Of a stretch of 64,000 nucleotides of DNA, positions 1-64,000 are shown piece after piece. The position numbers were made by a program, and so were the translations under genes. Origin of the DNA: Methanoculleus frigidifontis (lineage in GTDB: Archaea; Halobacteriota; Methanomicrobia; Methanomicrobiales; Methanoculleaceae); NCBI RefSeq assembly GCF_030464345.1, contig NZ_VCYH01000004.1, forward strand, positions 248,001 to 312,000, given 5' to 3'. The notes beneath the pieces are model-generated. The model had not been told where the DNA came from. It was given only the letters and a program-made list of their open reading frames with translations, and did no database searches. Every line of letters begins with the position of its first letter. Within the stretch, counting starts at the first letter, position 1.

Positions 1-111
1 GGCCACCCGACTGCGCTTGCCGAGGCGCTGGAGAAGGGAAAGAAAGTTATCGATGTTCTGCAGCGGCTCGGCGAGGAGGAATCCGCACCGAAACCGGAAG
101 ATTCGTCCTGA
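1..111 (+). CDS. 3' end of an unidentified protein-coding gene
   Basis: Frame 1 is open from the first base of the window to a TGA at 109-111. It encodes the last 36 residues of a protein with an alanine, glutamate and lysine rich helix (it includes ALAEALEKGKK) and an acidic, proline-containing tail (EESAPKPEDSS). Codon use has the high third-position GC of the neighbouring genes, which supports real coding. The fragment is too short to identify the family. It lies in the same direction as the histidine kinase downstream but is separated from it by about 130 bases containing a promoter-like element, so the two are probably not one operon. Confidence 0.55.
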   Translation, partial: GHPTALAEALEKGKKVIDVLQRLGEEESAPKPEDSS

Positions 112-174
112 AAACTCCCTGCGGGGCACAATAACAAACAGGACGAAAGACTCGCGCCCGGAGCCAACCCCCTA

Positions 175-184
175 TTTTATATAG
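175..184 (+). promoter_or_regulatory. TATA box of the PAS/GAF histidine kinase gene
   Basis: TTTTATATAG stands out in GC-rich surroundings about 60 bases before the ATG at 240. A start site about 25 bases downstream would leave a leader of roughly 30 bases. GGTGA at about 231-235 is placed to serve as the ribosome binding site. Confidence 0.55.
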
Positions 185-239
185 ATCAGCCGCACTCCTC
201 CTATTATTCCGGACTGATAGCCAGACCGCGGGTGACGGA

Positions 240-3200
240 ATGCACCGGTTCGAGATCCCTGACAATATCCTTGCGGCGCTCAAACTCCTCGAAGCGTCGG
301 ATAGCGACCCACTTCTTCTCATAGACGAATCCATGCGGGTCGTCTGGATGAGCGCCGCTATGGAACTGATTACGGGTATGAAAAGAGAAGATCTCATCGG
401 GACGAACCTCGCGGCGCTTTCTGCTTGCGCAGACGCCCGATGGGCTGCAGCCGTATACACAGAGGTGCAGTCAGGTAGGGAGGCGTTCTCCGTGACGCCC
501 GGGGCGGAGGCGTGCTACAGCCTTTCAGGGAAACGGGTCGAGATCGCGCCCGGCCGCCCATACTGGATCATCCGCGTCCTCAAAGAGCTGCACGAGAAGG
601 GAACGGAAACGGACGATACAGGACGCAGGCTGCAAATCCCCGGCATCAGGGCAGAAAACACGGACAGGAGACAGACCGACGAATACCTGCGCATCCTTGA
701 GGCGGCGCTGGGTGCAGCAACCATCGGTATCGTCATCACCGATCTTGCAGGAAGGATCGTCTACGTCAACCGCGCCCTGCTCAATATGGGAGGATACAGC
801 GAGCCCGGCAAACTCATCGGAACGGACGGCCTGCAGTACTGGTCCGATGATGAGCGGAAGGCGGCGGCAGTTCGGGGGCTGCATGAGAAGGGGGAGTGGC
901 TTGGAGAACTGCAGGGCAGGACGAGAGACGGCGAGCCGATGGACGTCCAGGTCGCCGTGCACAGAATAACCGATGATTCCGGCAACCCCATCTGCAGCCT
1001 GTCCTGCTGCACTGATATTACCGGGCGAAGACGGATGGAGGAGGCGCTCTCGGAGAGCGAGCGGCGATACCGGACGCTCGCGGAGGCATCACCCGACGTC
1101 ATCTCACTGACGCACCGGGACGGGACGCTGCTCTATCTCAATAGAAGGGGAGCGGAAGGCCTCGGGAAGAAGCCCGAAGAGATCATCGGAAAAAATATCC
1201 GGGAGCTCTTCCCCCCGGATGCGTGCCGGGAGCGGCTCCAGATCATCGATGCGGTGGTCACGTCGGGAAGACCGCAGAACCAGGAGATCACGTACCCACG
1301 CGACGGCAAGATGCACTACTACGACTCCCGGTCCATTCCACTCTTTGCTCCTGACGGGACGGTCGACCAGGTGCTCTCCATAGCCCGCGACCTCACCGAG
1401 CGGAAGAAGAGCGAAGAGCAGCTCCGCTTTCAGGCGCAGGTCCTCTCCCAGATAGACGATGCGGTGATGGCAATCGACGCCGACGGGCGGATCGCCTATT
1501 TCAACACCGCGGCAGAGCGCCTCTATGGGATTCCTGCCGCCGAGGCTCTCGGGAGACACAACCGTAAGATCGTCACCTGCGAATGGCTCTCCCCGGAGGA
1601 TGAAAAGACTGCCTGGGAGTCCCTGAACCAGACCGGCTCCTGGCGCGGGGTGGCCATCCACCGGAAGCGGGACGGCGAAGCGATATACGTGGATACCACG
1701 GTGAGTACGCTCCGGGACGAGCACGGCGAGATCACCGGACGGCTCGGCGTCATCCGCGACATTACCCGGCAGCGGCAGGCCGAGAAGGAACTCCGGATCA
1801 AGGATCTGGCGATTGCCTCTGCGCAGAACGCCATCACGCTTACGGACATTGCGGGACGCGTCACCTACATGAATCAGGCGACCCTCGACCTGTGGGGCTA
1901 CGGAGCAGAGGATGAAATGATAGGCAGCCCGGCGTCCCGGTTCTGGACAGATGCCGACAGATACAGGCGGGTTGCGGAGATTATCCGGGAGCGGGGGGGT
2001 TGGATGGGGGAACTGGAGGCCAGGCGAAAGGACGGCTCCACGTTCCCGGTTCAGATCTCGGTCACCCTCGTCACGGACACCGCGGGCAGGCCGCTCTGCA
2101 TCATGGGATCCGGGATCGACATATCAGAACAAAAACAGGCGGAAGAGGCACTCCTCCGGTCGGAGCGGGAGAAATCCCTCATCCTCGATTCAACCGGCGA
2201 ATTTTTTGTGTACATTGACGCCGACTTTTCGATCAGGTGGGCAAACCGGGCCGCAACAGAGAGTACCGGGCTGAGAGCCGAAGATCTGATCGGCAGCAGA
2301 TGCTATGAGATCTGGCACTCCCGAAGCGAGCCGTGCGCATTTTGCCCCTTACGTGAAGCGTTTGCAACCGGCAAGCCGCAGGGAGGAGAGATTAGCACGC
2401 CCGACGGGAGAACCTGGAGGATTCGCGGTCAGCCGGTGATCGATGCTGCCGGGAAACTGAACGGCGTCATCGTCTTCGGGACCGATATCACCGAGCAGAA
2501 ACGGATGGAGGACGCCCTGTATGCGGCCATATCCTATACCCGGGGGCTCATCGAGGCGAGCCTCGACCCGCTCGTGACCATCTCCCCCGACGGCCGGATC
2601 ACCGATGTCAACTCCGCCACCGAAGCGGCGACAGGGTATCCCCGTGAGGTGCTCATCGGCACCGACTTCTCCGACTACTTCACCGACCCCGAACTGGCCC
2701 GGCAGGGCTACCGGCAGGCGTTCGAAGTCGGGGAGGTCCGCGACTACGCGCTCGAACTCCGGCACCGGAGCGGCCGGACAACCCCCGTTCTCTACAACGC
2801 CTCCGTCTACCGGAACAACGAGGGGGAGGTTGCCGGCGTCTTCGCGGCGGCACGGGACATCACCGGGCACAAAGAGGCCGAAGCGATCATGCAGAGCCGG
2901 GAGGCCCGGCAGGCCGCGATCGCCCGGCTCAGCGGGATCGCCCTGAGCGGAAGCGACCTCCAGTACCTCCTGGACGAAGCGGTCGGAACGCTCGCCGATC
3001 TCCTCGAAGTCAGGTACTGCAAGGTACTCCGTCTCCTCCCCGAGACCGGGGAATTTCTCCTCCAGGCAGGCACGGGCTGGGAGGACGGATTGGTCGGCAG
3101 CGCCCTGGTCGAGGCCGGGGATTCGCAGGCAGGCTACACCCTCCGGTCGAACGAGCCGGTCATCGTCGAGGACTTCCGCACCGAGACGCGATTCACCAGA

Positions 3201-4568
3201 CCTGAGATCCTCCAGAGGCACCGGGTTCTCAGCGGGATCAGCGTCGTTCTCCAGGGAAAAGGGGCGCCATACGGCATTCTGGGTGTCCACACCGGCGAGG
3301 CGCAGCACTTCACCGAAGCCGATGTCTACCTCATCCAGGCGGTCGCCAACATCCTCTCGCAGGGGATCGAACGCAGGCAGGCCGAAGAAGACCTCGAGAT
3401 GCGGAATCGGCATCTTTCGGCACTCAACCGGATCATCGGCGCCACGACCGCGTCCACCGATCCTGAAGAAATGCTCCGGACGGTGCTCGGCACGACCCTC
3501 GAACTTCTGGGGTTCAAAGGCGGCGCGGTTTACCGCATCGATGCGGACAACGGCAGTGCACGGCTTGTTCATGCATGCAATCTCCCCGAGGGGTTCCCGC
3601 CCATCACCCACACCGAAGATATTCACCGCGAGCCCTACAGCACCGTGCTGGTTCGCGGGATCCCGCTCTTCTTTGACGAAGAGACCTTTCGGTACCCGGG
3701 AGACCCGGAAAGGAGCAGATACTCGGCCGCCAGCATCCCCCTCGTGGCACATACCGGGGTTCTCGGCGCAATCAACGTCATCGGACGGGCAGGGAAACCG
3801 TTCACCGACGACGAGCAATTCATCCTCACGCGGATCGGCAGGGAGATCGGCACCGCCGTCGAGCGCCTCCTCTTAAGCCGCCAGCTTGAGGAGGCGCACC
3901 GGGAAGCGAACCTGTATCTGGACATCCTCACCCACGACATCAGGAACGCGGAGAATGTCGCCACGCTGTATACCGATCTTCTCAGCGACATGCTCGACGG
4001 AAAACCTGCGGAGTATGTGGCAAAACTTCGCAGCACCATCAGAAAGAGCATCGATATTCTCGCGAACGTCTCGACGATCCGGAAGATACACCAGAAAACA
4101 GCCCCGCTTGCTCCGATGTCGCTCGAACGGATCATTGCGAGTGAGAAGGAGCATTTCCCCGAGGCATCCATCACCGTGGACTGCCCCGGATCGTGCATGG
4201 CTCTGGCCGACGAGCTCCTCTCCGAGGTCTTCACAAACCTCATCGGCAACGCCGTCAAATTCGGCGGACAGGATGTTGCCGTCACCATCACTGTGGACGA
4301 GCGGGAGGACGAGATGATCGTGACCGTGGCGGATACCGGACCGGGTGTGCCGGACGAGGTCAAGGAAGAGGTATTCCGCCGTTTCGAGCGCGGCAAGCAG
4401 AAAGGACGCGGTGAAGGACTCGGGCTCTTCATCGTCAGGATGCTCATCGAGCGCTACGGCGGCAGGATCTGGATCGAAGACCGGGTTTGCGGCCGCCCGG
4501 AGGAAGGGGCGGCCTTCCGGTTCACGCTTCGCAGGGCATCACCGCCTGAAGCAGACGGGCGGGAGTGA
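240..4568 (+). CDS. Multi-PAS, double-GAF sensor histidine kinase
   Basis: A 1442-residue sensor kinase, probably cytoplasmic because no membrane segment is visible. From the N-terminus I read seven PAS-type modules (about residues 15-110, 150-265, 275-390, 395-515, 525-640, 645-755 and 765-885), recognisable by repeated GRIVYVN- or GTLLYLN-like cores and ITE/ITGR-type exits. Two GAF-like domains follow (about 895-1050 and 1060-1220). The dimerisation/phosphoacceptor helix carries LTHDIRN with His near residue 1232. The ATPase domain has an N box (NLIGNAVKFG, about 1333), G1 (VADTGPGVP, about 1363) and G2 (GEGLGLFIV, about 1395). PAS 6 carries a Cys cluster (CYEIWHSRSEPCAFCP) that could bind a metal or sense redox state; this is inference. 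No response regulator is adjacent, so the partner is unknown. Confidence 0.93.
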   Translation: MHRFEIPDNILAALKLLEASDSDPLLLIDESMRVVWMSAAMELITGMKREDLIGTNLAALSACADARWAAAVYTEVQSGREAFSVTPGAEACYSLSGKRVEIAPGRPYWIIRVLKELHEKGTETDDTGRRLQIPGIRAENTDRRQTDEYLRILEAALGAATIGIVITDLAGRIVYVNRALLNMGGYSEPGKLIGTDGLQYWSDDERKAAAVRGLHEKGEWLGELQGRTRDGEPMDVQVAVHRITDDSGNPICSLSCCTDITGRRRMEEALSESERRYRTLAEASPDVISLTHRDGTLLYLNRRGAEGLGKKPEEIIGKNIRELFPPDACRERLQIIDAVVTSGRPQNQEITYPRDGKMHYYDSRSIPLFAPDGTVDQVLSIARDLTERKKSEEQLRFQAQVLSQIDDAVMAIDADGRIAYFNTAAERLYGIPAAEALGRHNRKIVTCEWLSPEDEKTAWESLNQTGSWRGVAIHRKRDGEAIYVDTTVSTLRDEHGEITGRLGVIRDITRQRQAEKELRIKDLAIASAQNAITLTDIAGRVTYMNQATLDLWGYGAEDEMIGSPASRFWTDADRYRRVAEIIRERGGWMGELEARRKDGSTFPVQISVTLVTDTAGRPLCIMGSGIDISEQKQAEEALLRSEREKSLILDSTGEFFVYIDADFSIRWANRAATESTGLRAEDLIGSRCYEIWHSRSEPCAFCPLREAFATGKPQGGEISTPDGRTWRIRGQPVIDAAGKLNGVIVFGTDITEQKRMEDALYAAISYTRGLIEASLDPLVTISPDGRITDVNSATEAATGYPREVLIGTDFSDYFTDPELARQGYRQAFEVGEVRDYALELRHRSGRTTPVLYNASVYRNNEGEVAGVFAAARDITGHKEAEAIMQSREARQAAIARLSGIALSGSDLQYLLDEAVGTLADLLEVRYCKVLRLLPETGEFLLQAGTGWEDGLVGSALVEAGDSQAGYTLRSNEPVIVEDFRTETRFTRPEILQRHRVLSGISVVLQGKGAPYGILGVHTGEAQHFTEADVYLIQAVANILSQGIERRQAEEDLEMRNRHLSALNRIIGATTASTDPEEMLRTVLGTTLELLGFKGGAVYRIDADNGSARLVHACNLPEGFPPITHTEDIHREPYSTVLVRGIPLFFDEETFRYPGDPERSRYSAASIPLVAHTGVLGAINVIGRAGKPFTDDEQFILTRIGREIGTAVERLLLSRQLEEAHREANLYLDILTHDIRNAENVATLYTDLLSDMLDGKPAEYVAKLRSTIRKSIDILANVSTIRKIHQKTAPLAPMSLERIIASEKEHFPEASITVDCPGSCMALADELLSEVFTNLIGNAVKFGGQDVAVTITVDEREDEMIVTVADTGPGVPDEVKEEVFRRFERGKQKGRGEGLGLFIVRMLIERYGGRIWIEDRVCGRPEEGAAFRFTLRRASPPEADGRE

Positions 4569-4603
4569 GGGCAGAAAAAGGTATTGATGCAGCCGACGCT
4601 TCT

Positions 4604-5194
4604 TCAGAGCGTCAGCGACCAGATCAGCACACCGGCCGCGGCCGCGATGATGACGCCGAAGGCGACCGGGTTCCAGGCGAGAACCTTCCGCCCGTCGAGC
4701 ACGCTGACCGGGAGCATGTTGAAGACCGCGATCATCGCGTTGATCCGCAGACCGAGGACGCCGACCAGGCCGAGGATGCCTTCCGCCCCGAGGAAGACCA
4801 GGCCGAGGAAGGGTATGCAGAGCAGCAGATTTGTGATCGGGCCTGCCGCGGAGATCCAGCCGTTCTCCTGCCGTGTCGCGTTGCCGTAGACGTACGTCGC
4901 CCCCGGTGCCGCAAAGACCACGCCGACGAGTGCCGCGAGCACGACGGCGACGAGGAGCATCTGGTTGTCCTTCCGGAACTCCGCCCAGTAGCCGTAGTGC
5001 ATGGCCACGAACTTATGGGCAAGCTCGTGGAGAACGAATGCGACACCGACCGTTACGAGCGACATCACGAAGAGCAGCAGGAAGTTCGTCAGATTCACAC
5101 CGCCCCTGACGTAGATCAGGGTGAACGCGATGGAGATGGCGAGCCACGCAATGATGAGATCCCGGCGTTCGCGCAGGGGGATACGTTCCAACAT
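4604..5194 (-). CDS. Membrane metalloprotease of the site-2 protease type (M50-like)
   Basis: A 196-residue polytopic membrane protein with the zinc-binding motif HELAH (within FVLHELAHKF) in an early membrane segment and the second signature NMLPVSVLDG near the C-terminus, the N-x2-P-x3-LDG motif that supplies the third zinc ligand in intramembrane S2P proteases. It is shorter than full S2P proteins and has no PDZ domain, like many compact archaeal members. An in-frame ATG at 5239 exists, but a TATA-like AATATTAA around 5219-5227 lies between the two, so the ATG at 5194 is preferred and implies a leaderless message. The substrate is unknown. The gene ends 35 bases from the end of the histidine kinase, in the convergent orientation. 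Confidence 0.85.
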   Translation of the reverse strand: MLERIPLRERRDLIIAWLAISIAFTLIYVRGGVNLTNFLLLFVMSLVTVGVAFVLHELAHKFVAMHYGYWAEFRKDNQMLLVAVVLAALVGVVFAAPGATYVYGNATRQENGWISAAGPITNLLLCIPFLGLVFLGAEGILGLVGVLGLRINAMIAVFNMLPVSVLDGRKVLAWNPVAFGVIIAAAAGVLIWSLTL

Positions 5195-5316
5195 TAGAGT
5201 ACCGTTTTGCCACGCGGTCTTAATATTCTTCCCGTCCATCCCCCCGGCGGCGGGAAACGCCGACGATCGGAGATAAACAGCAGATTTATCATTCCCGTCA
5301 GCCCGATAGAGTACCT

Positions 5317-5601
5317 ATGTCCCTCGAGACGGTCAGGGAGGAGATCCGGCAGATCGATGAAGCGATCATCGGGCTCATTGCACGCCGGCAGGGTATCGCC
5401 GGAACCATGGCACGCCTCAAGCACGAGGCGAAGCTTCCCATTCACGACGAAGAGCAGAGAGCCCGGGTGCTCGACCGCGTCTTCAACGACGCCGTGGAGA
5501 TGCGGATCGACCCGGTTGCGGTAAAGAAGATCTTCACAATCCTCATCGATATGAGTGAAGAGAAGCAGCATGAGTGCAGCGGCGAGGGGAACCTCCCGTA
5601 A
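5317..5601 (+). CDS. Chorismate mutase (AroQ type)
   Basis: A 94-residue all-helical protein of the AroQ class, which converts chorismate to prephenate for phenylalanine and tyrosine synthesis. The N-terminal helix LETVREEIRQIDEAIIGLIARR has the R-x3-ID-x3-L-x2-RR pattern of the family, followed by the basic segment MARLKHEAKLPIHDEEQRARVL that corresponds to the K and R residues lining the active site. It is a stand-alone enzyme, with no fused prephenate dehydratase or dehydrogenase domain. It is monocistronic and converges on argB, whose stop codon lies only 8 bases away. Confidence 0.88.
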   Translation: MSLETVREEIRQIDEAIIGLIARRQGIAGTMARLKHEAKLPIHDEEQRARVLDRVFNDAVEMRIDPVAVKKIFTILIDMSEEKQHECSGEGNLP

Positions 5602-5602
5602 C

Positions 5603-5609
5603 AAAAAAA
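5603..5609 (-). terminator. T-run terminator of the arginine operon
   Basis: Seven A residues on the + strand directly after the argB stop read as a T7 run on the minus strand. Archaeal termination commonly uses such oligo-T tracts without a hairpin. The tract sits in the 8-base gap between argB and the chorismate mutase gene. Confidence 0.45.
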
Positions 5610-6479
5610 TTATGCAGAGAGCATCGTCCCGACGCCCTCATCGGTGAAGAGCTCGAGGAGCAGGTTGTGCCCCCGGTTCCCGTTCACGATGTGAGCACTC
5701 GTAACGCCGCTGCCGACCGCTTTCATGCACCCGAGGAGCTTTGGGATCATCCCGCCGACGATGATCCCGTCCTCGATCATCACCTCCGCCTCGTGCAGTT
5801 TCAGGCGGTGATAGATCCGGGAACGGTCGGCGTTCATCACGCCGTCCACATCGGTGAGATTAATGAGTTTGAAGGCGCCGAGTGCCGTTGCGATCTCCGC
5901 CGCTGCGGTATCGGCGTTGATGTTCAGGCTCTTTCCAAGCCTGTCGATGGCGATCGGGGCGATGACCGGGATATACCCCTGCTCGAGCAGGCAGTGGAGG
6001 ATCTCCGGGTCGACCTCTTCGATCTCGCCGACGTGGCCGAGGTCGACCTCCTGCTCGACATCACCGACCCGGACCTTCTGCAGGTCCATCTTCCGGGCTA
6101 TCAGCAGGTTTCCGTCGTTCCCGGAGAGGCCGACCGCCCGGGCACCGCAGTTCGCGATCAGCGAGACGATCCCGTCGTTGATCTTGCCGACCAGCACCAT
6201 CTGGGCGATCTCCAGGGTCTCATGGTCGGTGATCCGCAGACCCGCGACGAATTTGGGCTCTTTGCCCATCGCCTTCATCTTCGCGGTGATCTCCGGGCCG
6301 CCGCCGTGCACCAGAACTACGTTCATGCCCACGTACCGGAGCAGGACGGCGTCCTGAATGACCGTCTCCAGGATCTGTGCGTCGACCATCGCGTGGCCGC
6401 CGAGCTTGATCACGATCGTCTTGCCATGGAACTTCTGGATATACGGCAGTGCTTCCATCAGAACGTCTTCTCGTTTCAT
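5610..6479 (-). CDS. argB: Acetylglutamate kinase
   Basis: A 289-residue amino-acid kinase that phosphorylates N-acetyl-L-glutamate, the second step of the acetylated arginine pathway. The N-terminal [12 protein letters not shown] supplies the phosphate-binding lysine and glycines, [10 protein letters not shown] is the substrate loop, and LSGNDGNLL and [12 protein letters not shown] are conserved nucleotide and substrate segments. It is full length for the family. Its ATG overlaps the argJ stop as ATGA, so translation is coupled. It is the last gene of the operon argC-CBS-argJ-argB. Confidence 0.96.
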
Positions 6480-7627
6480 GTTGTATACTTCCCGTTGATC
6501 TCCACGTACTTCTCAGTGAGGTCACAGCCCCACGCAGTCGCCTCGCCCTCGCCTGCGGCGAGATCGAGCTCGAAGACGACGGTATCGCCGTGCATCGCCG
6601 CCTTCGCCCGCGAAAGATCGGCGACGATCGCACCGCGCGCCACGAGCGGCGACCGGTCGCCTCCCTGCCCGACAGAGAGGGAGACGGCGTAAGGGTCGAA
6701 CGCCACCCCGGCACGCCCGGCAGCGGCCACGACACGCCCCCAGTTCGGGTCTTCGCCGTAGATGGCGGTCTTGACGAGCGGGGAGGCGATCACCGTCCGG
6801 GCAACGGCGGCGGCCGCCTCTTCGTCCGGAGCGCCGCGGACGGTCACCTCCAGAACCTTCGTCGCGCCCTCGCCGTCCCGGGCGATCTGCACGGCGAGCA
6901 TCCGGCAGACCTGCTCGAGAGCGGTCTCAAACTCGTGCTGGTCGACGGAGCCCGCCTCGCCGGTGGCGGTGCAGAACGCGACGTCGTTGGTGCTCGTATC
7001 CCCGTCGACGACGACACGGTTGAACGTCCGGCGGGTCGCCTGCCGCAGCAGGCCGTGCAGGGCCGGCGTCTCCATCTCCGCATCGGTATAGATGAACGCG
7101 AGCATCGTTCCCATGTTCGGGGCGATCATCCCGCTTCCCTTGGTGATTCCCCCGATGGTGAACGACTCCGTCTTCAGGACTGCGTGCTTCGGAAACGTGT
7201 CGGTGGTCATGATCGCCCGTGCCGCAGCATCCTCCGCCTCGCCGGTCCGCCGGAGATTTTTGGCGGCCTCTCCCGTCTGCGTGCGGATCCGGCCGAGGTC
7301 GAGGTACCTGCCGATGACGCCGGTGCTCGCCACGCCGACCGCCTCCGCGTCGAGGTGCAGGGCGTCGCCGGCGATCGCGCACATCTCCTCCGCGTCCCGG
7401 TATCCCCGCTCGCCGGTATACGCATTGGCGCACCCGCTGTTCACGATGATCGCATCGAGCGTGCCGCGGCTCATCCGCTCCATCATCAGTTCGACCGGTG
7501 CGGCACGCATCCGGTTCGAGGTGAAGACACCTGCTGCGTTTCCGCTCGCCCGGACGAGCGCGAGGCCGTACTTCCCCTCTTTCACGCCCCAGGCGGTCAC
7601 GCCGTCGACGGCGCAGATGCTCTTCAC
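6476..7627 (-). CDS. argJ: Bifunctional ornithine acetyltransferase / N-acetylglutamate synthase
   Basis: A 383-residue ArgJ protein that moves the acetyl group from N-acetylornithine to glutamate and recycles it. The precursor self-cleaves before a threonine. Here the cleavage region reads [12 protein letters not shown], with GTML in place of the common ATML, and KGSGM lies just upstream. The N-terminal [12 protein letters not shown] and DTSTNDV in the beta part are family-typical. The start is a GTG that overlaps the stop of the CBS-domain gene as GTGA. Whether it uses acetyl-CoA as well as acetylornithine cannot be told from sequence. Confidence 0.95.
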
Positions 7628-8106
7628 GCCGACTCCTCCGCCCCCGCCCCGACGCCGTGGACGATGTCCGCCCGGGTCACGATCCCGACGAGCTCTCCTT
7701 CCCGCACCACCGGCAGCCGGGCGACCCCCTCGCGGAGCATCAGGGCGGCCGCAGCCTCGATATCCGCCTCCGCGTCGATGGTGATTGCCGGGCTGCTCAT
7801 CACTTCACCGATGGGCATGTCGCCGATATCGGAGAGCGCCTGCTTGGTCCGCTCCCAGTTGATAAACTCCCGGATCGGCACCTCGATGATCTCGAGGGGA
7901 GAGGGGAGCCAGAGGTCGTCGGAGATCTCACCGGTGTCGAGGAGGGAGAGCACGTCGCTCTCGGTGATGATCCCCACAAGCTCGTCGCCGCGCATCACCG
8001 GCAGCCCGCCGATCCGGTAGGTCCTAAGCAGCCGCGCCGCCTCACGGACGGGTGCTTCGACCGGAACAACCACGGGATTTTTTGTCATAACGTCCTGTAC
8101 CTGCAT
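7624..8106 (-). CDS. Tandem CBS-domain protein inside the arg operon
   Basis: A 160-residue protein of two CBS domains (about residues 1-70 and 85-155). Both end in the usual hydrophobic pattern before GIIT or GIVT (DELVGIITESDVL and GELVGIVTRADIV). CBS pairs bind adenosyl ligands such as AMP, ATP or S-adenosylmethionine. A GTG at 8115 would directly follow the argC stop, but the ATG at 8106 is preceded by GGTGA at good spacing and begins the conserved MQVQDVMTKNP, so it is preferred. Its position between argC and argJ suggests a regulatory or energy-sensing role linked to arginine synthesis, which is inference. Confidence 0.85.
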   Translation of the reverse strand: MQVQDVMTKNPVVVPVEAPVREAARLLRTYRIGGLPVMRGDELVGIITESDVLSLLDTGEISDDLWLPSPLEIIEVPIREFINWERTKQALSDIGDMPIGEVMSSPAITIDAEADIEAAAALMLREGVARLPVVREGELVGIVTRADIVHGVGAGAEESA

Positions 8107-8115
8107 GAAAATCAC

Positions 8116-9102
8116 CTAGGGTGCCATCCCGGCGAACCGCAGCCCTGCCGTCTCGTCGAACCCGGAGATCAGGTTCATGTTCTGGATCGCCTGGCCGCTG
8201 GCGCCCTTCACCAGGTTGTCGATCGCAGAGACGGCGACGACGCGGTCTCCCTCGCTCTCCACCGCAACATCGCAGAAGTTCGTGCCCCGCACAGCGGCGA
8301 GCGTCGGTTTCTGGTAGCGGACGAAGAACTCGTTCTCGTAGAATTTCCGGTAGAGCGCCTCGACCTCGTCCTGCTCCATCGGCTCCTTGAGCAGGATATG
8401 AGCGGTGGTGAGGATCCCGCGGTTCACGGGGAGGAGGTGCGGCGTGAAGTAGCAGCGGGCGTCCGACCCGAGCGCGGCGATCTCCTGCTTCATCTCCGCC
8501 AGGTGCCGGTGCGTCGTCCACTTGTAGGCGCTGAAGGTGTCGCCGACGTTCGGGTAGTGCGTCGTCGCCGAGGGCGTGTTGCCCGCTCCGGTAACGCCGG
8601 TCTTGGAGTCGAAGATGATGGTGTGGGCACGCTCTGCAAGCGGGGCTGCTGCGAGCGCGGCGCCCGTGGGGAAACAGCCCGGGTTCGCCACGAAGGCGGC
8701 GCCCTGCATCTCGTCCCGGTGCAGCTCGGGAAGCCCGTAGGGCGCCTCGAAGTAGTCCTCGTGGGGGACGCCGTAGACCTTCTCGAAGATCGCCTTCGGG
8801 AGGCGGTAGTCGGCGGAGAGATCGACGGTCAGGATGCCGCGCTCGAGCAGGGCGCCCGCTACCTTCATGGCGGCGGTGTGCGGGACGGCCAGAAACGCGA
8901 AATCTGCGTCGATGCTATCGACGTCGATGTTCTGGAACGCAAGATCCGTCAGCCCCGCGAGGTGCGGATGGACGGCTGTGACGGGGACGCCGTCCTGTTT
9001 GCGGGATGTGGCGCAGACGACCTCTGCAGAAGGGTGGTTGGCGAGCAGCCGCATCAGCTCGCCGCCGGTGTACCCGGATGCTCCGATGATCGCAATGTGC
9101 AT
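8116..9102 (-). CDS. argC: N-acetyl-gamma-glutamyl-phosphate reductase
   Basis: A 328-residue NADPH-dependent reductase that makes N-acetylglutamate semialdehyde. The N-terminal [16 protein letters not shown] is the dinucleotide-binding motif, the catalytic cysteine lies in [11 protein letters not shown], and HRHLAEM and [10 protein letters not shown] are conserved C-terminal segments. It is the first gene of the arginine operon. A TATA element lies about 20 bases before the ATG and no Shine-Dalgarno sequence is visible, so the message is probably leaderless. Confidence 0.96.
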
Positions 9103-9115
9103 GGAACAGATGTGG

Positions 9116-9127
9116 TTTTTATAAAAA
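9116..9127 (-). promoter_or_regulatory. TATA box of the arginine operon
   Basis: On the minus strand the sequence reads TTTTTATAAAAA, centred about 20 bases upstream of the argC ATG and ending next to the stop codon of the ADP-ribosylglycohydrolase gene. The position implies transcription starting at or next to the initiation codon. Confidence 0.5.
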
Positions 9128-9128
9128 C

Positions 9129-10034
9129 TTAATCCTTATTGGCGCAGCGCCGGTAGAGCCGTTCGGCGATATCTTCAATACGCTCTCTATCCTCGAGGCC
9201 GTCTAGGAGATCGGCCGGGAACACCCCCTTTCCATATTTTGCACCGGCGTACGCACCACAGATGAGCGCGATGGTATCGGTGTTGCCGCCGACATGGGAC
9301 GCCACAGAGAGGAGGTCCGCGGCGTCGGGGAACCGGCTTGCGATGAAGAAGGCGAGCGGCACGGTCTGGTAGACGGTAACGTCGCTGCCCACCACCGAAA
9401 GAGCGCTCTCAAGGCTGATGCCCTCCCGCTCGATCCGGAGGGCGTCGCGGATCTTGTTGCCGAGGCTGATATCCTCCAGGGCGGCATGCCGCTGCGCGAG
9501 CTCCAGGGCATCGGGATACCCGCGGAGGGTATAGTGGATCAGCATCGCGACGGTGATGCCGCCCGCGTGGGCGGCCGGGTGCGTATGGGTGACGCTGCAC
9601 GCCGTGACCACCCGCTCGGTCACTTCGATGGGATCGTTGTAGAGCAGCGCGAACGGGATGCCGATGCCGATGCACCCGGCGGTGCTCGAGTTCACGCCGC
9701 TCTCGGCAGGGCTCCGGGTACGGAGGCGTTCGCAGGCAGCCCCGACCGCACCGTCGGGGAACCGGATCTCCCCGTCCGCGTACATCCGGGAGAGCTCGGC
9801 GGCGTATGCCTCGTCCGTGTAGGTTCCGTCCGCGAGGAGCCCGGCCACGATGAGCATCATCTGGGTATCGTCGGTGAACTGCCCGGGCTTGAGGCCCGCG
9901 TTCGGGTGGCCCCGCCATGCGCGCCGGAATCCCTCGCCGAGCCGCTGGAAACTCGCGGGGCCGCTCTCTCCGGCCATCCCGAGCGCGTCGCCGATTGCAG
10001 CCCCCAGCAGGCAGCCTTTGAACTGGTCCAGCAT
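9129..10034 (-). CDS. ADP-ribosylglycohydrolase family protein
   Basis: A 301-residue DraG-type hydrolase. Metal-binding motifs are visible at the N-terminus ([13 protein letters not shown], then FTDDTQMM) and C-terminus ([13 protein letters not shown]), which in this family coordinate two Mg or Mn ions and cleave ADP-ribose from proteins or small molecules. The reading frame stays open much further upstream, but homology begins at [13 protein letters not shown], so the ATG at 10034 is used. No ADP-ribosyltransferase or nitrogenase gene is nearby, so the substrate cannot be inferred. It is probably its own transcription unit in front of the arg operon. Confidence 0.9.
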
Positions 10035-10154
10035 TACGTAGTATCTCTTGTGTTGGTGCAGATAAGGATTATTGTGGCGGTGGGGCGGAAGTGCGCCGCT
10101 CCGGTTCGCGTCTGCCGGAGGACCGGACCGACGGCGGCGATGATGGGTGCGGCA

Positions 10155-10194
10155 TTGCAGCAGGTTCGCAGCAGGTTTCAAGCACCTGCTGCAA
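10155..10194. repeat. Inverted repeat with 11-base arms and an internal third copy
   Basis: TTGCAGCAGGT (10155-10165) and its exact complement ACCTGCTGCAA (10184-10194) flank an 18-base loop. The loop itself contains another GCAGCAGGTT, so the left arm is also directly repeated. Transcribed from either strand it would form a stable hairpin with two alternative pairings. No oligo-T run follows, so a simple terminator is unlikely. Confidence 0.6.
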
Positions 10195-10264
10195 ACCATG
10201 GGAATGCCGGAATGAGGAGATGGGAGGGATACAAGCTGCGGAAAAGAGAGATTGTACCTACACG

Positions 10265-10473
10265 TGTACAGATGTACAGCATACTGAAAGATCACACAGT
10301 GCACGATCTGCACGTGCTCATGTCTCTGCCTGTGCCTGTGATCTGCCGAATGCTGTACATGACCCATAGAAAGCGCCGTTCGGGCGCCATATTTGGAAAC
10401 AAGGCGACTAAATGCCTTAGAATGGCGACAGAATGTGCTGCAACCCTGCCGTAACCGTGCCGCACGGTGTACA
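10265..10473. repeat. Cluster of four TGTACA hexamers
   Basis: The palindromic hexamer TGTACA occurs at 10265-10270, 10273-10278, 10354-10359 and 10468-10473. One copy per about 4 kb is expected by chance, so four in 209 bases is unusual. The same hexamer is the known TRP box of the TrpY regulator in Methanothermobacter, and a copy abuts the trp promoter in this window. No gene starts directly beside this cluster. Confidence 0.4.
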
Positions 10474-10791
10474 TCGCACGGGCAGGGTCCGGCACCGGGG
10501 CTTTTGGGGGGTGACCGCCCCTCTTTTCGCTCTGAACGGAGGGCAAATCGCCGTTCTTTTTCGATTTTACCGGATGCGTCAGACGGTGGAATTCGGCATC
10601 GGAATCGGCCGGAGGATGTGGCTCAGATTCCCGTAAATCGGCAGGATCCGAGGGCCATATCGGCGATATGAGCGAAGGTAATTTCCGGACGATGTTTAGT
10701 ATGGCCCGCCCTGAGATCGTCCGACTGCGGGCTTCTGTGAGGGTCGAAATTTCGAAGGATCTGCGTCGGATTGCAGGTATTTAAGCAGTTC

Positions 10792-11067
10792 TTAACCGGG
10801 ACGGCATGCCGCACCCCCGTGCCCCGGCCGATCGTGCTCGCTTCCGAGCAGCACGTCTTCCAGCACCGGGTATTCCCGAACGTTCTGCTCGTCAAGATGA
10901 ACGACCGTGCCGTTCTTGGCTTTCTGCCCGGTGACCTCGAAGACCCGAAGCCGATCCGGCGGAACGGTCAGGGATAGGAGATACGGAAACGCGGCAACGC
11001 AGATCGCCAGGAGGACTACTATCAGTACAGCGAGTACCAGAATGGGTCTCTTGTGCCGGTGCACCAT
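10792..11067 (-). CDS. Truncated paralog of the membrane-anchored protein encoded at 13555-13986
   Basis: This 91-residue product starts with a basic N-terminus and one membrane helix (ILVLAVLIVVLLAICVAAF), followed by an extracytoplasmic region containing LLSLTVPPDRL and EYPVLEDVLLGSEHDRPG. It matches the first 80 or so residues of the 143-residue protein 2.5 kb away, then stops after an unrelated tail (HGGAACRPG). At the break the two copies share 51 identical bases (10821-10871 and 13722-13772), while further inside they differ more. That suggests a duplication truncated by recombination or refreshed by gene conversion. A strong TATA box upstream means it may still be expressed. Function is unknown. 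Confidence 0.6.
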   Translation of the reverse strand: MVHRHKRPILVLAVLIVVLLAICVAAFPYLLSLTVPPDRLRVFEVTGQKAKNGTVVHLDEQNVREYPVLEDVLLGSEHDRPGHGGAACRPG

Positions 11068-11148
11068 CGCAGGAAGTGAGTGCGGCAGAGTATGACCTCC
11101 GGCGATGCCGTTTCGACATCGTCATGCTAACGCTGGAACGCCGACACG

Positions 11149-11157
11149 TATATATTA
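11149..11157 (-). promoter_or_regulatory. TATA box upstream of the truncated paralog
   Basis: On the minus strand the sequence around 11149-11157 reads ATAATATATA. It lies about 85 bases before the ATG at 11067, implying a leader of about 55 bases. Confidence 0.45.
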
Positions 11158-11196
11158 TCTGTGTCGTCCGTCTCCGCGTCGGGCCCCTTATACAAG

Positions 11197-12009
11197 TCAA
11201 CCGTCGGAGGGGAGCGGGCATTCGCCGTAACGAAGGCGACCGCTTTCCAACGGGGAGCAGGTGTGCTGCAGGACGATGTACACGCCCCCGGTGCGGAACC
11301 GCACGTCCTGTCCCGCAAAGGTCCTTGACACGATGTAATAATCACCTGCGGAGATGCACGAGTCGCCGTCGCTGTCCACGAAGACCGGTGCGGAGCCGTT
11401 CTGCGGGGACGACGTGATGCGTGACGTCCACCAGCCCGCATCCCCGATCTGCAGATAGAACCGGGACGTCCGCATCTCCGCCGAGGTATCCTGAGGCGAG
11501 TAGGAGACGTTGTCGATGGCTACAAGAAAATCGCCGTTCGGACCGCGGTCGACGGACGTGGAGAAGACGAATGTTGTCGGTTTCGGTTTCACGAGATACC
11601 TGACAGGGGGCAGCATGGAGTAATCCCAGTCGGAGGGTGACTTTTGCTCCTCGTATCGGTAGATCTCACTCCCATCGCTGCACAGCGTGATATGCATCAC
11701 GGCGCCGATGAAGGAATATTCGTGAAAGGGTACGCCGGTTTTGATGGTAACCATCCGGGACTCAAATGGTTGAAGAACGGCCGATCCTTCCCCCTGACGG
11801 AGCAGGTAACCGCCCATGGGGTCGTTGAGAGTCCAGACGTAGTCGACCGACCGGTTGCTGCCGCAGGTGTTTTCCAGGGTGAACGTGAAATTGTTGTCGA
11901 GATCGCAGTACGCATCCCTGACGACGACCGTGCTGAACAGCGGGGATGCGCATCCGGCTGCCAGGACGAGTGCGAATGCGAGGATGGATAACGATACCAC
12001 ACCTTTCAT
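11197..12009 (-). CDS. Putative secreted lipoprotein of unknown function
   Basis: A 270-residue protein with a lipoprotein-like signal peptide: MKGVVSLSILAFALVLAAGC has a hydrophobic core ending in AAGC, so the cysteine may be lipid-modified. The mature part is rich in beta-forming residues and aromatic amino acids, contains several N-x-S/T sites, and has a Ca-loop-like DSDGDSCISAGDY near residue 215. The ATG at 12009 is preferred over an in-frame GTG nine bases upstream because GGTGG precedes it. I do not recognise the family. It sits on the minus strand with other envelope genes of the 10-16 kb stretch. Confidence 0.6.
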   Translation of the reverse strand: MKGVVSLSILAFALVLAAGCASPLFSTVVVRDAYCDLDNNFTFTLENTCGSNRSVDYVWTLNDPMGGYLLRQGEGSAVLQPFESRMVTIKTGVPFHEYSFIGAVMHITLCSDGSEIYRYEEQKSPSDWDYSMLPPVRYLVKPKPTTFVFSTSVDRGPNGDFLVAIDNVSYSPQDTSAEMRTSRFYLQIGDAGWWTSRITSSPQNGSAPVFVDSDGDSCISAGDYYIVSRTFAGQDVRFRTGGVYIVLQHTCSPLESGRLRYGECPLPSDG

Positions 12010-12341
12010 CGGGACCACCAGTTTCCTATTCGGTAAATCTTTTCTTCTAACCGGGGTGCTCTGGAAGTCCCGTCACTCCGGCAGCACTTCCGGGCGTCAA
12101 CCACGGATGGGCCTCCCCCCGCTTCGGGATACCGGCTCCGGTACCCGCACATGAGAAATTAACACCCTTCTATAAATGACCTCTGTCGAATCTCTCTCCG
12201 CGTCATGGTGTCTTTATCCGTTTTGGCAACGGGAGCACGGGGCAGACGGCAGGAGATTCATCCTCGACTAGCCGACTTAAGAAACCTATGCAGGAGAGGA
12301 GATACGATATACCCCAGCTCTTTGAAAATTCAGGTCTTTGT
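12010..12341. other. Intergenic region without a supported gene
   Basis: No convincing reading frame is present. An AT-rich stretch around 12158-12180 (TTCTATAAATGA) resembles a TATA element. CGATATACC at about 12305-12313 precedes the short regulator-derived frame at 12342. Confidence 0.4.
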
Positions 12342-12467
12342 ATGCATGCCCAGCACGGCAAATTCCCCATCGACGAGAAGATCGTCGATTGTCCGGTCGC
12401 GATCATGAAGCCGAAGAAACGGACGCTGATCGAAGCCATTGAAACGATCGGGAAGAGGATAGAGTAA
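12342..12467 (+). pseudogene. Detached C-terminal fragment of the HTH regulator encoded at 28118-28606
   Basis: Bases 12375-12467 encode EKIVDCPVAIMKPKKRT and on to IGKRIE followed by a stop. They match the last 31 codons of the regulator gene 16 kb away with 12 differences in 93 bases and 25 of 30 residues identical. Most changes are at third positions or conservative, so the fragment was under selection for some time after duplication. An ATG at 12342 opens a 41-residue frame over it, and a TATA-like CGATATACC lies about 30 bases upstream. The DNA-binding part is absent. It is either a decaying remnant or a small protein consisting only of the C-terminal domain. Confidence 0.6.
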
Positions 12468-12568
12468 GGAAGGGCACTCAGGGAAGAGCGTTCTGTTCAC
12501 TGTGAGTTATGCCGTGCCGGCACCCCCACGACCGGAGCTCCGGTACCGTTCCGGCCGGGACGAACCCG

Positions 12569-12769
12569 CTATCTGCGGTACAATCGCCGGACAATCAGCA
12601 GCACCAGACCGGCGATGCAGAATACGAGGAGTGCCAGGAAAACGAGGCCGGCAAGCTGGCCGAAAAGCATGAGGAGAGGGTCCAGTCCCGGATATACCCT
12701 CCTGAGAGTATCGTAGAAGAGTAAGAGAAGGAGCATCACGGCGAATAATCCCGTTAAAATAGCGTCCAT
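12569..12769 (-). CDS. Small two-helix membrane protein
   Basis: A 66-residue protein with two hydrophobic segments (about residues 5-20 and 35-60), a short loop containing YPGLDPLL, and an arginine-rich end (VRRLYRR). The ATG at 12769 is preceded by AAGGAG at good spacing, which favours it over an ATG 18 bases further upstream. The function is unknown. The composition and good ribosome binding site make it a credible small gene. Confidence 0.5.
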   Translation of the reverse strand: MDAILTGLFAVMLLLLLFYDTLRRVYPGLDPLLMLFGQLAGLVFLALLVFCIAGLVLLIVRRLYRR

Positions 12770-13159
12770 CGATACTCCTTGCCGCATGCTTCACTCACCC
12801 TTACGAAACTGTTACCGTAAACCGATCATCGTCTCAAGCCGGAATTCCATTAAGGATTCCCAGTTCCGGGTTGTGTGTATCTTCCGAGCGCCGACCTGGG
12901 TGATGGACAACTCAGACGCTTATGCGGGTGCACATAATCCCCTGTAAGAACGGGAAGCATTACATACAATCCTAGCGAGTTCACCTCGGCGATTCTCATG
13001 ATTACTCCTGCCACGATGTCCGGGGACTCTCGTTCGTGAAAATGCCATAGTAAGGAGTACCACAAGAACTCCATCGTGTAGTGCACACCCACGACCCAAG
13101 TCTGAGGTTCCCTTGCCACCCCTGCTGGAGAGGGCAGAGCAATGCTGCCCAACCCACAA
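12770..13159. other. Intergenic region without a supported gene
   Basis: One minus-strand frame across most of this stretch is open, but its translation has no signal peptide, domain or motif. Its codon use lacks the GC-rich third position of the neighbours, and it overlaps the end of the broken lipoprotein gene. I see no promoter or RNA signal here. Confidence 0.4.
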
Positions 13160-13517
13160 TTATATCTTCTCAAACGTGATCGTGGCGTTTGATCCGGGTG
13201 GAACATAGGTGCCGATATCGCGGATCTCAAGAGGGATGCCTGATGTTTCGGACACTCTACCAGCCTCCGGGGACAACTCCCCGGAAGTAGATCACCCTGC
13301 CATCAACCCGGTAGTTCTCATCAAGGTTGACAGGAACATACCGTGCTTCGTCCGCCGTCTGAATGACATATGTGCTGCTGCCATTGACCTGCAGAACCGT
13401 CCCGACACCCTCGACGGTTCCCTCGTCAGCCCCTCCTTCATCGGTGCAGCCGCCTGAGAGCAGAGCTGCCATGAGAACAAGCATGACTGAAACAAGGGGT
13501 ATTGTTCTCTGCATCAT
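13160..13517 (-). pseudogene. Frameshifted small secreted lipoprotein
   Basis: The frame from the ATG at 13517 gives a signal peptide with a lipobox-like LLSGGC and then a domain containing GVGTVLQVNGSSTYVIQ and NLDENYRVDGRVIYFRG, but it hits a stop at 13257. In the frame shifted by one base the protein continues sensibly through SPEAGRVSETSGIPLEIRDI and VPPGSNATITFEKI to a stop at 13160-13162. Joined, the two parts give about 118 residues with the V.L...Y.VDG..V.F...PVEI.EI layout of small methanogen lipoproteins. The shift lies at or near the GGGG run around 13285-13290, so it is either a real one-base insertion or a homopolymer sequencing error. Confidence 0.6.
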
Positions 13518-13554
13518 GTACATAACCTTCTCATGCTGTCGTTATCGTGGAACC

Positions 13555-13986
13555 TTAATCCTGATAGACCGTCCCGACTCTGTAGTATCGCCCCGTATAC
13601 TCAAAGTACTTCCTCTTGCCAGTCGTGTTATCAATGATGTAGCGATCGATGGTCGTCTGCGTTATCTTTTCAGGATATTCCACCTCGCCTACACGGCGCA
13701 GGTCGCCTTTGGCATACGGAGGCCCCGGCCGATCGTGCTCGCTTCCGAGCAGCACGTCTTCCAGCACCGGGTGTTCCTGAAAGTTTTGCTCGTCAAGATG
13801 GACAATCGTGCCGTTCTGGGCGTGTTGTTCGGTGACCTCGAAGACTTGGAGCCGGTCGGGCGGAACGGTCAGGGAGAGGAGATAGGGAAAAGCAGCAATG
13901 CAGATCAATGGGAGGATTACCAGTACAACGAGTACCAGAATGAGTCTTTTATGCCGGTGTACTATCGCAGGAGGTGATTGTACCAT
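13555..13986 (-). CDS. Membrane-anchored extracytoplasmic protein, full-length paralog
   Basis: A 143-residue protein with a basic N-terminus (HRHKR), one membrane helix (about residues 15-37) and an outside domain with LLSLTVPPDRL, VVHLDEQN-like TIVHLDEQNF and a C-terminal part absent from the truncated copy at 10792-11067 (includes IDRYIIDNTTGKRKYFEYTG). GAGGT five bases before the ATG at 13986 supports this start. Its GC content is lower than that of the truncated copy outside the 51-base identical block. It lies directly downstream of the secreted protease gene on the same strand. The function is unknown. Confidence 0.6.
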   Translation of the reverse strand: MVQSPPAIVHRHKRLILVLVVLVILPLICIAAFPYLLSLTVPPDRLQVFEVTEQHAQNGTIVHLDEQNFQEHPVLEDVLLGSEHDRPGPPYAKGDLRRVGEVEYPEKITQTTIDRYIIDNTTGKRKYFEYTGRYYRVGTVYQD

Positions 13987-14019
13987 GCTTTGACCTCTAC
14001 AAAACTTGTATGGGTGGTG

Positions 14020-15336
14020 TTACACATAGCCTGCAACCCATGCCTTTGCTTCACGAATGGCTCTCGCGTTGTCGTGAGTGGCATCTCCATGATAATCGTC
14101 GGACGAAAACTCATAGCAATTGAGATGTTCAAAATAATAACTCCACATCACCGTATGGGTAAGACCGCCATTAAATGCATACGCCTGATTATACCCGGGC
14201 GTGCTTTCATGGTCGGCGTTAAAGTTATGACCTATCTCATGAATGCTCACACACCTGCGGCCGTGAGTCGTACCCCAATACGCCCCGTCATCCCAATCTG
14301 TTACCATCTGCGCCCAAGCGTGTCTCCCGTTGTTAGTAAATCCATATGCCGCCCCCTGGACACCAGTGCTATGATCGTAACCACCCAGATATAAGCCGAG
14401 ATCTGATGACCATGCATCAAGATCTAATAGCGGGTACACATCCCAGAAAGCACCGAGAGGATCGGATATGATTTCGGGGTGATTGGAGAGCTGAATCCGC
14501 CTGGAATCATCATACCCCATAACGCAAAGGGAGACCTGGACATCATCTCTTCCAAACTGCTGATTTGCCGTAGCGATGATGTCCTGTGCTATTGCCTTCC
14601 AATTTGTTTGATCTTGATAAAACTCATTATCTGTTGCTACAAGGATAGTAACAGTGTAATACTGCCTTGTGCCATCAACGTGCAGTTCGGTACGCTGATC
14701 ACTACCTGTTGAATATTCGCTCTCAGGTGCAACGGGCCCATAGTCAATTGTAACTGGTTCTTCCTGGTGTTCGACGTCTTTGGAGCTGTAGATGATGTGC
14801 AAAGGCGACTGTGACCTTTCCGCACGTGCTCGCGGTTCGACCGGCATGATCCAGAATGTCTCGTTATTAAAGACTACACTTCCGACGAGAACATTACTTC
14901 CAGTTGTGAGAAGGACATCACTCTCTTTCACACCCTGTATCGACCCTTCGAACGAATCGATACCGTCATCAAGGTTTTCGAATGTCATTCTGTTCAGATC
15001 AACTGTGTAGTCCTTTCCATGGATCTGAACCAGAAGTGTACCTTGTTGCACCCCCTTGTTCAATGCAGCGTGATCGAACGTCACGAGATCGTATCGGGTA
15101 ATGCCTTTGGGAATTTTGAGGTCTTCGGGCTCGATGATTCCTGAAGATTTCAGGTCAGATATGGATGTAGCATCCCGAGCAAGAACATTCATAGACTCCC
15201 CGATGACAATGGCAGGTTCATCGATACTTACTCTGACATCTTCCGTCGTGTTTTGAGCACTCACCCCCGGGGCAACCATTGCTATCGCAACGAAGCACGC
15301 CAGGAGATAGCTCAAGTGCTTTAATTGGCTTTTCAT
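14020..15336 (-). CDS. Secreted metzincin-like zinc metalloprotease
   Basis: A 438-residue protein with a signal peptide (about residues 1-28, ending APGVSAQ). A prodomain-like region follows, and a catalytic region carries HEIGHNFNADH, which fits HExxHxxxxxH with Asn replacing the usual Gly at the eighth position. TVMWSY lies about 25 residues later as a candidate Met-turn. This combination indicates the reprolysin/metzincin group. Upstream segments (YYTVTILVATDNEFYQD and GYDHSTGVQGAAYGFTNN) resemble the start of such catalytic domains. The start at 15336 follows GGAGG; an in-frame ATG 42 bases upstream would precede the signal peptide. The gene is visibly AT-richer than the surrounding genes, which suggests acquisition from outside. 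Substrate unknown. Confidence 0.8.
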   Translation of the reverse strand: MKSQLKHLSYLLACFVAIAMVAPGVSAQNTTEDVRVSIDEPAIVIGESMNVLARDATSISDLKSSGIIEPEDLKIPKGITRYDLVTFDHAALNKGVQQGTLLVQIHGKDYTVDLNRMTFENLDDGIDSFEGSIQGVKESDVLLTTGSNVLVGSVVFNNETFWIMPVEPRARAERSQSPLHIIYSSKDVEHQEEPVTIDYGPVAPESEYSTGSDQRTELHVDGTRQYYTVTILVATDNEFYQDQTNWKAIAQDIIATANQQFGRDDVQVSLCVMGYDDSRRIQLSNHPEIISDPLGAFWDVYPLLDLDAWSSDLGLYLGGYDHSTGVQGAAYGFTNNGRHAWAQMVTDWDDGAYWGTTHGRRCVSIHEIGHNFNADHESTPGYNQAYAFNGGLTHTVMWSYYFEHLNCYEFSSDDYHGDATHDNARAIREAKAWVAGYV

Positions 15337-15541
15337 TTGCTTTCCTCCAGTTTCTTCCCCCGGGGAAGAGGAACACACACTTAAGTACGCGAAATGTGTA
15401 CATTCCTTCTGCCTCCGGGCATGCGGGGCGCATCATCCGGGCGTCAACCAGGGATGGGCGGCCTCGCGCATTGTTACGGGTGCCGCACGCGATACCCAAC
15501 GCGTTTTTAGGTCATGAGAAGGGATAAAACCCGCAGCCGTC

Positions 15542-15559
15542 GTTCGGTTTTTTCCGAAC
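15542..15559. promoter_or_regulatory. Operator-like inverted repeat, copy 1
   Basis: GTTCGGTTTTTTCCGAAC is a perfect inverted repeat with six-base arms (GTTCGG/CCGAAC) around a T6 centre. A second copy lies 96 bases away. The repetition, and the similar distance from each copy to a downstream TATA-like element, point to a protein-binding site. Confidence 0.5.
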
Positions 15560-15637
15560 TACACAGAAGTGTTCTTATAACATGACGATTCAGAGGTAGC
15601 CACTCACCAGGAACCGGATCAGAAGGTTTAAGATTCA

Positions 15638-15653
15638 TTCGGTTTTTTCCGAA
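15638..15653. promoter_or_regulatory. Operator-like inverted repeat, copy 2
   Basis: TTCGGTTTTTTCCGAA repeats the core of copy 1, including the T6 spacer. It lies about 90 bases before the ATG of the caspase-like peptidase gene and just upstream of a TTTTAT element. Confidence 0.5.
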
Positions 15654-15740
15654 CAACGGCGTAGGGTTTTATGAGATTTCCAGCAGACACAGGCATGTTT
15701 CCGGGCCATCCGACGCACGGACGCTCACGGAGAATTACTC

Positions 15741-16436
15741 ATGAACCGATGGCTATTCATGCTGATGGCATGCTGCCTACTGGCAGCATTGCCTTCTGCC
15801 GCCGGTGCACTAACGCCGGCGCACAACTACGACTGTTCGGATACGACACCAACTGCGTACGACGCACGGGTCGATCAGGCTGCAATAAGCTACGACAGTT
15901 CGTCGTCCACAAACGCACTAGCATCAGTGGCGTATAACCAATTCAGGTCGGACGCGATATTCTTCTTCAACGGTCACGGCCTCTACTACGACGACTCGCA
16001 CAAAGGGGGCGGGATAAAGTTCTCCTCCGAATCCTGGATACTGGCCGATACCGACGGGCACTATCCCGGAACCTACCAGTACTACATCCGGGATTACGGA
16101 ACTGACATCCGCGATGTCCTGCTCGCAGTCTACCTCGCCTGCTATTCGTCTCACTACAACCCGTACAACGGCGACCTCGTCCAGCAAACTGTCACGGGAA
16201 AAGGCGCGGACATCTGCATCGGCTTCGATGGTGAGGTCGAGGTTGAAAACGGAAAATGCTGGTCAGAAAGTTTCTGGGATAGGGTACGAAACGGAGAGAC
16301 CGTTGTAAGCGCCACAAGCAACGCAAAGGATGACTGCTACTGGCAGTGGCCGTATGGATACCATGGAGTGGAGACCTACGAGATCTCCGGCAGTTACAAC
16401 AGCTACCTCACTCCCGCTCGTTACGGAGTCTACTGA
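15741..16436 (+). CDS. Secreted caspase-fold-like (clan CD) cysteine peptidase candidate
   Basis: A 231-residue protein with a signal peptide (about residues 1-23, ending SAAGA). The mature part has a hydrophobic strand ending in a His motif, DAIFFFNGHG (about residues 70-79), and a second strand ending in a Cys motif, VLLAVYLACYSS (about 126-137). Later it has GADICIGFDGEVEVENG and FWDRVRNGETVVSA. The His-Gly and Ala-Cys arrangement at the ends of parallel strands is the layout of caspase/gingipain/CHAT-type peptidases. GGAG lies before the ATG at 15741. The next gene, 15 bases downstream, encodes a PepSY-like protein that could act as inhibitor or chaperone; this is inference from context. 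Confidence 0.6.
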   Translation: MNRWLFMLMACCLLAALPSAAGALTPAHNYDCSDTTPTAYDARVDQAAISYDSSSSTNALASVAYNQFRSDAIFFFNGHGLYYDDSHKGGGIKFSSESWILADTDGHYPGTYQYYIRDYGTDIRDVLLAVYLACYSSHYNPYNGDLVQQTVTGKGADICIGFDGEVEVENGKCWSESFWDRVRNGETVVSATSNAKDDCYWQWPYGYHGVETYEISGSYNSYLTPARYGVY

Positions 16437-16451
16437 GAGGGTGATTCGATC

Positions 16452-17228
16452 ATGAAACAGATACCGATTATTGCAATCATATGCATCTTCATTACAGTCT
16501 CGGCCGCTGCCGCGGCTAACGCCGGCGCTCCGATCGGAGTGGATATTGCGAAAGGGAAAGCACAGGAGTTCATCAACACACCGGACGAGACCGTCCAGTA
16601 CCAGAAGACCGAAAACCTGAATCTGGGAGATTATTACATTTTCAACACCGGAGAGGGACAGGTCTACGTCAACGCATACACCGGGACAGTGGAGCGTGCC
16701 TCGTTCAGCCATGCGCAGAAAGACTCCCACGACATCCGACTCGATCCTGCCGAAGCCGAAGCGGTAGCAATGGTCTACGCAGGGGAGAAATACGGCGGCT
16801 TTGCAGGGAAGAACATGCAGCTTGTTGAGTCAAACCTGCTCTCTCATGGCGATGCGGGCAGCGAATACACGTACGTCTGGAGAGAAGAGGTCGACGGTGT
16901 CCTGACGCCGAACACGGTCGTCGTCAGTCTCGACCCGGGGAGCGGCGATGTCACTTCCTACATCGGAATCCAGCGCGAGATCCGGTGCCCGCTCGAACCG
17001 AAAGTCACCCGCGATGAAGCGCTGAATATCGCGGCCGGGCAGTTTCCGAAGATCAGGGTGACCGACGCAACAGCGGATCTCTCCATCGAATACACACAAC
17101 CGGGCATGCAGGCGCTGACGTGGGTGGTAACGATGAAAGGCGAGCCTGAGGATTACGTTCTCCAGGGAGGGCTGGTCGTCATCGACGCACAGACCGGAGA
17201 TGTACTGATGATGAGCCCATACCTCTAA
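16452..17228 (+). CDS. Secreted PepSY-like domain protein
   Basis: A 258-residue protein with a signal peptide (about residues 1-24). It has two PepSY-like repeats, about residues 28-80 (AKGKAQEFIN through YVNAYTGTVERASF) and about 185-258 (TRDEALNIAAGQF through LVVIDAQTGDVLMM). The A-x3-A-x2-F start and the V-x-I-D-A-x-TG-x-V ending are the PepSY pattern. PepSY domains occur in protease propeptides and protease-regulating proteins. It follows the caspase-like peptidase by 15 bases in the same direction and is probably cotranscribed with it. Confidence 0.65.
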   Translation: MKQIPIIAIICIFITVSAAAAANAGAPIGVDIAKGKAQEFINTPDETVQYQKTENLNLGDYYIFNTGEGQVYVNAYTGTVERASFSHAQKDSHDIRLDPAEAEAVAMVYAGEKYGGFAGKNMQLVESNLLSHGDAGSEYTYVWREEVDGVLTPNTVVVSLDPGSGDVTSYIGIQREIRCPLEPKVTRDEALNIAAGQFPKIRVTDATADLSIEYTQPGMQALTWVVTMKGEPEDYVLQGGLVVIDAQTGDVLMMSPYL

Positions 17229-17256
17229 ATCACCATTCTTCAAACGTGATAATACT

Positions 17257-18066
17257 ATGATGACCCGGAAGACGTGGGTACGGATCGGCTTTGTCGCAAT
17301 CGTCATTGTCGTTGCGGCAAACCTCGCCATCCTCACCGCCTTCCCTCCCGATGTGCAGCACCGGCAGGAACCGATCAACCGGGTGAACTGGATACTGGTG
17401 TCGGCACCGGGGCTCGATTACCGTTACCCTTCCGAAAGTGCGACCATCGTTTACGACGTGGAGAACGACACCTGGCTGCTGCAGGACGCCGCCGCCTGGG
17501 ACCGGGCAATCGATCTCGGGGTCGACTACAGCACCGAACCGGCACGCCCGGAAGAGATCCGGTACACCCGCGATATCGCGATCGAAGGCGGTAGGATCGA
17601 TCTCGACTTCTTCGTCAGGAACTTTGCCGGGGAAGACTGTGCTCATGCCGACTTTGCGCTGACGACCGAGGTCGGGCACCTGAACACCACTACCGGGTCC
17701 ATGGAAGGGGACACCATCATCACCGGCGCACCGGCCGTGGTGCCCGTCGACGACCTCGCTAACGGGGAATGGCGCGAGGTGCGGGTGGCGGCCGACCTTC
17801 CGAGGCCAAAGCAGGAGGAGATTCTCCTCTTCTCGATCACCCTGACCACCCCATGCACCTTCACGACTCAAAACGGCACGACACTCACTTACAATCCCAA
17901 CCTGGTGACCGTCATCGAGCACGGCTCCGTCTCCCGCGTAGAAGAGGTCGCGCGCGATCCCGGGTATGTCGTGGAGCGCCTCCCCCGGGGGAATTCGGCG
18001 ACCTTCATCGTGCAGGGCACGGATGCACCCGGAATCGGCCCGCTGCCGACGATGACCGCGGGGTAA
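17257..18066 (+). CDS. Membrane-anchored protein of unknown function
   Basis: A 269-residue protein with one N-terminal membrane helix (about residues 8-29, VRIGFVAIVIVVAANLAIL) and a large, probably extracytoplasmic, beta-rich domain. Residues about 60-160 and 165-235 look like two immunoglobulin-like or similar beta units (RIDLDFFVRNFAG and REVRVAADL with LFSITLTTPCTF). I do not recognise a family. It is followed 103 bases downstream by an ArsR-type regulator with membrane helices, which suggests a sensing pair, though nothing in the sequence proves it. Confidence 0.6.
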   Translation: MMTRKTWVRIGFVAIVIVVAANLAILTAFPPDVQHRQEPINRVNWILVSAPGLDYRYPSESATIVYDVENDTWLLQDAAAWDRAIDLGVDYSTEPARPEEIRYTRDIAIEGGRIDLDFFVRNFAGEDCAHADFALTTEVGHLNTTTGSMEGDTIITGAPAVVPVDDLANGEWREVRVAADLPRPKQEEILLFSITLTTPCTFTTQNGTTLTYNPNLVTVIEHGSVSRVEEVARDPGYVVERLPRGNSATFIVQGTDAPGIGPLPTMTAG

Positions 18067-18169
18067 TCCCGGCATGGATTGCACCCGTTCGACCGGATCA
18101 AAATCTACTTCCTCTCCGGCGGGAAACGGTCTGATACCGGCTGCACCGGGAAGGCGGCGGGGGATACCT

Positions 18170-18634
18170 GTGGCGACTGAAGAGATTGTTCTTGACCGTG
18201 CCGATATCGCGGCACTTTCCTCCGACACCCGGGTTGCGATCGTAAAAGCACTCGACGCCCGGCCGATGACCGTCAGCGAGCTCGCCGGACACCTCGGCCT
18301 CGCCAAATCCACCGTCCACGAGCATCTCTCCCTGCTGGCGGACCGGGGGATGGTGACGGAGGACGAAGACCGGAAGTGGCGCCGCTACTCCCTGACCGAA
18401 AGGATGCGACGGCTCCTCCGCCCGGGCAACAGTCACCGGATCTCCATCCTGCTCGGCACCTCGCTCGTCACGCTGACGCTCGGAGCGATCCTCCTCGCCA
18501 CGTACTTCCGCGGGTATACCGTGCAGGGCGGAAGCACCCTCCGCGATCCCCTTCTTCTCTTCGCCGGAGAGGCGTTCCTCTTCGTGACGTTCGCGCTCTG
18601 GTATCTGGTGCTCCGGCCGCTCCGGAAGGTCTAG
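18170..18634 (+). CDS. ArsR-type winged-helix regulator with C-terminal membrane helices
   Basis: A 154-residue protein starting at a GTG preceded by a GGCGGCGGGG tract. The earlier frame from 18074 lacks protein-like composition. Residues about 8-80 form a winged helix: LSSDTRVAIVKALDARPMT, VSELAGHLGLAKSTVHEHL as the helix-turn-helix, and KWRRYSLTE as the wing. Two membrane helices follow (about 90-110 and 128-148), ending in a basic tail. Such membrane-bound ArsR-type proteins are common in methanogens, and their signals are unknown. It may respond to the extracytoplasmic protein encoded just upstream. Confidence 0.8.
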   Translation: MATEEIVLDRADIAALSSDTRVAIVKALDARPMTVSELAGHLGLAKSTVHEHLSLLADRGMVTEDEDRKWRRYSLTERMRRLLRPGNSHRISILLGTSLVTLTLGAILLATYFRGYTVQGGSTLRDPLLLFAGEAFLFVTFALWYLVLRPLRKV

Positions 18635-18643
18635 AGAACCGGA

Positions 18644-19036
18644 CTACGGGCCAAACAGCCCTGCGAACTGTTCCGCAAGATCGAGGCAGCGGATCTCCCC
18701 GGGAGCAAACCAGCCATATTCGTCGTGCTCGGGGCTGAGCCTGACGTCCTCGGTGTCGGCGTCGCATTCCATAATCAGGTAAGCGATCCGTTTATCAGTG
18801 AGCTCGAGCTCTCCGGCACCGGCGACGTGCCGGATCAGAACGTGCATGCCGGTCTCCTCGGCGACCTCCCGCCGGAGGGCGCGGTCGAAGGTCTCGCCCG
18901 GGTCGGGCTTGCCGCCGGGCAGATCCCACTTCCCGGGATTGATCTCGTCGTCGGGAGCACGCCTCAGGAGCAGCGCCTTCCCTTCGCGGCTGCGGATCAC
19001 CGCCGAGACAGCGAGATGCCACGGTTTCTCCTGCAT
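18644..19036 (-). CDS. Nudix hydrolase
   Basis: A 130-residue protein with a complete Nudix box GGKPDPGETFDRALRREVAE followed by ETG (about residues 38-60), fitting GX5EX7REUXEEXGU. The family hydrolyses nucleoside diphosphates linked to another moiety, but the substrate cannot be predicted from this sequence. The ATG at 19036 begins the protein-like sequence. TTTATTA about 27 bases upstream and the lack of a ribosome binding site suggest a leaderless message. It converges on the membrane-bound regulator gene with a 9-base gap. Confidence 0.9.
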   Translation of the reverse strand: MQEKPWHLAVSAVIRSREGKALLLRRAPDDEINPGKWDLPGGKPDPGETFDRALRREVAEETGMHVLIRHVAGAGELELTDKRIAYLIMECDADTEDVRLSPEHDEYGWFAPGEIRCLDLAEQFAGLFGP

Positions 19037-19150
19037 GGAAGAGAGGTAGCGTTGCCGGCGTAATAAAGATCCGCCCACTCGCGCGACATCGAGCAGAACC
19101 GTAATGGATGATCGGGGCACATCTTTGAGGAACACAGTGAGGACGACAGC

Positions 19151-20083
19151 ATGGACGGGATGATCGGAGAGTTTCTGATGGTGGCGGACCGGATCTTCAT
19201 CCTCGTCCTCCTCATCGCGGCGGGCTACATCGCCCTCGCCGCCGGCATCCTCGACCGGCACTCGACCGGGCGGATATCTGCGCTGCTGATCAACGTCACG
19301 ATCCCCGCCCTGATCATCGTCTCGATGCAGGTGCCCTTCTCCCCGGACCGCCTCGCGAACACCGAAGAGATGCTGCTTTTGACCGGAGCGCTCTACGTTC
19401 TCTCGTTCGCCGTCGCCTACCTCGCATCACGGGCGCTCTCCCGCGAGGCCGCGGAGAGGGGGGTCTTTCAGTTCGCCGTCGTCTTCGGGAACGTCGGGTT
19501 CATGGGCTTTCCCGTCATCGGGGCGATATACGGTGCAGACGCGCTCTTCTTCGTCGCCATCTTCAACCTGGTCTTCAACGTCCTGGTCTTCTCGGTCGGG
19601 ATAGCGATGATGACCGAGGGGCGGCGCGAGGGGTTCGACCCGAAGATGCTTGCAAACCCCGGGATCGCCGCATCGGTGATCGGGTTTCTCCTCTTTCTCT
19701 TTTCGGTGGAGATCCCCTCCCCCTTCATCGATTCGATCGCGATCCTCGGCGACGTGACGACGCCGCTCGCCATGATCGTCGTCGGGGCGCTGCTCGCCAC
19801 CTTCCCGGCGCGGGAGATGGTGGGGAACTGGCGGACCGCAACAGTCAGTCTCATCCGGCTCCTCATCCTGCCGGTCGCGTTCTGGTTCCTCGCACGCCCC
19901 TTCGTCACTGATCCCCTGATCTTCGGCGTGCTGATCACCCTCGCCGCGATGCCCGTCGCCGCGAACACCGTCATCTTCGCAGAGCAGTACGGCTCCGACT
20001 CGCGCCTCGCCTCGCAGGTCGTCTTCGTCTCGACGATCGGTTCGCTCCTCACAATCCCGCTGATCACGACGCTGCTGGTCTGA
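19151..20083 (+). CDS. AEC family permease (auxin efflux carrier type)
   Basis: A 310-residue polytopic membrane protein with about ten hydrophobic segments in two halves. The conserved family features are the NVTIPALII segment of the first half, GNVGFMGFPVIGAIYG in the centre and the AANTVIFAEQYG segment near the end. Bacterial relatives move dicarboxylates or similar anions; the substrate here is unknown. It is monocistronic and ends 5 bases from the end of the UbiA gene on the opposite strand. Confidence 0.88.
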   Translation: MDGMIGEFLMVADRIFILVLLIAAGYIALAAGILDRHSTGRISALLINVTIPALIIVSMQVPFSPDRLANTEEMLLLTGALYVLSFAVAYLASRALSREAAERGVFQFAVVFGNVGFMGFPVIGAIYGADALFFVAIFNLVFNVLVFSVGIAMMTEGRREGFDPKMLANPGIAASVIGFLLFLFSVEIPSPFIDSIAILGDVTTPLAMIVVGALLATFPAREMVGNWRTATVSLIRLLILPVAFWFLARPFVTDPLIFGVLITLAAMPVAANTVIFAEQYGSDSRLASQVVFVSTIGSLLTIPLITTLLV

Positions 20084-20088
20084 CCCTA

Positions 20089-20940
20089 CTACGAGACCGT
20101 CCGGAGGGTTGCAAGGACGAAGACCAGTCCGCCAAGGCTGGTGTTAACATACGGGAGGTACCAGTAGACCCGTTCGAGCGAGAGGTCCTGCCGCAGCAGG
20201 AGAGCGAGGGGGACTGCAGGGTAGACCAGCACCAGCAGGCTGAGCGGGCGAAAGCCGGCGAGCAGAATGACAATGGCAGCGAGAGCGGACCAGAACCCGA
20301 GGCAGAGGAGGAGCGAGCCCCGCTTCTGCAGGAGAACCGCCGTCGTCATCATCCCTGCGGCCCTGTCGTAGCCGATGTCGGGGATGGCGGAGAAGAGGTG
20401 CATCGCCGCGATGTGGAAGTACCCGGCGAAGATGAGAAGGAGCGGGGGGATGGCGCCGCTCGCGAGGTAGTAGCCCAGGATGCCCGGGACGATGTACAGC
20501 ATGTTCGACGAGAAGTCGAGGAACGGCACCTCCTTGAACCGCAGCGGGGGTGCGCTGTAGAAGTAGGACAGAAAGAGGAACGAGAGGAGAAGCACCTGCC
20601 CGACAGTATCCAGCACGAAGAGCAGCGCCAGGCTGATGCCGCCCGACAGCCCGAGGAGGAGGAAGAGGTTCCGGCCGTCCGCCTGACTCAGACGATACTC
20701 TTTGACGTCCTTTTTGGGGTTGAACCTGTCGGTCTCCTGGTCCCACCAGTCGTTCACCCCGTAGATGAAGATGTTGGCGGGGAGGAAGAAGTAGAGCAGG
20801 AAGAGGATGTATTCGGGGGCGAAAAAGGCCGACCAGGAGTTCATCCCGAGCGCGTAGCCGACCACGTACGTCCCGCCGGTGTAGATCCAGAACCGGAACC
20901 GGGAGACCCGCCAGGCAAGTGAGAACAGTCGCAAAACCAC
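20089..20940 (-). CDS. UbiA-type prenyltransferase of the carotenoid cluster, lycopene elongase candidate
   Basis: A 283-residue polytopic protein of the UbiA superfamily. The first Asp-rich motif is NDWWDQETDRFNPKK (about residues 62-76) and a second, weaker one is IPDIGYDRAAG (about 183-193). Eight or so membrane helices are visible. UbiA members use an isoprenyl diphosphate to prenylate a lipophilic acceptor. Lying 14 bases downstream of a phytoene synthase gene and in a set with crtI and a CruF-like gene, it is most simply read as the C5 elongase that extends lycopene towards C50 carotenoids, as in haloarchaea. Digeranylgeranylglyceryl phosphate synthase is a less likely alternative given the context. 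Confidence 0.75.
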   Translation of the reverse strand: MVLRLFSLAWRVSRFRFWIYTGGTYVVGYALGMNSWSAFFAPEYILFLLYFFLPANIFIYGVNDWWDQETDRFNPKKDVKEYRLSQADGRNLFLLLGLSGGISLALLFVLDTVGQVLLLSFLFLSYFYSAPPLRFKEVPFLDFSSNMLYIVPGILGYYLASGAIPPLLLIFAGYFHIAAMHLFSAIPDIGYDRAAGMMTTAVLLQKRGSLLLCLGFWSALAAIVILLAGFRPLSLLVLVYPAVPLALLLRQDLSLERVYWYLPYVNTSLGGLVFVLATLRTVS

Positions 20941-20954
20941 GGTGTTTTACACCT

Positions 20955-21791
20955 CTACGTCCTCAGGGTGTTGTAGGTGGCGCCGGATACGATCCGCATC
21001 ACCGACGGTTTCACCTTGCGTCGATAGACGACGGCGGGGTCCCGGCCGATGGTCATGGCGGTCCACCGGTACATGTCCGACGCCGTCCTGATCGGGATCA
21101 GGTAGCGCCGGGGTATCCATCCGAACCCGGCCTCCGCCTGTTCCTGCCACTCCCGATACCGCCCGAGCTGGAACCGGACAAACGCCGCGAAGTAGTCCCG
21201 GTTCCGGAGGGCGGCGGTCTCCGAGAGGTCGTCGAGCCCGAATCGGTCCAGTTCTTCCCGGGGAAAGTATGTCCGCCCGAGGATGAGGTCTTCGGGGATG
21301 TCGCGGATGAAGTTGATATACTGCATCGCCCGCCCCAGGTTCCGTGCGGCAGCGTGTGATTCGGGCGCGAGGTCAAGGATCTGCGCCATCATCAGCCCGA
21401 TCACCTCGGACGAGCCGTAGAGGTAGACCTCCAGGTCATGAATCGTCCGGTAGGAGCCGACCGTGATGTCCTTCTCCATGGAATGGAGAAACGCATCCGT
21501 CCATGCCGGATCGAACCGTTTCCGCCCGGCAAGATCGACGAACGAATCGATCGCCACATCCCCTGTCGTCTCGCCTTCTCTTGCCGAGGCGTACCGGTCG
21601 ACAAAGGCGGAGAACTCCTCAACCTGCTGCGGCACGGCATCCACGTAATCGTCCGCCGTGCGCACGAAGCTGTAGAGCGCGAAGACGTCCTCTTTCACCG
21701 CCGGCGGGAAGAAGAGCGTCGAGTAGAAGTAGGTCTTGCTGCCGTGTTTGAAGATGGTGTAGAGGGTTCTGTCGATCACGACGCACCTCAC
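20955..21791 (-). CDS. crtB: Phytoene/squalene synthase family protein
   Basis: A 278-residue trans-isoprenyl diphosphate synthase of the head-to-head type. YSFVRTADDYVDA (about residues 40-52) and INFIRDIPEDL (about 160-170) are the two Asp-rich motifs that bind the diphosphates through magnesium. YCSSEV-like YLYGSSEVIGLMM lies between them. Paired with CrtI it would make phytoene from two geranylgeranyl diphosphates; a C30 dehydrosqualene product cannot be excluded by sequence. Its start overlaps the crtI stop by four bases (ATGA), so the two are translationally coupled. Confidence 0.85.
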   Translation of the reverse strand: MRCVVIDRTLYTIFKHGSKTYFYSTLFFPPAVKEDVFALYSFVRTADDYVDAVPQQVEEFSAFVDRYASAREGETTGDVAIDSFVDLAGRKRFDPAWTDAFLHSMEKDITVGSYRTIHDLEVYLYGSSEVIGLMMAQILDLAPESHAAARNLGRAMQYINFIRDIPEDLILGRTYFPREELDRFGLDDLSETAALRNRDYFAAFVRFQLGRYREWQEQAEAGFGWIPRRYLIPIRTASDMYRWTAMTIGRDPAVVYRRKVKPSVMRIVSGATYNTLRT

Positions 21792-23260
21792 TGATACCGT
21801 TCGGTCAGTTCACGGGCGACGAGCTGGGACGAGATCAGGGTCATCGGCACACCGATCCCGGGGTGGGTGTACTGCCCGGTGTAGTAGAGGTTCCCGGCCC
21901 GTTTGCTCCGGTGTGCAGGACGCCAGAGCGCCGTCTGCCAGAGGGTGTGGGTGAGCCCGAGCGCGGTGCCTTTATAGGCATTGTAGCGCTGTGCAAAGTC
22001 GGAGAGGGCGAATATTCTCTTGACGACGACGGCGTCCCGGATCTCTTCGCCGAGGATCTCCTCCATGCGGTCCATCAGGAGGTTGTAGAACCGATCGCGC
22101 AACGCCGGGGTATCCTCAAGGCCGGGAGCCAGGGGAGCCAGGACAAAGAGCGTGTCGGTGCCCTCCGGCGCAGCGGTCGTATCTGTCCTGGAGGGGACGT
22201 TGACGTAGAACGAGGGATGCGACGGCCAGGCGGCCTTCTCGGGGTCGAAGATCGTCTCGAAACTCTCCTCCCAGTCCGGTTCCAGAAAGAGGTTGTGGTG
22301 CACCAGCCCGCCGATCTCCCGGTTCACGCCCAGGTAGGCGACGAACGCAGAAGGTGCCAGGATCTTCTTCTCCCAGTACGAGGCGGAGTACGACCGTGCG
22401 TCCTCCCCGAGGAGGCGCAGCTCCGTGAAGGGGTAATCTGCGTTGACCACGACGATATCGGTATCGTAGGAACCGGCGGGGGTGACAACGTGGCGGGCGG
22501 TCTTGTGCTCCACATTGATGGCGGTCACCGGTTCGTTGTACCGATACTCGACCCCAAGCTCCCGGCCGAGCGAGATCAGCCCCTGTACAACCGCCCGGAT
22601 CCCGCCTTCAGGGTACCACACGCCCAGGTTCATATCGATGTGCGTCATGATGTGGTAGAATGAGGGGGTATTCTGCGGCGAACCGCCGAGGAAACCGATG
22701 GAGTACTGCACGATCTTCCGGGCCTCGTCGCTCTCGAAGTGGTTTTGGACAAAGGTCTCCAGGTTCTCAAAGAGGTGCAGCTTCATTCCCTCCAGGAGAA
22801 GCCGTCCGTCAAGGAAATCGAGCACCGTACGGTAGTCCCGATAGAGAAGGCTGCCCATGGTAAGGTCATACTTCTCCTCCGACTCCCGAAGATAGCCTTT
22901 CAGTTTCTCCGCCCCTCCCGGCTCAAACGACTCAAAGAGAGCGTAGTTATCCTCGAGATCGGCGGAGACGTCGACCGCTTTTTCATCGCCGAAGAAGACC
23001 CGGTACGAGGGATCCAGCCTGATGAGCCGGAAGAAGTCCTCGGGACGCCGGTCAAGCTCGGCAAAGAACCGTTCGAAGACGTCGGGCATCAGGTACCACG
23101 ACGGCCCCATATCAAACGTAAAACCATTCTCACTGTAGACGCTCGCCCGTCCCCCGGGCTGTTCGTTCTTCTCGATAACCGTGACATCGAAACCATTCTT
23201 TGCGAGAAGGACGGCGATGGAGAGACCGCCGAACCCCGCCCCAACGACTACAACCCGCAT
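21788..23260 (-). CDS. crtI: Phytoene desaturase (CrtI family)
   Basis: A 490-residue FAD-dependent carotenoid oxidoreductase. The N-terminal VVVVGAGFGGLSIAVLLAKNG with VTVIEKNEQPGGRA is the dinucleotide-binding fold, FTFDMGPSWYLMPD the next conserved block, and the C-terminal NLYYTGQYTHPGIGVPM the FAD-binding carotenoid desaturase signature. The frame is open to 23368, but homology begins at MRVVVVG, which sets the start. It introduces double bases into phytoene to give lycopene or an intermediate. It could alternatively be a CrtD-type 3,4-desaturase; only one such gene is present in the window. Confidence 0.88.
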   Translation of the reverse strand: MRVVVVGAGFGGLSIAVLLAKNGFDVTVIEKNEQPGGRASVYSENGFTFDMGPSWYLMPDVFERFFAELDRRPEDFFRLIRLDPSYRVFFGDEKAVDVSADLEDNYALFESFEPGGAEKLKGYLRESEEKYDLTMGSLLYRDYRTVLDFLDGRLLLEGMKLHLFENLETFVQNHFESDEARKIVQYSIGFLGGSPQNTPSFYHIMTHIDMNLGVWYPEGGIRAVVQGLISLGRELGVEYRYNEPVTAINVEHKTARHVVTPAGSYDTDIVVVNADYPFTELRLLGEDARSYSASYWEKKILAPSAFVAYLGVNREIGGLVHHNLFLEPDWEESFETIFDPEKAAWPSHPSFYVNVPSRTDTTAAPEGTDTLFVLAPLAPGLEDTPALRDRFYNLLMDRMEEILGEEIRDAVVVKRIFALSDFAQRYNAYKGTALGLTHTLWQTALWRPAHRSKRAGNLYYTGQYTHPGIGVPMTLISSQLVARELTERYQ

Positions 23261-23417
23261 TGATAAACCCCCTGGCAGGAACAGAAACAGACGAAAGAAC
23301 ACAGATCTCGCATATAAATTTTCCCGCTGCCGAAGAGACCGAAGATCCGATCGACGCCGGGGCTGCATTTCCCGTGCAAACCAATTCCACCCGGAGCATC
23401 TGCCGGGCGCTCATCTG

Positions 23418-24173
23418 CTATTCCCGGGGTGAGTCGTCCCTGAAAACGACCAGGCAGGTTGCCGCAAAAAGCCCCGCCCCGAGAAATGCCGGTATGAGAA
23501 GGCCGTTCTGTGCAAGATAGCCGATCCAGAACGCCAGAATGAGCAGGAGACTGCTCGCCACCATCCCGGGAACCGATCGAGCGGCTGCGAGTTTCCGGGC
23601 GGCGATGAGCGAGATGAGCCCGATATAGGCAGCCCCGGTCAGCACCCAGCCTGCGAAGTTCGAGACCGGGACACCATAGTAGGCGCCCTCCTCCGCCCAG
23701 ACCCAGAGACCGGCGTGCACGGCTGCCGGGTCGATGACAAGATCGATGAGCAGAAGGAGGAGGGTTCCTGCCGGAATCAGCCGATACCATGCAGTGCCGA
23801 CGGCGGCGCTGGCGACGGTCACCGCTCCGAGCAGCATCGGCAGGTACGCAAATGCAACTGTCCAGGGAACGAGATCGAAAAGGGGATCTCCGAGGTGCGG
23901 AGAATAGGTGAACCTGCCGTAGGGAACGCCGGTGGCGACGGCATACGCCTCGACGAGCAGGGGCAGCAGGCTGAGCAGAACCAGGAGTCCGATGCCTCTC
24001 ACCGCCCCGAGCCACCGCACAAGGGCGATATACGAAGGAAGAGCGAGCCCGATCAGGAAGATGACCGACACAACAGACGCCAGATCGGGCGCATCGAAGC
24101 GCACCACCAGGTATCCGGCGAGAAAGAGGATCAGGGCAACGGAGAGGAGCCCCCACCTGACGGAGAGTTGCAT
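23418..24173 (-). CDS. CruF-like carotenoid biosynthesis membrane protein (DUF422 type)
   Basis: A 251-residue polytopic protein with about eight membrane helices. Polar segments between helices include VEAYAVATGVPYGRFTYSP, GDPLFDLVPWTVAFAYLPM, IDLVIDPAAVHAGLWVW and EGAYYGVPVSNFAGW, which match the conserved layout of CruF/DUF422 carotenoid hydratases: a glutamate after the helix, YG.F.Y, DPV/DPAA and YGVP..NF.GW. In haloarchaea the family hydrates the ends of bisanhydrobacterioruberin. It is first in the cluster, about 157 bases upstream of crtI, with GGATA/AATAT-type AT-rich sequence in that gap. The start at the ATG 24173 follows the hydrophobic protein's natural N-terminus. Confidence 0.78.
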   Translation of the reverse strand: MQLSVRWGLLSVALILFLAGYLVVRFDAPDLASVVSVIFLIGLALPSYIALVRWLGAVRGIGLLVLLSLLPLLVEAYAVATGVPYGRFTYSPHLGDPLFDLVPWTVAFAYLPMLLGAVTVASAAVGTAWYRLIPAGTLLLLLIDLVIDPAAVHAGLWVWAEEGAYYGVPVSNFAGWVLTGAAYIGLISLIAARKLAAARSVPGMVASSLLLILAFWIGYLAQNGLLIPAFLGAGLFAATCLVVFRDDSPRE

Positions 24174-24217
24174 GCACCGGGAACGGCGGCGGCCGAGATA
24201 AACGTATCCGGACAGGA

Positions 24218-25345
24218 CTATACCCGCTGCAGCGACCCCATAAACCGGTTTCGGATCTCCTCCGGGGTGTACGGGACGTTCGGCACCGGTGCGTTCCCCG
24301 GTTTCAGGACGATATGGATGAAGGCGGGTCCCCTCCCCCGCGCCTCCCATGCCTCCCGGATCTCCTCCGGTGTATGGGCTTTGGCGGTGTTCCGGATCCC
24401 AGCGGCGATCGCGAGAAGTTCCATATCCACCTGGCCGTAGGCGCTCGTCGGCTGGTTGCCGGTGCTGCCGAAGGCGCCGTTGTCCAGGCAGACGACGGTG
24501 AGGTTTGCGGGAGCTTCGGCCGCCACTACCGGGAGGACGGCCGAGCCGAGCAGGCTGCCGTCGCCGTCGAGCACCACCACGTCGCGGCCCGACTGCAGCG
24601 CGAGCCCGAGGCCGATCGGCGTCGCCTGGGTGTAGCTCCCGAGCATGTAGAAGTTCTCGGGCCGGTCGCGGGCGGCATAGAGCTCCTTTGAGGGGACGCC
24701 GATGTTCGCAACGACGAGCTCGCCCTCAAGGAGGTCGGCGATCACCCGGATGGCAGCGAACCTCGTCATCCCGGGTTCGCGGATCGTCCGATGGTATTCG
24801 AGTAGGGATTTCCGGCTCCGGGGCGGGAGCGGCGATTCTGCGGGTGTACAGACATCCCCCGGCCCCTCCCAGAAGGACGGCACAATCAGAGCCACGTGCG
24901 GGCGCATCTCGCCGTAGGCATTCTCGATGACGGCGTCGATCAGGCCCGCCTCCGTCTCGTCCCGGATGATGGTGTACGGGATATCGAGCGCGTCGAGCAC
25001 GCCGGGAAGCGCCCGGTTGAACGGGACCTGGGCAGGGATACTCTCGTGGTAGACGCCCCGCCAGCTCGCGAGGATCGGGAGCGGGAGATCGAAGGTCACC
25101 GTCAGGGACATGACGGCGTTTAAGGAGTTGCCGAGCCCCGAGCTCTGCATGTGCAGCGCCGGCCGCCCCCCGGCGAGGGCGAGCCCTGCAGAGATGCCGA
25201 TGCCGTCCTCTTCGCGGGTGAGAACGACGGTGCGCAGCCGCTTCGGAAAGAGAAAGCAGAGATCTTTGGTCTTATCGCAGGGGAGCGATACCACCGTATC
25301 GATTCCCTGGCCGGCGAGCCGGTCGATGACGTGCCGTTCATGCAT
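24218..25345 (-). CDS. comDE: Sulfopyruvate decarboxylase, fused alpha and beta subunits
   Basis: A 375-residue thiamine-diphosphate enzyme that converts sulfopyruvate to sulfoacetaldehyde in coenzyme M synthesis. The N-terminal half (about residues 1-165) is ComD-like: VVSLPCDKTKDL, TREEDGIGISAGLALAGG with the catalytic-type Glu, and MQSSGLGNSLNA. The C-terminal half (about 185-375) is ComE-like: GVPSKELYAARDRPENFYMLGS and the thiamine site LDGDGSLLGSA ending in LDNGAFGSTG. Methanocaldococcus has two separate subunits, so this is a natural fusion as in other Methanomicrobia. It overlaps the end of the cysteate synthase gene by eight bases. Confidence 0.93.
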   Translation of the reverse strand: MHERHVIDRLAGQGIDTVVSLPCDKTKDLCFLFPKRLRTVVLTREEDGIGISAGLALAGGRPALHMQSSGLGNSLNAVMSLTVTFDLPLPILASWRGVYHESIPAQVPFNRALPGVLDALDIPYTIIRDETEAGLIDAVIENAYGEMRPHVALIVPSFWEGPGDVCTPAESPLPPRSRKSLLEYHRTIREPGMTRFAAIRVIADLLEGELVVANIGVPSKELYAARDRPENFYMLGSYTQATPIGLGLALQSGRDVVVLDGDGSLLGSAVLPVVAAEAPANLTVVCLDNGAFGSTGNQPTSAYGQVDMELLAIAAGIRNTAKAHTPEEIREAWEARGRGPAFIHIVLKPGNAPVPNVPYTPEEIRNRFMGSLQRV

Positions 25346-26612
25346 GGGACGCCACCCACCCTGCAATCTCATGCCGCACCGCATCGTCGAGGGACGCACC
25401 GGCAGGGAGGCGGAGGAACGGCTCGATCCGGTGCTGCTCATGATCCTCCCGGACGCGCTCGTAGCCGCCGCCGGTGATGTTGAGGAGAACGCATCGTCCG
25501 GTATCGATCGTGTCCCGTTCGACCGCCTGCACCAGTGACGCGACGCAGACGGCTGCCGCCGGATCGAGGTCGATCCCCTCGGTCTCCGTAAAGAGCGCCC
25601 CGGCAGACCGTGCCTCGTCGTTGGTAGCCGCATACATCCGCCCGCGGGTCGCGACGAGGGCGTCGTAGACGCCGCCCTTTACCCCGTACGGCGGCTCGCG
25701 GTTCGTCAGCACGTCGGCAGAGACCGCCGCGATCGCCTGCCGTGCATCGGGCATATCCTCATGACGGATCCAGTCCCGCCCTGCCTCCCACGCACGCACC
25801 ATCGGGATGAAGGGGACGTTCTGGGAGAGGTGGAGCTCGGGGCGGTGTGTTCCGAACCGCCCGTCGCCGATCAACCGCTCCGCCGCTTCCCACGCGGCAA
25901 TGCCCCCGGTCCCGCTCCCGACCGCCTGGAAGTAGTAGTCGGGCAGCCTGCCGGCGGCCAGCGTGCCGTCGAGCATCGTCGTGCCCATCCCGTCCCGCCG
26001 GGCGACGTTCCGCGCCCCGCCCTCGGGGGTGATCCCGGGGATTGTGGCGATCTCCCTCCCGAGCTGTATGGCATCGGTGTAATCCCCCTCGATCGTGATC
26101 AGGCAGACCGATCCGGCCTCCTCGGTCGTCCAGAGGCGATCGGCGTTCTCCGCCGGGACGACGACGACGACCGGCATCCCGGTCAGCGCCGAGACCTGGC
26201 AGAACGCCCGCCCGGTGTTCCCTGCCGATGCGATCTGGAGGATGCCGCTCCCTTTCTCGCGCAGGCGGAGAACTGTCGGCTGCGCCTCGAGCTCCTTGAA
26301 CGAGCAGGTCAGGATATTGCCTTTTCGTTCCGGCCAGTATCCGGAGAAGGTGACGATGAGATGCTCAAGCCCAAGCTCCCGCGCGAACGCCTCGCTCCGG
26401 TAGGAGACCGGTCCCGCATCCAGCGGAAGCGAGTGCTCCACCGGGAGCCAGTCGATGTAGCGGAACATGCCGGGCAGGTCTTTGATGTCGAGCTGCCGAT
26501 TCCGGTAGTAGGTCCTGACCAGCGCTGTGCACTGCGCAGGGCATTCAAGGGTATAGTGGTCGTCGAACGGCAGCCAGCACCCGAGGCACTGCAGCCGGTA
26601 TTTGTCGTCCAT
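25338..26612 (-). CDS. Cysteate synthase
   Basis: A 424-residue PLP enzyme derived from threonine synthase. It begins with a Cys-rich strand LQCLGCWLPFDDHYTLECPAQC, as threonine synthases do. The candidate PLP lysine lies in NILTCSFKELEA (about residue 105), and ASAGNTGRAFCQVSA is the phosphate-binding or substrate segment. In Methanosarcina the enzyme makes L-cysteate from phosphoserine and sulfite for coenzyme M. The neighbouring comDE gene, which it overlaps, and the absence of comABC here support this over threonine synthase. Transamination of cysteate to sulfopyruvate could be done by the aminotransferase encoded elsewhere. Confidence 0.88.
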   Translation of the reverse strand: MDDKYRLQCLGCWLPFDDHYTLECPAQCTALVRTYYRNRQLDIKDLPGMFRYIDWLPVEHSLPLDAGPVSYRSEAFARELGLEHLIVTFSGYWPERKGNILTCSFKELEAQPTVLRLREKGSGILQIASAGNTGRAFCQVSALTGMPVVVVVPAENADRLWTTEEAGSVCLITIEGDYTDAIQLGREIATIPGITPEGGARNVARRDGMGTTMLDGTLAAGRLPDYYFQAVGSGTGGIAAWEAAERLIGDGRFGTHRPELHLSQNVPFIPMVRAWEAGRDWIRHEDMPDARQAIAAVSADVLTNREPPYGVKGGVYDALVATRGRMYAATNDEARSAGALFTETEGIDLDPAAAVCVASLVQAVERDTIDTGRCVLLNITGGGYERVREDHEQHRIEPFLRLPAGASLDDAVRHEIAGWVASHA

Positions 26613-26618
26613 CTCGTA

Positions 26619-27851
26619 TCATCTCCCGGAGAGGGGAAAATCTCCGCTCAGTATCTTCTCTTTGAGGTCGATGCAGATCTCCTCCGCACGCCTGCGGCTG
26701 GACTGCCGCAGGGTGATCGGGATCTTCCGGCCCCGGAGACGGAGGGAACCGTAGTCGCCCTCACAGGCGCTGCTTGGGCAGACTGTGATACACGTGCCGC
26801 AGTCGATGCAGCGGTTCCGGTCGATGCCTTTTCCTTTCGAAAACGCCCCGGTCGGGCAGGTTTCGGCGGCGAAGCAGACCGAGCAGTCCTCGCACCAGTC
26901 GGGATAGTACTGCACGCACCGGTCTGTCGTCTGCCAGACCGCCCCGTACGAGCCCTCCCCGAGAACCTTCCGGTCGTTGATATCGGCAATCGGGATGGGG
27001 ATCTCCTCGTCGAGGACGCGGAGCGGCGCGAGGCTGCGCTCGTCGAGCACCGGGATGGGCACGGCGATGCTGATGAAGCACTCCGGCGACGCGGAGGTCC
27101 GAAAGCCGCCGAGATACTGCGACCGCATCCCGCATATCTCTGCGCTGATTGAGAGGTTCGGCCTTTCCGGGCTGCTCCGCGTGCCCTCGCCGACGACGAT
27201 CCCGGCGGCTCCGTTCAGGAGGACCGATGCACCCGCACCGAGGGAGAGCCGGGCGGGGTCGTTCTGCAGCGGGTTTATCTCGCCGCAGCCGCTCACCGAG
27301 ACCTCGCGGCACGGGCCGCGGAGCCCCCGCACCGAGAAGATGGTGGAAACCATCGTCGGCCGGCGGTTCACGAAGGCCGTGTAGTTCTTAAACGCGCTCC
27401 GGGTCGTGAACATCCGGGCGAACGGCAGGTCTTCGAGCGTCACCGCCGCCTCGAAGGTCTGGTTCTTCGCCTCCGCCACGACCTCGATCCGGTTTCCGGC
27501 GGCGAGGTCGCGGAGGAGGTGGCCGCCGCCGTAGTCGGAACCCGCATGAGCGGTGCCGGAGACGATGAGATCGACGAGGCCGAGCCGCTCGTTCGGGCAG
27601 GGGCCCGGCAGGCACGGCACGCCGTTCAGCCAGACCTTCTCCGCCCGTTCGAAGCTCCCCGCAGGAGCGACCGGCACCGAGAGGATGGCGGCGGTGCCCG
27701 ACATCACCCCGCAGGTTCCGGTGGTGACGACGTCGACATCGGCCGCAGAGAGCGCCTCCCCCTCCCGGACGAGCGCCTTGAACTCGGCGGCCGTGTAGAC
27801 GACCGCCTCGCCTCGCCGGATCTTCTCCCCAATCTCCTGAACCGTCTTCAT
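26619..27851 (-). CDS. Methanogenesis marker 16 / DUF39 sulfurtransferase with C-terminal ferredoxin domain
   Basis: A 410-residue protein. Residues about 1-310 are the DUF39 domain: VVTTGTCGVMSGTAAIL, VWLNGVPCLPGPCPNERLG and CREVSVSGCGEI carry conserved cysteines. Residues about 320-375 bear two Fe-S clusters: CEDCSVCFAAETCPTGAF and CIDCGTCITVCPSSAC. In Methanosarcina the DUF39 family makes homocysteine from aspartate semialdehyde with sulfide, assisted by a separate ferredoxin; here the ferredoxin is fused. It is the first gene of a three-gene operon, 6 bases ahead of cysteate synthase, so sulfur assimilation into coenzyme M and homocysteine may be coordinated. The start MKTVQEIGEK overlaps a short upstream frame as ATGA. 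Confidence 0.88.
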   Translation of the reverse strand: MKTVQEIGEKIRRGEAVVYTAAEFKALVREGEALSAADVDVVTTGTCGVMSGTAAILSVPVAPAGSFERAEKVWLNGVPCLPGPCPNERLGLVDLIVSGTAHAGSDYGGGHLLRDLAAGNRIEVVAEAKNQTFEAAVTLEDLPFARMFTTRSAFKNYTAFVNRRPTMVSTIFSVRGLRGPCREVSVSGCGEINPLQNDPARLSLGAGASVLLNGAAGIVVGEGTRSSPERPNLSISAEICGMRSQYLGGFRTSASPECFISIAVPIPVLDERSLAPLRVLDEEIPIPIADINDRKVLGEGSYGAVWQTTDRCVQYYPDWCEDCSVCFAAETCPTGAFSKGKGIDRNRCIDCGTCITVCPSSACEGDYGSLRLRGRKIPITLRQSSRRRAEEICIDLKEKILSGDFPLSGR

Positions 27852-28033
27852 AACAACCTGATATCCTCCACCCGCACGTAGAGCCCGCAGGACTTTCCGA
27901 GCACCATATTCACAACCCCCGTATGCGTCAGGTTCATCATGCAGTACCCGGGTGATTCCCGTGAAACCAATGATGTGGTAGCCCTCCACATCCTTAAACT
28001 CTCTGCCCCGGGGTGCCTGCGCCGGTCAGGCAT
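27848..28033 (-). other. Short upstream frame of uncertain reality before the coenzyme M operon
   Basis: A 61-codon frame ends ...GVVNMVLGKSCGLYVRVEDIRLL (second half of the product) and overlaps the DUF39 start as ATGA, the arrangement of a translated upstream gene. The last 30 residues look protein-like. The first half does not, whereas another frame across the first half reads plausibly (EFKDVEGYHIIGFTGITRVLHDE). A frameshift inside a small gene would reconcile them. A separate start MRFLSVDA followed by a stop lies just upstream at about 28025-28051. It may be a broken small gene or a translated leader of the operon. Confidence 0.3.
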
Positions 28034-28100
28034 CGACCGAGAGGAATCTCATTATTCTCGCCTGAAATTTACCAAAAAAGAAATGTTTATCCCAAATAAT

Positions 28101-28114
28101 TCTCCTATAGGAGA
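28101..28114. promoter_or_regulatory. 14-base palindrome at the start of the HTH regulator gene
   Basis: TCTCCTATAGGAGA is a perfect palindrome ending three bases before the ATG at 28118. It contains the only Shine-Dalgarno-like GGAGAG. TTTATCCCAAATAAT at 28086-28100 directly upstream is the likely TATA region. A protein bound here would block both initiation and translation of the regulator, and the site also lies in the divergent control region of the coenzyme M operon. Autoregulation is the obvious guess. Confidence 0.5.
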
Positions 28115-28117
28115 GTA

Positions 28118-28606
28118 ATGTTCTCGAGAAGGATCTTCGAAGTCGAGTTTGCGGCCGCACTCGAGGAGGAGCTGCGGCGCCGGGATATGAGCGTGCGGGA
28201 GCTTGCGGACCGGGCGGAGATCCCGGTCGCAACCCTCTACAAACTGACGGGCGGGAGAGCCGATCCCCGCCTCTCCACAGTGAAGAAGATCGTCGGCGTC
28301 CTCGAACCGCGGGAGCAGAGCTTCATCGCGGTGATCGCCGCACGCTTCCTCCTCGACGACCTCGACAACCGGGAGATCCCGGTCGGCGACCGGCGGTACC
28401 GGATCCGGGGCTATTCGGCGGAGTCGCTCGACGAGTGCATCATCGCCGCCGCCCGGGCGGACAAGGAGGGGGCGCTCGGGATCATCTGCGCACCTATCCT
28501 CGCCACTATCGTCGAGAAGATCGTCGACTGTCCGGTCGCGATCATCAAGCCGCAGCAGCAGACGCTGATGGAAGCGATCGAGACGATCGGGAAGAGGATC
28601 GAGTAG
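28118..28606 (+). CDS. HTH transcriptional regulator with C-terminal effector domain
   Basis: A 162-residue protein. Residues about 10-65 form an XRE-type helix-turn-helix: EEELRRRDMSVRELADRAEI and then VATLYKLTGGRADPRLSTVKKI. Residues about 72-162 are a compact alpha/beta domain with GALGIICAPILATIVEKIVDCPVAI (second strand ending in a conserved Cys) and a terminal helix MEAIETIGKRIE, typical of small archaeal regulators that sense a ligand. It is divergent from the coenzyme M/DUF39 operon and is the best candidate for its regulator. Its last 31 codons are duplicated at 12375-12467. Confidence 0.85.
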   Translation: MFSRRIFEVEFAAALEEELRRRDMSVRELADRAEIPVATLYKLTGGRADPRLSTVKKIVGVLEPREQSFIAVIAARFLLDDLDNREIPVGDRRYRIRGYSAESLDECIIAAARADKEGALGIICAPILATIVEKIVDCPVAIIKPQQQTLMEAIETIGKRIE

Positions 28607-28673
28607 CAGCGGTGCATCGGTACAATTCATCTCCTTTTTCCGTCCGCACCTCCCATGTATCTCATACGATACC

Positions 28674-30452
28674 ATGGTCCCCTGGGAGCTCGTATTCGCC
28701 ATTGTTCCCGGCCTGATCCTCTTCTTCTACGGCATAGAGAACTTCTCCCGTGAGATCCTGGCGGTCGCGAAGGGAAGTTTCAACAGGATTCTCGGCAGAG
28801 TGACGACGCGCCCGGTCGTCGGAGCGCTCCTCGGCGCCGGCGTCACCGCCCTCGTCCAGTCGAGCGCCGCGACGACGATCATCACCATCGGGCTCGTCAA
28901 CGCCGGGACCCTCTCGTTCCTCCAGAGCCTCGGCATCATCATCGGCTCGAACATTGGGACGACCGTCACCGCCCAGCTCGTCGCCTTCAAGATGACGGCC
29001 TTCGGGCAGGTGCTGATCCCGGTCGGCTTTCTCGTCGGGATCTTCGGCGGCCGGTATAAGTTCCTGGGTAAACCCCTCTTCTACTTCGGCCTGGTTCTCT
29101 TCAGCTTAAACCTCGTCTCCACGGCGCTCGCACCCTACCAGAGCGATCCCGAGATCGTCGGGATCATCACGGAGTTCTCGTCGCTTCCGCTCGCCATCCT
29201 GATCGGATTCCTCTTCACCGCCATGGTGCAGTCGAGCTCCGTCACGACCGGCCTCGTCGTCGTTCTCGCCCAGCAGGGGCTGCTCACCCTCCCGCAGGCG
29301 ATCCCGATCCTGCTCGGCGCAAACATCGGATCGACCACGACAACGCTCATTGCCTCCGCCCGGATGAACCTCTACTCCCGGCGTGCCGCGGCGGCTCACT
29401 TCATCTTCAACCTCGGGGGCGTGCTCCTGGTCCTGCCCTTCCTCGTGCCGTTCACCGGCGTCGTGGAGACGATCGGCGGGACCGAGGCGCAGATGGTGGC
29501 GAACGCCCACCTCATCTTCAACCTGATCGCGGCGGCAGTCTTCCTCCTCTTCATCGGACAGTTCAAACGCCTCGTTGAGCGGGCGGTGCCCGGCAGCGAG
29601 CCCGAGATCCTGATGCGGACGCGCTACCTCGAAGACGGCATCCCCGACGATACGCACCTCGGGCTCGAGCTGATCCAGAAGGAGCTTCGGCATGCCCACG
29701 AGATCACGCTCGACCTCTTCCGTGCATCGATGACCTGCCTCGCCACAGGAAGGGAGGCAGACTACCAGATGGTCGAGAAACTCGAGAGCCTGAACGACTA
29801 CCTCGACGAACGGATCGAACAGGCTCTCCGGGCGCTCTCGAAGCGGGCGCTCTCGGGCTCCGGCGCAACCGGGGTGGTCTACCTGGCCAGGATGTCCAAC
29901 GAGATCGAACGGCTCGGGGATCTCGGAGCGGATCTCGGGGAATTCTCCCATAAAGCGTCCAGGGGCGGGAAGGCCGTTCCTGCCGCCCTGATGCAGAGGA
30001 CGGAGAGTATCTACCGGATCCTCGAAGAGAACATCGTTGGGCTCGGAATCTTCTTCCCCGGGATCCTGGACGCGACCGTCGCCGAGCTGCGTGCCCGGGA
30101 CGTCGAACTGCAGCGTGCCATCAACGACCACTACCGCGAACATCTGGTCAGCCTCCGCGTGGAGGGGGATATCGCAGACAGCAGCTTCCTCGAGATTCTT
30201 TCCATCATCGAGGCGGCCAACGCCAAAGTCCGGGACCTGCGCAAACTCGCCGAACAGTACTCACTGCAGAAGAGGAGCGAAAGCTCCTTACCCGGGGTGG
30301 AGAAGCCGTTTGCGCTGGGCGATGCGGTACCCGGAGATAACCTGCAGGGAGTCGCCGATCTCCCGGTCCAGCGCCGCGTCCCCGGAATCGACGTACAGGA
30401 GGGGCGTGGCGGCGAGCTTGGCGGGCGTGGCGACCACGACGAGATTCTGTAA
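28674..30452 (+). CDS. Na/phosphate cotransporter family protein with PhoU-like domain
   Basis: A 592-residue protein. Residues about 1-300 are two inverted sets of membrane helices with the repeated QSSAAT signature of NptA-type transporters: VTALVQSSAATTIITIGLV and FTAMVQSSSVTTGLVVVLA. Residues about 340-540 form a helical PhoU-like cytoplasmic domain. The protein-like sequence ends near EQYSLQKRSES (about residue 537). The last 55 residues (PGVEKPFALGDAV onward) are antisense to the ATP-NAD kinase gene for 165 bases and have no family character. The original stop may have been lost, or the overlap may be natural. Confidence 0.88.
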   Translation: MVPWELVFAIVPGLILFFYGIENFSREILAVAKGSFNRILGRVTTRPVVGALLGAGVTALVQSSAATTIITIGLVNAGTLSFLQSLGIIIGSNIGTTVTAQLVAFKMTAFGQVLIPVGFLVGIFGGRYKFLGKPLFYFGLVLFSLNLVSTALAPYQSDPEIVGIITEFSSLPLAILIGFLFTAMVQSSSVTTGLVVVLAQQGLLTLPQAIPILLGANIGSTTTTLIASARMNLYSRRAAAAHFIFNLGGVLLVLPFLVPFTGVVETIGGTEAQMVANAHLIFNLIAAAVFLLFIGQFKRLVERAVPGSEPEILMRTRYLEDGIPDDTHLGLELIQKELRHAHEITLDLFRASMTCLATGREADYQMVEKLESLNDYLDERIEQALRALSKRALSGSGATGVVYLARMSNEIERLGDLGADLGEFSHKASRGGKAVPAALMQRTESIYRILEENIVGLGIFFPGILDATVAELRARDVELQRAINDHYREHLVSLRVEGDIADSSFLEILSIIEAANAKVRDLRKLAEQYSLQKRSESSLPGVEKPFALGDAVPGDNLQGVADLPVQRRVPGIDVQEGRGGELGGRGDHDEIL

Positions 30453-31388
30453 CCCGGCCTTCCGGAGCACCGCCGGGCTTATCTGCTGGTTCCCCCGCCC
30501 GAGGACGAAACCCTGGGCGCCGATGGGGCTGACGACGATCTTTGCACGCGGATAGTCATCGAGGAGAGAGAGCAGCGTCCGCTCGTCGGCGTCGCGGGCG
30601 ACGATTTTCCCGTCCCGGACGACGTCGATGCCGAGAAGCGTCGGCACAAGATCCATCCGCTCCAGGATCCGCGCCGTCGTGCTCCCGGCGCCGATGACGT
30701 ACAGCGTCTCCGGCAGCATGATCTCGGTAATGAACGCAGCGATCTCGTCCTTCGCCCGCTCCTCGTCCTGCTGCTCGAAGACCTGCTTTCCGCCCTGGAT
30801 CCGCTCAGGGATAGAGGGGACGCAGGCATAGCCGTAGAGCCGGGCGGCAAGGTGCCCCGAGCGGTAGGCCTCCTCGTCGATGTCCATCACCTCGGCGTCC
30901 CGGCACCCGGCCTCGCCCGCCCGCCGGACGAGCTCCGCCGCCGCCGGCGGGTTGACCGCGAAGACCGCCGAGTACATCTTCACCCCGGCCGGAATCCCGA
31001 GGACCGGCACCTCGCGGCCTACGGCGTCGTAAACGTCCCTGGCCGTCCCGTCGCCGCCGCAGAAGAGGATCAGGCGGACCCCCGCGTCGAGGAACGCCCG
31101 GGCGGCGGTGCGGGTGTCGGCGGCGGTGGTGGGCTCGCCCGGCCGGTGAAGGACGGTATATTCGGTGATGCCCACGCTCCGCAGGATATCCTCGCCCATC
31201 GCTCCGGCGCAGGTGACGAACTCGATACCGTCGCCCCGGAGAAGGGCGAGGGTCCCCGCCGCCCGATCGCAGGCGTGCGGGATCGCCCCGCGCCGGAGAG
31301 CCTCCGTAAACTGCCCGTCCGTTCCCTTCAGCCCGACGGCGCCGCCCATCCCGGCGATGGGGTTTACCAGGAATCCGATCCGCCGCAT
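30288..31388 (-). CDS. ATP-NAD kinase family protein
   Basis: A 366-residue protein. The N-terminal RRIGFLVNPIAGMGGAVGLKG and ILFCGGDGTARDVYDAV (GGDG motif, about residues 110-125) are the nucleotide-binding features of the NAD kinase/diacylglycerol kinase fold. VPVLGIPAGVKMYSAVFA and GSTTARILE follow, as in the AcoX-like subgroup annotated as ATP-NAD kinase family. Whether it phosphorylates NAD is untested for this subgroup. The start overlaps the trpA stop by one base (TAATG), so it is the last gene transcribed from the trp operon, and its end overlaps the Na/Pi transporter gene by 165 bases. Confidence 0.85.
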   Translation of the reverse strand: MRRIGFLVNPIAGMGGAVGLKGTDGQFTEALRRGAIPHACDRAAGTLALLRGDGIEFVTCAGAMGEDILRSVGITEYTVLHRPGEPTTAADTRTAARAFLDAGVRLILFCGGDGTARDVYDAVGREVPVLGIPAGVKMYSAVFAVNPPAAAELVRRAGEAGCRDAEVMDIDEEAYRSGHLAARLYGYACVPSIPERIQGGKQVFEQQDEERAKDEIAAFITEIMLPETLYVIGAGSTTARILERMDLVPTLLGIDVVRDGKIVARDADERTLLSLLDDYPRAKIVVSPIGAQGFVLGRGNQQISPAVLRKAGLQNLVVVATPAKLAATPLLYVDSGDAALDREIGDSLQVISGYRIAQRKRLLHPG

Positions 31389-32224
31389 TATCCCTCTATG
31401 CTTTCCCGTCCGGGTATATCAGGCTCGCGTTCGGGAACGAGCACACGCAGCATTGCTCCAATGGCGGTGCGGAGGGCATCGTGCATTCCTGCCTCGTCGC
31501 CGAGGCGCTCCTCGACGAGCCTGACGAGCGCACTCCCTACTATGACGCCGTCCGCACCGGCGGCAACGACCGCCCGGACGTGTTCGGGGCTTGAGATCCC
31601 AAACCCCACCGCGAGCGGGAGAGCGGTGCCCTCCCGCACCGCGCCGACCAGCCCGGCGATATCCGGGGAGAGCCGGTCGCGTTCGCCGGTAACCCCTTCG
31701 AGCGAGATGAGGTAGACGAACCCGGAAGCGTCCCGGAGGATCGCACGCCTGCGCTCCGGCGAGGTCGTCGGGGCGATGAGGGCGATCCGGTCTATCCCGT
31801 GCCGTCTCGCGGCCGGCGCAGCCTCGTCCGACTCCTCGACCGGGAGATCGACGATCAGGACGCCGTCGGCACCGGCAGCGGCGGCATCTGCAAAGAACCG
31901 ATCCGCCCCCCGGCGGTAGATGATGTTGTAGTAGGTGAAGAGGACGATCGGCAGATCCGGCGCGTACTCCCTGACCTGCCGGACGAGGGCGAATACGGCG
32001 TCCGGCGTGGTGCCTGCCTCAAGGGCGCGGACATGCGCCCGCTCTATCATGGGGCCGTCCGCTACGGGGTCTGCGTAGGGGACGGCAACTTCAAGGAGGT
32101 CGACGCCGGCATCGATCATGGTTTTCGCCACCCGCAGCGACGTCTCGCCGTCCGGGTCTCCGGCGACGGCAAAGCCAATGAAGACCGGGTTTTTCCGGGC
32201 AAATAACTCTGCGATCCGGCTCAT
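31388..32224 (-). CDS. trpA: Tryptophan synthase alpha subunit
   Basis: A 278-residue TIM barrel that splits indole-3-glycerol phosphate to indole. The catalytic Glu and Asp lie in [21 protein letters not shown] (Glu of LLE and Asp of YADP), and [24 protein letters not shown] and GVIVGSALV are conserved barrel segments. It follows trpB with ATGA overlap, the usual order for the complex-forming pair. Confidence 0.96.
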
Positions 32225-33393
32225 GCCGCACCCCCGCGGATCTGTGCGACGTCGGCGACGTCCTTGTCGCCCCTTCCCGAGAGGTTGACGACGAGGATGC
32301 CGTCCCGGTCGAGGTCGCCCGCGCTCCGGAGAGCGTAGGCGACCGCATGGGCGGACTCGAGCGCCGGGATGATCCCCTCGGCACGGGAGAGATAGCGGAA
32401 AGCCGCGAGCGCTTCGGCATCGGTGACCGCCTCGTAGCGGACCCTTCCCGTATCTTTCAGCATGGCGTGCTCAGGACCCACGGAGGGGTGGTCGAGACCT
32501 GCGGCAACGGAGTGCGTCTCGAGCGCCTGGCCGTCGGCGTCCTGGAGGAGGTAGGAGAGCGCCCCCTGGAAGACCCCGACCGAGCCGGCGGAGAGCGACG
32601 CTCCGTGCCGGGGAGTGTCGAGTCCCGCACCGCCGGCCTCCACGCCGACGAGCGCCACGTCGTCGTCCACGAACGGGGAGAAGATGCCGATCGCGTTCGA
32701 ACCCCCGCCGACGCATGCGACGACGGTATCGGGGAGCCGTCCTTCACGTTCGAGCACCTGGCGTCTCGCCTCCTCGCCGATGACCGACTGGAAGTCCCTG
32801 ACAATCCGGGGGAAGGGGTGCGGGCCGACGCAAGAGCCGAGCAGGTAATGGGTACTGCCAAGGTTTGTCACCCAGTCGCGCATTGCTGCGTTGATTGCAT
32901 CCTTAAGAGTCCGCGTTCCGGACGCAACCGGGATGACACGGGCTCCGAGGAGTTCCATCCGGAAGGCGTTCAGCGCCTGCCGCCGGGTATCCACCTCGCC
33001 CATGTAGACGTCGACGGGAAGGCCGAGGGCCGCGCCCGCGATCGCCGTCGCCACGCCGTGCTGCCCGGCGCCGGTCTCGGCGATAAGCCGGCGTTTTCCC
33101 ATGAACTTCGCCATCAGTGCCTGGCCGAGGGTATTGTTCAGCTTATGCGCACCGCCGTGGAGGAGATCCTCGCGTTTGAGATAGACACGGCAGCCGAGCT
33201 CGCGGGAGATGTTCGTGCAGTAGGTGAGCGGCGTCTCCCGGCCGGCATACTCACGCAGGTACCAATCGAGCCTGCGAGAGAACTCAGGGTCGGCAGAGAT
33301 CCGCCGGTAGGTCTCCTCAAGCTCGATCAATGCGCTCATCAGCGTCTCGGGCATGTACTGCCCGCCGTATACTCCGTATCGTCCTGCTTTCAT
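32221..33393 (-). CDS. trpB: Tryptophan synthase beta subunit (TrpB1 type)
   Basis: A 390-residue PLP enzyme that joins indole and serine. The PLP lysine lies in [18 protein letters not shown] (about residue 84), [13 protein letters not shown] is the substrate loop with the conserved Glu, and [12 protein letters not shown] binds the phosphate. The frame is open upstream, but the conserved protein begins [18 protein letters not shown] at 33393. The gene overlaps trpF at one end and trpA at the other. It is the classical form that partners TrpA; a second, TrpB2-type enzyme is encoded at the front of the operon. Confidence 0.96.
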
Positions 33394-33962
33394 AGGTATG
33401 TCGTCCTGCATATCTTCACAAACGCGTGCATGAGCCGGGCGTCCTTGCATCCCGGCGCCGTCTCGACGCCCGAAGAGACGTCGACGGCATACGGCCGCAC
33501 CGTTCGTATCGCTTCGGTTACGTTCCGGGAGGTCAGTCCTCCCGCGAGGATGACCGGCACCGGCGAGGATGCCACGCACCGTCTGGCGTATTCGCGGTCG
33601 AATGCCCGTCCGGTGCCCCGGCTGCCGTCGACGACCACCCCGTCGCAGTCGTCCCGGAGAGCGTCGCCGGGCGCAAGCATCCGGAGAACCCGCACCGATG
33701 CACCGCAGGGAAGATCGAGATCGCCCCCGATCTGCACCGCATCCGGCCGTGAGGCGAGGATCTCTGCGAGGTCTTCATTCCGGTCGGTCGATGTGACGGC
33801 GACCGTGGTCACGAACGGCGAAACCGCCGCAAATATCTCCCGCGCCCGTTCCGGCGTCACCGACCGCGGAGACGGGCTCTTCATCACCACTCCGACGGCG
33901 TCGGCTCCCGCCGCTACGGCGCCGCGGGCGTCCCGGGCGGTGGTGACCCCGCAGATCTTCAC
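33390..33962 (-). CDS. trpF: Phosphoribosylanthranilate isomerase
   Basis: A 190-residue TIM barrel. [20 protein letters not shown] carries the catalytic Cys at the end of the first strand, DAVQIGGDL the conserved strand with the QI(H/G)G motif, and [11 protein letters not shown] and DVSSGVE the phosphate-binding end with the DVSSGVE signature. There is no ATG at the N-terminus. A GTG at 33962 overlapping the trpC stop (GTGA) is the start, matching the coupled style of the operon. Confidence 0.93.
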
Positions 33963-34717
33963 GCGAATACGAATCCCTCCAGTCTCTTTCGGCGATCCCG
34001 GGCCGACATTATGGCGGAGCCGATCAGGAATGCATCGCAGTGCCGCCGGAGGTTCCTGACATCGTACGGCCAGACGATCCCGCTCTCGGAGACCACCAGC
34101 CTTCCCTCGTCGCGTGCCGCCTCCGCAAGGCGGGTCGTGGTCGAGAGATCGATCGTGAGCGTCCCGAGATCGCGGTTGTTGATCCCGATGAGGCTTGTCT
34201 CGGTGGCGAGGGCACATTCCATCTCGCTCTGGTCGCGAACCTCGACGAGCGGCTCAAGGCCGAGCGAATGTGCCTCCTCGACGAAGGCAGCGAGACGACA
34301 CCCGAGCACCCGGGTGATGAGGAGGACGGCATCGGCGCCGAGTACCCGGCTCTCAGCGAGCTGGCGTTCGTCGATGATGAAGTCCTTCCGGAGGATCGGC
34401 ACCGATACCGCACGCCGTGCCCGGATGAGGAGCTCGGTGCTCCCCCCGAAGAACGTGGGTTCGGTGAGCACCGAGAGCCCGACGGCTCCCGCGGCGGCGA
34501 ACTCGCGGGCGATATCTTCGGGGGCGGAGCCATCGTGGATCCTGCCGCGCGACGGAGAGGCGTACTTCACCTCGGCGATGATCGCGTTCTTCTCCCGGCA
34601 CCCCCGTATCGCCGCACAAAGACTTCGGTGCGGCAGCTTCGCGGGATCGACGGCAGGAAGAGCCTCGAGGCTGCCGATGCGTTCGCCGGTGGATCTGATG
34701 ATCTCATCGAGGATCAT
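33959..34717 (-). CDS. trpC: Indole-3-glycerol-phosphate synthase
   Basis: A 252-residue TIM barrel. The catalytic lysine lies in [13 protein letters not shown] (about residue 48), with [49 protein letters not shown] and VSESGIV as the ordered family motifs. It is full length. Its ATG overlaps the trpD stop as ATGA. Confidence 0.96.
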
Positions 34718-35730
34718 ACCTCGCCCCCGGTCGCCTCAATCAGGCGGGAGAGCCTCTCCTCAGCCCGCCCGGAGTCGATCGCGTCCGCGGCCTGGGCAAT
34801 CCCGTCCGCAAGGCTGGCGGCCTTTCCGCCGAGGTACACGGCCGCGCCCGCGTTGAGGATGACGACGTCGCGTGCAGGGCCAAAAGCGCCGGCCAGCACC
34901 TGGCGGAGGATCCGGGCATTCTCCCGGGAATCGCCCCCGCGTATGGCCACGGCATCCGCCCGCGGGATCCCGAAATCCTCGCAGTCGATCGTGCTCATCC
35001 GGACCCGGCCATCCTCGAGCTCCGCGACGAGCGTCGTTCCCGCCGTCGTGAACTCATCGATCCCGGAACCGTGCACCACCATCGCCCGCTCAGAACCGAG
35101 CAGGGCGAGCACCTCCGCGAGCGTGCCGACGAGCCGCGGGTCGTAGACGCCCATGAGCTGCGCTTCTGCCCCGGCCGGGTTTGCGAGCGGCCCGAGCAGG
35201 TTGAAGAGCGTCCGAATCCCGATCTCCTGCCTGGCGTCGCGGGCGTGAAGCATCGCCGGGTGGTGCACCGGCGCGAACAGGAAAGCGATCCCCGCCGCCC
35301 GGAGCACCCTGCCGATCTCCTCGGGGGGCGTTCCGACACGGACGCCGAGTGCTTCGAGCACGTCTGCGGAACCGCACCTGCTCGAGACGCTCCGGTTGCC
35401 GTGCTTCACCACCGGCACCCCGGCACCCGCAGCGACGAAGGCAGCCGCCGTGCTGATGTTGAAGCTGCCAAACCCGTCACCGCCCGTGCCGCAGGTATCG
35501 ACGAGCCTGCCGAGGCCAGGAACCGCAACCGTGCGTGCGGCGCTCCGCATCACGCGGGCAAAGGCCGCGATCTCCGCGGCAGTCTCCCCCTTCATCCGTA
35601 TGGCCGTGAGGAAGCTTCCGATCTGCGCCGGGGTTGCTTTCCCTTCAACGATCTCACGCATCACCGCCGTAGCATCGTCGGTAGAGAGGTCACTGCCGGC
35701 GGCGATGTGTGCGATCGCCTCGCGAATCAT
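34714..35730 (-). CDS. trpD: Anthranilate phosphoribosyltransferase
   Basis: A 338-residue protein. [19 protein letters not shown] binds the phosphoribosyl diphosphate, [24 protein letters not shown] follows, and [27 protein letters not shown] is the conserved anthranilate region. The protein transfers phosphoribose to anthranilate. It is flanked by four-base overlaps with trpG and trpC. Confidence 0.96.
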
Positions 35731-36308
35731 GCCGCTCCCTCCGGGTACGCGAGGAAGTTCTCCAATATCCGCATTCCGTCCCGGGTGAGGATACTCTCAG
35801 GGTGGAACTGCACCCCTTCGATCGGGTAGACGGTATGCCGGACGCCCATGATCACGCCGTCGTCCATGCTCCGGGCGGTGACCGCGAGCTCCCGCGGTAG
35901 GGTCCCGACATCGAGAATCAGCGAGTGGTAGCGGGTGGCGGTAAGGGGGTCGGCGAGCCCTGCAAAGATGCTTCTGCCGTCATGCCGGATCGGCGACGTC
36001 CTGCCGTGCATCACGCGGCCCGCCCGCACAACCCCGGCACCGAAAGCAAGCCCGATCGCCTGGTGGCCGAGGCAGACGCCGAGCGTCGGAACAGTCAGGC
36101 TCATGGTGGCGAGCACCTGCCGATAGAGGTGGGAGTCCCGGGGGTGGCCGTGTCCCGGCGAGAGCACGATGCGATCGCAGGGGATGGCGCGGACCAGCGC
36201 GAAAGGCGCATCGCTCTTCACCACGACCGGTTCGGCGCCGAGGGCACCGATCTGCTGGCAGAGGTTGAAGGTGAAGCTGTCGTAGGTATCGATGACGAGA
36301 ACCCTCAT
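35727..36308 (-). CDS. trpG: Anthranilate synthase component II (glutamine amidotransferase)
   Basis: A 193-residue class I glutamine amidotransferase. The nucleophile Cys is in [16 protein letters not shown], the His and Glu of the triad are in [13 protein letters not shown], and [12 protein letters not shown] is the oxyanion-strand segment (PGHG instead of the commoner PGPG). The start [16 protein letters not shown] at 36308 overlaps trpE by four bases; upstream sequence in this frame is not protein-like. It supplies ammonia to TrpE. Confidence 0.94.
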
Positions 36309-37848
36309 ACGCCGCCTCCCGAACCGAGTGCCCGGAGCATGGCCGCCGCCTTCCGCTCCGTCTCGTGCCATTCGCTCTCGGGATCGGAGTCGGCGACGAT
36401 CCCGGCCCCGACCTGGATGTATGCCGTATCTCCCCGGACGACGACCGTCCGGATGGTGATGGCCATATCCATCGCGCCCGAAAACCCAAGCTGTCCGACG
36501 GCGCCGGCATACGGGCCTCGCCTTGTTCCTTCCACCTCGTCGATGAGCTGCATCGCCCGGACCTTCGGGGCGCCGCTGACGGTGCCTGCAGGGAAACAGG
36601 TCTTCAGGGCGTCGAAACAGTCGCACTCCGGCCGGAGCGTTCCGCTGACCGTCGAGACAATATGCTGGACGTGCGAGAACCGCTCGACGGCCATAAACTC
36701 GTCGAGGCGGACGGAACCGTAGGCCGCAACAGAACCGATGTCGTTTCGCGCAAGGTCGACGAGCATGATATGCTCAGCCCGCTCTTTTTCGTCCGCAAGG
36801 AGCTCGGCAGCCAGAAGATCGTCTTCTTCCGGCGTGGCGCCCCGGGGACGAGTCCCCGCTATCGGGACGGTCATCACTCGATCGCCCTCGACCCGCACCA
36901 GCATCTCCGGGCTGCTGCCGATGACCGACATATCCCCGAAGTCGAGGTAATACATATACGGGCTCGGGTTGCCCGACCGGAGCGCCCGGTAAAGGGCGAA
37001 GGGATCGGCCGGAGCCGGCGCCTCGATCCGCCGGGAGATGACGGCCTGGAAGATGTCGCCGGCAAAGATGTGCTCCTTGATCCGGAGCACCGCCTGCATA
37101 TACTCTTCCTGTGAGACCGACGATACCGTCCTGACGGAACGGGGCTCCGGGGCGGGTGCTGCCGCCGTCGCGGCCTCGTCCGTCAGGGATACGATCCGCT
37201 CCGCCGTCGCGGCGATCATGCGGCAGGTCTCTTCGTAAACCGCTGCCGGATCGGATTCCTCCGTCAGCAGCGGCGTCCTGATGACGAAGACCTCCCGCTC
37301 ATGGTGATCGACGATAAGGCAGTCCGTTGCGAGCATGAACCGGGACACCGGCATCCCGAGGTCGTCGCGGGCGCACGATCGCATCGTCGGCACGGTCGAA
37401 GAGACGATGTCGTAGGCGAAGTAGCCCACCATCCCACCGAAGAATCGGGGAAGGGCAACCGGTGCAACGGAGAAACGTCCCATGACCGATCGGATCAGCG
37501 CGACCGGATCGTCCCCGTCGGGTGATGCGGCGATCGCCATCAGCCGCGGATCGCCCGTGAGGGTGACAGATCCGTCGCTTTCGACGGAGACGAAGAGCTC
37601 CGGGTCGGCGCAGATGAGGGAGTAGCGGGCAACTTTCTCGCTCCCCTCGAGCGACTCGAGCAGGCAGCCGCGATCCGTGCGCAGGTGCCCGTAGAGCGCC
37701 GACGGCGAGCAGCCCGGGAGCGGAACCCTGCAGAAGAGCGGGACAAGCAGGGCGCCACCCCGCTGTCCTGCCGCAGCCTGAAACTCCGCAGAGGTCAGGT
37801 TCAGTTGTGGATAGGGCTCTCTTCGAGCGCCGGCCAGTCCACCGGCAT
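36305..37848 (-). CDS. trpE: Anthranilate synthase component I with an apparent 5' frameshift
   Basis: The main frame gives a normal TrpE: catalytic blocks HIMLVDLARNDIGSV, FPAGTVSGAPKVRAMQLID and GAVGQLGFSGAMDMAITIR are present. An ATG at 37540 would give 411 residues but would cut off about 95 clearly homologous N-terminal residues, including the tryptophan-binding CLLESLEG (LLES at 37652-37663). Upstream of that the frame has no ATG, GTG or TTG. A different frame starts at an ATG overlapping the trpB2 stop (TGATG at 37846-37850), encodes [15 protein letters not shown] and stops. One base added near 37800 joins them into a protein of about 514 residues. It is therefore a one-base deletion or a sequencing error. 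Confidence 0.8.
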
Positions 37849-39206
37849 CACCCCACCACCGGCAGCCGTCCGAGCGATTCCTTGATCAGCTCGGCCGGAT
37901 ACTCGTAGTCGATGAGTTTTCCCGCGAAGTAGGCGTCGTAGGACGAGAAGTCGAAGTGGCCGTGCCCCGAGTTGTTGAAGAGGATGACCTTCTCCTCACC
38001 CGTCTCCCGGCAGCGGAGCGCTTCGTCGACGGCAGTCTTCACGGCATGGGCGGCCTCTGGAGCGACGATGATCCCTTCGGTTCTCGCAAACAGCACCGCA
38101 GCAGCGAAGACCTCGTTCTGGTGATAGGAGGTCGCCCGGACGACGCCGTCGCGGGCAAGCCGTGAGACCAGCGGCGCCGCCCCGTGGTAGCGCAGGCCGC
38201 CGGCATGGATGTCGGGGGGTACGAAGTCGTGCCCGAGCGTGAACATCTTCATAAGCGGCGTCAACCCGGCCACGTCGCCGAAGTCATAGGTGTACAGCCC
38301 TTTCGTCAGCGTCGGGCAGGCGGCCGGCTCGACGGCGATTATCTCGGTCTCCGGGTGCCTGCCGGTCATCTTGTCGCCGGCGAACGGGAACGCGAGCCCT
38401 GCGAAGTTCGACCCGCCGCCGACGCACCCGATCACGACGTCCGGGTAGGCGTCCTCGAGCGCAAGCTGTGCCTGTGCTTCCTGCCCGATGACCGTCTGGT
38501 GGAGACAGACATGGTTGAGCACCGACCCGAGCGCGTAGTTGGTGTTCTCGTGGGTCGCGGCGTCTTCGACCGCCTCGGAGATGGCGATCCCGAGAGAGCC
38601 CGGCGTGTCGGGGTCACGTTCCAGCACTGCACGCCCCGAATTCGTCTGCATCGTCGGGCTCGGCAGGCACTCGGCACCGTAGGTCTGCATCATGATCTTG
38701 CGGTAGGGTTTCTGCTCGTAGCTTGTACGGACCATGTAGACCGTGCATTCCATCTCAAAGAGGCTGGTCGCAAACGCAAGGGAAGATCCCCACTGTCCCG
38801 CGCCGGTCTCGGTGGCGAGACGCTCGATCCCCTCCTGCCGGTTGTAGTAGGCCTGCGGGACGGCGGTGTTCGGTTTGTGAGAACCGGGCGGACTGACACC
38901 TTCCCACTTGAAGTAGATCTTTGCCGGCGTCTTGAGGTGCCGCTCGAGCCGGTGCGCCCGATAGAGAGGGCTCGGCCTCCAGAGCGTGAGGATCTCGCGC
39001 ACTTCTTCCGGGATATCGATATAGCGCTCCGTGCTGACCTCCTGCCGGATCAGCTCCATCGGGAAGATGGCGTGGAGGTCGTCAGGGGTGACCGGCTTGC
39101 CGGTGGCCGGGTGAAGTACAGGATCCATCGGCCGTGGCAGGTCCGCCTGGATGTTATACCATCGCTTCGGCATCTCCCCCTCGTCCAGGAGAACCTTTGT
39201 CTGCAT
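37848..39206 (-). CDS. TrpB2-type tryptophan synthase beta chain
   Basis: A 452-residue PLP enzyme of the long TrpB2 class. The PLP lysine lies in [19 protein letters not shown], the conserved Glu in [17 protein letters not shown], and the phosphate loop is [15 protein letters not shown]. Compared with TrpB1 it has an N-terminal extension ([19 protein letters not shown]) and TPL-type insertions. TrpB2 proteins need not bind TrpA; some act as serine deaminases or as stand-alone indole-utilising enzymes. It is the first gene of the trp operon, has a TATA box about 26 bases before the ATG (leaderless) and its stop overlaps the putative trpE start. Confidence 0.93.
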
Positions 39207-39222
39207 AGATCACTGTATGCCA

Positions 39223-39236
39223 TGTACATTAATATA
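39223..39236 (-). promoter_or_regulatory. trp operon promoter with abutting TGTACA element
   Basis: The minus strand reads TATATTAATGTACA. The TATA part (39229-39236) is centred about 26 bases before the trpB2 ATG, so transcription should begin at the ATG. The palindrome TGTACA (39223-39228) lies between TATA box and start, where a bound repressor would block transcription. TGTACA is the TRP box recognised by TrpY in Methanothermobacter; whether a TrpY homolog exists here is not visible in this window. Confidence 0.55.
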
Positions 39237-39335
39237 CGTTGTGGTGCACATATGTCATTTGAAGTATCTGAACAGGCGGACTCCGGAGACCTGCCGGCCG
39301 ACCGCTCCACGCCTCGCGCCCGGGACAGTGCCGAA

Positions 39336-39352
39336 GGGTATAACATATACCC
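39336..39352. promoter_or_regulatory. Inverted repeat covering the promoter of the DUF457-type gene
   Basis: GGGTATAACATATACCC has seven-base arms (GGGTATA/TATACCC) around ACA. It includes TATA elements readable in both directions and ends 16 bases before the ATG at 39369. The symmetry may simply arise from a bidirectional TATA region, or it may mark an operator. Confidence 0.4.
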
Positions 39353-39368
39353 CCGATAACAGGGAGCG

Positions 39369-39932
39369 ATGTTCGTCCTCGCCCACCTCGTCGCAGGACT
39401 ACTCATAGGACTGACCTTCTGGAAGATCTCGGGCGATCGGCGTGCGGTCATCGTCGGCGCCGTCGGAGGCGTACTCTCCGACGTCATCGACAAACCGCTC
39501 GGGCACATCTTCCTGAAAGGCAGCGTGGACTACGGCAGGATCTACTTCCACGGCCTTGCCGTCCTGCTCGTGCTGCTGATCCTGGGGCTCGTCCTCTGGC
39601 GCTACCGTGGAGTCGTCCTCGGCATCGTGCTCGCAGCCGCCGTCTTTTCCCACCAGATCATGGACGGGATGTGGCGTCACCCCATCGAGTGGTACTGGCC
39701 ACTGCTCGGGGCGTATCCGAAACACCTCTATACCGACTACTTCTGGAACGCATTCTGGCGCGAGATCTCCCAGCCGTCCGAGTGGGTCTTCTTCGTAGCG
39801 GCCGCCGGCATCCTCGGCTACTTCTACCACCGCGAGCTGCGGGAACTCCTCGCACGATGCCCCGTGCGCCCGCTCCGCAGGCTGATCCGCGGCATCGCCG
39901 CACGTTTTACCGCACCGCACTCGGGCCGGTGA
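39369..39932 (+). CDS. Membrane-bound metal-dependent hydrolase-like protein (DUF457 type)
   Basis: A 187-residue protein with about four membrane helices. Conserved polar residues lie at helix ends: AHLVAGLLIGL near the start, VGGVLSDVIDKPLGH (GGxLxDxxDKxxGH), RIYFHGLAVLLVL and FSHQIMDGMWRHP (HxxxDxxW). These His and Asp positions resemble the metal-binding set of the YdjM/DUF457 group of membrane hydrolases. The substrate is unknown. It is divergent from the trp operon, with about 160 bases between the start codons. Confidence 0.72.
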   Translation: MFVLAHLVAGLLIGLTFWKISGDRRAVIVGAVGGVLSDVIDKPLGHIFLKGSVDYGRIYFHGLAVLLVLLILGLVLWRYRGVVLGIVLAAAVFSHQIMDGMWRHPIEWYWPLLGAYPKHLYTDYFWNAFWREISQPSEWVFFVAAAGILGYFYHRELRELLARCPVRPLRRLIRGIAARFTAPHSGR

Positions 39933-40010
39933 CCGGGACAGGGGAACCGCTGCTCCAGATCCCGCGAACAGGCGGAAAAGACCATCCGGTCACCCCAACG
40001 GTTATATACG

Positions 40011-40020
40011 ATACCTGAGA
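40011..40020 (+). promoter_or_regulatory. TATA box of the YtfJ-like operon
   Basis: GTTATATACG lies about 26 bases before the ATG at 40041, the right distance for transcription starting on or next to the start codon. GGTGA just before the ATG could act if the leader is a little longer. Confidence 0.5.
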
Positions 40021-40040
40021 CTGGTAGATGTGGTGAAGAC

Positions 40041-40493
40041 ATGACTGGCGAATCAATGCTGCAGTTGACCGTCGACCAGCTCGGCAAAATGCTCTGTGCA
40101 AGCACCGTCATCGGTGCACCGATCGAGGCCGGCGACCGGGTGATACTCCCGGTGGCCGAATTCGGGTTCGGATTCGGTGCAGGAGAGGGGAGCGGAGGAA
40201 AAACCGAAGCAGAGAAGAGTGGGGGAGCCGGCACAGGCGGAGGCGGGAGTGTCTCCGTCGTGGCGCTCGTGATCATCCACAGAAGTGTCACCGGCCCCGA
40301 GGGTGTTCAGGTCATCTCGCTCAAGAAGAAGAGCGAACTTTCGGAGGTGATCACCACACTCGGCGAGACCGTCGGCCCGCACATCGGGAAAGCGATGGAG
40401 AAAGGCTCCGAGATGATGATGAAACGCCAGAAAGAAGCAGAACCTGCCGGAGAATCCAAAGAGATCCGGGTCAAGGGTGAAGGAGAACTGTAG
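40041..40493 (+). CDS. GerW/YtfJ family protein
   Basis: A 150-residue protein. Residues about 12-100 hold the YtfJ pattern: a strand CASTVIGAPIEAGDRVILPVAEFGFGFGAG, a glycine-rich and lysine-containing loop (about residues 48-70), and SVSVVALVIIHRSVTGPEGVQVISL. The C-terminus is an amphipathic, charged tail (GKAMEKGSEMMMKRQKEAE). Bacillus relatives act in spore germination, but the family is widespread in organisms that do not form spores and its activity is unknown. A DUF2953-like gene follows 23 bases downstream, the same pairing as ytfJ and ytfI in Bacillus. Confidence 0.82.
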   Translation: MTGESMLQLTVDQLGKMLCASTVIGAPIEAGDRVILPVAEFGFGFGAGEGSGGKTEAEKSGGAGTGGGGSVSVVALVIIHRSVTGPEGVQVISLKKKSELSEVITTLGETVGPHIGKAMEKGSEMMMKRQKEAEPAGESKEIRVKGEGEL

Positions 40494-40516
40494 GTTCCCC
40501 GCCCACCTCTTCTTGT

Positions 40517-41185
40517 ATGGCCGCATCGCTCCTCCTTGTCATCCTGCTGATTGTTGCGCTCCTCATACTCGGTTTCATCGTCGCACTCTACCTTGTCCCT
40601 GTCGCGACGACGATCGCGATCGAGAAGACCGGCGAAGTCCTGCTGCTGCTCGGGACGGTCGTCTGGGGCATCTTCGGCGTGCGGTTTCGGGTTCTCGATG
40701 AGGAGCGGACGGTCGAGGTGCTGCTCGCCGGGCGTGCGGTGCTGAAACGCGACCTTGCGGCAATCGCCGAGGAGGAGAAGCCGGAGGAGGTGCCAAAAGA
40801 GCGGCCGCCTCTCCGTATCGGAGAGTACGTCGGTGCCGGCACCGATCTCTGGCCGTACATCCGCCGGGTAATCGATGCGTTTCTGCGATCGCTCTCGCTT
40901 AAGCGGTGCATCGGAGAGGTCACGCTCGGCCTTGCGAGCCCCGCAGCGACGGGGCGGATCTACGGCTATATGACCGCTCTCCGCTACGCACTCTGGCCGG
41001 TGGAGCGGATCGATCTCGTCATGCATCCGGTCTTCGGCGATGAGATCCTCGAAGGGAAGGTGGACGTACAGGTGAATATCGAGCGGCCGCTGACGATCCT
41101 CATACCGATCGTCGCGGCGCTGATGCACAAAACGGTCCGGGACCGGTTGAGGGTGCTCTCAGGGAGAGGTGCGGCCGGTGCGTAG
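40517..41185 (+). CDS. DUF2953-like (YtfI-type) membrane protein
   Basis: A 222-residue protein with an N-terminal membrane helix (about residues 3-28) and a second hydrophobic stretch (about 40-55). An acidic linker follows (EEEKPEEVPKERP), then a domain with LSLKRCIGEVTLGLASPAATGRIYGYMTAL and VMHPVFGDEILEGKVDVQVNIERP, the DUF2953 layout with GxxDPAxTG replaced by GLASPAATG. It probably faces the cytoplasm or the outside as a peripheral domain; the role is unknown. It lies between two YtfJ-like genes. Confidence 0.75.
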   Translation: MAASLLLVILLIVALLILGFIVALYLVPVATTIAIEKTGEVLLLLGTVVWGIFGVRFRVLDEERTVEVLLAGRAVLKRDLAAIAEEEKPEEVPKERPPLRIGEYVGAGTDLWPYIRRVIDAFLRSLSLKRCIGEVTLGLASPAATGRIYGYMTALRYALWPVERIDLVMHPVFGDEILEGKVDVQVNIERPLTILIPIVAALMHKTVRDRLRVLSGRGAAGA

Positions 41186-41462
41186 CCGCGGAACGCCGGG
41201 GTATTCCCGGGAACTCGTGGCCGGGGGGATGCGGACGGTCGACGACCGCTGCATCATTCCGGTCGTCAGCCTCTCGACGATCACCGGGTGCGCCGGCGGC
41301 TACGTCTCGGTCGTCCCGGTCGCCCTCATCGTTATCGACGACGGTGTGGAGGAGATCGTGTATCTCTCCGCGGAGAGCGCCTCGGAAGAACTCCGGTGCG
41401 GGATTGAAGCTCTCTGCACCGAGGTTGTCCGCACGAGCGCGCGCCCATCCGACTCGCCGTGA
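41178..41462 (+). CDS. Short YtfJ-like protein
   Basis: A 94-residue protein beginning at a GTG preceded by GGGAGAGG at suitable spacing; another GTG nine bases upstream is possible. The core DDRCIIPVVSLSTITGCAGGYVSVVPVALIVIDDGVEEIVYL (read in parts at about residues 24-66) follows the IIPV...G..GG...V.PVA.LVI pattern of the YtfJ protein encoded two genes upstream but is shorter and lacks the glycine-lysine loop and tail. Its first codons overlap the end of the DUF2953-like gene, which suggests coupling. The relation to YtfJ is inferred from the pattern. Confidence 0.6.
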   Translation: MRSRGTPGYSRELVAGGMRTVDDRCIIPVVSLSTITGCAGGYVSVVPVALIVIDDGVEEIVYLSAESASEELRCGIEALCTEVVRTSARPSDSP

Positions 41463-41554
41463 CGAAGATAGCTCTTCTTTGCCGTCACCGGTAGAGCAGG
41501 ATACTCTCGGAGCGTACAACGGTGCGCTCGACAAAAGCGGGGAGGAGAGGTCAC

Positions 41555-42724
41555 TCACTCGTGCCGGAGTGCCTGGATGGGATTGAGTTTCGCCGCTTTC
41601 CACGCCGGGTAGAGGCCGCAGAGAACGCTCGTTCCGACCCCGAAACTCATTCCGAAGGCGATATAGAGGAGGCTCGTCGGGTTGAAGAGGTACGTGGAGT
41701 CACCAAGGAAGACCCCCGTCATCAGGTAGCCGCCTCCAAAACTCAGAATGCCGCCGACGACGGCACCGATGGTGCCCAGGATCAGCGCTTCATAGATGAA
41801 GATCCGCATGAGCTCGTTTCTGCGGGTGCCGATACTCCGCAGAACGCCGATCTCGCGAGTGCGTTCGGTCACCGACATCATCATCACGTTGAGGATGGAG
41901 ACGCCGGCGACGAGGAGCGAGATCGCCCCGATCCCCATCAGAAAGAGCGTCACCGATTCGTACATCGACGTGATGCTCTCGAGGATCCGGCGGGTGTCCA
42001 TGACGTTGACGACATCGTCGCGCCGGTTCATGCGCTCGTCGATCGCATCCTTCACCGCATCGATGTCGTTCACGTTCCGCACCTTGACGATCACCTGGTC
42101 ATACTCGTCGGTCTCGTAGCGGTCGGAGTACCACCGGTGCGGGACGACGATCGCATGGTCGGGGTTTACATCAAAGCTCATCCCGCGCTCTTCGAGGATC
42201 CCCACGACCCGGAGCGTCTCGTCGCCGATCCGTATTCTGCTGCCGAGCTTGAGACCTTCGTCCTTCCAGGAGTCGGCGAGTCCCTTGCCGATCATGCAGG
42301 CGGCAGCAGTCTCTTTGAGATACGCTCCCGACTCCTTCTCGAGGAGATAGGGAATATCCTCGGCATGCATCGCATAGATCATCACCCCGCCGGTCGTAGC
42401 GCCGACCATCATCCGATCGGCCCCGGTGATCACCGGTATGGCGCGGTTCGTCCCGATAGCCCGGCGGATATCCTCGACCTGCCGTTCGGAAAGGCCGGTG
42501 CTGGCTCCGCCCCCGCCGAAGATACCCCCTCCGCCGACGGCGGGGGAGACGATGATGGTGTCGCCGACGTCCGAGACCACGTCCCCTACCATGAGGTTGA
42601 TGCTGTTGCCGAGGACGCCCATCGAGGCGATCGCGACCACACCGATGACGATCCCGATGATCGCAAGCGCCGAACGGAACATGTGGCGCTCCGTATTGCG
42701 CCGGGCAAGGTCGAAGAAGGTCAT
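41555..42724 (-). CDS. MacB/FtsX-type ABC transporter permease
   Basis: A 389-residue protein with the MacB architecture: one N-terminal helix (about residues 15-40, MFRSALAIIGIVIGVVAIASM), a large extracytoplasmic domain (about 45-265) and three C-terminal helices (about 270-295, 315-345 and 355-375). Between the first two of these lies SVTERTREIGVLRSIGTRRNEL, the FtsX-family coupling segment. It forms an exporter with the ATPase encoded just upstream (ATGA overlap). Bacterial relatives act on lipoproteins, peptides or antibiotics; the substrate here is unknown. Confidence 0.9.
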   Translation of the reverse strand: MTFFDLARRNTERHMFRSALAIIGIVIGVVAIASMGVLGNSINLMVGDVVSDVGDTIIVSPAVGGGGIFGGGGASTGLSERQVEDIRRAIGTNRAIPVITGADRMMVGATTGGVMIYAMHAEDIPYLLEKESGAYLKETAAACMIGKGLADSWKDEGLKLGSRIRIGDETLRVVGILEERGMSFDVNPDHAIVVPHRWYSDRYETDEYDQVIVKVRNVNDIDAVKDAIDERMNRRDDVVNVMDTRRILESITSMYESVTLFLMGIGAISLLVAGVSILNVMMMSVTERTREIGVLRSIGTRRNELMRIFIYEALILGTIGAVVGGILSFGGGYLMTGVFLGDSTYLFNPTSLLYIAFGMSFGVGTSVLCGLYPAWKAAKLNPIQALRHE

Positions 42725-43386
42725 GCCAGTCTCCCGTCGACGATCGAGATCGTCCGGTTCGAGTATTCCGTCATCCTGGGATCGTGGGTGACCACGATGA
42801 CGGTCGTTCCCCCGTCGTTCATCCGGGAGAGGAGGTTCATGATCCCGGTTCCGGTCTTCGTATCGAGATTGCCGGTCGGTTCGTCGCAGAGGAGGAAGTC
42901 GGGCTCGTTGACGAGCGCCCGGGCGATGGCAACACGCTGCTGCTGGCCACCGGAGAGCTCGTTCGGTTTATGGGTGTAGAGGCTCTCCTCAAGCCCGACC
43001 GCCGCGAGCACCTCGACCGCCCGTTTCCGGGCCTCGGTCTTCCTGCCCCGGAGGATCATCGGGTACTCGACGTTCTCGACCGCCGAGAGGAGCGGGATGA
43101 GGTTGAAGTGCTGGAAGATGAACCCGATATGGTCGCGCCGCAGCAGGGTCAGCTCGTCGTCGTTCATGACACCGATCCTCGATCCGCTGATGTAGACGTC
43201 GCCGGAGGTCGGGACGTCGAGAGACCCCATGATATTTAAGAGGGTAGACTTCCCGGACCCGGACGGCCCCATGATGGAGACGAACTCCCCGGAGTCAATA
43301 TCGAGGGAGACACCGTCGAGCGCAACGACATCTCCCGCCGGGAGCGGATAGACCTTTGTGACATCCTGGAACTGAATAACCGCCAT
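42721..43386 (-). CDS. MacB/LolD-type ABC transporter ATPase
   Basis: A 221-residue ATPase with Walker A GPSGSGKST, signature LSGGQQQRVAIARAL, Walker B FLLCDEPTGNLD and switch His in VVTHDPRM. Full-length single ATPase domain. The ATG at 43386 is preceded by GGAGAAGG about 12 bases upstream; a GTG at 43407 is possible. It overlaps the permease gene and lies 5 bases after the surface-protein gene. Confidence 0.95.
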   Translation of the reverse strand: MAVIQFQDVTKVYPLPAGDVVALDGVSLDIDSGEFVSIMGPSGSGKSTLLNIMGSLDVPTSGDVYISGSRIGVMNDDELTLLRRDHIGFIFQHFNLIPLLSAVENVEYPMILRGRKTEARKRAVEVLAAVGLEESLYTHKPNELSGGQQQRVAIARALVNEPDFLLCDEPTGNLDTKTGTGIMNLLSRMNDGGTTVIVVTHDPRMTEYSNRTISIVDGRLA

Positions 43387-43391
43387 GGATA

Positions 43392-44525
43392 TTAGACCCT
43401 TCTCCACGAATGGATGACCGCGCCCGCTATCACGATCGCCACGAGGGCAAGAACGGCGATGGCGGGGAGCGGGAGTCCATCGTTCTGCTGCTCCGGCAGA
43501 AAGGCCGTTTCCCCGATATTCACCGTGATCTGCTCCGTATAGACGTTGCCGTCGGCGTCGCGGTACTCGATGACGAGCGGCACCTCCGCTGCACCCGTCT
43601 CCGCCCGGAAGGTCACCTCGAAGCTCGAGAAGTCATCGGAGTCGAGCGTCCCGACGACGTAGACCCGGAAGGGATCGATCGGTACTGCCGGATCGGCGCT
43701 CGTGACGACCACCGACCGCGCCGACTCAAGGCCGGCGTTGGTCACGTCGCCGGTCACCCGGTAACCGCCGCTGATCGGCTCCACCTCGATGTTCGTGAGC
43801 ACCGGGTCGGCGCTCCGCTTGTCGTCCGTGAAGGCGATCGGGAGTGCGAGCACGGTCTCGTGCGTATTCACGCCGTTCCGGGAGATGACGCGGAATGCAA
43901 TCTCCGTCGGTTCGGCCGGGGTGATGTTGAAGATCACCCGTGCAGCCTGGTCGGGCTCAAGCGTTCCGATAAAGGCGCTCGACGGCGTGGCGGTAAATCC
44001 GTCGCCCTCGGGCACAACCGTAACGCCGGTAACCCGGACGGAGCGGGGATTGCCGACCGTGAGGCTGATATCCGCTTCCCGCCCTTCTGCAAAAGCGTTC
44101 GGCTGAGCCGCGACGGCTACAGCAAGGCCGGTGTTCTCAACCCGCACCGGGATAGGGTACCGGAGGCTCCCACCGTCCCGGAAGTCGAGGACAAACTTCG
44201 GGTAGTGGGTCGCGTCGGGGGCGCTCGCCCGGATAGTGAAGGTGAACTCTTTGGTGGTGCCGGCCCCGATGTCGCCGACCGATCCGTAGGCGTCGCTCAG
44301 GACCTGGATATCGTCCCCGAAGAGACGGGCGCTTCTGATGGCGACGCTCTCCGCACCGTTGTTCTTGACGGTGACGGTGAGCGTGCCGGTGTCCCAGCGC
44401 ATCAGCGAGGGAGGATCGACCTGGTAGGACGTGACCGTCACATCGGCCGGTCCCGCACTGACCGCGGGGACGAGAAGGCTTGCCGCGGCGAGAACCGCAA
44501 TGATAAAAATATGTGCTATTTTCAT
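43392..44525 (-). CDS. Secreted, membrane-anchored surface protein with CARDB/NEW3-like domains
   Basis: A 377-residue protein with a signal peptide (about residues 1-24, ending PAVSAG) and a C-terminal membrane helix with basic end (about 352-375, IAVLALVAIVIAGAVIHSWRRV). Between them are three beta-sandwich-like repeats recognisable by VTVKNNGAESVAI, LTVGNPRSVRVTG and GDVTNAGLESARSV, the COG1361-type pattern seen in archaeal surface proteins. It is encoded directly upstream of the ABC ATPase and probably works with the exporter, perhaps as an outside subunit. Confidence 0.78.
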   Translation of the reverse strand: MKIAHIFIIAVLAAASLLVPAVSAGPADVTVTSYQVDPPSLMRWDTGTLTVTVKNNGAESVAIRSARLFGDDIQVLSDAYGSVGDIGAGTTKEFTFTIRASAPDATHYPKFVLDFRDGGSLRYPIPVRVENTGLAVAVAAQPNAFAEGREADISLTVGNPRSVRVTGVTVVPEGDGFTATPSSAFIGTLEPDQAARVIFNITPAEPTEIAFRVISRNGVNTHETVLALPIAFTDDKRSADPVLTNIEVEPISGGYRVTGDVTNAGLESARSVVVTSADPAVPIDPFRVYVVGTLDSDDFSSFEVTFRAETGAAEVPLVIEYRDADGNVYTEQITVNIGETAFLPEQQNDGLPLPAIAVLALVAIVIAGAVIHSWRRV

Positions 44526-44534
44526 GCAGAGACC

Positions 44535-45167
44535 TCACAGGAGGGAGAAGAGCGTATAGAGCACGTAGAGCGCCACCGGAATGCCGACCGCGATCGCGGC
44601 ATTCTTCAGAGAGAGATTCCGTGCGGATTTGACGCCGAAGATCCAGATGTTCGCGCTCCAGAGCACGAAGAGCAGGTTGATAATGCCGCCTATCTGGATG
44701 TAGGGATCTTTCATCAGATCGGCGAAGATGGTCGGATCGGATATCGCCGATGCGGGTGGGAGCACCAGGTTCGCCATGAAGAGCCAGACGAATACGACAT
44801 AGATGGCGGTACCGACGAGCTGCGGGGCATACCCGTAGCCGACGAACGCCAGTGTCTGTTTAAACGAACCTTCTCCGCCGAGGAGTGCGGAGATACCGTA
44901 AAAGACACCCGCGAAGAGAACCCACACGACGAGGACCATAACCAGCGCAAATATCCCGCCGAACGCAGCGAGCACAGGCCCAAGACCCGCAATTTCGCTG
45001 GGCAGGTACTGCAGAAACGGAAGAGCGAGTACGTACGCGGAGATTGCGCTGACGATCCCGATGGCGAGCACGATCAGTGCGGGCACCTTCAGGCTATCGC
45101 CTTCGGCCTTCTTTGCGTCAAAGAATGCCCGGGGGTTGAGAAAGAGATCCTGTGTTGTTCCAGCCAT
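44535..45167 (-). CDS. Yip1 domain membrane protein
   Basis: A 210-residue protein with five membrane helices. The short N-terminal cytoplasmic part QDLFLNPRAFFDAK (PxxFF) and the helices with LVGTAIYVVFVWLFM are Yip1-like. The start MAGTTQDLFLNP at 45167 follows a TATA box; the frame remains open upstream but is not protein-like there. It is the first gene of the Yip1-surface protein-ATPase-permease operon. The function of archaeal Yip1 proteins is not known. Confidence 0.82.
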   Translation of the reverse strand: MAGTTQDLFLNPRAFFDAKKAEGDSLKVPALIVLAIGIVSAISAYVLALPFLQYLPSEIAGLGPVLAAFGGIFALVMVLVVWVLFAGVFYGISALLGGEGSFKQTLAFVGYGYAPQLVGTAIYVVFVWLFMANLVLPPASAISDPTIFADLMKDPYIQIGGIINLLFVLWSANIWIFGVKSARNLSLKNAAIAVGIPVALYVLYTLFSLL

Positions 45168-45202
45168 AACAACCACGTGTGGAATCAGGTATGTCGCACC
45201 AC

Positions 45203-45210
45203 CTATATTA
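45203..45210 (-). promoter_or_regulatory. TATA box of the Yip1/ABC operon
   Basis: On the minus strand TAATATAG lies about 38 bases before the ATG at 45167, leaving a short leader of about 10 to 15 bases. Confidence 0.5.
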
Positions 45211-45459
45211 GCCTCGCCCGGAAAGCCACTTGCAGTATCAGAGAGATTGGAGATTTTCAAAAGGATTGGAAGGATTCCGGGCGCGACACTGCGATCGGGA
45301 TCCGTCTCCGGAACTGCCGGGCGGCGGGGACATACGTTCCCGGTCCGATGGCGAACCGTATTATCGCGGAGATGCGAGCAAAAGAAGAGAACGGCGGCGT
45401 GACAGCGCCCGGGATGCACAGACCTGCAGACGGCCAGGCTCCAGCAGAATCCTGCCATT

Positions 45460-45798
45460 TCAGCGTTTCATGCCGGATGCCCGCAGCGCAGCGAGGCGGA
45501 GAAGGGGTTCGGGCATCTCCTCGCAGGCCGGGCGGCCGGAGCCGGCACCGCCGCCCGTGCACCCGCTGCACCCCTCATCGCACCCCTGTACCGGAACAAG
45601 TTCTTCCACAGGAGCGCCGTTCATCAACACCTGCCCGGCGGCATCCCGGGGGAGCGGTGTCTCCAGTATCGCCACCCAGACCCCCCGCTCCTCGAGCCGG
45701 CTCTTAAGATCGGCGAGAATCGCCCGAAACGCCGCATCCCTTTCAGGGTGACGGGGAGGCGCCGCCCGCCTCCATTCGATCAGCAGATCGCCCTTCAT
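45460..45798 (-). CDS. DUF2703-like cysteine-containing protein
   Basis: A 112-residue protein. It starts MKGDLLIEWRRAA, then has a helix (RDAAFRAILADLKSRLEERG), a strand VWVAILETPL, and VLMNGAPVEELV followed by a Cys cluster GCDEGCSGCTGG. This is the order of DUF2703 proteins, where the cluster looks like a metal or thiol site. The ATG at 45798 follows GAGGAGG. It is last in a run with the HEAT and PAS genes, 10 bases downstream of the HEAT gene. The function is unknown. Confidence 0.65.
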   Translation of the reverse strand: MKGDLLIEWRRAAPPRHPERDAAFRAILADLKSRLEERGVWVAILETPLPRDAAGQVLMNGAPVEELVPVQGCDEGCSGCTGGGAGSGRPACEEMPEPLLRLAALRASGMKR

Positions 45799-45808
45799 GC
45801 AATCCTCC

Positions 45809-46303
45809 TCACCGGCCAAGCTGCCGCTGCCGGATCTCCCGCTCCTCAATCTCCTGCAGGAGATCGCGGGCGACCTGCCGCACCGCTGCGTCACCGGTCA
45901 CCGACACCTGAACGAGTGCCTTTCGCGCCGGTTCGCCGAGGTTCACCAGCGCCCGTGCCACCGCAATCCTGACGGCGATAGCCCGGTCCTGCAGCCGCCG
46001 GACGAGTGCGTCGACCGCCCGCGGATCACCGATCTTCCCGAGGCTCACGGCAGCCTCTTCCCGGACGTGTTTGCTCTCGTCGTTGAGAGCCTCGACGAGA
46101 GGCTCGACCGCCCGCGGATCGCCGATATTGCCGAGAGCTACGGCAGAGCGCCAACGGACGCTGAGATAATCGTCCTTCAGCGCCGCCGCAAGCAGTTCGA
46201 CCGCACGGTCGGTACGCGCCTCTTCGAGCAGCAGAACCGCAGTCCACCGGACTTCGGAGTCGGGATGGTGCAGCGCTCGTTCGAGGCGCTCCGGATCACG
46301 CAT
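45809..46303 (-). CDS. HEAT-repeat protein
   Basis: A 164-residue protein made of about five HEAT units of roughly 31 residues, e.g. SVRWRSAVALGNIGDPRAVEPLVEAL and HVREEAAVSLGKIGDPRAVDALVRRL (each shown in part). The repeats have the V(R)-x3-A-x2-LG-x-IGD-x-RAV spacing of PBS-lyase-like HEAT proteins. These form a curved helical scaffold for protein binding. It is encoded 38 bases after the PAS sensor gene on the same strand and may be its partner, which is inference. Confidence 0.85.
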   Translation of the reverse strand: MRDPERLERALHHPDSEVRWTAVLLLEEARTDRAVELLAAALKDDYLSVRWRSAVALGNIGDPRAVEPLVEALNDESKHVREEAAVSLGKIGDPRAVDALVRRLQDRAIAVRIAVARALVNLGEPARKALVQVSVTGDAAVRQVARDLLQEIEEREIRQRQLGR

Positions 46304-46341
46304 GATGCACTCCGGCCGGCACGTCCGTTATCGGACAAACC

Positions 46342-49300
46342 CTATTCATTTCGCTGCAGGAACTCACGGACCTTCCTCGATTCGACCCACCCCTGGTCGA
46401 GCTGTTTGACGATGTCGTTGATCCGCCCTACCTGGTCGACAATCTTCTCCGTCCGGTCATCGTCGATCAGCTCCGAGGTACCCAGGATCACCTGGAGCGG
46501 CTGCCGGACATGATCGCCGAGGATTGCAAACTGCTCGATGTTCTTGTTGATCCGGTCATATGCCTGCTGTTTCAGCGCCTCCATCCTCACCTGCCCGGTG
46601 ACGTCCTGCACCTGGACCATGTACCCGGGCGTATCGCTCCCACCCGCTTCGATCGGTGTTATCAGCACATCGATGAAGATAACACCCGACCGCTTCGTGG
46701 TATAGAGATTCCGGCGCCGAACCAGATCAAAGTCGTAGGGTATCCGGAACCGCACGACCTGCCCTTCAAGCAGGGGGCGAAGCTCCGGGTCGGGCAGGTT
46801 CGGATCCTCAAACAGGGTGAAGTCCTGCAGATCCTCACTGCCGTCTATCCCGAATATACCGCTACAGGCATCGTTGAGGGTCAGGAGTTTGCCCTGCGCG
46901 TCGTAGACCAGAATGCCGATCGGCGACTCTTCAAAGATGCTTCTGAACCGCTCCTCGCTCTCCCGGAGAGCGATCTCTGCTTTTTTCCGCTCGGTGATGT
47001 CCCGGCCGACCACCTGGACGCCGACCACCGCATCGTCTTTGAAGATCGGGGACTCGCTCATTTCTACCGCAGCATATGTCCCGTCTTTCCGCAGAAGGCG
47101 GATCTGCACCCCTTCAACCGGGTTGCCGCCGGCGATCGTCCGATGCGCCGCTTCCCACCGCGGCCTGCACTCCGGGGCTACATAGTCTCCGCATTTGGAG
47201 CCGACCAGTTCCTCAGGCGAAAACCCGAGTATCCGCTCGACAGCGGGGGAGATGAAGGTGATCCCGTCCCGGTGGTAGCAGGTGTAGATCATATCGAAGC
47301 TCCGCTGGGTGATGTCCCGGAATTTCTTTTCGCTCTCCCTGAGCGCTTCTTCAGCCTGTTTGCGATCGGTGATGTCGTAGATCGTCCCCTCGATCCGGAC
47401 GGCACCTCCCGAACCGTCGGAGACGTTCCGCGCCAGTTCCTGAACCCACCTGACACCGCCGTCCTTGCGGATGATCCGGTACTCCCGGTTCGAGACGTGC
47501 CCCGGGGTCGCCGTGAGCAGCCCGGTGCTTTCCCGGAGCCTTTCGCGGTCATCCGGGTGAATCAGGAGCTCCCAGCGCTTCACGCCCCTGAGGATCTCGT
47601 CCTCGGTGTACCCGGTGATCGCCTGCACCTTCCCGTGGAGGAAAACCGGACGGAAATCGAGCGTGCTGCGGAAAGCAACACCCTGAAAGTTCTGGACGAA
47701 GGAGCGATAGCGCTCTTCGCTCTCCCGAAGCGCCGCTTCCGCCGCTGTCCATTCGGTAATATCGAGAACGGCTGCAATTGCACCGGTATAATTGCCCTCC
47801 GTATCGACGAGCGGCGCTGCGGAGACCAGCGTACGAACCCGGCTCGAGTCCTTGTGGAGAAAGACGAACTCATGACTCTCCCGGATACCCTGCCGCCTCC
47901 GGGAGAGGGCGTCCTCTGCTATGGCGACGCCCTCGTCGTCCATAAACGAAAACAGGTGGCGCCCAAGCATCTCATCGACGGTATACCCGAGGATTCCTGC
48001 CATCTGCGGATTGACGTAGGTTGTCCGGCAGTCCTGGTCGATCTTCCAGATACCCTCGTTGAGGCTTTCAATGATCTGCCGGGACTTTCTCTCATTCTCC
48101 CGGATCGCGGCTTTTGCATGCTGCAGTTCGCTGGTATCCCGGGCAGCCACGACAACGCCGAGAACGGTGCCGTCCGGGTCGCGGAAGACCGAAGCGTTGC
48201 AGAGGAGCGGGACGGTGTGCCCGTCGCTGTTCTGCAGCAGAAGCGGGTAGTCCCTGACCGAGCCGGTCTCAAGAGCCTCCCGGCAGGCACCCGCCGCTCT
48301 CTCCGGATCGGTGAAATAGTCGGAAAAGGCGGTTTTGATCAGCGCATCACGGGCGTACCCGCTGATCGACTCCACCGCCGCGTTCATATCGGTAATAACC
48401 CCATGCGGGTCGATCACCGCCATGGGATCGGGGCTGGCTTCGATGAGACTGCGGTTATAGGCATTTGCGCGTTCAAGTGCCTCGGATACGGCAACCCGGT
48501 CGCTGATATCGCAGAGCTGCTCGATGATCAGAACCGCCTCGCCCTCGTCGTTCAGGATAGGGCTCGCCCGGCATTCGAGATGCCGCCCGAGCTCGGGGAC
48601 GTACTTCTCGATGACCACGGGTTTTCCACTCTCAGCCGCCTGTGCACTTGCACAGACAGGACAGGGAGTTGTCCGTCCGATCACCTCGTAGCATCTCTTG
48701 CCGATGACCTCCCCGGGTTCCATGCCAAGGAGGTCATACGTCGCACGGTTGTAGCGGATCATCCTCCTGTCGGGTGTCTGAATGCCGATGATATCCCCGA
48801 GGTTTTCGAAGATTGCTTCGAGCAGATCCGCGCTCTCCTTCACCTTTTCCTGGCGGAGTTCCTCTTCTGTGACGTCCCGGAATATCCAGCGCAGACCGGC
48901 GAGGGTTCCGTCTGAGTCGAAGACCGGGGCAACCGTCCCGGAAATGCGGAGCGATCGGCGATCCGGCGAGCGAACAATCCCTTCCCACGGCAGCGCCCCT
49001 GCTCCCTCGCTCGTCCTGAGAATCGAGGAGAGAAGGGCATCCCGATCTGCCGGAGAGATGTACTGCAGGAGAGAACTGCCGGCCGGGTCGTCGGTGCCCG
49101 GCCGGAGCAGTTCCTCCGCCATCCGGTTCGCCTCCCGGATAATCCCGAACTGGTCGGTTACGACATAGGCCTCGGGCGCAGAGACGAAGAACTCCCGGTA
49201 CCGCTCCCGCTCTTCCTGGGCCGCGCTCCGGGAACGTTCAAGCTCACGGTTCTTCTCGCGCAGGTTCTCGGTTGCTTTCAGCAGGTCGTCGAGGACTCCG

Positions 49301-49425
49301 GAGAGCCTGGCCACAATATCGCCGGACACCTCCAGGCAACCCCGGGAGGCTTTGGTACGCCGGTCAGGGTCCTCCAGATACCTGCGGACGGCCTCGATCT
49401 CCTCGTTCAGTGGTGGGGCATTCAT
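46342..49425 (-). CDS. Seven-PAS sensor protein lacking a histidine kinase ATPase domain
   Basis: A 1027-residue protein. After an N-terminal coiled coil (about residues 25-75) I read seven PAS modules (about 75-185, 200-310, 318-440, 445-570, 575-695, 700-820 and 825-950). PAS 2 has a CYEVIGRTTPCPVC cluster like PAS 6 of the kinase at 240. The C-terminal 70 residues form a helix pair with ILGDHVRQPLQVILGTSELI, which looks like a dimerisation/His-box helix, but the protein ends there (VREFLQRNE) without N, G1 or G2 boxes. It may act by protein contact, or with a separate ATPase subunit. Confidence 0.85.
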   Translation of the reverse strand: MNAPPLNEEIEAVRRYLEDPDRRTKASRGCLEVSGDIVARLSGVLDDLLKATENLREKNRELERSRSAAQEERERYREFFVSAPEAYVVTDQFGIIREANRMAEELLRPGTDDPAGSSLLQYISPADRDALLSSILRTSEGAGALPWEGIVRSPDRRSLRISGTVAPVFDSDGTLAGLRWIFRDVTEEELRQEKVKESADLLEAIFENLGDIIGIQTPDRRMIRYNRATYDLLGMEPGEVIGKRCYEVIGRTTPCPVCASAQAAESGKPVVIEKYVPELGRHLECRASPILNDEGEAVLIIEQLCDISDRVAVSEALERANAYNRSLIEASPDPMAVIDPHGVITDMNAAVESISGYARDALIKTAFSDYFTDPERAAGACREALETGSVRDYPLLLQNSDGHTVPLLCNASVFRDPDGTVLGVVVAARDTSELQHAKAAIRENERKSRQIIESLNEGIWKIDQDCRTTYVNPQMAGILGYTVDEMLGRHLFSFMDDEGVAIAEDALSRRRQGIRESHEFVFLHKDSSRVRTLVSAAPLVDTEGNYTGAIAAVLDITEWTAAEAALRESEERYRSFVQNFQGVAFRSTLDFRPVFLHGKVQAITGYTEDEILRGVKRWELLIHPDDRERLRESTGLLTATPGHVSNREYRIIRKDGGVRWVQELARNVSDGSGGAVRIEGTIYDITDRKQAEEALRESEKKFRDITQRSFDMIYTCYHRDGITFISPAVERILGFSPEELVGSKCGDYVAPECRPRWEAAHRTIAGGNPVEGVQIRLLRKDGTYAAVEMSESPIFKDDAVVGVQVVGRDITERKKAEIALRESEERFRSIFEESPIGILVYDAQGKLLTLNDACSGIFGIDGSEDLQDFTLFEDPNLPDPELRPLLEGQVVRFRIPYDFDLVRRRNLYTTKRSGVIFIDVLITPIEAGGSDTPGYMVQVQDVTGQVRMEALKQQAYDRINKNIEQFAILGDHVRQPLQVILGTSELIDDDRTEKIVDQVGRINDIVKQLDQGWVESRKVREFLQRNE

Positions 49426-49774
49426 TGCTCTTCAACAGGTTTCGTTCTCCTGCAGTGTACGCAGCAGATCGCTACGCCAACCGACACAGCCGGGAAACCC
49501 ATCCGGATCGCTCCCGGGCGGGCAACCTATGAATGTACACATAATATTTGATAGCCAATATATAACTTGGCGGATATACCCAATACCCTTTCCGACGCGG
49601 CATCTGCGAGAAAATGTAGTTTTCCGCCCTGCTCTTCGGGAGAACCGGTAGCGGATCGACCATGATTGCAGAAACCCTTCCAGAAATGCACCCTGCCGCA
49701 TGCAATACTTTATCAGGTGGAATATGTCGCTGTCACAACAGAAGCGTGGCGCCGACTGCCGGCCATGCGTCCCG
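49426..49774. other. Gene-free region upstream of the PAS sensor gene
   Basis: This 349-base region lies between the radC stop and the PAS sensor start. No frame is convincing. Its centre (about 49535-49575) is AT-rich, with AATATTTGATAGCCAATATATAA (read in two halves), which offers minus-strand TATA boxes about 130 bases before the PAS gene ATG. That would leave a long leader. Confidence 0.45.
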
Positions 49775-50440
49775 TCAGAGGTGTCCGATCTCCTTCAGGC
49801 TGACATACCCTTTCCTCGAAACGATCAGGTGATCCAGGACGCGAATTCCAAGGATGGATCCGGCTTCAGAGAGCTGGCGGGTGATCGCGATATCCTGCTG
49901 ACTGGGCTCCAGATTCCCCGACGGATGGTTGTGCACCAGGACAACCGACGCCGCACGATCGGTGATGGCATCGGCGAAGACTTCCCGGGGGTGAACCAGA
50001 CTCTGGTTGAGCAGCCCGACCGTAACGGTTCTCCTGGTGATCACCTCGCCTGCGCCGTTGAGGGTGATGCAGACGAAATGCTCCTGTCGCCGATCCACGA
50101 GATCGGTGACGAGCGAGAGCACATCCGTCGGGGAAGCTATCCGGTGCCCCCGGGGATCGCTATCGATGAATCGTCTGGCAAGTTCGAAGCAGGCAATGAT
50201 CTGACAGGCTTTGGCTGCTCCGACTCCCTCTATCTCCACCAGATCGTCGTATGACGGGGAACAGTTCTCCGTCTTGAGAAATCTGGATATATCCGAGGCA
50301 ACCAGAAGGACATCGCGCCCCCGGGTGCCTCTCCCGATGATCGCCGCGATCAGCTCCTTTTCAGATAGGGACTCGGCCCCTCGCTTCGCCAACTTCTCGC
50401 GCGGGCGATCAAGATCAGGGAGGTCACGAATTCGCTTCAT
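49775..50440 (-). CDS. radC: RadC/JAB domain protein
   Basis: A 221-residue protein. An N-terminal helix-hairpin-helix-like part (about residues 20-85, with LVEIEGVGAAKACQI) precedes a JAMM metalloprotease-like domain (about 100-221) with catalytic Glu region HFVCITLNGAGEV and metal motif VLVHNHPSGNLEPSQQDI (HxHPSG-x4-S-x2-D). The family is called DNA repair protein RadC by tradition; its biochemical role is not established. It is rare in archaea outside this group and appears monocistronic. Confidence 0.9.
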   Translation of the reverse strand: MKRIRDLPDLDRPREKLAKRGAESLSEKELIAAIIGRGTRGRDVLLVASDISRFLKTENCSPSYDDLVEIEGVGAAKACQIIACFELARRFIDSDPRGHRIASPTDVLSLVTDLVDRRQEHFVCITLNGAGEVITRRTVTVGLLNQSLVHPREVFADAITDRAASVVLVHNHPSGNLEPSQQDIAITRQLSEAGSILGIRVLDHLIVSRKGYVSLKEIGHL

Positions 50441-50590
50441 CGCATCAGGCCTGCCGCACGTGGTAAACGACGATTTTGATCCAGGGGTTAGTATAGGTTC
50501 CTAAATGCACCGGGAGGCGCCGGCGCCGGTCACGCCGGGCTGCAGCAATCCGGGACCGGCGGCATGCCTGCTCCGGGACAATTACTGATA

Positions 50591-50600
50591 TGTATATATC
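50591..50600 (+). promoter_or_regulatory. TATA box of the TPR protein gene
   Basis: TGTATATATC is centred about 30 bases before the ATG at 50626. No Shine-Dalgarno motif is present, so the message is probably leaderless. Confidence 0.55.
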
Positions 50601-50625
50601 CTCGTGAGAGAACCATCCAAGTAGT

Positions 50626-52284
50626 ATGTTATTCTCCCGCAAAGGTGCCGGCGAATGGATGAGCAAAGGTTTCGCACTCACCGAGAGGGGGCAGCATGCG
50701 GATGCGCTCAAGTGCTATGACCGGGCACTCGGGCTTGAACCGGATTCTGCAGAAGCGTGGTGCGGCCGTGGAGAGGTTCTGCGCCGTCTCGAGCGGTGCG
50801 ACGATGCGGGAGTCTGTTTTGATCGGGCTCTTGAGATCAATCCCGATCTCGCCGAAGCTTGGCGAAACAAAGGTCAGATACTCTACCACCGGAAGCAGTA
50901 TGCCGAAGCGGTCTTCTGCAGCGAGCAGGTGATCAGACAGAACCCTGACGATGCTGCTGCCTGGTATGCGAAAGGAAAGGCCTTGAATCGCCTCAAACGC
51001 TATGAAAATGCCCTGGAATGCTTCGATTGCGTCATCGGTATCCGCCCGGATTTTGCCGGGGCATGGTTTGAGAAAGGCTCTGCCCTCATCCTGGTGAAAG
51101 AGTTCGACAAAGCCACGATCTGCCTCGACGCGGTGACCACAATCGAACCCGATCACGCCGAGGCGTGGCTTCTCAAAGGCAAACTGCATCTCATGCTTCA
51201 CCAGAACGAGACTGCGATCAGGTGCTTCGATCAGGTCGTCAGGATCCTGCCCGACCACCCGGGAGCGTGGTACAGCAGGGGGATCGCCGCAGAGCGCCTG
51301 CAGCATTCGGATGTTGCGATAAAGTGCCTCGAAAGAACGCTTGCGATCAATCCCGGCGACGTCGATGCACTGTACCACAAAGGGCTCGTGCTCCATCACC
51401 TCGGCCGCGACGAGGAGGCAATCGCCTGTTTCGACCAGATCCTGCAGATCAACGGGAAGGACGCAGCCACGTGGTTTCATCGCGGGATCTGCTTCTATTC
51501 GCTGCAGCGATACAATGGAGCGATCGGATGTTATGACCACGCCCTGCAGATCGATCAGGCGAATCCGGAGATCTGGCATCACAAGAGCCTTGCCCTGCTC
51601 CGCCTGAACCGGTACGAAGAGGCGCGCGCGTGCTGCGATCACGCCCTCAAGCTCAAGCCGGGTCACGCCGGATTACTGCTCGCCATGGCTGAATCACTCT
51701 TCCTGCTCGGGCGGTACGAAGAGGCGGCCACCTGGTACGAGCAGGGGTGTGCACGCAACCCCGGTGATATCGCCGCATGGAAAAACCGCGGAGGCGTCCT
51801 CTCCCGCCTCGGACAGTATGACGCGGCTCTTGCATGCTACGAGCAGGCCAGCGAGATGGATCCGGATCTTCCGGGCATCTGGAAGGAGAAAGCCGATCTG
51901 CTGAGCATCATGGGACGATATACGGAGGCGAGCGCCTGCTACGATACGGAACTCGCCAGAAACCCGAAACATACGGATGCCTGGTATCGCAAAGGGCTGA
52001 TCATGCATGCGCTCGAGCGGTACGACAAAGCACTCCTGTACTTCGACCGCGCCCTCGCCCTCGACCCCGGACTGATCAACGCCATCGCCGCAAAGGGGGA
52101 TGCATTCAGAGCACTCAGGCAGTATAAGCGCGCCGTCGACTGCTACACGCAGTGTCTCGCTGCAAATCCGGAGAATACCAGGTTTCTCGGCGCGATGGGC
52201 GAAGCACTCACCGAGCTCGGGCGGATCGGTGAAGCGAAGCGCTGTTTCGACAGAATAGAATCTCTCTCCGGGAAACACTGCTAA
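50626..52284 (+). CDS. Large TPR-repeat protein
   Basis: A 552-residue protein composed almost entirely of about 16 tetratricopeptide units of 34 residues. Units follow the pattern AW-x-KG-x2-L-x4-Y-x2-A-x-x-C(F/Y)D-x-AL-x-(I/L)-(N/D)P, e.g. AWYAKGKALNRLKRYENAL and CFDCVIGIRPD. Cysteine is unusually frequent at the start of the second helix (ECFD, ICLD, KCYD). There is no signal peptide or membrane helix, so it is probably a cytoplasmic scaffold. A second TPR protein of the same style is encoded at 61074-62231. Partners are unknown. Confidence 0.88.
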   Translation: MLFSRKGAGEWMSKGFALTERGQHADALKCYDRALGLEPDSAEAWCGRGEVLRRLERCDDAGVCFDRALEINPDLAEAWRNKGQILYHRKQYAEAVFCSEQVIRQNPDDAAAWYAKGKALNRLKRYENALECFDCVIGIRPDFAGAWFEKGSALILVKEFDKATICLDAVTTIEPDHAEAWLLKGKLHLMLHQNETAIRCFDQVVRILPDHPGAWYSRGIAAERLQHSDVAIKCLERTLAINPGDVDALYHKGLVLHHLGRDEEAIACFDQILQINGKDAATWFHRGICFYSLQRYNGAIGCYDHALQIDQANPEIWHHKSLALLRLNRYEEARACCDHALKLKPGHAGLLLAMAESLFLLGRYEEAATWYEQGCARNPGDIAAWKNRGGVLSRLGQYDAALACYEQASEMDPDLPGIWKEKADLLSIMGRYTEASACYDTELARNPKHTDAWYRKGLIMHALERYDKALLYFDRALALDPGLINAIAAKGDAFRALRQYKRAVDCYTQCLAANPENTRFLGAMGEALTELGRIGEAKRCFDRIESLSGKHC

Positions 52285-52314
52285 AAAGAGAAAAACGGGA
52301 TTCACCCGGCCGGA

Positions 52315-53445
52315 TCAGAGCATGCTGATCCGGTGCATCGCTTCCTGCAGGTTCACCATCGACGTCGCGTAGGAGAGCCGTTCCCACCCCGGCGTCCCGA
52401 ATGCAGAGCCCGGCGTGACCGCGACATGCACCTCCCGAAGCCACCTGCGGGCGATCTCGACATCGTCGCTGTCCACCTTTACGTAGGCATAGAAGGCGCC
52501 CTCTGCAGGAGCGGTAACGTACCCCATCCCGTGGAGGGCGGCGATAACGTAGTCGCGCCGCCGCTCGAATTCACGGCGCATCTCTTCGACACAGCCCTGG
52601 TCACCCGTGAGCGCCGCCACCGCACCGTGCATCGCAAACGTCGCCGGGTGCGAGATGGTGTGCTGCTGCACCTTGTTCATCTGCCGAATAACCTGATCGG
52701 GCGCAACGGCGTAGCCGAGCCGCCACCCGGTCATGGCGTAGGCCTTCGAAAAACCGTTGACGGTGATCGTCCGCTCCGCCATATCGCCGATGCCGGCGAG
52801 CGAGATATGCTCTCTTCCGTAGACGAGCTTTTCATAGATCTCGTCGGAGAGCGCGATTATGTCATGGTCGGTGCAGATGTCGGCGACGAGCCGCAGGGAA
52901 CGCTCGTCGAGCACAGCCCCCGAGGGGTTTGAGGGCGAGTTTATCACGATCATCCGCGTGTCCGGGGTCACCGCCTCGAGGAGGGAGTCGTCGAGCTGGA
53001 ACGAGCCCGGGTCGAGGGCGTGGTGCCGCGGCCTGGCGCCTGCAAGCTGGACGCATGGCTCATACGAGACCCAGGCGGGATCGAGGATCAGCACCTCGTC
53101 ACGGGGATTGACGACCGCCTCCATCGCCTCGTAGATAGCGTCCTTGGCACCGCAGGTGACGATCACCTGGTCGGGCGATGCCGCAAAACCGTTCTCGGTC
53201 GAGATCTTCTCCGCGATCGCCGCGGTGAGCTCAGGGATTCCCTGGCTCGGGGCGTAGTGCGTCTCCCCCCGGCGCAGGGCATCGATGCAGGCATCCGTGA
53301 TATGCTGCGGCGTCGCGAAGTCCGGCTCCCCGATACTGAGGCTGATGACGTCGATGCCCTCCTGCGCCATCCTTTTCGCCGCATTCGAGATCTCGATAGT
53401 GGCGGACGGTGCTATCGAAGCCACCTTCGCAGAGAGACCTCTCAT
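52315..53445 (-). CDS. Class I PLP-dependent aminotransferase (aspartate aminotransferase-like)
   Basis: A 376-residue fold-type I aminotransferase. Motifs in order: [43 protein letters not shown] with the PLP-binding Asn, and [18 protein letters not shown] with the PLP lysine. The pattern matches the AspB/AspC-type I-gamma subgroup; the exact substrate could be aspartate or an aromatic amino acid. It overlaps ribH by four bases at the end of the operon. Confidence 0.9.
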
Positions 53446-53849
53446 TGCAATCTCTGAACCATCTTTATGGCGGATTCGACGGCACGCTTCGCATAATCAA
53501 TCCGTTCGGTCGCCTCAAGCCGGGTCATCCCGGGCCCGGAGATGCCGAGCGCGACGGGTTTTCCGAACTCCAGGGAGAGATCGATGATCTTCCGCGCAGC
53601 GTGCTGCACAACGATCTCGTCGTGCTGGGTCGCTCCCTCGATGACGCAGCCGATGGTGACGACCGCATCGACGTCCTCCGTCTGCAGCATCTTTTTGATG
53701 GCGAGCGGCATATCGTAGGCGCCGGGAACGTAGATCGTCTCCGTCACCTCCGCACCCAGAAATTCGGCATGCTCCCGGCCTTCGATCTCCATCATATAGG
53801 TGATGTCCCGGTTGAACTCAGCTACCACAAAACCCAGTTTCACGGTCAT
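53442..53849 (-). CDS. ribH: 6,7-dimethyl-8-ribityllumazine synthase
   Basis: A 135-residue lumazine synthase. [20 protein letters not shown] is the N-terminal strand, [15 protein letters not shown] the substrate loop, and [17 protein letters not shown] carries the catalytic His. It condenses the ribityl-amino-pyrimidine with the dihydroxybutanone phosphate. It lies 58 bases after ribC and overlaps the aminotransferase gene. Confidence 0.95.
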
Positions 53850-53907
53850 GTTTTTCTTCCTCCGTTATCGTTTGGCATCCTGATATTGATAAGCTTCTCA
53901 TTTTTCG

Positions 53908-55493
<1,586 letters not shown>

Positions 55494-55620
55494 GAGGGAT
55501 CAGTCCGTATATCCGTAGTTTTCGGAAACCTTCGGGAGAGTTTTGATCGTCGTTTCATATCAAGGTCACCTCGTGCCGGGTGCGAAACAGCAGCGTTAAT
55601 CATCCGTCAGCAGCTACAGG

Positions 55621-56022
55621 ATGAGAGATATGGTGGATGTTGCTGTCATCTGCGGCTCTGCTTCCGATACCGCAGTCGCCGAGAAGGTCTTCTCCGTCCT
55701 TCGGGAACAGGGAGTTTCCTACGACTATCAGGTGATCTCTGCTCATCGCGACCCGGATCGCCTGGATGATTATATACGATCGAGCCCCTGCAGAGTCTTC
55801 ATCGCGATTGCAGGGCTTTCGGCCGCCCTTCCGGGGGTGATCGCATCCAAGACCGCCCGCCCGGTGATCGGCGTCCCGGTGAGCGGGAAACTGATGGGTC
55901 TGGATGCGCTTCTCTCGATCGTCCAGATGCCTAAAGGTGTCCCGGTGGCATGCGTCGGGGTGGACAACGGAGAGAACGCCGCACACCTGGCGATCAGGAT
56001 GCTTGCGCTGGCGAGCGAGTAA
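55621..56022 (+). CDS. purE: 5-(carboxyamino)imidazole ribonucleotide mutase-type protein
   Basis: A 133-residue PurE-family protein of purine synthesis. The motifs are [29 protein letters not shown] with the substrate-binding SAHR, and [27 protein letters not shown] in place of the usual AGGAAHLPG loop. It acts on the carboxy-aminoimidazole nucleotide. An in-frame ATG at 55630 is an alternative start and fits the family's short N-terminus. A TTAAT element lies about 23 bases before the first ATG. It is a single gene, convergent with thiC. Confidence 0.9.
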
Positions 56023-56144
56023 AATCGCAACGCCGGAGGGAGGGGGGTAGCGCCTCCAGAGCTGCCCACACACTCTCGTTCCGGGCAGTCAACAACCAAA
56101 ACGGGTGACGAAGGAGGGTACACTACTATAGCCCGGAACCAGGG

Positions 56145-57419
56145 CTACCGCTTCTCCGGCGGGTTTAAGATCTCCCGCACCATCTTGACGGCGCAGAGGT
56201 CACCGCACATCGAACAGGTATCGAGGTCGCCGTCGCGCTCGTGGATGGTGCGGGCGGTGTCGCCGAAGAGCGCCGCCTCGAACTGTGCCTCCCAGTCGAG
56301 GCTCCGGCGTGCCTCCGCCATCCGCATCTCCCGGTTCCTGCTGCCCGGATAGTTCCGAAGCATGTTGCCGACGTGGGCGGCGATCCGGGCGACCCGCGTT
56401 CCTTCCTCGATGTCCTGAACGCGGGGCAGCGCCAGGTGCTCGCTCGGGGAGACCATGCAGAGGAAGTCCGCCCCATTCTGACAGGCAACGACACCGCCGA
56501 TCGCCGCGACCACGTGGTCGTAGCCGGGTGCAAGGTCGGTGACGAGCGGGCCGAGAAGATAGAGAGGCGCTCCTTCGGTCAGCTCTTTGAGCATCCGGAC
56601 GTTGTGGCCGATCTGCTCGACGGGAATATGCCCGGGTCCCTCGATCATTCGCTGGACACCGGCAGAAAGAGCGCGCTGCGCCAGCCGGCCGAGAGTGAGG
56701 TATTCCGTCGCTTTCGCAAGGCGCGTTGCATCGATGAGCGCGCCCGGGCGCATCCCGTCCCCGAGGCTGATGACGACGTCGTACTCGGCCAGGATCTCAA
56801 GCAGGTAGTCATACTCAGCATAGAGAGGATTTTCCTCCCCCGTAGCCGCCATCATAGCGACATGGAACGCTCCGCCCCTGCTGACGACGCCCATGACCCG
56901 GGGATCGAGGTGCAGAGCATCGAGCGCATCGCGGTTCACTCCGCAGTGGAGGGTCAGGAAGTCGACACCCTGCCGGCAGTGCTCCCGGATGACGGAGAAG
57001 AGGGTGTCCGCATCAATGTCGGCGGCGCTTCCGGCACGCCGGACGGCCTCATATATCGGGACCGTCCCGACCGGTGCGTCCAGCGCGAGAATGCGTCTTC
57101 GGATGGCGGCAAGATCTCCCCCGGTCGAGAGGTCCATGATTGCGTCGGCACCCTGAGCCAGTGCTGCTCCGGCCTTCTCGACCTCGAGATCGGGATTGCA
57201 GAGGTTCGCGGATGTCCCGACGTTGACGTTGACCTTCACCCGGCACCCCTCGCCGATGGCACAGAGGCGGTGCGGCCGGAGTGGATTTGCAGGGACGACA
57301 ACACGTCCACGGGTGACTGCTCGCGCCGCGTGGTGCGGGTTTTGCCCTTCATCTCGTGCTATCGCCTCGACCTCGGGCGGAACCCCCTTCAGGCATGCTC
57401 TGATCAGGGTATCGTGCAT
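56145..57419 (-). CDS. thiC: Phosphomethylpyrimidine synthase
   Basis: A 424-residue radical SAM enzyme that rearranges aminoimidazole ribotide to the thiamine pyrimidine. VNVNVGTSANLCNPD, LSTGGDLAAIRRRIL, DFLTLHCGVNRDAL, SRGGAFHVAMM, EGPGHIPVEQI and the C-terminal cluster motif CSMCGDLCAVKM (Cx2Cx4C) are all present. It is the shorter archaeal-type protein. ATGs at 57428 and 57419 are close; the TATA element around 57441-57450 (CAATAATAAG on this strand) is about 27 bases before 57419, so a leaderless start there is preferred. No riboswitch fits into the short upstream region. Confidence 0.93.
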   Translation of the reverse strand: MHDTLIRACLKGVPPEVEAIARDEGQNPHHAARAVTRGRVVVPANPLRPHRLCAIGEGCRVKVNVNVGTSANLCNPDLEVEKAGAALAQGADAIMDLSTGGDLAAIRRRILALDAPVGTVPIYEAVRRAGSAADIDADTLFSVIREHCRQGVDFLTLHCGVNRDALDALHLDPRVMGVVSRGGAFHVAMMAATGEENPLYAEYDYLLEILAEYDVVISLGDGMRPGALIDATRLAKATEYLTLGRLAQRALSAGVQRMIEGPGHIPVEQIGHNVRMLKELTEGAPLYLLGPLVTDLAPGYDHVVAAIGGVVACQNGADFLCMVSPSEHLALPRVQDIEEGTRVARIAAHVGNMLRNYPGSRNREMRMAEARRSLDWEAQFEAALFGDTARTIHERDGDLDTCSMCGDLCAVKMVREILNPPEKR

Positions 57420-57453
57420 AAGAAACATTTGTCTGGAATCCTTATTATTGTGC

Positions 57454-58053
57454 ATGCCGGTCCGGTGGATAACAGACGGCCTCCAGGCTGCCAATTCATT
57501 CGTTTACGGAAATATTCTCGTAGATGCGGGTGTTCTTCCGATGAAGCTCACAGAGTTTCGCGATCAGATTGATACAATCATTCTCACCCACTGCCACTAC
57601 GACCACACCGCCCACGTGGTCGAGATAGCCCGGATGTGTGACGCTACAGTCTGCATCCACACGCTGGATGCACCCGGCCTCACCGAAGATGCACGGAACC
57701 TTGCCATGCTCTTCGGGGCACGAGCACCGGCCGTTGTTCCCGACCGTATCCTCCAGGAAGGCGACCGGGTAGGAAGCCTCACGGTGCTGCACACCCCCGG
57801 GCACACGCCGGGATGCATCTGCCTCTACGACTGTGATGAGCAGACCCTCTTTTCGGGCGACACGGTCTTTACCGGCGGGTCGTTCGGCAGGTACGACTTC
57901 CCCGGCGGCGACCGCACCGCGCTCGCCGCCTCGCTCGCCCGTCTTGCAGATCTGGAGATCGAAGGGCTCTACCCCGGCCACGGTGAGCCGGTAGCTGTGG
58001 GCGGACACAAACACATCGCCGCCGCACGCGAACTCATGCGGACCTATGGATAA
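57454..58053 (+). CDS. Metallo-beta-lactamase fold hydrolase
   Basis: A 199-residue hydrolase with the metal motif LTHCHYDHTAHV (HxHxDH), VLHTPGHTPGCICLYD, LFSGDTVFTGGS and LYPGHGEPV. This set fits the glyoxalase II-like subgroup that binds two metal ions. The start MPVRWITDG at 57454 is the first ATG in a protein-like stretch. It is divergent from thiC with 34 bases between the start codons. The stop overlaps the DUF123 gene start. The substrate is unknown. Confidence 0.88.
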   Translation: MPVRWITDGLQAANSFVYGNILVDAGVLPMKLTEFRDQIDTIILTHCHYDHTAHVVEIARMCDATVCIHTLDAPGLTEDARNLAMLFGARAPAVVPDRILQEGDRVGSLTVLHTPGHTPGCICLYDCDEQTLFSGDTVFTGGSFGRYDFPGGDRTALAASLARLADLEIEGLYPGHGEPVAVGGHKHIAAARELMRTYG

Positions 58054-58501
58054 GGGTATTTACTGCCTCGTCTTTACCAACAGTCTTCGGGAGATCCGGG
58101 TAGGCAGTCTGGGTGCCAGAGCGTTTGCAGGCGGGTGGCACGTCTATGTCGGCTCCGCCCTCGGAAGCGGGGGTCTTGCCCGTGCAGAACGGCACATCCG
58201 CCTCGCCTGCCGACGGGATAGACCACCCCGGTGGCACGTAGACTACCTGCTGCTCGACCCGGGGTTCTCGCTCACCGCCGTTGTCTCCGCACCGACCGGT
58301 ATGCCCCTCGAATGCGGTCTCGCCCGTGCCGTCGGGGGGGAGGCGGTGCCCGGCTTCGGCTGTAGCGACTGTGCCTGCACCTCGCACCTCTTCTACCGAC
58401 CCGAATGTCCCACCGAAGAACTCGTTGCTGCGTTCTGCTCGCTCGGGCTGCATGCAGATATCAAAACAATCAAGAACGAGAGTGACAAGGATACAGTATG
58501 A
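58046..58501 (+). CDS. GIY-YIG-like DUF123 protein
   Basis: A 151-residue protein. KGIYCLVFTN, GWHVYVGSALG and then HIRLACRRDRPPRWHVDYLLL reproduce the GIY...YVGSA...R...K/R..HWHIDYLL order of DUF123, a GIY-YIG nuclease-related family. A C-terminal CSDCACTSHLFY cluster may bind metal. No restriction or repair partner is adjacent. It overlaps both neighbours by a few bases, so it is translated with the hydrolase and the flavoprotein. Confidence 0.85.
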   Translation: MDKGIYCLVFTNSLREIRVGSLGARAFAGGWHVYVGSALGSGGLARAERHIRLACRRDRPPRWHVDYLLLDPGFSLTAVVSAPTGMPLECGLARAVGGEAVPGFGCSDCACTSHLFYRPECPTEELVAAFCSLGLHADIKTIKNESDKDTV

Positions 58502-59049
58502 AGGTTCTCGGCATTTCAGGCAGCATGCGGGAGAATGGAAACACAGCACAACTCATCAACGTCATCCTGGACGGGGTGAAAGAGGCAGGAATCGAGACGG
58601 AGTACATCACCCTCGCCGATAAGGAGATCCGGCCGTGCACCGGGTGCGAGGTCTGCAAGGAGCGGAAATGGTGCGTCGCGGAAGACGATGACTGGGCTGC
58701 GATCATGGAGAAAGTTCTGGACTGCGAGGTACTGATTCTCGGCTCCCCGACTTACTACTACGACATCAACGGGCACCTGAAGAATTTCATCGACAGAACC
58801 TACTCCCTCTACCATGACCGGAAGCTCGCCGGCAGAAAGGGCGTCGCAGTGACTGTCTGTGCAGACAGGGGCTGCGAGAGGGCGCTCGAGACCATCGAAG
58901 GGTTCCTCAACACCCATGAGTTCTCATATCTCGGCTACGTCTGCGGGAAGGGGTATGCCCCGGGAGACATCAGGAAGGATGGGCGGGCGATGCAGAAGGC
59001 CAGGAACATTGCCGATTCCATTGTTCGGTTCCTGCAGCCCGAGGACTGA
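58498..59049 (+). CDS. Iron-sulfur flavoprotein (NADPH-dependent FMN reductase family)
   Basis: A 183-residue flavodoxin-like protein. LGISGSMRENGNTAQLI is the FMN phosphate loop, CTGCEVCKERKWC (Cx2Cx2Cx5C, about residues 46-58) is the compact Fe-S motif of Isf proteins, and LILGSPTYYYDINGHLKNFIDR is the flavin ring segment. In methanogens Isf accepts electrons from ferredoxin and may reduce oxygen or peroxide. Its ATG overlaps the DUF123 stop. Confidence 0.9.
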   Translation: MKVLGISGSMRENGNTAQLINVILDGVKEAGIETEYITLADKEIRPCTGCEVCKERKWCVAEDDDWAAIMEKVLDCEVLILGSPTYYYDINGHLKNFIDRTYSLYHDRKLAGRKGVAVTVCADRGCERALETIEGFLNTHEFSYLGYVCGKGYAPGDIRKDGRAMQKARNIADSIVRFLQPED

Positions 59050-59181
59050 GGCGCGCGGCGGCGCACCCCGGGTACCCTTCTTTTCCGTATGCAAGATCGG
59101 CAGAAGGATTTTCAAAAGAGTGATTTTGAGGTGCGGATCCTGTCTATGGGATCAGTGCTCTCTTCCCGTATCCGGCAGGCG

Positions 59182-59340
59182 CTACAGGAGCAGCGCTATT
59201 ATCGCCAGTACGATGAAGATGATCACCAGCCACTTTGCTATCGACATCGACATGCCTGCAATCCCCCGTGCCCCGAGCAGTGCGAATACCAGTGCCAGAA
59301 CAAAGAACAGGATTGCAAGTCCGATCAAACCATTTACCAT
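59182..59340 (-). CDS. DUF1328-type small membrane protein
   Basis: A 52-residue protein with two membrane helices: residues about 3-22 ([19 protein letters not shown]) and about 33-51 ([15 protein letters not shown]), joined by [13 protein letters not shown], the G-x2-G-x-(A/S)-x2-IAK pattern of DUF1328/UPF0391 proteins. The reading frame is open upstream but not protein-like there. GAGAAG precedes the ATG. Function unknown. Confidence 0.75.
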
Positions 59341-59545
59341 CTTCTCATTCCCCCTATCCGGCAGAGCACCGGGTAAGCATCCCCGGTATTGGGGGAGGAG
59401 TATTTTAAATTTTGCCAGTTTTATAAAAATACCCGATTCTTTTTCACCCTGAACCGCCGGATTCACGCCAGACTGCTCTCGGACGTCTCTCCTTCCCATA
59501 TACCGGGGTTTTCCCCGGGAGAGACGGGGTCGTCCGCGCTGCCCG

Positions 59546-60631
59546 TCAGAGGAGCTCGTAGAGGGTCGTCCGCTGCCGGAGCGGCCGCGCGAGATCCTCC
59601 GCCATCCGACGCATCTCCCCGGGGTCAAGATAGTCGGTATCCCGGGCGCCGGCGCCCTTTGATATGCTCTCTTCAAACATCGTGCCGCCGAGATCGTTTG
59701 CACCGGCGAGCAGTGCAAGCTGGGCAAACTTCACCCCGAGCTTCACCCACGAGACCTGAAGATTCTCGATGTTGTCGAGGTACAGCCGCGAGACCGCAAA
59801 CATCAGGAGATCCTCCCTCCCGGTTGCACCGGCCCTGGCGAGCCCCGCCCGGTAGAGGGGCGTGTTCATATGGATGAACGAAAGCGGCACGAACTCGGTG
59901 AATCCTCCGGTCTCGTCCTGGATCTCGCGGAGGATCGTAAGGTGCCGGACACGATCCTCGACGGATTCGCAGTGGCCGTACATGATCGTCGCCGTCGACC
60001 TGATACCGAGCCGGTGCGCCTCCCAGACGATCCGCACCCACTCGGCGGTGCCGATCTTGCCGGGGCAGATGACACTGCGCACCTCGTCGACCAGGATCTC
60101 CGCCGCCGTCCCGCAGAGGGTTCCAAGCCCCGCCTCCTGCATCGCACGGAGCACCGCTTCGGTGCTCATGCCGCTCTTCTTCGCTGCGTATGCTACTTCC
60201 ATCGGGTTGCTGGCATGGATGTGGACACCGGGAGCGCCTTCACGGATCCACCCGATGATATCGCTGTAGGACTGTGCCGTAAAGTCGGGGTGCAGGCCGC
60301 TCACCGTGCAGATCTCGGTAACGTCCCGTTCCAGAGCTTTGCGGGCTTTCGCAAGGATGATTTCCCGACCGTACTCGTAGACACCCTCGTCTCCGGGCTT
60401 TTTGGAGAAACCACAGAATCCGCACGCGTTGATGCAGAGGTTGGTGACATTGATGTTCTGGTTCCGAACATACGTCACCACACCTCCGACTTTCTCTTCG
60501 CGCACCGTATCCGCCGCCGTCGCAATCGCGAAGACCCCCCGGCCACGCTCTTTCATCAGCCGGACGGCCTCGTCCTCAGTGAGACGGTGACCTGCCAGCA
60601 CGTCGTCGAGGAGCCGTCGCATCTCAGTCAT
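59546..60631 (-). CDS. cofH: F420 biosynthesis radical SAM enzyme CofH, first copy
   Basis: A 361-residue radical SAM enzyme that joins the ribityl-diaminouracil precursor to a tyrosine-derived group on the way to the F420 chromophore Fo. The cluster motif is [10 protein letters not shown] (Cx3Cx2C), preceded by [15 protein letters not shown] and followed by [30 protein letters not shown] and [17 protein letters not shown]. The ATG at 60631 has GGAGAG at best spacing; an ATG at 60637 and a GTG at 60652 are alternatives. A second copy with about 60 percent similar sequence by eye lies at 62537. No cofG is seen in the window. Confidence 0.92.
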
Positions 60632-60718
60632 TGCCATACTCTCCACTGCCACACATGGCTACGAAGGATTGCACACCACCAATGATAAGGTTGGCGCACT
60701 CCCGGGTAGAGGCATACA

Positions 60719-60725
60719 CTTATTA
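60719..60725 (+). promoter_or_regulatory. TATA box of the DUF1805 gene
   Basis: CTTATTA lies about 28 bases before the ATG at 60750, consistent with a leaderless message. Confidence 0.4.
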
Positions 60726-60749
60726 GCACGTGTACCCACTTCGGGCAGT

Positions 60750-61061
60750 ATGCAGCAGGAAATGATGCATGAACGGATCCGGCTTCAGTATAAAGACGCA
60801 TACGGGTATACGATCCCGGTGGGATCAACGGTTCTGCTCGCTGCCGTCACCGAGGACGGCATGATCGGGACGGCGGGATTCGATATCGAAGCGCTCGAAA
60901 ACCTCGGGATACCGGCAGCGGTGGTTCATGCCGGGGAGGGAATAGAGATCGAGCGTATCAGCGATCTGCTGGACGGAGAGGTTGTGGCAGCCAACCTCCA
61001 CGCGACGCAGCGCCGCGTCGAGGTCGGCATGAGCGGAAGAGAGGCGCTTGAACGGATGTAA
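60750..61061 (+). CDS. DUF1805 family protein
   Basis: A 103-residue protein containing GYTIPVGSTVLLAAVTEDGMIGTAGFDIEALENLGIPAA (read in parts at about residues 18-55), the DUF1805 pattern of a G-x-IG-FD-I-x-(A/V)-L-x4-IP-A core, and VVAANLHATQRRVEVGMSGREAL at the end. The family is small and of unknown function. MMHERIRL 12 bases downstream is an alternative start. It is divergent from cofH and convergent with the TPR gene. Confidence 0.8.
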   Translation: MQQEMMHERIRLQYKDAYGYTIPVGSTVLLAAVTEDGMIGTAGFDIEALENLGIPAAVVHAGEGIEIERISDLLDGEVVAANLHATQRRVEVGMSGREALERM

Positions 61062-61073
61062 AGAGGGCACACT

Positions 61074-62231
61074 CTAGTACTGCAGCATCAGCTCGCGTGC
61101 CTTCCGGAAGCATGCTTCAGCCTTCTTCCCATTATCGAGGGCCTGGAGTGAAAGCCCCATGTGGTGCCAGGCGTCGGCGTCGCTCCCGTCAAGGCCGATC
61201 ACCTTGTTGAAGCAGCGGACCGCTGTGGCGTGATCGCCCTCCTGCTGGAACGCAACTCCTGCCCGAAACCAGGCATAGCCGTTCTCAGGCCGGGCGTTCA
61301 GGAACCTGGTATAGTAGCGGAGGGCGTCGCTCCACCTGCCAAGGTTGTCGTAGGCGGTGGCAAGCCGGTACAGGATATCGGAATTTTCCGGGTCGAGCTC
61401 GAGGGCGTGCTGGTAGCACCCGGCTGCCTCTTCGTCCCGCTCAAGATCATGGAGGACAAGTGCTTTGTTCGACCAGACAACGGCGTTATCGGGATCGGCC
61501 CGGAGGGCACGCTCGAAACACCGGAGCGCCTGCCTGACATCCCCCATCCTCTTCAGCGTGACACCCTTGTTATTCCAGGCACCGGCGTCGCTTCGGTCGA
61601 CCTTGATTGCGCGGTCGAAGCAGGCGACGGCTTCTCCGTAGCGGTGCATCATCCGCAGAGCGCCCCCGAGTTGCACCCATGCAGCGCCGTCTTTCGGATA
61701 GAGATCGAGGTAGATGGAATAGCACGCGATCGCATCCTCGTACCGCCCGAGATCCCGCAGAGCATTTCCTTTCTGGCACCAAGACTCTGCATTTTCAGGG
61801 TTTATCGGGAGTTTTTTCTGAAAACACCGGACTGCTTCATCATTTTTGCCCATATCCATCAGGACAAATCCCATATTATGCCAGGCGTTGGCGTCATCGG
61901 GATCGATCCGGGTTGCCTTCTCAAAGCACTTCAGGGCATCCCGGGTGTTTCCTTCCGCCCGGTGCGCAAGCCCCATGCCGTTCCAGGCGGCCGTATTCCT
62001 GGATTCGCCCCGGATTACGGCGTAGAAGCACTGGAGAGCCTCCTGGCTGCGGCCGTTCTGCTGCATGACCCGGCCTTTCCAGTACCATGCGGAGAGTGCC
62101 TGCGGGTCGAGCCCGATGGCCTCGTCGAAGCATCGGAGCGCCTCATCGTGCTCCCCCTGCTCGGCATGCCTTCTGCCTTCGCCGATCAAGGCGTCTGTAT
62201 TCAACCCGAATATCTTGTCCAGAAAGCCCAT
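61074..62231 (-). CDS. TPR-repeat protein
   Basis: A 385-residue protein. After MGFLDKIFGLNTDALIGEGR it consists of about ten to eleven tetratricopeptide units, e.g. AWYWKGRVMQQNGRSQEAL, AWHNMGFVLMDMGKNDEAV and VWSNKALVLHDLERDEEAA. The units are close in style to the 552-residue TPR protein at 50626-52284, again with cysteine at the second-helix start (RCFD, KCFE, ACYS). It is probably a cytoplasmic scaffold between the two cofH genes. Its partner is not evident. Confidence 0.87.
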   Translation of the reverse strand: MGFLDKIFGLNTDALIGEGRRHAEQGEHDEALRCFDEAIGLDPQALSAWYWKGRVMQQNGRSQEALQCFYAVIRGESRNTAAWNGMGLAHRAEGNTRDALKCFEKATRIDPDDANAWHNMGFVLMDMGKNDEAVRCFQKKLPINPENAESWCQKGNALRDLGRYEDAIACYSIYLDLYPKDGAAWVQLGGALRMMHRYGEAVACFDRAIKVDRSDAGAWNNKGVTLKRMGDVRQALRCFERALRADPDNAVVWSNKALVLHDLERDEEAAGCYQHALELDPENSDILYRLATAYDNLGRWSDALRYYTRFLNARPENGYAWFRAGVAFQQEGDHATAVRCFNKVIGLDGSDADAWHHMGLSLQALDNGKKAEACFRKARELMLQY

Positions 62232-62536
62232 GATCCTCCAGAATATCCCTGCTCACCCACCCTCTCCCGGCAGAGGGCGAAAGACAGATTGCTTATACTA
62301 ATGGTCTCTATTCAACACCTAAAAACTTCCATTTTGCATGGCAGGTGCCGGGCTCAAGACCGGTATGCACGAGCCTCCCGTGCGGCAAGCCCTCTCGGCC
62401 TTTTTTCGGAGGGGATAGACGGCGTCGGCAGGGTGATGCCCGGCAACTTCCCCCAGGCGCTGACGCATCTTTCGCACGTGCTCGTGGTCGGGGCGATCGA
62501 TCGGCCCGGGAAAAAAGAGAGAGCAGAGAAAACGTC
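62232..62536. other. Intergenic region with promoter, hairpins and T-run; possible small RNA
   Basis: No protein-coding frame is convincing. CTTATACTAATGG at about 62290-62302 is TATA-like on both strands. On the + strand a GC-rich block follows with a hairpin GCACGAGCCTCCCGTGC (62369-62385) and GGCC followed by T6 at about 62397-62406, which resembles a terminator. A transcript of roughly 80 bases would fit between them. It is not a tRNA: no T-arm sequence or acceptor pairing is present. The same TATA on the minus strand could instead serve the TPR gene. Confidence 0.3.
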
Positions 62537-63613
62537 TCAGACCGGCTCGTAGGTCGTCGTCCGCTGGACGAGCCGGCGATCGATATCCCCGACGATCCGC
62601 TCCATCTCCGCCGGATCGAGATAATCGGCGCTCTCACCGCCGGCGGTCACGCTGACGTCGTCGCAGAACATCGTTCCGCCGAGGTCGTCGCCGCCGGCGA
62701 GGAGGCCGAGCTGCGCCAGCTTGCTCCCGACCTTGCCCCACGAGATCTGGATGTGGTCGAAGTTGTCCAGGAAGAGCCGGGCGACCGCAAAGAGCAGGAG
62801 ATCCTCGCGCCCGGTGGCGCCGGCCGGAGCCCGTCCCCGGCGGTAGAGGGCGGTGTTCTCGTGGAGGTAGGAGAGGGGCACAAGTTCGGTGAACCCCCTG
62901 GTCTCGTCCTGGATCTCGCGGAGGATCGCGAGGTGCCGGACACGATCCTCGACGGATTCACAGGAGCCGTACATAATCGTCGCCGTCGAGCGGACACCTT
63001 TTTCGTGCGCCTCTTTGATGACCCGCACCCAGGTCGCGGTGTCGCACTTCTTCGGGCAGATGGTGCTGCGCACCTCGTCGACCAGGATCTCGGCCGCAGT
63101 GCCCTGCAGCGTCCCGAGCCCCGCCGCACGGAGCCGGTCGATCGCCTCATCTGTGGTGACGCCGCTCTGCTGTGCAGCCCAGGCGATCTCGTCCGGGCTG
63201 GCCGTATGGATATCCACCTGCGGCGCCGCTTCGTGAACGCACCCTATCATCTCAACGTAGGAATCGAGCGTATAATCGGGGTGCACGCCGGAAAGGAGGC
63301 AGATCTCGGTGACGTTGTGCTCCACAGCCTGATCGACTTTCCAGAGGATCGTCTCGGCGTCATCACAGAACGCCTCCGGGTCGCCGACCCGTTTGCCGAA
63401 CCCGCAGAACCCGCAGAGGTTCTTGCAGATGTTCGTAACGTGGATGTTCTGGTTCCGGACGTAGGTCACCACATCCCCGACCTTTCTCTCACGCAGTTCG
63501 TCTGCCGCGGCTGCAATCGCAAAAACGCCGCGATCCCGGGTCTTCATCAGCCGGACAGCCTCCTCTTCGGTGAGGCGGTGGCCGGCCAGAACGTCGTCAA
63601 GTAGCTGTTGCAT
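62537..63613 (-). CDS. cofH: F420 biosynthesis radical SAM enzyme CofH, second copy
   Basis: A 358-residue paralog of the protein encoded at 59546. The cluster motif is CKNLCGFCGF, with [15 protein letters not shown] before and [30 protein letters not shown] and FTELVPLSYLHENTALY after. The two proteins agree over their whole length but differ in many surface residues, and the second has DPEAFCDDAE where the first has [10 protein letters not shown]. The ATG at 63613 gives the same N-terminus as the first copy ([13 protein letters not shown]); a GTG at 63625 is possible. Two cofH genes are common in methanogens and may differ in substrate. Confidence 0.92.
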   Translation of the reverse strand: MQQLLDDVLAGHRLTEEEAVRLMKTRDRGVFAIAAAADELRERKVGDVVTYVRNQNIHVTNICKNLCGFCGFGKRVGDPEAFCDDAETILWKVDQAVEHNVTEICLLSGVHPDYTLDSYVEMIGCVHEAAPQVDIHTASPDEIAWAAQQSGVTTDEAIDRLRAAGLGTLQGTAAEILVDEVRSTICPKKCDTATWVRVIKEAHEKGVRSTATIMYGSCESVEDRVRHLAILREIQDETRGFTELVPLSYLHENTALYRRGRAPAGATGREDLLLFAVARLFLDNFDHIQISWGKVGSKLAQLGLLAGGDDLGGTMFCDDVSVTAGGESADYLDPAEMERIVGDIDRRLVQRTTTYEPV

Positions 63614-63655
63614 CGATATCAGCACCGTATCAGTAGTTCACGATAATCAGGGGAT

Positions 63656-64000
63656 TTATTCCTCGCCCTTCCGCCGCCCGAGCACGAAGTCGTGGATCAG
63701 GATGACGACGATGACGATGATGGCAAATTCAACGATGTGCAGGGGAATGTACCCGACGAGCGGAACGGCGAAGAGGGCTTTGCCGACAATCCACTCCTCT
63801 CTGACCGGTTCGACCACACCGATGCCGCCGAAGTACATCCCCTGGTCGATCGTCGGGTTGTTGTCGCCTTTGGTGATGTAGCCGCCGTGCGGGTCGGCAT
63901 AGGCCTGTGCGAGCGGCGAGGCCGAGACCTCCGACGCCTCGAGGTATATCATGGCACGATGGATGATCGGATGGACGTCCTCCGCCCCGTTCGGGCGATA
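63656..64000 (-). CDS. C-terminal part of a signal peptidase I (archaeal Sec11 type)
   Basis: The frame is open from the window's right end to the stop at 63656 and encodes the last 114 residues of a signal peptidase. YRPNGAEDVHPIIHRAMIYL holds the catalytic His (IHR) used by archaeal and ER-type enzymes instead of Lys. GGYITKGDNNPTIDQG holds the conserved Asp residues. VPLVGYIPLHIVEFAIIVIV is a C-terminal membrane helix ending in a basic tail (GRRKGEE). The catalytic Ser and N-terminal helix lie outside the window. Confidence 0.9.
   Translation of the reverse strand, partial: YRPNGAEDVHPIIHRAMIYLEASEVSASPLAQAYADPHGGYITKGDNNPTIDQGMYFGGIGVVEPVREEWIVGKALFAVPLVGYIPLHIVEFAIIVIVVILIHDFVLGRRKGEE

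Follow-up and report, generated by a model that had tools for sequence, protein, structure and literature searches.

The strictly anaerobic methanogen Methanoculleus frigidifontis carries a compact four-gene carotenoid cluster, closely similar to the set with which haloarchaea make their red C50 pigment, that we read, with a probability of about 0.7, as a functional operon that makes an acyclic, bacterioruberin-type C50 carotenoid. Going by the gene content, the product would most likely be bacterioruberin itself or a relative with less desaturation or hydroxylation. The cluster lies on the minus strand at 20089–24173 of the window, by which we mean the whole 64 kb stretch of DNA that was analysed. 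A CruF-like protein followed by CrtI, CrtB and, directly downstream, a UbiA-type prenyltransferase had been proposed in a preliminary description of this DNA. The proposal is confirmed, since the four open reading frames were verified at their coordinates and their Pfam and NCBIfam family scores lie far above chance. The features are:

23418–24173, minus strand: CruF-like carotenoid hydratase candidate (PF04240), 251 aa
23311–23322, minus strand: archaeal BRE/TATA-like box AAAATTTATATG, about 50–60 nt before the CrtI start
21788–23260, minus strand: CrtI-type phytoene desaturase (NCBIfam CrtID; possibly a bifunctional phytoene/3,4-desaturase), 490 aa
20955–21791, minus strand: CrtB, predicted phytoene synthase, 278 aa, GTG start
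20089–20940, minus strand: LyeJ-type UbiA prenyltransferase, predicted lycopene elongase, 283 aa, GTG start

Gene layout and host

The genes are tightly packed. The GTG start of crtB overlaps the stop of crtI by 4 nt, and 14 nt separate CrtB from UbiA. The 526-aa CrtI frame in the initial list is over-extended; the true start is at 23260, where the Rossmann sequence MRVVVVGAG begins behind a purine-rich stretch, and relatives use the same start. The host genome encodes two McrA proteins, both above cut-off. Directly upstream of the cluster lie methanogenesis marker 16, cysteate synthase and a fused sulfopyruvate decarboxylase alpha-beta (window 26619–27989 and 24218–26612), and both cysteate synthase and sulfopyruvate decarboxylase serve coenzyme M biosynthesis. 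The GC content of the cluster (0.614) matches that of the window (0.62). The McrA pair, the coenzyme M genes and the matching composition together identify a methanogen locus and rule out a contaminant. Elsewhere in the window, 14020–15378 encodes a 452-aa secreted metalloprotease-like protein with the HExxH-type motif HEIGHNFNADH and no NCBIfam match.

A prenyltransferase of the lycopene elongase type

The window UbiA scores 78.3 bits on PF01040 (cut-off 34.2) and 354.7 bits on PRK12875 (cut-off 205). Haloarchaeal UbiAs encoded between crtI and cruF, the LyeJ position, reach 459–463 bits on the same model, the title of which reads 'prenyltransferase' only. The C50 potential suggested earlier for this cluster is thus supported, the UbiA passing the model that its haloarchaeal LyeJ counterparts pass. 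A grouping with DGGGP synthases had been named as the outcome that would speak against this potential; it was checked and did not appear. The DGGGP synthase of the host is a separate gene (L178 on contig C2; PRK12882 323 bits, cut-off 296), and models of archaeal geranylgeranylglycerol-phosphate geranylgeranyltransferase gave no match to the window UbiA at E 0.001. In profile-profile comparison the window UbiA matches haloarchaeal LyeJ at E 5.6e-64, against 0.0018 for the DGGGP synthase of its own host. In a phylogenetic tree, the UbiAs encoded in the clusters of methanogens, Asgard archaea, Thermoplasmata, Calditenuaceae and haloarchaea all group together, parted by a long branch from the host's DGGGP synthase and from its two other paralogues; the tree was built by a quick method, in which very long outgroup branches are placed with uncertainty.

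The alignments agree with this picture. The blocks SRxRFWxYxxG, YSAPPLRFK and MHxFSAIPD are common to the window UbiA and haloarchaeal LyeJ and are missing in the host's DGGGP synthase; an NDxxDxxTDxxNPKK block is also common to the first two. Over 27 archaeal members, the cluster UbiA alignment holds 50 invariant columns. AlphaFold models the window UbiA with confidence, and among solved structures the model best matches A. fulgidus UbiA with DMAPP bound (4tq4), a match that confirms the UbiA fold of the model and says nothing on substrate. On these comparisons the protein is a predicted lycopene elongase of the LyeJ type, distinct from DGGGP synthase.

CrtB and the CruF-like protein

The window CrtB is intact, carries the Asp-rich motifs and scores 179.3 bits on SQS_PSY (PF00494, cut-off 26); it falls short of the NCBIfam CrtB models. 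Where CrtM, the C30 enzyme, has Phe26, the window protein carries a small residue, Thr, as do the haloarchaeal CrtBs. We take this position to be the site that sets C30 or C40 chain length. The protein shares a clade with CrtBs of other anaerobic archaea and of Spirochaetes, apart from haloarchaeal CrtB. Its identity is about 52% to the Spirochaete enzymes, compared with only about 30% to the haloarchaeal ones. We know of no characterised member in this clade. The best inference from the sequence is that its product would be phytoene.

The CruF-like protein scores 142.7 bits on Caroten_synth (PF04240, cut-off 25), which places it in the family. It stays below both curated CruF models, with 107.8 bits on TIGR03460 (cut-off 154.7) and 79.9 bits on CruF_Halo NF041333 (cut-off 300). 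Four other non-haloarchaeal archaeal CruFs that were scanned also miss the curated cut-offs, whereas three haloarchaeal ones pass. Profile-profile comparison gave E values of 9.8e-27 with haloarchaeal CruF, 4e-12 with the Spirochaete proteins and 1e-10 with other bacterial proteins. In the tree the branch that leads to the haloarchaeal clade is very long, at about 2.9 changes per column. Nineteen positions, among them E75, D144, D148 and N172 in window numbering, are invariant in methanogen, Asgard and haloarchaeal members. AlphaFold predicts the structure with confidence (pLDDT 94.4), and no solved structure matched the model. Affinity to unrelated membrane families, the other outcome named as adverse, is not borne out, for both profile and tree assign the protein to the archaeal CruF family. 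Our best guess from these comparisons is that it acts as the hydratase, for which it is a candidate.

Extent of desaturation

The window CrtI passes TIGR02734 (460 bits, cut-off 238) and NF058655, the model for the bifunctional CrtID (687.8 bits, cut-off 640). The latter match was considered as proof of a bifunctional enzyme and dropped: NF058655 also accepts two Bacteroidetes CrtIs (L100 and L125, one of them from Flavobacterium) at 730–770 bits, higher than the window CrtI, so its label is not specific. The 'bifunctional CrtID' label of NF058655 may more generally over-annotate plain phytoene desaturases.

In the CrtI tree both haloarchaeal types fall in one clade, with the methanogen CrtI outside it. 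The window enzyme is 48–52% identical to C0507-like enzymes and 44–46% to D1086-like paralogues; the plain phytoene desaturases of Bacteroidetes are about as near to it as the haloarchaeal bifunctional enzymes are. A single CrtI-type gene had been noted at the locus, and the count holds genome-wide, where the search returned one full gene and otherwise short N-terminal FAD-domain matches of at most 33 bits. The conclusion drawn from that count, that the product may stop earlier, is weakened. Haloarcula japonica C0507 and D1086 each carry out both phytoene desaturation and 3,4-desaturation (PMC11946383), so one CrtI could suffice and the number of genes is in principle no reason for an early stop; the methanogen CrtI does, on the other hand, lie outside the clade in which this bifunctionality is proven. 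From its sequence, 3,4-desaturation by the window CrtI is plausible.

Promoter and selection

The sequence TTTATAT occurs once on the minus strand of the 64 kb window. It lies in the box AAAATTTATATG, whose A..T.TATAT core is unchanged in ten relatives amid intergenic DNA that has otherwise diverged, and which is the probable promoter of crtI-crtB-ubiA. A sigma-70 promoter scan found nothing, as expected in an archaeon. Comparison of the genes with those of relatives gave dN/dS of 0.13–0.29 in pairs with measurable, unsaturated dS, and 0.13–0.17 for CrtI where dS was measurable. The cluster genes are under purifying selection.

Distribution of the cluster

CrtB is present in 35 of 232 genomes of the host order, or about one in seven. 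All 35 also encode CrtI and CruF, and 34 encode the elongase; in the exception, G070, the cluster lies at a contig edge. A survey of related genomes for the cluster had been suggested, and it shows the full set recurring in 34 of the 35 CrtB-bearing genomes. Distribution within the order is patchy (CrtB in 11 of 40 genera), and one genome of the same family, G049, retains a deletion remnant (L177, contig C14, 6094–7094) in which CrtI and CrtB are gone and the initial portion of CruF continues, out of frame, into the latter half of UbiA. The patchiness and this remnant indicate that loss of the cluster is under way in the order.

Outside the order, the four-gene set is found in Methanosuratincola, in archaeon NM3, in Thorarchaeota and Hermodarchaeota (Asgard) and in haloarchaea, with some changes of gene order; in some of these archaeal loci CrtB stands apart and is accompanied by a second CrtI. 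Loci of Calditenuaceae and Caldarchaeum (L081, L091, L094, L096, L097, L099) hold CrtI-CrtB-UbiA with no adjoining CruF. Conversely, Sphaerochaeta and related Spirochaetes (L085–L090, L095) have CrtI-CrtB-CruF and lack the elongase. The CrtI and CrtB of these Spirochaete clusters belong to the same lineage as those of the anaerobic archaea, which suggests a transfer between domains and, for the Spirochaetes, a hydroxylated C40 product.

Discussion

The nearest known system is the haloarchaeal cluster, represented by c0507-c0506-c0505 (crtD-lyeJ-cruF) of Haloarcula japonica with crtB nearby. The four gene families are common to both; the UbiAs pass the same cut-off, the CrtIs are about 50% identical, and in both the genes are clustered, UbiA and CruF adjoining CrtI in most loci. 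In named haloarchaeal records the annotation reads crtI-prenyltransferase-cruF, with phytoene synthase encoded alongside. The methanogen order differs in that CrtB stands between CrtI and UbiA, and CruF ahead of CrtI. The methanogen cluster differs further in the clade of its CrtB, in a CruF below the curated cut-offs, in a CrtI outside the haloarchaeal clade, and in a methanogen host where two quinone-pathway markers were not found.

A second relative is the bacterial C50 elongase CrtEb of the Corynebacterium flavuxanthin pathway, a UbiA-family lycopene elongase that acts on an acyclic C40 carotenoid. A Corynebacterium glutamicum protein matches PRK12875 in a control search, yet the cut-off was passed in only 1 of 14 control genomes. 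The passing genome is presumably that of Haloferax volcanii, given the approximately 460 bits of haloarchaeal LyeJ. To our knowledge CruF is not part of the Corynebacterium pathway.

Among archaea, C50 carotenoids are regarded as a trait of the haloarchaea. The preliminary description called carotenoids unusual in methanogens. For pigments this stands, since carotenoids of methanogens are entered as unknown in a 2022 review (PMC9410494). For the genes it stands less well: methanogen CrtB and CrtI clades already appear in the comparative phylogeny of Klassen (2010; PMC2889829), which in its parts dealing with these clades does not discuss an elongase, CruF or a C50 product for methanogens. In Methanothrix MAGs, a search for the bacterioruberin genes came up empty (PMC9128505). 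Among the titles and abstracts listed for Methanoculleus, Methanospirillum or Methanomicrobiales, none reported a methanogen pigment, and the literature searched contained no account of a methanogen operon with LyeJ and CruF. The parts are known; what is new is their occurrence in a methanogen, the way the genes are ordered, the lineage of CrtB and the divergence of CruF.

The reading as a C50 operon is weakened by a CruF that misses the curated cut-offs while the haloarchaeal CruFs occupy a very long branch, by a CrtI outside the proven clade with an unspecific CrtID label, by a CrtB clade in which we know of no characterised member, and by the lack of an evident usual electron acceptor. A sub-case of this reading is that CrtI stops at lycopene and the C50 skeleton is made without 3,4-desaturation, giving a flavuxanthin-like or tetrahydro-bisanhydrobacterioruberin-type product with CruF hydration optional. 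We regard this as a serious possibility that falls short of even odds. The placement of CrtI outside the haloarchaeal bifunctional clade, with Bacteroidetes plain phytoene desaturases about as near, would fit it, and Ha. japonica deficient in 3,4-desaturase continues to form tetrahydro-BABR (PMC11946383); the slightly closer relation of the window CrtI to C0507-like than to D1086-like enzymes, both bifunctional, points the other way. It is unlikely that the product is an acyclic hydroxylated C40 carotenoid, with UbiA acting on another lipid. UbiA proteins do take many substrates, and the Spirochaetes keep CrtI-CrtB-CruF clusters free of this UbiA, but the window UbiA has the invariant residues and the family model of haloarchaeal LyeJ, and within the order an elongase always accompanies CrtB, one contig-edge case apart.

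Two further readings would remove the pigment altogether. The cluster may be a relic, or silent and on its way to being lost, as its patchy occurrence in the order and the G049 remnant might suggest; with every window frame intact, low dN/dS and the promoter box kept, this is quite improbable. Still harder to credit is a CrtI homologue that serves a membrane lipid, hydroxyarchaeol, with no carotenoid made. A phytoene desaturase homologue of Methanosarcina acetivorans is reported to have that role (Mori 2015, as cited in PMC9128505), but the control search, run at 1e-60, turned up no CrtID match in M. acetivorans, which places its enzyme in another subfamily, and the window CrtI is accompanied by CrtB, elongase and CruF.

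For the C50 operon, we infer each catalytic step, the exact product and the membrane function from the identities of the genes. CrtB would join two GGPP into phytoene, and the single CrtI would convert phytoene to lycopene and possibly introduce the 3,4 double bonds as well. The LyeJ-type UbiA would add a C5 unit from DMAPP onto each end of lycopene to give C45 and then C50, and CruF would hydrate the C50 ends. The product would be placed in the membrane. No match to PF18916, the lycopene cyclase family searched, was found in the host genome.

Because the operon is intact, under selection and present in cultured methanogens (Methanoculleus and Methanocalculus, with isolates such as Methanoculleus sediminis and Methanocalculus chunghsingensis), whether methanogens make a C50 pigment can be tested at once. 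If methanogens make C50 carotenoids, it has to be asked whether sediment C50 carotenoid biomarkers must come from halophiles, and how desaturation runs without oxygen or quinones. Known CrtI enzymes hand their electrons to oxygen or quinones. Two markers of the quinone pathways were searched in the host genome, which is 99% complete: the MqnA/MqnD family is absent, and MenD has no match over cut-off. With both markers absent, no usual electron acceptor for CrtI is evident. A conserved redox-partner gene beside the cluster was also considered and rejected, as the neighbours compared across lineages include none that is redox-partner-like; the recurrent ones are mostly opposite-strand artefact frames or unrelated genes. 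A wider proposal, which we offer as speculation and hold to be rather doubtful, is that anaerobic archaea including methanogens make C50 carotenoids with desaturase electrons passing to neither oxygen nor quinone, for example to an F420 or ferredoxin system. The operon would then represent an old archaeal C50 pathway that haloarchaea remodelled for oxic life. As a separate observation, the host carries a distant MenA-like UbiA protein (L181, 1396–2454) even though MqnA/D and MenD are missing.
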